Shown here one piece after another: positions 1-24,016 of a DNA stretch of 24,016 nt (positions are counted from its first letter, which is position 1; each line of letters starts with the position of its first letter). The translations under genes and the position numbers were made by a program. Where the stretch lies: positions 1-24,016 of the IMG/VR virus record IMGVR_UViG_3300045781_000053. One strand, written 5' to 3'. The notes under the pieces are model-generated. The model had not been told where the DNA came from. It ran no database searches and saw only the letters and a program-made list of their open reading frames with translations. Source of the DNA: a virus.

Positions 1-248
1 AGGATGACGAGATCGCGGAAGGCGATGCCGAGGCCATCGCGCAGGAGCTTTGTGCGCAGGTCATCCTGCGGGTCAATGCGTTCGACGATCTACTGAACGC
101 AGTCAAGCTCGCGAAGGAAGAGATCGAGTGCCTGTTCGTCGATCACGTCTTCGATACCGAAGAGGAGTATCAGAAAGGCGTGAAGAACAGCGCCGCATTG
201 AATGCGATTGCAGTTGCGATCGAGAAAGCGGAGGCCGCCCGTGGCTGA
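1..248 (+). CDS. Small helical phage protein, C-terminal part (5' truncated)
   Basis: The frame is open from the window start (first full codon at 3) to TGA at 246-248, giving 81 visible residues. They are acidic and predicted helical, with the pattern VNAFDDLLNAVKLAKEE near the middle and AIAVAIEKAEAARG at the end. This resembles the common phage helix family of the type 'N-x-x-x-LLEAL-x-x-A ... AI-x-KA', whose function is unknown. The next gene has the same layout (VNAFDDLLNAVKLA here, INVHDELLDALRLA there), so the two are probably tandem paralogs. The stop overlaps the GTG start of the next gene (GTGGCTGA), which suggests translational coupling. Function is not assigned. Confidence 0.75.
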   Translation, partial: DDEIAEGDAEAIAQELCAQVILRVNAFDDLLNAVKLAKEEIECLFVDHVFDTEEEYQKGVKNSAALNAIAVAIEKAEAARG

Positions 249-681
249 TCCTCTCGTGGGTGAGACCAAGTTGCCCACCCTGAAAGACCTGCTCCCGCTG
301 GAGCATATGCCTGGCCAGCCCTGGGCCTTTGTGCAGAATGGCCGGTCCATGGAATACATGCGGCAAACGGGAAGACTGTGTGTGCCAATGATCACGCTGG
401 AGTATGACGAACTCAAAGAGCTCGCTGGGCTGGATGGAGATCGAAAGCTCGCCGAGATACTGGCTCCGCAGTACGTTGCCGAGATGGTTCGCCGCATCAA
501 CGTCCACGACGAGCTGCTGGATGCGCTGCGCCTGGCGGAGAAGTGCATGGAGACCATGATGCGCCAGGTGACGCCGCGCAGCGAGTTCCGCTCCACCGAG
601 GAGTACGAAGCCTTCATCAAGGCCAGCCCTCAGCTGGTGCTGGTGCGTGAAGCCATCCAGAAAGCGAGGGTGCAGGGATGA
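241..681 (+). CDS. Small helical phage protein, paralog of the upstream gene
   Basis: This encodes 146 residues from a GTG at 241, overlapping the upstream stop and preceded by GGAG at 231-234. An in-frame ATG at 202 lies inside the upstream gene and has no better ribosome site, so I prefer 241. The N-terminal half (about 1-75) contains GETKLPTLKDLLPLEHMPGQ and LEYDELKELAGLDGD. The C-terminal half matches the upstream protein in layout: a conserved INVHDELLDALRLAEK helix, a variable segment, then REAIQKARVQG. The gene ends in an ATGA overlap with the next one. It sits in an early operon with a J-domain protein and a methyltransferase. No enzyme motif is visible and function is unknown. Confidence 0.8.
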   Translation: MADPLVGETKLPTLKDLLPLEHMPGQPWAFVQNGRSMEYMRQTGRLCVPMITLEYDELKELAGLDGDRKLAEILAPQYVAEMVRRINVHDELLDALRLAEKCMETMMRQVTPRSEFRSTEEYEAFIKASPQLVLVREAIQKARVQG

Positions 682-1322
682 TCAGCAACTATCCCCTTTG
701 TTGGCCAGAAGGCTGGAAGCGCACTGAGAGCTTCCGCATGCAACGTGCCAAGTTCGGACGCTCAGTGCAGGTGGAAGGCCGAAGCTGGAAGAGCAAGCAG
801 GACCTGAGCGTGTACGACTCTCTCAGCCGCGTGCTGGAGCAGCTTGAGCGCATGGGCATTGATCGCCAGGACGTCATCATCAGCAGCAACGTTCCCACGC
901 GCCTGGATGGGATGCCGCGGTCCGGATCAAGCGAGCCAAAGGATCACGGCGTAGCGGTGTACTGGAAGGAACGCAACAAGCCGATGCGCTGCATGGCGAT
1001 TGACCGCTATGACCGCATGGCCGACAACCTGGCGGCCGTGGCCGCCACGCTGGACGCCATGCGAGCCATCGAGCGGCACGGCGGCGCGCAGATCCTCGAC
1101 AGGGCATTCACCGGCTTTGCCGCTCTGCCTGAAAAGGCTTCGCAACCATGGCGCGAAACACTCGGCCTGCAGGGAGAAGGAGTCATCTCGATTGAAGTTG
1201 TCGAGTCACGCTTCAAGGAGTTGGCGCGCAAGCATCATCCGGACGTGGGTGGAGACGCTGAGAAGTTCCGCGAGTTAGTCGAGGCGAGAGACGCCGCGCG
1301 GCTGGAGGTGGCCCGTGGCTGA
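678..1322 (+). CDS. Phage J-domain protein
   Basis: This is a 214-residue protein. The C-terminal part (about 159-210) is a short J domain: helix II FKELARKHH, the HPD signature at 187-189, then helix III EKFRELVEARDAARLE. J domains stimulate the ATPase of Hsp70 (DnaK) through HPD. The N-terminal part (1-155) begins YPLCWPEGWKRT and contains DVIISSNVPTRLDGMPRSG and CMAIDRYDRMADNLAAVAAT. This layout is familiar from many tailed-phage proteins annotated as J-domain or DnaJ-like, although the role of the N-terminal domain is not established. The start overlaps the upstream stop (ATGA), and the 3' end overlaps the GTG of the methyltransferase. It may recruit host DnaK for replication or assembly, which is inference. 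Confidence 0.9.
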   Translation: MISNYPLCWPEGWKRTESFRMQRAKFGRSVQVEGRSWKSKQDLSVYDSLSRVLEQLERMGIDRQDVIISSNVPTRLDGMPRSGSSEPKDHGVAVYWKERNKPMRCMAIDRYDRMADNLAAVAATLDAMRAIERHGGAQILDRAFTGFAALPEKASQPWRETLGLQGEGVISIEVVESRFKELARKHHPDVGGDAEKFRELVEARDAARLEVARG

Positions 1323-3123
1323 GACCATGGAGGTTCTCCACTTCCATCTCTTCTGTGGACTTGGCGGCGGCGCGCGCGGATTCAATCGTGGGCGCGCTGA
1401 ACTCAACGGACTTCGTGCGCGCTTCCGCTGTATCGGGGGCGTGGATGTTAGTCCTGCATCGATCCGCGACTTCAATAAACTCGCCGGCGTACCTGGTACG
1501 GTCCTCGATCTCTTCGACCGTGAACAGTACATCGCCTTCCATGGCTGTGAGCCGCCTGCCGACTGGCGAGAAGCTACGACGGATGACATCAAAGCCGCTG
1601 CGCATCAGGAGCGGCCGAACATCGTGTTTCTTTCTGCACCCTGCAAAGGGTTCAGTGGGCTACTCTCCGAATCGCGCAGCAAGACGGCAAAGTATCAGGC
1701 GCTGAACCGTCTCACGCTTCGCGGCGTGTGGCTGATGCTGGAAGCATGGGGAGATGATCCTCCGGAGCTGATTCTCTTTGAGAACGTCCCGCGGATCGCG
1801 ACGCGCGGCCGTGCGCTGCTGGATCAGATCGGCGCGTTGCTGAGACGTTACGGGTACGCGATCGCAGAGAACTTCCATGACTGCGGCGAACTGGGTGGAC
1901 TTGGGCAATCGCGCAAACGCTTTTTATTGGTGGCTCGCCACCTGGAGAAGGTTCCTCCATTTCTGTATGAACCCCCACGGCGTGCGCTGCGCGCTGTGGG
2001 CGACGTGCTGGGGAGGCTTCCTATGCCGGGCGACATCGCCGGTGGACCGATGCATGCGCTCCCTAACCTGCAATGGAAGACGTGGGTGCGGCTGGCATTC
2101 GTCGAGGCAGGCTCCGACTGGCGTTCACTGAATAAGCTGCGCGTGGTGGATGGCAAGCTGGCTGACTACCTGCTCATGCCAGAGTATGGCTATTCGGACG
2201 TGCTGGGCGTGCTGCCGTGGCAAGCTACGGCGGGAACAGTAACGGGCGGAGCGTCGGCAACCCGGGGACGATTCTCAGTTGGGGATCCTCGCTTCGAAGG
2301 ACGTGAGTTCGGGCAGTTCGGCGTTAGACCATGGAATGAGGCGAGTGGAACTGTAACGAGCCAGCGCTCACCAGGTCAGGGATGCTTCGCTGTCGCGGAT
2401 ACACGAGCAACCGGAGTGTATGGCGGCGGAGGCAAGTATGTCGTCACACCGTTCGACTCTCCATCGAACACAGTCATCGCGCAGAGCACGACCGGACACG
2501 GCAGTTTTGCCGTCGCGGATCCGCGCTGCGCAAACTATCGTCCGGATGCTCACGAGAACAAGCTCCGCATCGTTGCATGGGATCACGTCTCGCGCACGGT
2601 GACCGGCGGCAAGCATGTCCAATCTGGACTGCTGTCGGTTGCAGATCCTCGGCTGCAGGTGCAACGCACGAAGGGCGACAACTATCTCACCGCCGGTCAT
2701 TACGGGGTGGTGGGATGGGATCAATCATCCGGTGCGGTGTCGGCGGCGGCCGGGCATGACAACGGACGCTGGAATGTCGCAGATCCTCGACTGCCTGAAG
2801 CAAATGAAAAGCTGGTAGCGATCATCCGCGCGCTCGATGGCACATGGCACCGTCCCTTCACAACGTTGGAACTAGCTGCCCTGCAGAGTCTGGTAGATCC
2901 TGACGAGCTGCTCGACCTGGACGGAAGCTCCGACAGCGCCAAGCGCGAGCGGATCGGCAACGCAGTGCCTCCGGGCGCGGCGCAGGCCATCGCGGATCTG
3001 ATGGGACAGACGCTGTTACTTGCCTGGTCAGGACAGAGCTTCGCGCTGTCGTCCACTCCAGTGTGGGTGCAGCCGGTAGCCGTCGCGCTGAGCGTGCGAC
3101 CCGCGGAGGTGGGCCGGGAATAA
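1315..3123 (+). CDS. DNA (cytosine-5) methyltransferase with internal repeats
   Basis: This is a 602-residue orphan C5 methyltransferase. Motif I is FCGLGGGARGF (13-23). The catalytic motif IV is SAPCKGFSG with Cys110. Motif VI is FENVP (155-159), motif VIII is QSRKR (198-202), and motif X is RIGNAVPPGAAQAI (546-559). It transfers methyl groups from S-adenosylmethionine to cytosine; phages use such enzymes to evade host restriction or for regulation. Between motifs VIII and X, where the target-recognition domain lies, are five 28-residue repeats ending in VADPR-like sequence. At 602 residues it is longer than typical Dcm-type enzymes (about 330-480). The GTG start at 1315 has GGAGG at 1304-1308 and overlaps the upstream stop. 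An ATG at 1327 has no ribosome site. No cognate restriction enzyme is visible. Specificity cannot be read from sequence. Confidence 0.93.
   Translation: MAETMEVLHFHLFCGLGGGARGFNRGRAELNGLRARFRCIGGVDVSPASIRDFNKLAGVPGTVLDLFDREQYIAFHGCEPPADWREATTDDIKAAAHQERPNIVFLSAPCKGFSGLLSESRSKTAKYQALNRLTLRGVWLMLEAWGDDPPELILFENVPRIATRGRALLDQIGALLRRYGYAIAENFHDCGELGGLGQSRKRFLLVARHLEKVPPFLYEPPRRALRAVGDVLGRLPMPGDIAGGPMHALPNLQWKTWVRLAFVEAGSDWRSLNKLRVVDGKLADYLLMPEYGYSDVLGVLPWQATAGTVTGGASATRGRFSVGDPRFEGREFGQFGVRPWNEASGTVTSQRSPGQGCFAVADTRATGVYGGGGKYVVTPFDSPSNTVIAQSTTGHGSFAVADPRCANYRPDAHENKLRIVAWDHVSRTVTGGKHVQSGLLSVADPRLQVQRTKGDNYLTAGHYGVVGWDQSSGAVSAAAGHDNGRWNVADPRLPEANEKLVAIIRALDGTWHRPFTTLELAALQSLVDPDELLDLDGSSDSAKRERIGNAVPPGAAQAIADLMGQTLLLAWSGQSFALSSTPVWVQPVAVALSVRPAEVGRE
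2209..2790 (+). repeat. Five 28-residue repeats in the methyltransferase recognition region
   Basis: Five protein repeats align without gaps at residues 299-326, 337-364, 377-404, 419-446 and 465-492. The DNA positions are 2209-2292, 2323-2406, 2443-2526, 2569-2652 and 2707-2790. The shared pattern is V-x-x-W/F, seven residues later TVT or a close variant, then G-x-F-x-VADPR at the end. Linkers between repeats are 10, 12, 14 and 18 residues and rich in Gly, Tyr and Asn. The DNA copies have diverged, so this is a protein-level repeat, not a recent DNA duplication. It probably builds an extended target-recognition domain. Confidence 0.85.
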
Positions 3124-3133
3124 GCTCATCACC

Positions 3134-3169
3134 GTCACCGTAGACGGATCCCCCACCGTCTACGGTGAC
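3134..3169. repeat. Perfect 14-bp inverted repeat (hairpin) after the methyltransferase
   Basis: GTCACCGTAGACGG (3134-3147) and its exact reverse complement (3156-3169) flank an 8-nt loop, ATCCCCCA. No T-run follows on either side, so it is not a standard intrinsic terminator. It lies 10 bases after the methyltransferase stop and ends 38 bases before the next start. It could be an operator, an RNA-processing or stability hairpin, or part of a small unrecognised reading frame. Confidence 0.8.
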
Positions 3170-3207
3170 AAAGTGGAAGCCACAGAGAAGGCCAGGGAGG
3201 CATAGCG

Positions 3208-3345
3208 ATGGACGGAGGAATGTTCGACGACTTCTGGAAATACTTCTGGCTGGCCCTGCTCTTGGCCGGCTTCCTCGGGTCGATAACCGGTCTACTGATC
3301 CACTTGCTGGCCACGCACCTTTCGATTGTAGTGAGCTGGCATTAG
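3208..3345 (+). CDS. Small single-pass membrane protein (45 aa)
   Basis: This short gene starts at an ATG with GGGAGG at 3195-3200, a 7-nt spacer. The 45-residue product has an acidic, aromatic start (MDGGMFDDFWKYFW) followed by a hydrophobic stretch at about 14-38 (LALLLAGFLGSITGLLIHLL), so it should be one membrane helix. It is the last gene of the early + strand group, about 85 bases after the methyltransferase. No family is recognised. Small phage membrane proteins of this kind can be superinfection-exclusion or holin-like factors, but nothing here decides between these. Confidence 0.65.
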   Translation: MDGGMFDDFWKYFWLALLLAGFLGSITGLLIHLLATHLSIVVSWH

Positions 3346-3395
3346 ACCAGGAATTCACGGAACCACAAGATGTTGTACCAGCGGGCTGACCGGCG

Positions 3396-3451
3396 GGCAA
3401 TCGCCAGGTCACATCGAACTTTAAGCTGGCACAATCCCCTGGCTCATTGCC
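3396..3451 (+). promoter_or_regulatory. Imperfect long hairpin in the leader of the winged-helix gene
   Basis: GGCAAT (3396-3401) plus GCCAGG (3403-3408) can pair with CCTGGC (3438-3443) plus ATTGCC (3446-3451). This makes 12 base pairs with a small internal loop and a 29-nt apical loop. It ends 12 bases before the GGAG at 3464-3467. It may be a structured 5' leader or an operator. No convincing -35/-10 pair was found in 3346-3474. Confidence 0.4.
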
Positions 3452-3474
3452 GGGCTAGGGAACGGAGAAAGAAC

Positions 3475-4512
3475 ATGGGAAGTAAGCCGAAGAGCAAAAC
3501 AATCTACATGCCGACGCATAAGGGGATGATGGCGAAGGGAATGCCCGCCCGCTCCCCGATGCGGATGATCTCCGCGGCGGTCGAGGAAGCAAACCCCGTC
3601 CACCTGACCAGGCACAAGCGCACCACGAACCGTCCACACGCCAACAAGGCCCGGCAGCAGACGCAGCGCGAGGCCCATGCCGGCATCGCCTGCAACGTGC
3701 TTCCCCAGGATGGAGGCAACAAGAAGCACACCCGTCCGCTCGACCCGTCGGAGCACGCCGGATTCTTTGGCTACAAGCATCAGTCCAGCTTCTCCCGCGC
3801 ATTCTCACAACGCCGGCATAATCTGATCGCATACGAACGCAAGAACGGAAGGCGCCAGATGGAATGGCGGCTGCCGGAGATCGCACGGCCGAACTACGAC
3901 GAAGACGCATTCCAGCCCGCAACACCGCGTGACATGAAACAAATTCATGGGATGGAAGCTCTCTACGATGACTGCGCGACGGCCACCTTGTACCGCAAAT
4001 TCGCGGAGGCAATATTCCAGCCAGCGTGCCCGCTGACCATGACACAGCGCGCGGTGCTGGCCTACCTGGTGGAGCACGAACTCTTCCTGTACAACCCGGC
4101 GGCCGACCGCTGGAACTCCGGAAGGGTGCGCGTATCGCAGGCACGCCTATGCCATGACACTGGCTACAGCGTGGACGCCGTACGCGGTGCGCTGCGCGAG
4201 CTTGCCCAGCGCGGCATCATCAAGATAGTGCGCACGCGCTGCACCGGCAGTAAGCACGTCTCACACGATTACGTTGGCATCTGCGACTGGGCGGAGAGCG
4301 AGAAGCAGCGCTACGACCGCTCGATGGCCGCGATCCGCGCGACGGGCGACAAGTGGCGCCTGGTGATGGACCGCATCCACTCCGAGACCATGTGCGACTG
4401 GCTGGATGACGGCCGTCAACAGAAGACCTTTCACGCCGAATTCAAGAAGAGACTCGAAGAGGCTGGTGTGCCTCCGGATCGAGTGGGCCAGGTAATCCCT
4501 TCCCTGGGGTAA
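3475..4512 (+). CDS. Winged-helix DNA-binding protein, possible replication initiator or regulator
   Basis: This gives 345 residues from ATG 3475, with GGAG at 3464-3467. The same frame is open upstream from 3370, but that extension has no ribosome site. Residues 1-70 are very basic (KPKSKTIYMPTHK, HKRTTNRPHANKARQQ). Residues 188-255 look like a winged helix: MTQRAVLAYLVEHELFLY, then SQARLCHDTGYSVDAVRGAL as a helix-turn-helix and RELAQRGIIKIVRTR as helix and wing. A weaker second candidate is at 96-133 (FFGYKHQSSFSRAF, then RRQMEWRLPE). The C-terminus is helical. The gene stands alone, followed by a terminator and then a region with palindromes and short direct repeats, which would suit a replication initiator with its origin downstream. 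A transcription regulator is equally possible. Confidence 0.7.
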   Translation: MGSKPKSKTIYMPTHKGMMAKGMPARSPMRMISAAVEEANPVHLTRHKRTTNRPHANKARQQTQREAHAGIACNVLPQDGGNKKHTRPLDPSEHAGFFGYKHQSSFSRAFSQRRHNLIAYERKNGRRQMEWRLPEIARPNYDEDAFQPATPRDMKQIHGMEALYDDCATATLYRKFAEAIFQPACPLTMTQRAVLAYLVEHELFLYNPAADRWNSGRVRVSQARLCHDTGYSVDAVRGALRELAQRGIIKIVRTRCTGSKHVSHDYVGICDWAESEKQRYDRSMAAIRATGDKWRLVMDRIHSETMCDWLDDGRQQKTFHAEFKKRLEEAGVPPDRVGQVIPSLG

Positions 4513-4540
4513 TCCCCGCCGACAATTCAGCGATGTGCAA

Positions 4541-4575
4541 CGCCCAGAGGCTTCGTGTCTCTGGGCGCTTTTTTT
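4541..4575 (+). terminator. Intrinsic terminator after the winged-helix gene
   Basis: A perfect 9-bp stem, CGCCCAGAG (4541-4549) with CTCTGGGCG (4559-4567), has a 9-nt loop and is followed by C and seven T (4569-4575). It lies 29 bases after the stop at 4512. It ends the left + strand transcription unit. Confidence 0.92.
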
Positions 4576-4623
4576 GTTTGAGCCAATAAACACGCATACT
4601 TGCGGCCGTCGCCGGCGGACGAG

Positions 4624-4641
4624 TGTAACCAAAAGGTTACA
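4624..4641. promoter_or_regulatory. Palindromic operator-like site, copy 1
   Basis: This is an exact TGTAACC-AAAA-GGTTACA palindrome (7+4+7). Copies are at 4677-4694 and 6551-6568, with an imperfect copy at 5817-5835. The perfect symmetry, the repetition, and the placement only in non-coding DNA argue for a dimeric DNA-binding protein. The protein is not identified. Confidence 0.7.
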
Positions 4642-4676
4642 GCATGGAAAACCAGAAAATCGGCCAAAACGGCGAG

Positions 4677-4694
4677 TGTAACCAAAAGGTTACA
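4677..4694. promoter_or_regulatory. Palindromic operator-like site, copy 2, with adjacent half-site
   Basis: This is the same exact TGTAACC-AAAA-GGTTACA palindrome, 53 bases from copy 1 (about five helical turns, so on the same DNA face). A half-site AAAAGGTTAC follows at 4705-4714. Both copies 1 and 2 are preceded by GAG. The cluster could allow cooperative binding of a repressor or initiator. Confidence 0.7.
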
Positions 4695-4968
4695 GAGCGG
4701 GAAGAAAAGGTTACGCCCTCGATCCACAGGCGTGGAAAAGGCGCTGCTCCCGTTAGCTGAAACCAGCATGACCCGTTTACCAAAACCAGCATTAAGAATG
4801 CAGAATCCAGCAAGGAACAAACCTGAACCCGCACTTAGTATTTGACCCTTATCTGGAGTCCATGTCCTCATGCTCCGCCGCCGTGTATTTGTGCTGTGGA
4901 TGCTGTGGATTGAGTGAGGAGCGATCGCTACGCGATCGGATCACAAACAAGATCTACGGCAACATCCA

Positions 4969-4988
4969 TGCAGGGGCAAGCCCCTGCA
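4969..4988. repeat. 20-base near-palindrome
   Basis: TGCAGGGGC (4969-4977) and GCCCCTGCA (4980-4988) flank AA. The stem is perfect, with no T-run on either side. It may be a REP-like palindrome or a protein-binding site. Only one copy was seen in the window. Confidence 0.5.
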
Positions 4989-5245
4989 CGACCCCAGCAC
5001 TGCCAAAGAAGAAGGAGCGCAAGCGCGCTGCCAAATGCACCGAGCTGAACACATGAAGTTCAGTGGTTCAGGAAAAAAGAGCAACGGCAAGAGCGACCGC
5101 AAAAGCCTGGTCACATGCAATACGAACCGTTGCGACCAGGAGAAGATGGCGACAAAGTAAGATGAGCGCGGCGCCGGCGGCCGTGGTGCGCCACAGGCGG
5201 CCGACACGGCGCTGATGGGCCCAGGGTGATAGGTAGGTATGCCGG

Positions 5246-5277
5246 AAAAGCCACGAGGCCCTCAGCGGGCCTCGTGG
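5246..5277 (-). terminator. Intrinsic terminator of the hicA-hicB-secreted protein unit
   Basis: Read on the minus strand, a perfect 11-bp stem, CCACGAGGCCC with GGGCCTCGTGG (5251-5261 and 5267-5277, 5-nt loop), is followed by C and four T (5249-5246 on the + strand as A). It lies about 35 bases past the stop of the minus-strand gene at 5313. The T-run is short, but stem and position fit well. Confidence 0.75.
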
Positions 5278-5281
5278 AAGA

Positions 5282-5322
5282 GGTGGACTAGATCGGAGGA
5301 GCTGGGGGAGAACTAGTCCACC
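5282..5322. repeat. 10-bp inverted repeat at the end of the secreted-protein gene
   Basis: GGTGGACTAG (5282-5291) and CTAGTCCACC (5313-5322) pair perfectly around a 21-nt loop. The right arm includes the stop codon of the minus-strand gene. With the terminator next to it, this makes two successive hairpins at the transcript 3' end. Confidence 0.55.
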
Positions 5323-5798
5323 GGGGCGGCGCTGGGCAAAATAAAAGGAGCTGCGCACCCTTCAAGGGCTGATTTAGTGAGCTGGCCACTGGTGATTGCT
5401 TCTTTGGTATCGGACTCGCAGTCAACAAAGCGAGCCACACGCGCTTCATAGACCCGATATATAGAGGGTGGAGTCAGAATGAGATTATCGAGGTGAGCAC
5501 GGAGCTGCTTAAGCATTCCGTCTAAAAAAATGCGATCAAATCCTTTGGCGTCGATTGTTAGACTGACCTCTTCATCATCTAGAAACTTTCCATACATTGC
5601 CTGGGCCCGGTCACGCTCCGATGAATCCTTAATTGCCCGTGTATGCACCATCTCATCGATGAGGTCGAGGTAATGTACTCCAGCGTGTCGCATCCAACTG
5701 GAAATCATCGGTGTTTCGGCATGTGCGGAATGACGTGACTGGCCAACTCCGGCAGTGGTCAGCAATAGCATGGCAACAAGCACGGCGACTTGCTTCAT
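5313..5798 (-). CDS. Secreted hypothetical protein downstream of hicAB
   Basis: This 161-residue protein has a clear N-terminal signal peptide: MKQ, a hydrophobic core VAVLVAMLLLTTAGVG, and a likely signal peptidase I site AHA|E after residue 27. The mature part is about 134 residues, soluble and mostly helical, with two cysteines (VDCESD and EGCAAP) that could form a disulfide in the periplasm. No family is recognised. The ribosome site is strong (AGGAGGG, then AATC, then ATG). The gene follows hicB on the same strand with a 43-base gap that holds an imperfect copy of the TGTAACC palindrome, so it may have its own regulated promoter as well as read-through from hicAB. A hairpin terminator follows. 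It looks like an accessory (moron) gene and may act on the cell envelope, which is inference. Confidence 0.75.
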   Translation of the reverse strand: MKQVAVLVAMLLLTTAGVGQSRHSAHAETPMISSWMRHAGVHYLDLIDEMVHTRAIKDSSERDRAQAMYGKFLDDEEVSLTIDAKGFDRIFLDGMLKQLRAHLDNLILTPPSIYRVYEARVARFVDCESDTKEAITSGQLTKSALEGCAAPFILPSAAPVD

Positions 5799-5816
5799 GA
5801 TTCCCTCCTATAAAAG

Positions 5817-5835
5817 TGTAACCAAGAAGGCTACA
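5817..5835. promoter_or_regulatory. Imperfect palindromic operator-like site, copy 3
   Basis: TGTAACC-AAGAA-GGCTACA differs from the exact copies by a 5-base spacer and one change in the right half. It lies 19 bases upstream of the start codon of the secreted-protein gene and 6 bases past the hicB stop, where a promoter for the former would be. Confidence 0.55.
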
Positions 5836-5841
5836 AGCGCG

Positions 5842-6255
5842 TTAGACGGCGCGGATCTCCAAGGTCTTGCCGAGGGCGCTCACGGCCGATGCGATGCGGT
5901 CGATCTTGGTGGCGTGGCGGATGTTGATGATACGGTTCACTTCCTGTGGAGTGGTCTTCATCCTCCGCGCCAGCTCGGTGGGGCGCACCTTCTGCTCGAT
6001 CATTTCGTTCAGCAGGAGAACCTTGGCCGAGACGCTCATGGGCAGCTCGACCACTTCTTGGCCGCGCTTCGGTTTTGACGGAGGCGGCACGGAGCGGTTG
6101 TCCTCGAAGTAGAAATCCAGCGCGGTCTCCAGCGCGTCGGCCGCGTGGAGCAGGGCGTCTTCCCGGTCGTCGCCCTGGGTGATGGCCTCCGGAATATCCG
6201 GGAAGGTGACGAGGATGAACTTTCCGTCCTTCACGAGTTTGACAGGGTAGCGCAT
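5842..6255 (-). CDS. hicB: HicB antitoxin
   Basis: This 137-residue antitoxin belongs to the HicB family in the long, E. coli-like form. The N-terminal domain (1-60) has the family pattern MRYPVKLVKDGKFILVTFPD, IPEAITQGDDREDALLHAAD and LDFYFEDN. It is the partial RNase H-like fold that binds and blocks HicA. The C-terminal part (about 72-130) has LPMSVSAKVLLLNEM and a helix-turn-helix, LARRMKTTPQEVNRIINIRH, used for DNA binding and autoregulation. It follows hicA by 8 bases with a strong AGGAGG, so antitoxin output should be high. The paired operators upstream of hicA are its probable targets. It would neutralise HicA and repress the operon until degraded. Confidence 0.95.
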   Translation of the reverse strand: MRYPVKLVKDGKFILVTFPDIPEAITQGDDREDALLHAADALETALDFYFEDNRSVPPPSKPKRGQEVVELPMSVSAKVLLLNEMIEQKVRPTELARRMKTTPQEVNRIINIRHATKIDRIASAVSALGKTLEIRAV

Positions 6256-6263
6256 GGTGCCTC

Positions 6264-6440
6264 CTATTTGATTCCCAGCTGTTTCTTAATGGCGTTCACC
6301 AGTCCAGTGCCAAGTTCCTTGGAGTGCACCGGCAGAACTGACTGCTTGCCATTCAGGTTGACTTTCAGATGCGAGCCATTCCCAGAGGTGAAGGTCGCGC
6401 CTTGCTTTTCCAGCCACCGCTTTAGCTCGCTGCTCTTCAT
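6264..6440 (-). CDS. hicA: HicA toxin (mRNA interferase)
   Basis: This 58-residue protein has the usual length and pattern of the HicA family: SSELKRWLEKQGA, then GNGSHLKV with the putative catalytic His24, then KQSVLPVHSKELGTGLVNAIKKQLGI. HicA is a double-stranded-RNA-binding-fold ribonuclease that cleaves mRNA and stops growth when free of HicB. I chose ATG 6440. An in-frame TTG at 6458 would add MFIFLF and overlap the promoter. There is no ribosome site before ATG 6440, and the -10 box ends 7 bases upstream, so the transcript may be leaderless. The order hicA-hicB is the usual one. Confidence 0.94.
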   Translation of the reverse strand: MKSSELKRWLEKQGATFTSGNGSHLKVNLNGKQSVLPVHSKELGTGLVNAIKKQLGIK

Positions 6441-6447
6441 GAATAAG

Positions 6448-6476
6448 AATATAAACAAAAATGTTTATAACGTCAA
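6448..6476 (-). promoter_or_regulatory. Sigma-70-type promoter of hicAB
   Basis: On the minus strand, TTGACG (-35, 6476-6471) and TATATT (-10, 6453-6448) are separated by exactly 17 bases. The predicted start point falls at 6441-6440, at or next to the A of the hicA start codon. Both HicB-type operators overlap or flank this promoter. Confidence 0.8.
6450..6469. promoter_or_regulatory. HicB-type operator O1
   Basis: TATAAACA-AAAA-TGTTTATA is a perfect palindrome of 8+4+8 bases. It covers part of the -10 box and nearly all of the spacer of the hicAB promoter, so a bound repressor would block RNA polymerase. It shares the core TAAACA-N4-TGTTTA with O2. Confidence 0.8.
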
Positions 6477-6480
6477 GTAA

Positions 6481-6502
6481 AAATAAACAAATTTGTTTAT
6501 TT
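6481..6502. promoter_or_regulatory. HicB-type operator O2
   Basis: This is a perfect 22-base palindrome with core AATAAACA-AATT-TGTTTATT at 6482-6501, just upstream of the -35 box. Its centre is 32 bases (about three helical turns) from that of O1, which suits cooperative binding of HicB on one DNA face. Confidence 0.8.
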
Positions 6503-6550
6503 ATTTTCTGGCCTCGCCGGACACCTCCAACGTGGTCGAAAAATGAGAAG

Positions 6551-6568
6551 TGTAACCAAAAGGTTACA
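6551..6568. promoter_or_regulatory. Palindromic operator-like site, copy 4
   Basis: This is an exact TGTAACC-AAAA-GGTTACA palindrome. It lies in the divergent gap between the hicAB promoter (leftward) and the late gene block (rightward), 49 bases from O2. It is a different family from the HicB operators. Confidence 0.7.
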
Positions 6569-6758
6569 AGTTATTGAGTTCATTCATTTAAACGACCCGT
6601 TCGTTAGGAATTTTCTTGCAATTTTCGGATGGCAGACCCAAAGATGGAAATGCAACACGGGCTTTTTGCCCCGCGCCCTCAGAAGGCCTTCGACGCGTAG
6701 CCGGACGTTGTAGAGGACGGCCGAGCTACGTCTTAACCTCCCTTTGAATACTGCTCCC
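6569..6758 (+). other. Non-coding leader before the late block
   Basis: No convincing gene is present in these 190 bases. A 15-base inverted repeat AACGA-CCCGT-TCGTT lies near 6590-6604. CGTAGC (6696-6701) can pair with GCTACG (6725-6730). A 23-codon frame at 6629-6700 has no ribosome site. The stretch runs into the terminator at 6759-6785, so it may encode a leader or small RNA. Promoter matches here are weak (for example TTGTAG, 17 bases, TCTTAA near 6709-6737). Confidence 0.4.
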
Positions 6759-6785
6759 GGGCGCCCCAGCGGGCGCCCTTTTTTT
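6759..6785 (+). terminator. Intrinsic terminator directly before the late block
   Basis: GGGCGCCC (6759-6766) and a second GGGCGCCC (6771-6778; the octamer is its own complement) form an 8-bp stem with loop CAGC, followed by seven T (6779-6785). It ends only 4 bases before the ATG at 6790. With no + strand gene just upstream, it probably acts as an attenuator or antitermination target, or ends a small RNA. Confidence 0.9.
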
Positions 6786-6789
6786 AACT

Positions 6790-7236
6790 ATGGCGAAGAA
6801 TCCTGACCGCATCCCGTTGTACTCGTCGATGGCCGTGAGCTCCGCTGAGGAGCCGATCCGCTGGCTGAAATCATCGGAGGCTTTGCTGCTGCTGGCGCAG
6901 AAGGCAGCACGCGTAGAGTGCGCTTACTGCGGACTCACGGCGTCACATACTTCGCTTTGCACCAAGAGTCCGAATGGCAATCATTGGCTGTTCGCCCAGC
7001 TCTACCGGCCGAGGGAAAAAGACGGACGCCGCTCGCCATGCACGCTGACCTGGACCGACATGGAGCAGAACGCCGAGGCAGTGGCCGACCACAAAGACAA
7101 CGCAGCGCGCACCAAAGTGGATGCGTGGCCGGAGATCCACGACACCCGGGCGGTGACAATCGTCGCCGGCCGAGGCGCCTACATTCCACCGCAGGGGGCA
7201 ACGTGCGATGCACTCATTGGAGTATCAGGCGGCTGA
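6790..7236 (+). CDS. Hypothetical cysteine-containing phage protein
   Basis: This would be a 148-residue protein if the ATG at 6790, 4 bases after a terminator, is used. There is no ribosome site there, and a second ATG (6829, MAVSSAEEPIRW) has none either, so the start is uncertain. Codon choice looks coding. Residues 41-60 contain RVECAYCGLTASHTSLC and a further Cys at 84, a possible small metal-binding site (C44, C47, C57, C84). The rest has no recognised domain. The 3' end overlaps the next gene by 29 bases in another frame. It is the first gene of the right + strand block. Function is unknown. Confidence 0.55.
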   Translation: MAKNPDRIPLYSSMAVSSAEEPIRWLKSSEALLLLAQKAARVECAYCGLTASHTSLCTKSPNGNHWLFAQLYRPREKDGRRSPCTLTWTDMEQNAEAVADHKDNAARTKVDAWPEIHDTRAVTIVAGRGAYIPPQGATCDALIGVSGG

Positions 7237-7549
7237 TGCCGCCCTGGATGGACGGATGCCGCCGCCGGCGGTGCCCTCGGCGAAGGCCTGCAACGATTGC
7301 GTTGAGCTGAAGATGTGCGAGCTATGCCCGCGCCTGTTTGCGCGCCCAGTGGGCAGCAAGCACAAATACTGCGCCGAATGCAGGACCAAGAGCCGCATGG
7401 AGGCGTTCAAAGGGCGCCTGCTGCGCTTCTTCGAGCTTCCCCATCATCGTGGATCTGGACCCTATAAGCGCACTAGACGTGCGCACGCCCGTGACAAGTA
7501 TTTTGACCCGGACAGGAAGAAACCGCGATGCTTATCCCCAACGAACTGA
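7208..7549 (+). CDS. Small zinc-ribbon-like phage protein
   Basis: This 113-residue protein is preceded by GGGGG at 7194-7198. It has three CxxC pairs: C28-C31 (CNDC), C37-C40 (CELC) and C55-C58 (CAEC). The last two pairs, 14 residues apart with FARPVGSKHKY between them, look like a zinc ribbon of the type seen in phage transcription or nuclease-associated proteins. The C-terminal third is basic (YKRTRRAHARDKYFDPDRKK), suggesting nucleic-acid contact. Its position behind a terminator and ahead of the late genes would suit a late regulator, which is inference. It overlaps both neighbours slightly. Confidence 0.6.
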   Translation: MHSLEYQAADAALDGRMPPPAVPSAKACNDCVELKMCELCPRLFARPVGSKHKYCAECRTKSRMEAFKGRLLRFFELPHHRGSGPYKRTRRAHARDKYFDPDRKKPRCLSPTN

Positions 7550-7869
7550 CCATCACCGCGCTGGGATTGACTGCCGCTCCCGTGGTTGCCAGGGCCATCC
7601 TATGGCTGAACCAGAAGCGCCGCGAACATGAAAAAGAGATTGTCGAGGCAACCCGGCGCGAGATGGAACGCTCCCTAGCCGAGCGCTCGAACCGTCGCTT
7701 TGTACATTCGATGGCCACCAACCACCTGCCGCACCTGTTCAACAGCGATAAGAAACTGGCCGAGGGCCTGAACATGCTGCTGGTGAAAAACGGAATCGAA
7801 CACCGCGTCGAAATCGACGACGCTCCCCCGATCGACTTTATCCCCTACGACCCCGGGCGCGAGCGGTGA
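7528..7869 (+). CDS. Membrane-anchored helical protein, possible lysis accessory
   Basis: This 113-residue protein is preceded by AGGAAG near 7515-7520. Residues 8-27 (ITALGLTAAPVVARAILWLN) form one likely membrane helix, followed by a charged helix likely to be coiled coil (KRREHEKEIVEATRREMERSLAERSNRR). The C-terminal part (HRVEIDDAPPIDFIPYDPG) is acidic and Pro-containing. It sits just before the lysozyme-like gene. One membrane anchor plus a coiled coil would suit an inner-membrane spanin-like or holin-associated protein, but no family is recognised. The gene overlaps the previous one by 22 bases and is followed by a terminator-like hairpin. Confidence 0.65.
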   Translation: MLIPNELTITALGLTAAPVVARAILWLNQKRREHEKEIVEATRREMERSLAERSNRRFVHSMATNHLPHLFNSDKKLAEGLNMLLVKNGIEHRVEIDDAPPIDFIPYDPGRER

Positions 7870-7944
7870 CGCTGTTGATCTCCAACTACAAACTGCCTTA
7901 ACCGGTGTAGTTCAACCCACACAAGGAGGAAGGACCGCCAGAGC

Positions 7945-7970
7945 AGGGCCGCTTCACTGCGGCCCTTTTT
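7945..7970 (+). terminator. Intrinsic terminator-like hairpin before the lysozyme-like gene
   Basis: AGGGCCGC (7945-7952) and GCGGCCCT (7959-7966) form a perfect 8-bp stem with loop TTCACT and a T-run at 7966-7970. It lies in the 123-base gap between 7869 and 7993. An AAGGAGGA at 7923-7930 just upstream has no start codon after it. The next gene runs in the same direction, so termination must be partial or overcome, or a promoter lies nearby. Confidence 0.8.
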
Positions 7971-7992
7971 CGCGCCCTTCTGGAGCAACAAA

Positions 7993-8379
7993 ATGATGAA
8001 CTGGACGCCTCCGAAACTACCGCCGAGGCTGACGCTGGCACAGGCCATTGCCCGCGTGGAAGGCTTTTACGCGCAGGGACCCAGGCCGAACCGTCCACAG
8101 CGCAACCACAACCCCGGCGACATTGAGTATGACGACTTTTCCCGCGCGCACGGTGCCATTGGAACCGACGGACGCTTCGCCATCTTTCCCGATGACGCCA
8201 CCGGCTTTGCCGCGCTGAACGCGCTGCTACAGGGAAAGCACTACGCTGGCCTCACGGTGGAAGCGGCCATCAACCGCTATGCTCCGCCGAACGAAAACAA
8301 CGACCAGAGCTATGTGGCCGAGGTTTGTGCCTGGACCGGTCACGAACCGACTGACCTGGTCAGCGAGGTGCTTGCATGA
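7993..8379 (+). CDS. Lysozyme-like (P5-type) muralytic protein, probable endolysin
   Basis: This 128-residue protein is preceded by GGAG at 7981-7984. It follows the pattern of small phage lytic-transglycosylase or lysozyme-like domains (the structural protein P5 type): AIARVEGFY with Glu23 as likely catalytic residue, RNHNPGDIEYDDF (37-49), HGAIGTDGRFAIFPD (53-67), GFAALNALL, and a C-terminal TVEAAINRYAPPNENNDQSYV. It should cut peptidoglycan glycan strands during lysis or DNA entry. No signal peptide or membrane helix is present, so export would need a holin, and membrane-protein genes lie on both sides. It overlaps the next gene by ATGA. Confidence 0.8.
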   Translation: MMNWTPPKLPPRLTLAQAIARVEGFYAQGPRPNRPQRNHNPGDIEYDDFSRAHGAIGTDGRFAIFPDDATGFAALNALLQGKHYAGLTVEAAINRYAPPNENNDQSYVAEVCAWTGHEPTDLVSEVLA

Positions 8380-9107
8380 CCTATCCAGGATGGGCGCCAA
8401 GAACGCTGATGACGTGGTTGGTGTGCCTTCTGTTAGGTGCGCTGCTTTATCCCGTCATCCGACTGGATGCCCACTGGGGAGGATGGCTTGTGGGCATGGA
8501 TAACCTCCAGGCGCGGGCGCAGACGGGCTATGGAATTCCGGCCGACGTGCACGCTTTCACCTTGCAGACCATGACTGATTCCCACGCCATGGCCGTGGAT
8601 GTGCACCGTGACGTTGAGATTGCCGGCGGCACAGAGAACATGGCACGCCAGGTGCTGCGCGAGCTGCGCGATCGGTTGCCTTCCATCCTCACCGACGTGC
8701 AGCGCACAAGCAGCAAGATGCCTGACCTGGTCAGCCATGGTGTGCAGCTCGAGGATTCGTTTCGAGACGCCGGCGACGAGCTGGAGACCGTCTTTGAAAA
8801 GTTCACCATCACCGAGGATGAGCTGAATGCGCTGCTGAAGAGCGGCTGGAAGTTAGTGGATGATGCCGACCAGCTTGTGGCCAGTCACCAGGTCAATGAG
8901 TTGCTGGACGGCGCCGCGAAGATCACTCAGAACACGGCAGCCATGACCGGCGACTTTCGCGCGTGGGAGCGTCAGCGGCTCTTCCCGGGGCCGTACCAGG
9001 GCAAGTTCAAAATACTGCACAGGATCTTCGTTGTGGGACGCGGCGTGGTCACACTGGCGCAGCCCGTGTACTACGGAGCCGGCGTCTTCTCTGAACTGAA
9101 GCGGTGA
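8376..9107 (+). CDS. Membrane-anchored helical protein of unknown function
   Basis: This 243-residue protein is coupled to the lysozyme-like gene by ATGA. One membrane helix near the start (about 11-29, LMTWLVCLLLGALLYPVIR) leads into a long helical region: VHRDVEIAGGTENMARQVLR, LPSILTDVQRTSSKMPDLV, LEDSFRDAGDELETVFEKF and VNELLDGAAKITQNTAAM. The C-terminus is more hydrophobic (KILHRIFVVGRGVVTLAQPVYYG, in two halves). The layout resembles the helical part of chemoreceptor-like or spanin-like proteins, but no family is recognised. Being coupled to the lysozyme-like gene suggests a part in lysis or in the cell envelope. Confidence 0.7.
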   Translation: MTYPGWAPRTLMTWLVCLLLGALLYPVIRLDAHWGGWLVGMDNLQARAQTGYGIPADVHAFTLQTMTDSHAMAVDVHRDVEIAGGTENMARQVLRELRDRLPSILTDVQRTSSKMPDLVSHGVQLEDSFRDAGDELETVFEKFTITEDELNALLKSGWKLVDDADQLVASHQVNELLDGAAKITQNTAAMTGDFRAWERQRLFPGPYQGKFKILHRIFVVGRGVVTLAQPVYYGAGVFSELKR

Positions 9108-9163
9108 CTTATGAAGGGAATTACATACTTGACTCCCGTGACGACGGGAAAAGGAGAAAACAA

Positions 9164-9409
9164 GTGGAAAGAGTACGAGCAAAGTTCTGCGTAAGCAACA
9201 TTCTCAAGGATCAATACGGCAGCATGGTTGTCAAACTCTATGCCGTTTACAAGGGCGATGAGTCCAGTCCCGAAAACGAGAGTTTTTCCAATTCAACACC
9301 ATCAGGGAACGTCGAATTGACAATCACAAACCCCGCAGCAAGTGTGTTTTTCGAGAAACTTGCAGGGAAGTACGTCTACCTGGATTTTACAGAAGCAACC
9401 GCGAACTAA
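9164..9409 (+). CDS. Small conserved phage protein (ITNPA type)
   Basis: This 81-residue protein starts at a GTG with AAAAGGAG upstream (9148-9155). The same frame is open from a GTG at 9104, but that start lacks this ribosome site. The sequence (RAKFCVSNI, VVKLYAVYKGD, FSNSTPSGNVELTITNPAA, KYVYLDFTEA) matches a small all-beta protein seen in many siphophages between lysis and packaging genes, in which SNSTPSG-x-x-ELTITNPA and a final YLDF are conserved. Its function is not known to me. A short hairpin (TCCCGT/ACGGGA, 9133-9148) precedes the ribosome site. Confidence 0.8.
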   Translation: MERVRAKFCVSNILKDQYGSMVVKLYAVYKGDESSPENESFSNSTPSGNVELTITNPAASVFFEKLAGKYVYLDFTEATAN

Positions 9410-9464
9410 CGTGGCTCGCGTGAGTTAAGTATGAAATCCCCTTTATGAAAGGAGCGCGCGGGAA

Positions 9465-9656
9465 ATGATCTCCGAATTCAACGGCGCTACGAACGTCATC
9501 GCCCTGGTGGTGATCGCACTCGGAGTCGCACTGTCTTTTACTCAGCCCGGAGCTGGCCACGATCTCATCATCGGTGGACTTGGTGCTCTCGGTGGCGCGA
9601 CCTGGGCGCGTCGCGGGGCTGCGAACCAAATCCCAAACGACCCGCCGCAGCAATAG
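9465..9656 (+). CDS. Small two-helix membrane protein, possible holin
   Basis: This 63-residue protein is preceded by AAAGGAG at 9448-9454, a 10-base spacer. Residues 10-26 (NVIALVVIALGVALSFT) and 33-47 (DLIIGGLGALGGATW) are hydrophobic with a short turn between them, followed by a charged, Pro-rich tail (ARRGAANQIPNDPPQQ). Size, topology and position in the lysis-gene neighbourhood fit a small holin. Another short phage membrane protein remains possible because holins share little sequence. A hairpin spans its stop codon. Confidence 0.65.
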   Translation: MISEFNGATNVIALVVIALGVALSFTQPGAGHDLIIGGLGALGGATWARRGAANQIPNDPPQQ

Positions 9657-9663
9657 CTGCGGC
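9644..9663 (+). promoter_or_regulatory. Hairpin spanning the holin-like stop, before the next start
   Basis: GCCGCAGC (9644-9651) and GCTGCGGC (9656-9663) pair perfectly around AATA. The stem contains the TAG stop of the upstream gene and ends 4 bases before the ATG at 9668, where no ribosome site is seen. It could restrict initiation of the next gene unless opened by ribosomes finishing the upstream one. Confidence 0.5.
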
Positions 9664-9667
9664 AGAA

Positions 9668-10123
9668 ATGGACACCACAATGGCAAACAAGTTCGAGACG
9701 TTTCTGTCGAAGGTTGGCGCAGAGGTGAAGAAGATCGCCTCCTACGCCGTCACCAAGGTCTTACCCGAGGTAACCAAGATTGTTGTTGATGCCGAGCCGG
9801 TGGAGGATGTGGCGCTTGACCTTGCGGGGCTGAGCTCCATCGTCCCCGAGTTCAATACGGTGGCATCGGCTGCGCTGTCCGTTGAGCAGGCCGCGGCGAT
9901 CCTGCCGGCGGGGATGACGTCGGCCGCCAAGTTCGCTGCGGTGTTCGCGGCCGTGCAGGCCGACCTGCTGCCGAAGCTGGAAGCCTTGGGTCTTACCAGC
10001 GAATCCGCCACGGCGAAGCTCAACGAATACATCCAGGCCGTAATCACCACTATCAACACGTTCTCGGCGGCTACCACCACCACGAGCGCCACGGCTGCCG
10101 CAGCCAAGACTGCCGCGGCTTAG
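9668..10123 (+). CDS. Ala-rich helical phage protein
   Basis: This protein has 151 residues from ATG 9668, or 147 from ATG 9680 (MANKFETFLSKVG). Neither start has a clear ribosome site. It is helical and Ala/Val-rich (FETFLSKVGAEVKKIASYAV, LPEVTKIVVDAEPVEDVALD, AAKFAAVFAAVQADLLPKLE) and ends in a low-complexity Thr/Ala tail (about 128-151). No catalytic motif or membrane helix is obvious. Similar Ala-rich helical proteins occur next to holin-like genes in phages, but I do not know their role. It lies 3 bases before the HNH gene. Confidence 0.7.
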   Translation: MDTTMANKFETFLSKVGAEVKKIASYAVTKVLPEVTKIVVDAEPVEDVALDLAGLSSIVPEFNTVASAALSVEQAAAILPAGMTSAAKFAAVFAAVQADLLPKLEALGLTSESATAKLNEYIQAVITTINTFSAATTTTSATAAAAKTAAA

Positions 10124-10126
10124 AAC

Positions 10127-10456
10127 ATGCCGATCCGGTCACGCCGTCCCTGCACCGAGCCGGGGTGCGGCGCACTGACCGAACAGGGATTGTGCGCCGA
10201 GCACCGCCGCGAGCGGGATCGGCGCCGTCCAACCTCGGCGGAGCGGGGATACGACCGGCGCTGGCGCCAGGTGCGCGCGGCGTTCCTGCGCGAGCACCCG
10301 ATATGCCAGGCGAGTTGCGGATGCGCTCGCCTGGCTTCTGAGGCACACCACGTGGTTCGTATCGCCGACTGTGGCGCACGGTACGATACCGCTAACTTAC
10401 AGGCGCTGTGTGACTTACATCATGACGCACTGGGTGGGTCTGGCGGACGAGTATGA
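10127..10456 (+). CDS. HNH endonuclease of the packaging module
   Basis: This 109-residue protein has a zinc-binding N-terminus (C9, C14, C23, H26) and an HNH core: C60 and C64, the catalytic pair in SEAHHVV (H74-H75), N90 in TANLQAL, and CDLHH (95-99). HK97-type phages encode such HNH proteins (HK97 gp74) next to the terminase, where they assist cos cleavage by terminase. The usual trailing HSRKT is replaced by DALGGSGGRV. The position directly before the small terminase and a candidate cos region supports the packaging role. Confidence 0.92.
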   Translation: MPIRSRRPCTEPGCGALTEQGLCAEHRRERDRRRPTSAERGYDRRWRQVRAAFLREHPICQASCGCARLASEAHHVVRIADCGARYDTANLQALCDLHHDALGGSGGRV

Positions 10457-10649
10457 CCGCCTTGGCCGCTCCATGGCTGGCAGGGGTGGTAGGGAATCCT
10501 TTTGCCAGTCGCGCGTTGACCGCCCGTCCAATAGCACACACACATCCGCAAAATTTCAAATTTTAACGAGCTTTCCCGAGCCGCTAACGAGGCGAATGGC
10601 CATCGAGTCATCCTCCGAAGCCGCTCGGGACGGGCGATTTGGAGGGCTC
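10457..10649 (+). other. Candidate cos region between HNH and small terminase
   Basis: A 193-base gap in an otherwise dense block. It holds a G-rich stretch AGGGGTGGTAGGGAATCC (10482-10499), then GTTGACCGCCCGTCC (10515-10529), and an A/T palindrome AAAATTT-C-AAATTTT (10550-10564). In HK97-like phages cos lies between the HNH gene and the small terminase gene. A G-rich motif followed by GACCGCCCG, with an A/T-rich bend site, is what I would expect of cos and its binding sites, but the cut position cannot be read. Confidence 0.45.
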
Positions 10650-11108
10650 ATGTCGCGCAATCGAACGCCGACTGTACTGCTGGAGGGACGTGGGGCTTTT
10701 GAGCACGATCCGCAGCGTAGCCGCGATAACGAGCCGATCCCTTCTGGTCCGCTGGGCGACCCTCCTGCCTGGTTCAACGACGTGCAGCGTGCCGTCTGGA
10801 ATGAGGTCAGTGAGCAGGCTGCCGAGGGTGTGCTCACCGTGTGTGACCGCATGCTGGTGGAGATCTACTGCACGCTGGTCGCGCGCCATCGCGGCGGAGG
10901 GGTGGATGCCGAGGGAGAGACGCAGCCGCCAGAGATACTGAAGGCCTCCGAGTACAACCTCATCATCTCGATTCTCAGCCGCATGGGGTTCACCCCGGCC
11001 GACCGGTCTAAGCTCAATGTCCCGTCCAAAGAAAAAGAAAAAGCTGCAAATACTTTCGAGGAGCTTGCCAACACCGGCCGTGGTCGAGATCCGGCCAAGC
11101 CCCAGTAG
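10650..11108 (+). CDS. terS: Terminase small subunit, P27 family
   Basis: This gives 152 residues from ATG 10650, with GGAGGG at 10641-10646. The frame is open upstream to 10371, but that extension runs through the HNH gene and the candidate cos and has no ribosome site. Family features are SGPLGDPPAWFNDVQRAVWNEV in two parts, LTVCDRMLVEIYCTLVARHR, then ASEYNLIISILSRMGFTPADRSKL. The last motif is typical of P27-type small terminases. It binds the cos region and brings DNA to the large subunit. It overlaps the large-subunit start by about 90 bases. Confidence 0.9.
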   Translation: MSRNRTPTVLLEGRGAFEHDPQRSRDNEPIPSGPLGDPPAWFNDVQRAVWNEVSEQAAEGVLTVCDRMLVEIYCTLVARHRGGGVDAEGETQPPEILKASEYNLIISILSRMGFTPADRSKLNVPSKEKEKAANTFEELANTGRGRDPAKPQ

Positions 11109-12801
11109 CCTACGCGACTATGTCGCCATCGCCAACCAGTACGCGCGCCAGGTGGTCGCCGGCAAGATCATCGCCTGCCGCCAGGTGATCCAAGCCTGCC
11201 AGCGTCACCTGCGCGACCTGGAGCGCCAGGGCACCGAGGCTTTCCCATTCGTGATGGATGCGCCGTCGGCCGAGCGCGTCTGCCGCTTCTTGGAGGCGCT
11301 GCCTCACGTCAAAGGGCGCTGGGCTCGTCAGCGTGAGACGCTCACGCTGGAGCCATGGCAGTGCTTTGCCGTCGTCTCGCTCTTCGGCTGGGTGGAGGTC
11401 GCTGACCGCACGCGCTACCGCTTCCAGGAAGCGTATATCTGCATCCCGCGTAAGAACGGAAAGTCCTTCAAGGCTGGCGGCATTGGTCTCTACAAGTTCG
11501 CTGCCGATGGCGAGTACTGCGCCGAGGTTTATTTCGGCGCCACGTCGGAGGAGCAGGCCAAGCGTGTTGGCTTTAAGCCGGCGCGCGCCATGGCCCTGAA
11601 GTCGCCTGAGCTGTGCGACGCCTTCCATATCAAGGTCAACGTCAACTCGCTGGTGAAGGAGGACGACCAGTCAATCCTCAAGCCGGTGATTGCCCGGCCA
11701 GGCGACGGAGATATGCCTTCTTGCTCCGTCATCGACGAGTACCACGAGCATCCCAAGCCAGAGCTCTACGACACGATGAAAACCGGAATGGGATCGCGCG
11801 AGAATCCGCTGCTCTTCGTCATCACCACGGCGGGCAGTAACCGCGGCGGCCCGTGCTTTCTGTTGCAGCGGGATGCCGAGGACGTTCTCGCCGGCAAGAT
11901 CGTCAATGAGCGCTGGTTCGTGCTCATTTACACCATCGACCCTGAAGATGACTGGAAGAGCGAGGAGGCGCTGCGCAAGGCCAACCCGAACTTCGGAGTC
12001 TCCATCGAGGCGGACAAGCTCATTGCCGCGCAGCAGGCTGCTATCCAGTCGGCGCGCCTGCAGAATACTTTCAAAACCAAGCATCTCAACGTGTGGGTCA
12101 ATGCCGCCATCGCCTGGATGAACATGGAGCGGTGGAAGGCCTGCGAGGACCGCACGCTAAAGCTGGAAGATTTCGCCGATGAACCGTGCCTTATCTCCCT
12201 GGACCTGGCCAGCGAGATTGATATTGCCAGCAAGGTCTACCTGTTCTGGAAGTGGATTGACGGCAAGCAGCACTTCTATTGCTTCACCCGCCACTACCTG
12301 AACCAACTGGCGGTGGAAGAAGGCGGCGAGCACTACGCCAAGTGGGTGGAAGATGGCTGGCTCACTGCCACGCCCGGCAACGTCACGGATTATCCAACGA
12401 TTGCCGAGGAACTCATCGAGGACAGTGAAAAGTTCGCGCCGCGCGAGGTGCCTCACGATCCGTACCACGCCGCGGCACTCGTCCAGTTCATCCAGAAGGA
12501 CCCGCGCTGGAATCAGTCCATCGAGTTCGTGAAGGTAACGCAAAACACCGAGCACATGTCGCCGGCCATGAAGCAGTTGGAGGCCCTGGTACTCGACGGC
12601 CGCCTGCATCATGACGGTGATCCGGTGCTGGAGTGGATGGTCTCGAACGTGGTGGCCAAGTACCTGGCCAAGGAGAACATCATGCCGGACAAAGAGCGTC
12701 CTGAGCGGAAGATCGACGGAGCGGTGGCGCTGATGATGGACATTTACCGGGCAGTGGCTGTGGCAAGCGATGACGATTACGAGGAGTACACAGGATTTTA
12801 G
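11017..12801 (+). CDS. terL: Terminase large subunit (Terminase_1 type)
   Basis: This 594-residue packaging motor and nuclease has Walker A IPRKNGKS (143-150), Walker B CSVIDEYHE (236-244), coupling motif TTAGSN (270-275) and a nuclease start SLDLASEIDI (394-403) with Asp396. A further acidic residue lies in KIDGAVALMMDI near the C-terminus. The segment Y-ARQVVAGKIIACRQV ... LEPWQCFAVVSLFGW is typical of this family. It cuts concatemeric DNA and pumps it into the prohead. The ATG at 11017 lies inside the small subunit gene and has a weak ribosome site. A GTG near 11080 is an alternative start. Confidence 0.95.
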   Translation: MSRPKKKKKLQILSRSLPTPAVVEIRPSPSSLRDYVAIANQYARQVVAGKIIACRQVIQACQRHLRDLERQGTEAFPFVMDAPSAERVCRFLEALPHVKGRWARQRETLTLEPWQCFAVVSLFGWVEVADRTRYRFQEAYICIPRKNGKSFKAGGIGLYKFAADGEYCAEVYFGATSEEQAKRVGFKPARAMALKSPELCDAFHIKVNVNSLVKEDDQSILKPVIARPGDGDMPSCSVIDEYHEHPKPELYDTMKTGMGSRENPLLFVITTAGSNRGGPCFLLQRDAEDVLAGKIVNERWFVLIYTIDPEDDWKSEEALRKANPNFGVSIEADKLIAAQQAAIQSARLQNTFKTKHLNVWVNAAIAWMNMERWKACEDRTLKLEDFADEPCLISLDLASEIDIASKVYLFWKWIDGKQHFYCFTRHYLNQLAVEEGGEHYAKWVEDGWLTATPGNVTDYPTIAEELIEDSEKFAPREVPHDPYHAAALVQFIQKDPRWNQSIEFVKVTQNTEHMSPAMKQLEALVLDGRLHHDGDPVLEWMVSNVVAKYLAKENIMPDKERPERKIDGAVALMMDIYRAVAVASDDDYEEYTGF

Positions 12802-12803
12802 CC

Positions 12804-12989
12804 ATGCTGAAGCTCTCTACTTTGATTGACCTGCTCACCATTGCCGGCGTCGTCCTCATTGCCGTTGGCCTCTATCTGTACAGCCACCCGCTGCTTTTCG
12901 TGATCGGCGGCCTGCTCAGCATCGGAGCCGCCCGGGCATTGGCCCGCGCCGAATCCGAGCATAAAAAGCAGGACGGGGTCGGAGGGTAA
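12804..12989 (+). CDS. Small two-helix membrane protein between terminase and portal
   Basis: This 61-residue protein starts 2 bases after the large-terminase stop. Residues 8-26 (DLLTIAGVVLIAVGLYLYS) and 30-46 (LLFVIGGLLSIGAARAL) are membrane helices, followed by a charged tail (ARAESEHKKQDGVGG). Similar short membrane proteins often sit between terminase and portal genes in HK97-like phages. Their role is unclear. It ends 3 bases before the portal gene and contains that gene's ribosome site (GGAGGG at 12981-12986). Confidence 0.75.
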   Translation: MLKLSTLIDLLTIAGVVLIAVGLYLYSHPLLFVIGGLLSIGAARALARAESEHKKQDGVGG

Positions 12990-12992
12990 TTC

Positions 12993-14618
12993 ATGTCCAT
13001 TTTTGGCAGCCTGCTCCGTAGTATGCCCTTTGATAATCCCCAGATTCCCATGAACGCGGCCAACGTGGCTTACTTCCTCGATCTCTTCGGCGGCGGACGC
13101 ACAGAGTCGAATGAGATTGTCACGCCGACCACCGCGATGCAGCTCACGACGGTCTTCACCTGCGTCCGTATTCTCAGCGAACAGGTCGGCAAACTCCCGC
13201 TCCTGGTCAAGCAGAAGACCACCGACGGAATCACTTTGGCGGAGCGGCACCCGCTGTATTCGCTGCTGACGCTAAGTCCGAATCCCGAGATGTCGGCCAT
13301 GGTCCTCAAGCAGTCCGTCACGGCGCAAACGCTACTCTGGGGCGCAGGTTACATTGAGCTGCAGCGCAATGGCGCTGGCAACATCGTGGCCATGTGGCCC
13401 CGCGGTGCCTGGGCAACTCGTCCGGTGCGCTCGCAGAAGACCGGCGTCCTCGAATACGAGACATCGGACAATCACGAGCACGCCACTAAGTACATTTCGC
13501 AGGAGAACATGATCTACCTGCCCTATGTATCGCTGGATGGCATGGTTGGCATGTCGCCAATCTCCTGCGCCCGGCGCGCCTTTGGGACTGGCCTGTCTCT
13601 GGACAAGTTTGGAGCTCGGTTCTTTGGCAACTTCGCCACCCCGAAGCTCGCCCTGGAAGTCCCCAACAAGATGAAGCCGGAGGACAAGGCCCGGGCGCGC
13701 AGTGACTGGGAGATGCAGCAGTCGGGTGCCAACCAGCATCGCCTGGCCATCCTCGATAACGGGCAGAAGCTCACCCAGCTTTCTATCCCGCCGGAGGATG
13801 CGCAGTTCCTGCAAACGCACCAGATGTCGGATCGCCGGATCTGCGCCATGTTTGGCGTGCCGCCGCACATGGCCGGTGACCTGGACAAGGCCATCAAGTC
13901 CAACGTGGAGCAGCAGGGCATCGAGGTCCTGCAGTACACGCTGTCTCCCATGCTCACCCGCTGGAAGCAGGAGTTGCAGCGGAAACTCTTTCCCACCATT
14001 GGGCGCAGCGCTGGCCGCTATGTGATTGGCTTTGACGTGCGGGATCTGCTGCGGCCCGACGCCGCCAGCCGCCAGAGCTACTACCAGAGCGGCATCCAGA
14101 ACGGCTATCTCACTCAGAACGAGGTGCGTGAGGAAGAGGGCTACAACCCCTACGAAGAAGGCGTGGGCTCACAGCCCTCGATCCAGCTCAACATGCAGCC
14201 GCTCGCCAACATGCTCGGCGCGCAGGTACAGAAGGACGACGACCAGGCAATTCCGCAACAGAACAGTCTGGCCAGCCGCCTGGCGCGGGTCTATTTGCCG
14301 CTGTTTAGCGACGGAATGAGCCGCTTCCTGCACCGTTCCAAGCGCGATCAGGCTGGTTTACTGGCCTGCGTTGGGCCGTGCCTGGAGTCGGTATCGGTCA
14401 CGCTTCGTGGCCCTGCCGTGGTCCCGAATGAGTCACTTTCGGAGCTGGCGCGCCAGGTAGAACGTTTGCTTGTGTGCTCGGAGCAGTGGGATGCCGACAA
14501 AGCGGAAGAAGAGCTGCAAACCAGCGTACTCGGCCTCATGTCGGCCGCCGGACGTGATATTGCCGCCGCGCGGGAAGCGCGTGCCAAGGAGAAGCATGAC
14601 GACGAAGAAGAACAGTGA
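12993..14618 (+). CDS. Portal protein, HK97 family, with long C-terminal extension
   Basis: This 541-residue protein contains the family landmarks PTTAMQLTTVFTCVRILSEQ in the N-terminal third, LPLLVKQKT, LLTLSPNPEMSAMVLKQSV, DGMVGMSPISCARRAFG, MSDRRICAMFGVPPHMAGD and GIEVLQYTLSPMLTRWKQEL. Twelve copies form the ring at the capsid vertex through which DNA passes and to which the terminase and connectors dock. HK97-type portals are usually about 400-430 residues. Here about 110 extra residues follow (from LASRLARVYLPLF to KHDDEEEQ), helical and charged, possibly scaffold-like. It overlaps the protease gene by 23 bases. Confidence 0.95.
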   Translation: MSIFGSLLRSMPFDNPQIPMNAANVAYFLDLFGGGRTESNEIVTPTTAMQLTTVFTCVRILSEQVGKLPLLVKQKTTDGITLAERHPLYSLLTLSPNPEMSAMVLKQSVTAQTLLWGAGYIELQRNGAGNIVAMWPRGAWATRPVRSQKTGVLEYETSDNHEHATKYISQENMIYLPYVSLDGMVGMSPISCARRAFGTGLSLDKFGARFFGNFATPKLALEVPNKMKPEDKARARSDWEMQQSGANQHRLAILDNGQKLTQLSIPPEDAQFLQTHQMSDRRICAMFGVPPHMAGDLDKAIKSNVEQQGIEVLQYTLSPMLTRWKQELQRKLFPTIGRSAGRYVIGFDVRDLLRPDAASRQSYYQSGIQNGYLTQNEVREEEGYNPYEEGVGSQPSIQLNMQPLANMLGAQVQKDDDQAIPQQNSLASRLARVYLPLFSDGMSRFLHRSKRDQAGLLACVGPCLESVSVTLRGPAVVPNESLSELARQVERLLVCSEQWDADKAEEELQTSVLGLMSAAGRDIAAAREARAKEKHDDEEEQ

Positions 14619-15309
14619 GCAGCGGAAGCGCGAGTTCCGCCAGGTACCCGTCCGGGAGCTGCGCGTCAAGCGTGCAGACTCCGGTGCCATCACCATTGAC
14701 GGCTACGCGGCCGTCTTCAACTCGCTCTCCGAGGATCTGGGAGGCTTCCGTGAGCAGATCCTGCCCGGAGCGTTTACCGGCTGCCTCAAGAATGAGCCGG
14801 ACGTGCGCTGTTTGTTTAACCACAACGAGTCGAGGATCCTCGGCCGCACCAAGAGTGGAACCCTCACCCTGGACGAGGACGATCGCGGCCTGCACTATGC
14901 CTGCGATCTGCCGGATACGCAGTACGCACGCGATCTTGCCACCAGTATCGAACGTGGCGACATTGACCAGTGCAGCTTCGGATTCTACTGCCTCGATGAT
15001 GACTGGGCCATGATGGACGATACGCCGGTGCGCTCGGTCAAGTCGGCCGAGCTCTTCGATGTATCGCCGGTCACGTATCCGGCCTACCCGGATACCGAAG
15101 TCTCCATGCGCTCTGCCTTCCCGGACGGCAAGGTAGTTATCCCGGCCGGGCTCAAGCGCGGCAAGCGCAATGAGGGCTGTGATTGTGATTGCCCGGAATG
15201 CAAGGACGGCGATTGCGCCGAGTGCTCCAACGAACAGTGCGACGATCCCAACTGTGAATGTGCCCTTCGCTCCCTGCGCTGCCGTATGCGCCTTGCGCGG
15301 GAGTTCTAG
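14596..15309 (+). CDS. Prohead protease (HK97 U35 type) with cysteine-rich tail
   Basis: This gives 237 residues from ATG 14596, with AAGGAG at 14586-14591. The protease core covers about 20-175: ITIDGYAAVFNSLSEDLGG, REQILPGAF, CLFNHNESRILGR with the catalytic His76, DIDQCSFGF with Ser127, and LFDVSPVTYPAYPDT. It digests scaffold domains and capsid delta domains during prohead maturation. Unusually, residues 195-229 contain ten cysteines in 35 residues (C-x-C-x-C-x-x-C, C-x-x-C and so on), rich in Asp and Asn, suggesting metal binding. The gene overlaps the portal and lies 120 bases before the capsid gene. Confidence 0.93.
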   Translation: MTTKKNSEQRKREFRQVPVRELRVKRADSGAITIDGYAAVFNSLSEDLGGFREQILPGAFTGCLKNEPDVRCLFNHNESRILGRTKSGTLTLDEDDRGLHYACDLPDTQYARDLATSIERGDIDQCSFGFYCLDDDWAMMDDTPVRSVKSAELFDVSPVTYPAYPDTEVSMRSAFPDGKVVIPAGLKRGKRNEGCDCDCPECKDGDCAECSNEQCDDPNCECALRSLRCRMRLAREF

Positions 15310-15429
15310 CCAACCCCACACCATTTCGTAAGCCCCGTGGTGGCGCACGCGCGCTCCATGGGCGCAGTACTCCAACCGCTCCCGCCGAGTGGATGGCCAG
15401 CTACACAAAAAAACAACAGGAGAAATTTT

Positions 15430-16692
15430 ATGAAGCGTAGTCTGCAGCTCCGTCAGGAGCGCGCCAAGCTGTTTGCCCAGGCTCAGGCCCTCATCCCGGC
15501 CGAAGGCCGCATGTCGGCGGAAGTCAATGCCCAGTTCGACAAGATCATGGTCGACGTTGACAGCATGAAGTCCGAGGTCGAGCGCCTCGAACGCGCCGAG
15601 GCCATCGAAGCCGAACTGGCTGAAACCCGCCAAATGGAAGGTGGCAAGCCCTCCGGCCCCGCTGCCTCCGAAGACGAGAAGGCGAAGGAAGAGCGCGAGA
15701 AGAAGTACCGCTCGGCCTATGACCGCTATCTGCGCCGTGGCCTCAACCGCATCAGTGAAGAGGATCGCGCTCTGCTGAGCAGCGGCAACATCCGCAGCAG
15801 TGAATACCGCGATCTGGATAACACCACCGGCGCCGGCGGTCTGTACACCATCCCCACCGGCTTCCAGAAGGAGCTGGAGGTTGGCCTCAAGTACTTCGGC
15901 GGCATGCGCTCCGTGGCCCGCATCATCACCACCGCCACCGGCGCGCAGTTGCCCTGGCCCACCACCAACGACACGGCCAAGAGCGGACGTCGCCTCGGCG
16001 GCAACGCCGTCAGCAATCCGGCCGTGGAGAACGACCAGTTCTTCGGCCAGCAGCTGATCAATGCCTACACCTACACGACCGATGTGATCCGGGTCCCCAA
16101 CGAACTGCTAAACGACTCCGCGTTCGACCTGCAGTCGGAGATCGGCGACCGCTACAAAGAGCGTATCGGCCGCATCCAGAACAAGGAGTTCACCATCAAC
16201 ACGGGCGGAGGCCCCAACGGTTTCGTCACCGTGGTCCCTGTGGGCGCCACCGGAGCCGCCGGCGAGGTCAGCAGCTTCATCTACGACGATCTGATCAACC
16301 TGATCCACTCGGTGGACCCCGCGTACCGCGTGGACAGCACGTTCATGTTCCACGACCAGACCCTGGAAGTGATCCGCAAGATCAAGGACAACTACGGCCG
16401 TCCGCTCTTTGGCCCCGGCCTCAATGGCGAGGAGCCGGACACCATCGCCGGCAAGCCCTATGTCATCAACCAGGACATGGCGACTCCGGCCGCCAACGCC
16501 CTCTCGATGGCCTTCGGCAACTTCAAGAAGTACATCATCCGTGACGTGGCTGGCTCGATGGTGATCCTGCGGCTCAATGAGCTGTACGCGCTCAACAACG
16601 AGACCGCCTTCGTCGGCTTCCTGCGCTCGGATGGCCAGATGGTGGATGCGGGTACCAACCCGATCAAAACCTTCAAGCACCCGGCTGCTTAA
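15430..16692 (+). CDS. Major capsid protein, HK97 fold
   Basis: This gives 420 residues from ATG 15430 with AGGAG at 15418-15422. The frame is open further upstream, but this is the only start with a good ribosome site. Residues 1-110 are a charged coiled coil (delta or scaffold domain: RQERAKLFAQAQAL, MKSEVERLERAEAIEAELAE). The mature shell protein probably begins near 120-130, before the TTGAGGLYTIPTGFQKELE motif. Family features follow: GQQLINAYTYTTDVIRVPNE, LLNDSAFDLQSEIGDRYKER, FMFHDQTLEVIRKIKDNYGR, and the P-domain and C-terminus AFGNFKKYIIRD and FVGFLRSDGQMVD. It builds the icosahedral shell. A GC-rich hairpin follows the stop. Confidence 0.96.
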   Translation: MKRSLQLRQERAKLFAQAQALIPAEGRMSAEVNAQFDKIMVDVDSMKSEVERLERAEAIEAELAETRQMEGGKPSGPAASEDEKAKEEREKKYRSAYDRYLRRGLNRISEEDRALLSSGNIRSSEYRDLDNTTGAGGLYTIPTGFQKELEVGLKYFGGMRSVARIITTATGAQLPWPTTNDTAKSGRRLGGNAVSNPAVENDQFFGQQLINAYTYTTDVIRVPNELLNDSAFDLQSEIGDRYKERIGRIQNKEFTINTGGGPNGFVTVVPVGATGAAGEVSSFIYDDLINLIHSVDPAYRVDSTFMFHDQTLEVIRKIKDNYGRPLFGPGLNGEEPDTIAGKPYVINQDMATPAANALSMAFGNFKKYIIRDVAGSMVILRLNELYALNNETAFVGFLRSDGQMVDAGTNPIKTFKHPAA

Positions 16693-16698
16693 CCGGAT

Positions 16699-16724
16699 GC
16701 GGGCGGATCGTGAGGTCCGCCCGC
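16699..16724 (+). terminator. Hairpin after the capsid gene (weak terminator or stability element)
   Basis: GCGGGCGGA (16699-16707) and TCCGCCCGC (16716-16724) form a perfect 9-bp stem with an 8-nt loop, 6 bases after the capsid stop. Only TCTT follows, so termination should be partial. It may protect the 3' end of the abundant capsid message. Confidence 0.6.
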
Positions 16725-16737
16725 TCTTGGAGCTCAC

Positions 16738-17028
16738 ATGCTGGTCAAAATACTCAAATCCATCGGGGGGAGCGGCGATTACGTCGCTGGCTCCTCCCGG
16801 ATATTCAACCTCGACCCCGGCATGATCGTCGAAGTGCGTGACGACGTGGCCCGGGGATGGTGTGCCTCTGGAATCGCATCTCCGGAGGCCGTGGAGGCGC
16901 CCATGCAAGTCCCGGAGACTACCAGGCTGGAACGTCCGCAGCCGGCCGCTGTACGCCGGCCGGGGCGCCCGCAGCCGCGTACTCCTGAGCGCGCGGTGAA
17001 GCCCAAAAACAAAAAGCGCGGGAGGTAG
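16738..17028 (+). CDS. Small basic phage protein of the head region
   Basis: This 96-residue protein is preceded by GGAG at 16729-16732. The N-terminal 55 residues look folded (LVKILKSIGGSGDYVAGSSR, IFNLDPGMIVEVRDDVARGW), possibly a small beta domain. The C-terminal 40 residues are Pro/Arg/Lys-rich and disordered (RRPGRPQPRTPERAVKPKNK). It lies between the capsid gene and the first connector gene, where decoration or accessory head proteins are often encoded, but no family is recognised. Its stop falls just after the GGGAGG ribosome site of the next gene. Confidence 0.75.
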   Translation: MLVKILKSIGGSGDYVAGSSRIFNLDPGMIVEVRDDVARGWCASGIASPEAVEAPMQVPETTRLERPQPAAVRRPGRPQPRTPERAVKPKNKKRGR

Positions 17029-17030
17029 CC

Positions 17031-17720
17031 ATGCAGTTTGCGCTCAAACGGCTTGTGCCGCCCGAGCAGGAGCCGGTGGACTTCGGAACCATGAAGTCGC
17101 ACCTCGCCCTGGATGAGTCCTACACGGCAGACGACGCCCTGATTCAGAGCATGATCGCCTCCGCCCGCTCCTACATTGAGAACTACACAGGCCGCTGCCT
17201 GCTTCCGCAGCAGTGGATGCTGGCGCGCGACTTCTTTCCTGCCTTCCGGGTGGGCGAGTCGGCTCCCGCTCGCTCTGATTTCGACGCGCTCGGCAATTAC
17301 AACTTCAACTCATGGCGCAGCAACGACTCGCAGACCATCCGGATTCCCAAGTGCCCGCTGATCTCGGTGGACTCCATCAAGTACATGGCAGACACCTCCG
17401 GCACGCTCACGACTCTGGATCCATCGCTCTACCAGGTGGACCTGCTCTCCGAGCCGGGGCGCGTACTGCCGTCGCCCGCGGCTGGGTGCTGGCCGCAAAC
17501 GGCGCCGATGGCCAACGCCGTGCAAGTCACCTTCACCGCCGGATACGCGGATGGCGGCAGCGTTCCGGACACCATCATGCAGGCCCTGCGCCTCACGGTG
17601 GCTGCCTGGTATTCCAACCGCGAGAACTTCATGCTCGGCGTTTCCGGCGCCACTGAGCTGCCGCTGGGCGTGTGCAACCTGCTGGATACGGAGGCGGTCC
17701 AACCCTTCGGACTGTATTGA
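17031..17720 (+). CDS. Head-tail connector (gp6-like, phiE125 gp8 type)
   Basis: This 229-residue protein is preceded by GGGAGG at 17020-17025. The N-terminal helical part, VDFGTMKSHLALDESYTADD, ALIQSMIASARSYIENYTGR, is the hallmark of gp6-like connectors. The middle and C-terminal parts (KCPLISVDSIKYMADTSG, VQVTFTAGYADGGSVPDTIM, ALRLTVAAWYSNRENF) match the longer phiE125 gp8 type. It forms the ring under the portal that extends the DNA channel. Four genes of connector and tail-end type follow in the normal order. Confidence 0.9.
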   Translation: MQFALKRLVPPEQEPVDFGTMKSHLALDESYTADDALIQSMIASARSYIENYTGRCLLPQQWMLARDFFPAFRVGESAPARSDFDALGNYNFNSWRSNDSQTIRIPKCPLISVDSIKYMADTSGTLTTLDPSLYQVDLLSEPGRVLPSPAAGCWPQTAPMANAVQVTFTAGYADGGSVPDTIMQALRLTVAAWYSNRENFMLGVSGATELPLGVCNLLDTEAVQPFGLY

Positions 17721-17723
17721 TCC

Positions 17724-18104
17724 ATGTTTCGACCGACTCCGGCGGGCGAGTTCCGCCACCTCGTGCAGTTCCAGTCGCGCAACAGCCAGCAGGACGCCGC
17801 AGGCCAACCAGCCGATACCTGGACGACGTACCTCACCACGCGGGCCAAGATCGAGATCCTGCGCGGGCAGTTGCAATATCAGTCAGACGTATTCATCAAC
17901 AAGAACACCTACCAGATCACGATCCGCTACCCGCACCTGGTGGCTACCGGGGTGGATGCCGAGGGCAACCCGACCACCAAGATCGCGGTCCAGGACCAGA
18001 TTGTGTTCAACAGCCAGGTGTATGTCATCCAGGCGATCATCAACGTGGAGCAGCGCAACCGTGAGCTGATGTTCTTGGCCTACGTCGTGAACGACGAGGA
18101 ATAG
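17724..18104 (+). CDS. Head closure protein (head-tail joining, SPP1 gp16-like)
   Basis: This 126-residue all-beta protein has features of the head-tail joining family: an N-terminal FRHLVQFQSRNSQQDAAGQP, TWTTYLTTRAKIEILRGQ, TYQITIRYPHL, KIAVQDQIVFNSQVYVIQAI and NRELMFLAYVV. It plugs the connector to retain packaged DNA and provides the tail attachment surface. It starts 3 bases after the connector gene and ends 2 bases before the gp10-like gene. Confidence 0.9.
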   Translation: MFRPTPAGEFRHLVQFQSRNSQQDAAGQPADTWTTYLTTRAKIEILRGQLQYQSDVFINKNTYQITIRYPHLVATGVDAEGNPTTKIAVQDQIVFNSQVYVIQAIINVEQRNRELMFLAYVVNDEE

Positions 18105-18106
18105 CC

Positions 18107-18589
18107 ATGGCCAATGACGTGATCCAGTTCGACGTGGATGACAACCTGGATGAGCGCCTCAGCGCGTTCCAGGGAAAGCTGGCGCGCGTGATCCTCCGCG
18201 AGGCGCTCGCCGCCGGCGGCCTGGTCCTCAAGAACGCCGTCATCGAACGCGCTCCGGAGCGGACCGACGATGTGAAGGGCGGCAACTCACTGCCGCCGGG
18301 CGCCCTGAAGATGGACATCGGCGGCGATGTGAAGCTCTTCCCGGAGAGGAATTCCGGAATCGTACGCGTCGGCCCCTCCGACCTCACGGCCTACGTGGCC
18401 TGGTGGCTGGAAAAAGGCCACGACATAAAGTCGCACGGCAAGAAGAAGTCCCGCCGGGTCATCGGCCACGTGCCTCCAGAAAGGTTCATGGTTCCAGCGT
18501 TCGACGAATCCATGGATGCGGCGCTGGCGGCCTTTGCGGCCAAGCTGAAGGAAGGACTGGAGGAGGCGGAAAAGAATGGAAGCCACTAA
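18107..18589 (+). CDS. Neck protein, HK97 gp10-like
   Basis: This 160-residue protein follows the HK97 gp10 pattern. It opens with an N-terminal helix region (LSAFQGKLARVILREALAAG, LVLKNAVIERAPERTD). The central LPPGALKMDIGG, IVRVGPSDLTAYVAWWLEKGH and the histidine/lysine-rich loop, and the end PPERFMVPAFDESMDAALAA, also match. The phrase 'A-x-W-x-EKGH ... P-x-x-F-x-x-P-A' is the usual signature. It acts in head-tail joining or tail completion. It overlaps the next gene by 14 bases. Confidence 0.9.
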   Translation: MANDVIQFDVDDNLDERLSAFQGKLARVILREALAAGGLVLKNAVIERAPERTDDVKGGNSLPPGALKMDIGGDVKLFPERNSGIVRVGPSDLTAYVAWWLEKGHDIKSHGKKKSRRVIGHVPPERFMVPAFDESMDAALAAFAAKLKEGLEEAEKNGSH

Positions 18590-18974
18590 CATCCGCGACA
18601 TCCTTGCGGCTCATCCTCCGATTAATGTGAACAATTCGCTTCCAGCGATTTCGGACATGGTGAACAACGGGATCTATCCGGTGGCCATTCCACCGGGCGC
18701 AACGTTTCCCTGTCTCACCTACTCGATCACTTCCAGCGTCCCGCTCGATGGCTACAGCCTGGACGCCACCTGGCGCACGCGCAGCCGGGTGACCATCGAC
18801 GTATTCGCCGACACGTACCTGACGCTGTGCAGCATCGTGGATGCCGTCCATGCCGCCCTCGATGGGTATGCGGACGACAATATCCAGCTCATCCTGCCGG
18901 AGAACGAGCAGGACTTTTACCTCTCCGATTCTCAGCTCTACCGGCGTGAACTCCAGTTCTTCGCCTACACCTAA
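18576..18974 (+). CDS. Tail terminator (DUF3168, gp17-like)
   Basis: This 132-residue protein has the DUF3168 layout: a first helix NIRDILAAHPPINVNNS, IYPVAIPPGATFPCLTYSIT, TRSRVTIDVFADTYLTLCSI and VDAVHAALDGY, ending YLSDSQLYRRELQFFAYT. Proteins of this family cap the tail tube at the head end. The start lies inside the upstream gene, with GGAGG at 18560-18564. The next gene is the tail tube. Confidence 0.88.
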   Translation: MEATNIRDILAAHPPINVNNSLPAISDMVNNGIYPVAIPPGATFPCLTYSITSSVPLDGYSLDATWRTRSRVTIDVFADTYLTLCSIVDAVHAALDGYADDNIQLILPENEQDFYLSDSQLYRRELQFFAYT

Positions 18975-18992
18975 CCCCTGAAAGGAATCCTC

Positions 18993-19442
18993 ATGACTTC
19001 GAAATCTGGCATCGGCAAAGGGTCGATTCTGTCCATCGGCAACGGCGGCACTGGTGAGACGTTCACCAAGGTCGCCGAGGTCAAGAGCATCAAACCCTCC
19101 GGCTACAAGATGGGCACCTATGACTCCACCAACCTGGACAGCACCAACTCAGAGGTCGGGTCCACCATCATCGACTACGGGGAATACGACGTCGAAGGCA
19201 ACTTCCTGCCGCTCGATCCCGGGCAGGGGGCGCTTGCCACCGCCTTCGCCGCCGGTGGCTCGCATGACTTCACCCTGCAGCTCCCGAAGCTCGGCGGACA
19301 GACCACCAGCGGGAACCTGATCGCCTTCACCGGCGTCATCACCGAATACACTCCCTTCGGCGAAATCGCCGAGACCAAGGGCGTGGATTTCAGCGCCAAG
19401 ATCAAGATCAACGTTCCGCCCACCGTCACTCCGGGCAGCTAA
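18993..19442 (+). CDS. Major tail tube protein
   Basis: This 149-residue protein has AAAGGA upstream. It has the small siphovirus tube-protein layout: SGIGKGSILSIGNGGTGETF, KVAEVKSIKPSGYKMGTYDS, TNLDSTNSEVGSTIIDYGEY, a beta-rich middle, and a final LIAFTGVITEYTPFGEIAE and KGVDFSAKIKIN. The IDYGEYDVEGNF segment and the late FTG-x-ITEYTPFGE motif are typical. Hexameric rings stack to make the tail. A GC-rich hairpin follows the stop, as after the capsid gene. Confidence 0.92.
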   Translation: MTSKSGIGKGSILSIGNGGTGETFTKVAEVKSIKPSGYKMGTYDSTNLDSTNSEVGSTIIDYGEYDVEGNFLPLDPGQGALATAFAAGGSHDFTLQLPKLGGQTTSGNLIAFTGVITEYTPFGEIAETKGVDFSAKIKINVPPTVTPGS

Positions 19443-19448
19443 CCGTCA

Positions 19449-19468
19449 GGGGGGTGCGCTCACCCCCC
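19449..19468 (+). terminator. Hairpin after the tail-tube gene
   Basis: GGGGGGTG (19449-19456) and CACCCCCC (19461-19468) form a perfect 8-bp stem with loop CGCT, 6 bases after the stop. No T-run follows. It probably stabilises or attenuates the transcript, lowering expression of the tail chaperone gene, which itself has no visible ribosome site. Confidence 0.6.
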
Positions 19469-19481
19469 AACCCTTATACCC

Positions 19482-19859
19482 ATGTCCAAAAAGACTGTTG
19501 CGAATACCGCACTTGACCCCACCTTGCCCAAGACTGAAATCGAGCTTAAGGGAAAGAAATACTTCCTTTGCTATGACTTCAATGCCATCGCCGTCGCCGA
19601 AAATCTTTCCGGCATCAACATGCTCACGGCCATCGACTTCCAGAAGCTCGACGCCGGCAAGCTGCGCGCGCTGCTCTTTGCCGCGCTGCTCAAGCTACAG
19701 CCTGAGCTGACCCTCGAAGCGGTTGGCGACCTGATGCCGCTCCCCACGATGTTCGGCGAGCTGGCTACCGCCCTGGCCGCGTGCTACTACGGCGCAAATA
19801 GCGTGGATGGTATCCGGGAGGAAGCGCCGGAAAACCCCGCGACGCCAGAGAGTCTCTAA
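19482..19859 (+). CDS. Tail assembly chaperone, short form (gpG-like)
   Basis: This 125-residue protein ends at TAA 19857-19859. It has a small beta start (KTEIELKGKKYFLCYDFNAI) followed by helices (AVAENLSGINMLTAIDFQKL, KLRALLFAALLKLQPELTLE, PTMFGELATALAACYYG), the pattern of siphophage tail assembly chaperones. Near its end it carries a -1 slippery sequence, so a fraction of ribosomes should continue into the next frame and make a longer gpGT-like protein. The short and long forms coat the tape measure during tail assembly. No ribosome site is visible before the ATG. Confidence 0.88.
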   Translation: MSKKTVANTALDPTLPKTEIELKGKKYFLCYDFNAIAVAENLSGINMLTAIDFQKLDAGKLRALLFAALLKLQPELTLEAVGDLMPLPTMFGELATALAACYYGANSVDGIREEAPENPATPESL

Positions 19860-20203
19860 CTCCCGAGGTTCTCTGGCAGCTCCTGCTGGCTGAGGCACGC
19901 TTCTGCTTTCACCTGTCGCCCGAGGAGTTCTGGGCGCTCACTCCCCGCCAGTTCGCCGCGCTGCGCCGCTTCCACCACTACCAGGTGCAGCACACCGAGC
20001 TGCTGAACGGGATGGCATGCGCCGCCACCGCCAACTTCTCCCTTGGAGCTCCCAAAAAGCCGCTCCGTCCGCAACTCTTCATGCCGTCACAGTGGAGGCG
20101 CCAGTCAGCCGAGCGCCCCCGCCGCCTCACCCGCAAAAAGATTGCGCAGCAAATCATGAACGTCATCCTGGCAACGCCAGGCACCACCGTGAAGGAGGGT
20201 TAG
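19802..20203 (+). CDS. Tail assembly chaperone extension (gpT-like), made by -1 frameshift
   Basis: The -1 frame is open from 19802 to TAG 20201-20203 without its own plausible start. After a shift at 19832-19838 the ribosome would read from 19838: RDARESLTPEVLWQLLLAEA, then RFCFHLSPEEFWALTPRQFA, ALRRFHHYQVQHTELLNGMA and a basic C-terminus. The '-PEEFW-LTPRQFAAL-' motif is typical of the T region of such chaperones. The fused product from 19482 would be about 240 residues (119 + 121). It ends 3 bases before the tape measure gene, the standard position. An ATG at 19985 would give only a fragment. Confidence 0.88.
   Translation, partial: RGWYPGGSAGKPRDARESLTPEVLWQLLLAEARFCFHLSPEEFWALTPRQFAALRRFHHYQVQHTELLNGMACAATANFSLGAPKKPLRPQLFMPSQWRRQSAERPRRLTRKKIAQQIMNVILATPGTTVKEG
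19832..19877 (+). promoter_or_regulatory. Programmed -1 ribosomal frameshift signal
   Basis: The heptamer A-AAC-CCC (19832-19838) fits X-XXY-YYZ with AAC and CCC as zero-frame codons. After a 5-base spacer, GCCAGAGA (19844-19851) pairs with TCTCTGGC (19870-19877) as an 8-bp stem with an 18-nt loop that contains the zero-frame stop. Heptamer, spacing and stem all match known -1 signals. Confidence 0.85.
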
Positions 20204-20206
20204 GCC

Positions 20207-22525
20207 ATGGCCGTCGCATCGCTATCCGTAAACCTCCGGGCCAATACCTCCCAGGTCACAACCGAGCTGGAGAAGATGAAGACCTCCGCCCGGGCCGCCA
20301 TGCGCGAGACGCAGAAGGAGATTCAGGAGTCCAACCACTCCCTGGGTCTCTTCGGTGAGGCCTTCGGCGTCACGGTCCCGCGCCACATTCGGACGTTTGT
20401 CTCGGAGCTGCCCGGCGTCTCCAAGGCCATGTCCGCGGCCTTTGATGCCATTGCCATCTTCGTCGTCATCAAGGTCATCGCCGAGGCTGCCGAGAAAGTC
20501 AAGCAGCTGAAAGAGGCGTGGGACGAACACGGCAAAAAGGCCGGGGAAATGGCCAAGCAGATGGGCGAGGTTCTGATTCCCATCCGCAACGCCAACGACG
20601 CCCTGGAAGTGCAGAAGGACGCAATCCAGAAGTCGATTGACAAGCTGGAGCACAAGCCGCACAACGCCATCAAGGATGCGATCGACGAGGCAATCGTCAG
20701 CGCCGATACCCTGGTAGAAAAACTTTCACAGTCCGCCCAGAAGGTATCCGACCTGCTGCGCAAGCAGTCTGTTAGCAGCACCTGGGGGTTCATCACTGGC
20801 CAGGGTGCCACTACCGACGTATCTCGTGGGTGGGACAACTTCTCTTCCAGGATGGAACAGACCGTCGAGCATTTTCGTGACGAGCTGGTCGAGGCGAAGT
20901 CCCATGGCTCCAGCCAGGAACAACTCAATGAGATCACGGGAAACGCGCGCACGGCTCTGACCAAGGTGTTTGAGGACTACCGCAAGGAATACCAGAGCGG
21001 AGATCCGAATCATATCGGATACATGCCCTACAACCAGGCTGTGCTGGAGCAGAAGAAGTACAACCCGAATTCCACCACGCCGGGAGCCGATTATTCGAAA
21101 ACCATTCAGGCGCTGAGCGTCGTCAACTACTCCGCCCAGCAGCAGTTGCAGCACGCCCTGGGGGAATTCGATCTCGGTGATCTTAAGAAGCGCCAGGGGG
21201 TTGACCAGGCTGCCGCAGCCAACAAGAAGGACACCACCAAGGGCGATGAGGCGGAGAAGCGCCTCATCGGAATCATCCTGGAAGGCTTGGCTGATGCGAA
21301 TGCGCGCTACGATCGCGCCCTCCAGCTTCCGTCTGTCCGGCCTGGTAACGAAGAGTGGGCCTACGGAGTTAAAAACCCCGACACTGGAATGCGACAAGGT
21401 GGAGAGTTCGCCAAGCTCCGCGCCGCGGCCTACAAGGAAGACGAGGCTGAGGAACACAAAGACCTGGAGGAGTTCAACCGCTTCAATAACAAGCTGAACG
21501 CCGAGAACGACCGGCTGGCCTCCATCCACGAAAAAGAAGCGAAGGACCAGGAAGAGCACGTCAAAAAGACCGGGGAGATCGCCGCCAAGTGGATCGAGTT
21601 CCGGCAGAAGACCGGAGCCCTGTCGCAACCGGAGGCCAGCAAGCAGCTCACCGCGGCACATACCTCTGAGTTCACCCAGATGATGTCAATCCTGGTGGCC
21701 AACCGCGACCGTATCGCGGCCGAGTCGCCAGGCGCCCGCTCTGATGGTGACCTCAAAGTCTGGCAGGAACGTCACACCGAGCAGTTGCAGAAGGCCAACG
21801 GCGCCATCTCCACGGCGCAGGATGCCTTTGGCCTGCAGCACGCGCAGGACACCTACAACCAGTCAATGCAGACGGCCGGCCGCGGCTTCCATGAGTTCTT
21901 CACCGAGTTCACCAACGACGCTAACAACTCGGCGGCCACGGTGAAGAACATCATGAGCACCACGGTCAATGGCATCAACGCCCAGATCGCCAACGCCATG
22001 ATGGGCAAAAAGACCAGCTTCCACAAGGTCTTCGAGCAGGCTGGATCCAGCATGATCCAGTCCGGACTGAAAAAGGGCGAGTCGGCCGTGGCCAGCGCCT
22101 TCGGTATGGGAAAGCAGGGTTCCTCTCCTCTCAAACCCATGTTCGTCAGCGTGGTGTCTGGCCTAGGAGGCCTTGGCCAGGCGGGTGGGGGCATCCTCTC
22201 CGGCCTCAAGCACCTCTTCGGCTTCGCCGCCGGTGGCGATCCTGACCCGTACGGAATCTCCATGGTAGGCGAGAAAGGCCCGGAACTCTTCATCCCGCAT
22301 GGCGTCTCCGGAACCATCATCCCGAATGACCGGATCGGATCGTTCGGAAGCAGCAAAGACGGCTCTACCTACAACATTGACGCCCGCGGCACCAACGCCT
22401 CTGAGGTGGATATGCGCGTTCGCCAGGGGATGATCATGGCCCACAACCAGGCCGTGCAGTCCTCGGCCATGGCGCAACAGGAGCGTGCGCGCCGCATGCC
22501 ATCGAGTAAGCGAGGGGGCTTCTAA
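20207..22525 (+). CDS. Tape measure protein
   Basis: This 772-residue protein follows directly after the tail chaperones. The N-terminus (SLSVNLRANTSQVTTELEKM) and long helical, coiled-coil regions are typical, as is one short hydrophobic stretch near 79-92 (FDAIAIFVVIKVI, inner part). The C-terminal signature includes GFAAGGDPDPYGISMVGEKG, PELFIPHGVSGTIIPNDRIG and a basic end. It sets tail length and is ejected ahead of the DNA; 772 residues would suggest a tail a little over 100 nm by the usual 0.15 nm per residue rule. No lytic domain is evident. Its stop overlaps the next start by one base. Confidence 0.95.
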   Translation: MAVASLSVNLRANTSQVTTELEKMKTSARAAMRETQKEIQESNHSLGLFGEAFGVTVPRHIRTFVSELPGVSKAMSAAFDAIAIFVVIKVIAEAAEKVKQLKEAWDEHGKKAGEMAKQMGEVLIPIRNANDALEVQKDAIQKSIDKLEHKPHNAIKDAIDEAIVSADTLVEKLSQSAQKVSDLLRKQSVSSTWGFITGQGATTDVSRGWDNFSSRMEQTVEHFRDELVEAKSHGSSQEQLNEITGNARTALTKVFEDYRKEYQSGDPNHIGYMPYNQAVLEQKKYNPNSTTPGADYSKTIQALSVVNYSAQQQLQHALGEFDLGDLKKRQGVDQAAAANKKDTTKGDEAEKRLIGIILEGLADANARYDRALQLPSVRPGNEEWAYGVKNPDTGMRQGGEFAKLRAAAYKEDEAEEHKDLEEFNRFNNKLNAENDRLASIHEKEAKDQEEHVKKTGEIAAKWIEFRQKTGALSQPEASKQLTAAHTSEFTQMMSILVANRDRIAAESPGARSDGDLKVWQERHTEQLQKANGAISTAQDAFGLQHAQDTYNQSMQTAGRGFHEFFTEFTNDANNSAATVKNIMSTTVNGINAQIANAMMGKKTSFHKVFEQAGSSMIQSGLKKGESAVASAFGMGKQGSSPLKPMFVSVVSGLGGLGQAGGGILSGLKHLFGFAAGGDPDPYGISMVGEKGPELFIPHGVSGTIIPNDRIGSFGSSKDGSTYNIDARGTNASEVDMRVRQGMIMAHNQAVQSSAMAQQERARRMPSSKRGGF

Positions 22526-23586
22526 TGCTCGCGCAATATCAGGACAAGCCGGTCAACTGGAGCGGTGGCTCGATTGTGAGCGTCAGCGGCCAGAGCTTTA
22601 CCCAGGCCTTGCAGGCGTATTTGCAGTACACGCCATCCAGCCAGAGCTTCCTCGCCCTGGCCGGCGTCACGCTGACCATCTCCGGATGGATCAATACGGC
22701 TGGCCTGGCCGGGCACCCATCCACCAGCTCCACCTGGAACGCCGCGCTGGCCGTGCTTATCACCTCCACCTCGGGAGTGCAGAGCTACGCGACGGTAACT
22801 GGTACCACGGTAGCCTCCGGCTCTGGCTGGACGTACGTCACCGGGACCGTCACGATCCCGGCCAACGCCGCCACGCTGCAGCTCTGCCTGAACATAGACC
22901 AGACCACTAACAACGCCAGCTACACCGCGCTGTTTGCCAACGTGACCTGCACCCTCAGCTTCAATGGCTGGAACATTCTTCCGATGCCAAAATCTCCAGC
23001 GCCGAAGCAGCTCGACATGGAGATCACCGATAGCGTCAGCCAGGTGCAGTCGCCCTTTACTCTGGCTACGCAGATGCAGGTGTGGCCTGGGGCGGAACGG
23101 TGGAATTGCAACGTCTCCATGCCGCCCATGAAGCGCCCCATCTCCAATCCTTGGGTCGCCTGGCTGATGTCGTTGCAGGGCATCCTGAACACTTTCCTCA
23201 TGGGAGACGCGACGCACGCCATTCCCGCTGGCAACCCCGCGGGAACACCCCTGGTGGACGGTACCGTCTCCGGCTACAACCTGCCTGCATTCTACGTACT
23301 GCACACCAAGGGCTGGACGCCAAACACCGGCAACCTGCTGCTCGCCGGTGACTACATTCAGCTCGGCGTGCGCCTGCACCGGCTGACCAAGACGGTCAAC
23401 TCAGATGCCAACGGAAACGCCGTGCTGAATATCTGGCCGGCCATCCGCGAGATGCCGGGCGATGGCCAGCTCCTGATTGTCAGTGACACCCACGGGCTGT
23501 GGCGCCTGGCGGAGAACAAGCGCGCCTGGACCGAGTTCAACACCCAGATAGTGCCACTCTCCTGGAAGATGACGGAGGCCCGATGA
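22525..23586 (+). CDS. Distal (minor) tail protein with N-terminal carbohydrate-binding-like domain
   Basis: This 353-residue protein is preceded by GAGGGGG. Residues about 15-146 look like a beta-sandwich carbohydrate-binding module (CBM4/9 style): SFTQALQAYLQYTPSSQSF, GVTLTISGWINTAG, GSGWTYVTGTVTIPANAATL, and LCLNIDQTTNNASYTALFAN. Residues about 150-353 match a siphophage distal-tail family: ERWNCNVSMPPMKRPISNPW, WLMSLQGILNTFLMGD, NPAGTPLVDGTVSGYNLP, LLAGDYIQLGVRLHRL, NIWPAIREMPGDGQLLIVSD. The family version is usually about 200 residues, so the N-terminal domain is an addition. It lies between the tape measure and another distal tail gene and is coupled to the latter by ATGA. It probably helps bind cell-surface sugars. 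Confidence 0.85.
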   Translation: MLAQYQDKPVNWSGGSIVSVSGQSFTQALQAYLQYTPSSQSFLALAGVTLTISGWINTAGLAGHPSTSSTWNAALAVLITSTSGVQSYATVTGTTVASGSGWTYVTGTVTIPANAATLQLCLNIDQTTNNASYTALFANVTCTLSFNGWNILPMPKSPAPKQLDMEITDSVSQVQSPFTLATQMQVWPGAERWNCNVSMPPMKRPISNPWVAWLMSLQGILNTFLMGDATHAIPAGNPAGTPLVDGTVSGYNLPAFYVLHTKGWTPNTGNLLLAGDYIQLGVRLHRLTKTVNSDANGNAVLNIWPAIREMPGDGQLLIVSDTHGLWRLAENKRAWTEFNTQIVPLSWKMTEAR

Positions 23587-24016
23587 CTACGCGCAATCTG
23601 ACCACCAACCAGGCCGCCGCGGTCACCGGGACAGTCCTCTATCCGGCCCTGCTCTTCGATCTGATCTTCGGCGATGGCACCTATCACGTCTGGTGCGGCA
23701 TTGGCAGCCTCATCGTCAACGGCGTCACATACTTGGGTGTGGGCAGCCTGGGCAAGGTCAGCACCATCAGCGAGGGAACCAGCGTCGAAGCCAAGGGCGT
23801 CACGATGACGCTATCCGGCATCGACCCAACTCTGCTTCCGGAAGCCATGTCGGAGATCAGCGTAGCCAGCCGGGCCAAGATATACCTGGCGTTGCTCAAC
23901 CCGCAGGCCACCAGCATGAGCGGCCTGGTGATTGACACACCCGTCTGCCTGTTCAGCGGCATCATGGATGCCCCCTCCATCGACATGGACACCAACACCT
24001 GCACCATCAGCATTGA
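23583..24016 (+). CDS. Distal tail protein, DUF2163-like (3' truncated)
   Basis: The frame starts at ATG 23583 (ATGA overlap) and stays open to the window end, giving 144 codons. The sequence matches a siphophage minor-tail family found after the distal tail gene: VLYPALLFDLIFGDGTYHVW, CGIGSLIVNGVTYLGVGSLG, VSTISEGTSVEAKGVTMTLS, GIDPTLLPEAMSEISVASRA and KIYLALLNPQ, ending LFSGIMDAPSIDMDTNTCTI. It is probably part of the tail-tip complex. The remainder lies outside the window. Confidence 0.85.
   Translation, partial: MTTRNLTTNQAAAVTGTVLYPALLFDLIFGDGTYHVWCGIGSLIVNGVTYLGVGSLGKVSTISEGTSVEAKGVTMTLSGIDPTLLPEAMSEISVASRAKIYLALLNPQATSMSGLVIDTPVCLFSGIMDAPSIDMDTNTCTISI

What the first reader, a model, noticed from the sequence alone, without database searches (positions are those of the whole stretch)
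2209..2790. Array of five gap-free 28-residue repeats in a cytosine methyltransferase recognition region
Seen: five copies with the pattern W/F ... TVT ... G-x-F-x-VADPR, separated by linkers of 10, 12, 14 and 18 residues. Known: the target-recognition region lies between motifs VIII and X. Inference: the repeats may form a modular recognition arch, allowing several or long targets, or a solenoid that shifts specificity by copy number.
Basis: partly seen in the sequence, partly recalled or inferred. Interest (0 to 1): 0.62.

Follow-up and report, generated by a model that had tools for sequence, protein, structure and literature searches.

The report
Swappable DNA-recognition cassettes in phage methyltransferase
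A bacterial virus carries a DNA-methylating enzyme whose target-reading region is a row of small interchangeable cassettes; related viruses mix, add and drop whole cassettes, probably so that one enzyme can mask many different sites from the host's DNA-cutting defences.

Summary
The repeats are real. In the 602-aa C5 cytosine methyltransferase (1315-3120, phage genome fragment), five 28-aa copies lie at aa 299-326, 337-364, 377-404, 419-446 and 465-492. The family is large, in proteobacterial phages and prophages. In 233 distinct relatives, copy number runs 4-10 and there are 106 different cassette orders built from about 45 types. Nearly identical enzymes differ by exact gain, loss or exchange of whole cassettes. 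Within a cassette, two segments carry the type and co-vary; the same type is almost never used twice in one enzyme. This is what serially arranged target-recognition domains should look like, as in the multispecific Bacillus phage enzymes, but the enzymes are not closely related. I judge it a multispecific orphan anti-restriction methyltransferase. Not shown: any target sequence, DNA contact, or fold of the repeats (two AlphaFold runs failed there). A solenoid reading one long site is not excluded but is less likely.

The parts
1315..3123 (+). C5 cytosine DNA methyltransferase gene, 602 aa (GTG start, stop TAA at 3121-3123)
   Evidence: Pfam PF00145 E 5.7e-11; PHROG 32684 E 1.5e-109 and 116 E 6e-49; fold search of the model: DNMT1/MET1/M.HaeIII catalytic domains
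1636..1656 (+). motif IV, A-P-C110-K-G-F-S (catalytic Cys; the usual PCQ is PCK, invariant in the family)
   Evidence: invariant P109 C110 K111 in A1 and A5
2176..2292 (+). cassette 1 (aa 288-326), type H
   Evidence: module HMM and clustering
2293..2406 (+). cassette 2 (aa 327-364), type C: loop I ~ REFGQ, loop II QRSPGQGCF
2407..2526 (+). cassette 3 (aa 365-404), type D: loop II QSTTGHGSF
2527..2652 (+). cassette 4 (aa 405-446), type G: loop II GKHVQSGLL
2653..2790 (+). cassette 5 (aa 447-492), type B, the near-constant last cassette (last in 230 of 233 proteins)
2791..3123 (+). conserved C-terminal part with HRPFTTLELAALQ and R-E-R-I-G-N-A-V-P-P (motif IX/X region)
   Evidence: invariant columns in A1 and A4; DNMT1 aligned over HRPFT...GNAVPP

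Best explanation
The gene encodes an orphan, phage-borne, multispecific C5 cytosine methyltransferase. One conserved catalytic domain carries a tandem array of cassettes of about 40 aa. Each cassette is a small target-recognition unit: a shared framework (V..W....-TV, G20, VADPR) presenting two variable loops, loop I just before the framework V and loop II after TV. Each cassette most likely reads its own short cytosine-containing target, so the number and mix of cassettes sets how many restriction sites in the phage genome are masked. Phages gain, lose and trade whole cassettes by recombination, changing the set of protected sites while the catalytic part stays the same. Shown by computation: repeats, cassette boundaries, exchange, two co-varying type-specific segments, non-redundant sets, phage/prophage context. 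Inferred: that the loops touch DNA, that each cassette has a separate target, and that the function is anti-restriction.
For: Repeats far above shuffles. 233 distinct proteins with 4-10 cassettes, 106 orders, about 45 types. Near-identical enzymes differing by one cassette step: L226 vs L241 (core 96.8% and C-end 99.6% DNA identity, one 42-aa cassette absent), L283 vs L285 (two cassettes replaced by one unrelated cassette, at most 62% DNA identity), L224 vs L166 (one added), L252 vs L253 (first cassette 66% DNA, the others 88-99%). 29% of pairs with cores 95-100% identical have different arrays; 128 array changes on the core tree, and rare types change almost as often as in shuffles. Type identity sits in positions -6..-2 and 14-22 while the framework is shared; normalised mutual information between the two loops is 0.229, against 0.07 between loops and the segment that separates them. 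Same type twice among middle cassettes in 7 of 106 arrays against 47.5 or 39.5 expected (0 of 2000 randomisations as low); no within-protein pair shares 7 of 9 loop II residues, against 6.9% between proteins. Two-loop TRDs contacting the major groove are described for DNMT1 (PMC13207087), and DNMT1-type enzymes are the nearest solved structures. Neighbours: integrases, RdgC, RecT, ArdC-type anti-restriction factors, other DNA methyltransferases. Bacillus temperate phage enzymes with arrayed TRDs are known to protect against many RM systems (PMC12707154, PMC8936443).
Against: No target sequence is known for any member. AlphaFold2 gave no fold for the array. The cassette HMM does not find the TRDs of the SPbeta enzyme (score -4.2), so the likeness to the Bacillus enzymes is of architecture, not of sequence. 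Non-redundancy could partly reflect recombinational loss of duplicates or shared descent. Cassette order is far from random (e.g. C before D 63:4), which free independent units would not require. Few near-identical cassettes are shared by distant cores (6 pairs), so recent exchange is mainly between relatives.
Confidence: 0.68

Rival explanations
1. The cassettes act together: they form one continuous arch or solenoid along the DNA, each reading a few bases of a single long target, so composition and copy number set one long specificity.
For: Cassettes are tandem, similarly sized and ordered; first and last types are nearly fixed (A/H first in 223, B last in 230 of 233) and the middle order is biased, as a composite site could require.
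Against: Repeated use of one cassette type, expected if cassettes spelled out bases, is strongly depleted. Single-step insertions and deletions of a middle cassette are tolerated between near-identical enzymes. No repeat fold was predicted.
Confidence: 0.18
2. The array is structural or serves protein binding; one cassette (probably the constant last one, B, next to motif IX) does all target reading and the others only tune DNA affinity or block host factors.
For: The last cassette is nearly constant (230 of 233) and sits where the TRD of ordinary C5 enzymes ends; the repeat region is not confidently structured in the models.
Against: Middle cassettes show the same two-segment, co-varying, type-specific pattern as a specificity element and form non-redundant sets; a structural filler would need neither.
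Confidence: 0.1
3. Epigenetic or lysis-lysogeny regulation by a single-specificity orphan methyltransferase, with repeat expansion being neutral replication slippage.
For: Phage orphan methyltransferases can regulate the viral cycle (PMC12707154); copy number varies.
Against: Cassettes within one protein are diverged (loop II identity mean 0.24, third codon positions near random at the seams), so arrays are not products of recent slippage; exchanges bring in unrelated types.
Confidence: 0.04

Closest known systems
Multispecific C5 methyltransferases of Bacillus phages (SPbeta, phi3T, rho11, SPR, H2; M.(phi)BssHII)
   Same: Phage-borne orphan C5 enzymes with a common catalytic part and serial target-recognition units placed between motifs VIII and IX; PMC8936443 and PMC12707154 state the tandem TRDs and the protection against several RM systems. 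My recollection is that those TRDs are also about 40 aa.
   Different: No significant sequence relation of the whole protein (BLASTP E 22; hhalign only over catalytic aa 7-215), and the cassette HMM does not match the SPbeta TRDs. Here 4-10 units and about 45 types, against 2-5 units as I recall for the Bacillus enzymes; motif IV is PCK.
DNMT1 / MET1 class C5 methyltransferases
   Same: Nearest solved structures by profile and by fold of the catalytic part; shared GSDWR motif just before the recognition region; two-loop TRD.
   Different: Eukaryotic maintenance enzymes with one large TRD and a CpG target; no cassette array; profile match is weak (E 0.011).
PHROG 32684 / PHROG 116 phage DNA methyltransferases
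   Same: The window protein matches these phage protein families (E 1.5e-109 over aa 7-243 and 6e-49). Annotated relatives: phages H66, LKA5, Dobby, PP9W, PBC5.
   Different: Annotated only as hypothetical protein or cytosine methyltransferase; I found no description of the cassette array in the papers searched.

Membership tests
C5 cytosine DNA methyltransferase (PF00145) | Pfam match above gathering score | tested here: met
   42.9 bits against cut-off 22; all 42 members of A5 match PF00145 at E 0.01 or better
C5 cytosine DNA methyltransferase (PF00145) | catalytic PC, ENV, QxRxR and GN(A/S)VPP motifs | tested here: met
   P109 C110, E156 N157 V158, Q198 x R200 x R202, G548 N549 A550 V551 P552 conserved; third position of PCQ is K instead of Q
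C5 cytosine DNA methyltransferase (PF00145) | NCBIfam dcm TIGR00675 curated cut-off | tested here: not met
   34.3 bits against 100.65: a divergent branch of the superfamily
Multispecific (multi-TRD) C5 methyltransferase, functional class | several target-recognition units in series between motif VIII and IX | tested here: met
   five cassettes at aa 288-492; that each is a recognition unit is inferred
Multispecific (multi-TRD) C5 methyltransferase, functional class | natural exchange of whole units between relatives | tested here: met
Multispecific (multi-TRD) C5 methyltransferase, functional class | methylates two or more distinct short targets | not testable with these tools
   needs methyl-seq or restriction-protection assays
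Bacillus SPbeta-type multispecific enzymes, as a lineage | detectable homology of the TRDs | tested here: not met
   module HMM score -4.2 on SPbeta MtbP; shuffled controls reach 2.7; BLASTP E 22
Type II restriction-modification modification enzyme | partner restriction endonuclease adjacent | tested here: inconclusive
   none annotated next to the gene in H66 or LKA5; no restriction endonuclease family among the 25 commonest in 100 flanking proteins, but rarer families were not listed
Solenoid / TALE-like DNA reader | regular repeat fold following DNA | tested here: inconclusive
   repeat region pLDDT below 50 in both AlphaFold2 runs
Solenoid / TALE-like DNA reader | repeat types reused within one array | tested here: not met
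   7 of 106 arrays with a repeated middle type against 39.5-47.5 expected

The most novel reading that the evidence does not exclude
A natural combinatorial recognition code: a very large phage enzyme family in which about 45 (or more) roughly 40-aa cassettes, each a two-loop reader of a different cytosine-containing target, can be strung 4-10 at a time on one catalytic domain in many different subsets, so that specificity can be read from, and possibly rewritten by, cassette composition.
Probability: 0.35. Interest if true: 0.82.

Novelty: new variant of a known kind. Interest (0 to 1): 0.6.

Why it matters
Serial target-recognition domains in one methyltransferase were found in a handful of Bacillus phages decades ago, and I know of no structure showing how several of them share one active site. 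This family offers hundreds of natural enzymes, some with nearly identical catalytic parts that differ by a single cassette, i.e. ready-made experiments to assign a target to each cassette type, and a possible parts list for C5 methyltransferases of chosen specificity. It would also show how phages track the changing restriction systems of their hosts.

Tried and rejected
Sequence search of the PDB with the single protein: nothing. PDB search with the cassette profile alone: only weak NF-kappaB matches, E 0.2, dismissed as chance. Two AlphaFold2 runs, one with position-matched and one with type-matched homologs: catalytic part good, repeats pLDDT mostly 25-45, so no claim on arch or solenoid. 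A shared spacing 'hydrophobic - 8 residues - T[VLI]' between cassettes and SPbeta TRDs looked attractive, but the pattern also hits three places outside the TRDs in the same protein, so it is not used. DNA homology at the VADPR seams as a recombination site: third codon positions are near random and the median exact run is 6 bp, so no special site. Conserved operon with neighbours: the DnaJ-like neighbour is found near only 8 of 160 relatives and other window neighbours near none, so context is not conserved. Papers: searches for this family or for multi-TRD enzymes in proteobacterial phages found nothing specific; two key Bacillus papers are not held.

Full report
What is there. The window is a 24-kb phage genome fragment (virus record) with terminase, portal, capsid, prohead protease and tape-measure genes. 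The gene at 1315-3123 (+) encodes a 602-aa protein that matches the C5 cytosine methyltransferase family PF00145 (E 5.7e-11) and the phage families PHROG 32684 and 116. Catalytic motifs are all present, with the unusual, family-wide PCK instead of PCQ in motif IV. The five repeats are at the stated coordinates with the stated linkers. Five of their ten pairwise scores exceed the best found in any of 300 shuffles.

The unit is linker plus repeat. I collected relatives from viral contigs, bacterial genomes and phage records and located all copies with an iterated HMM. Among 233 distinct proteins the copy number is 4 (4 proteins), 5 (107), 6 (88), 7 (20), 8 (13) and 10 (1). Position-wise, the framework (V1, W4, V11, G20, V24-A-D-P-R28) is shared by the types. 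Because types were defined from these sequences, I tested the link without types: normalised mutual information between the two segments is 0.229, against 0.075 and 0.070 between either segment and the residues that separate them. So a cassette is 38-46 aa with two variable loops that travel together.

Cassettes are exchanged as wholes. Clustering gives about 45 types and 106 different arrays. The window's array is H-C-D-G-B; the commonest arrays in the collection are A-C-D-F-G-B and A-C-D-G-B. The last cassette is of type B in 230 of 233 and the first of type A or H in 223. Close pairs show the events directly. L226 and L241 are 96.8% (core) and 99.6% (C-end) identical in DNA, yet L241 lacks one complete 42-aa cassette. 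L283 and L285 are alike outside, but two cassettes in one are replaced by a single unrelated one in the other. L166 has one cassette more than L224. L252 and L253 differ in the first cassette only. Of pairs whose cores are 95-100% identical, 29% have different arrays. On the tree of the catalytic parts I count 128 array changes and 63 copy-number changes; rare types such as M, O, P, Q, J and K come and go almost as often as shuffled labels. Near-identical cassettes on distant cores are few (6 pairs), so most visible exchange is between relatives.

Arrays behave as sets of different specificities. Among middle cassettes, only 7 of 106 arrays use one type twice, where 47.5 (pooled) or 39.5 (position-specific) are expected; none of 2000 randomisations is as low. 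No two cassettes of one protein share 7 of 9 loop II residues, while 6.9% of between-protein pairs do. This fits one cassette per target, where a second copy would be useless. It does not fit a base-by-base code, where reuse would be normal. A caveat: recombination between identical neighbours would also purge duplicates, and order is clearly not free.

What it most likely does. In DNMT1, two TRD loops lie in the major groove and read the target (PMC13207087), and the DNMT1/MET1 class is nearest by profile (E 0.011) and by fold of the catalytic part. The GSDWR motif of DNMT1 aligns with the family's GSDWR just before the first cassette. I infer that each cassette is a minimal two-loop recognition unit. 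Temperate Bacillus phages are known to array several such units in one C5 enzyme and thereby resist several restriction systems (PMC12707154, PMC8936443). The neighbours of the relatives are those of phages and prophages: integrases, RdgC, RecT, ArdC-type anti-restriction proteins and other DNA methyltransferases. No restriction endonuclease is annotated beside the gene in phages H66 and LKA5. The best reading is therefore an orphan multispecific methyltransferase for anti-restriction.

What is not shown. No member has a known target in the sources I could search. Both structure predictions left the array without a confident fold, so arch, solenoid and beads-on-a-string cannot be told apart by structure. 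The SPbeta enzyme shares the plan but not detectable sequence in the recognition region, so I call this a new variant of the multi-TRD kind and not a member of the SPbeta lineage.

Verdict. Observation confirmed, with the unit extended to include the linker. Interpretation partly supported: modular and probably multispecific, yes; arch or long target, no evidence. Interest 0.6: the kind is known, but the scale, the number of cassette types and the natural single-cassette pairs appear undescribed in the papers I could search, and they make the question of how serial TRDs work directly testable.

Noticed in passing
window 1636-1656 and all relatives: Motif IV reads A-P-C-K-G-F-S instead of the usual P-C-Q; the lysine is invariant in both family alignments, including relatives at about 40% identity.
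   Followed up: partly
window 678-1322: Upstream gene with a weak C-terminal DnaJ match (PHROG 9210) overlaps the methyltransferase start by 8 bases; related proteins lie near 8 of 160 relatives.
   Followed up: partly
window 5842-6255 (-): HicB-like antitoxin (PF15919, E 9e-7); a HicA partner was not looked for.
   Followed up: no
L103, between cassettes 2 and 3: Insertion SVADPRSVADPR, a tandem duplication of the framework seam, in an otherwise ordinary array.
   Followed up: no
L383:28716-30047: SPbeta mtbP shows two T(L/V)-containing units in its recognition region, a simpler version of the same plan.
   Followed up: partly
phage records S75107 / D13409 (phiCTX): The short phiCTX records hold an unannotated piece matching aa 544-594 of the methyltransferase (71% identity); the PBC5 annotation also cites phiCTX orf41 as similar.
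   Followed up: no
window 10127-10456: Weak HNH endonuclease match (PF01844, E 0.0027, below cut-off) just upstream of the terminase genes.
   Followed up: no
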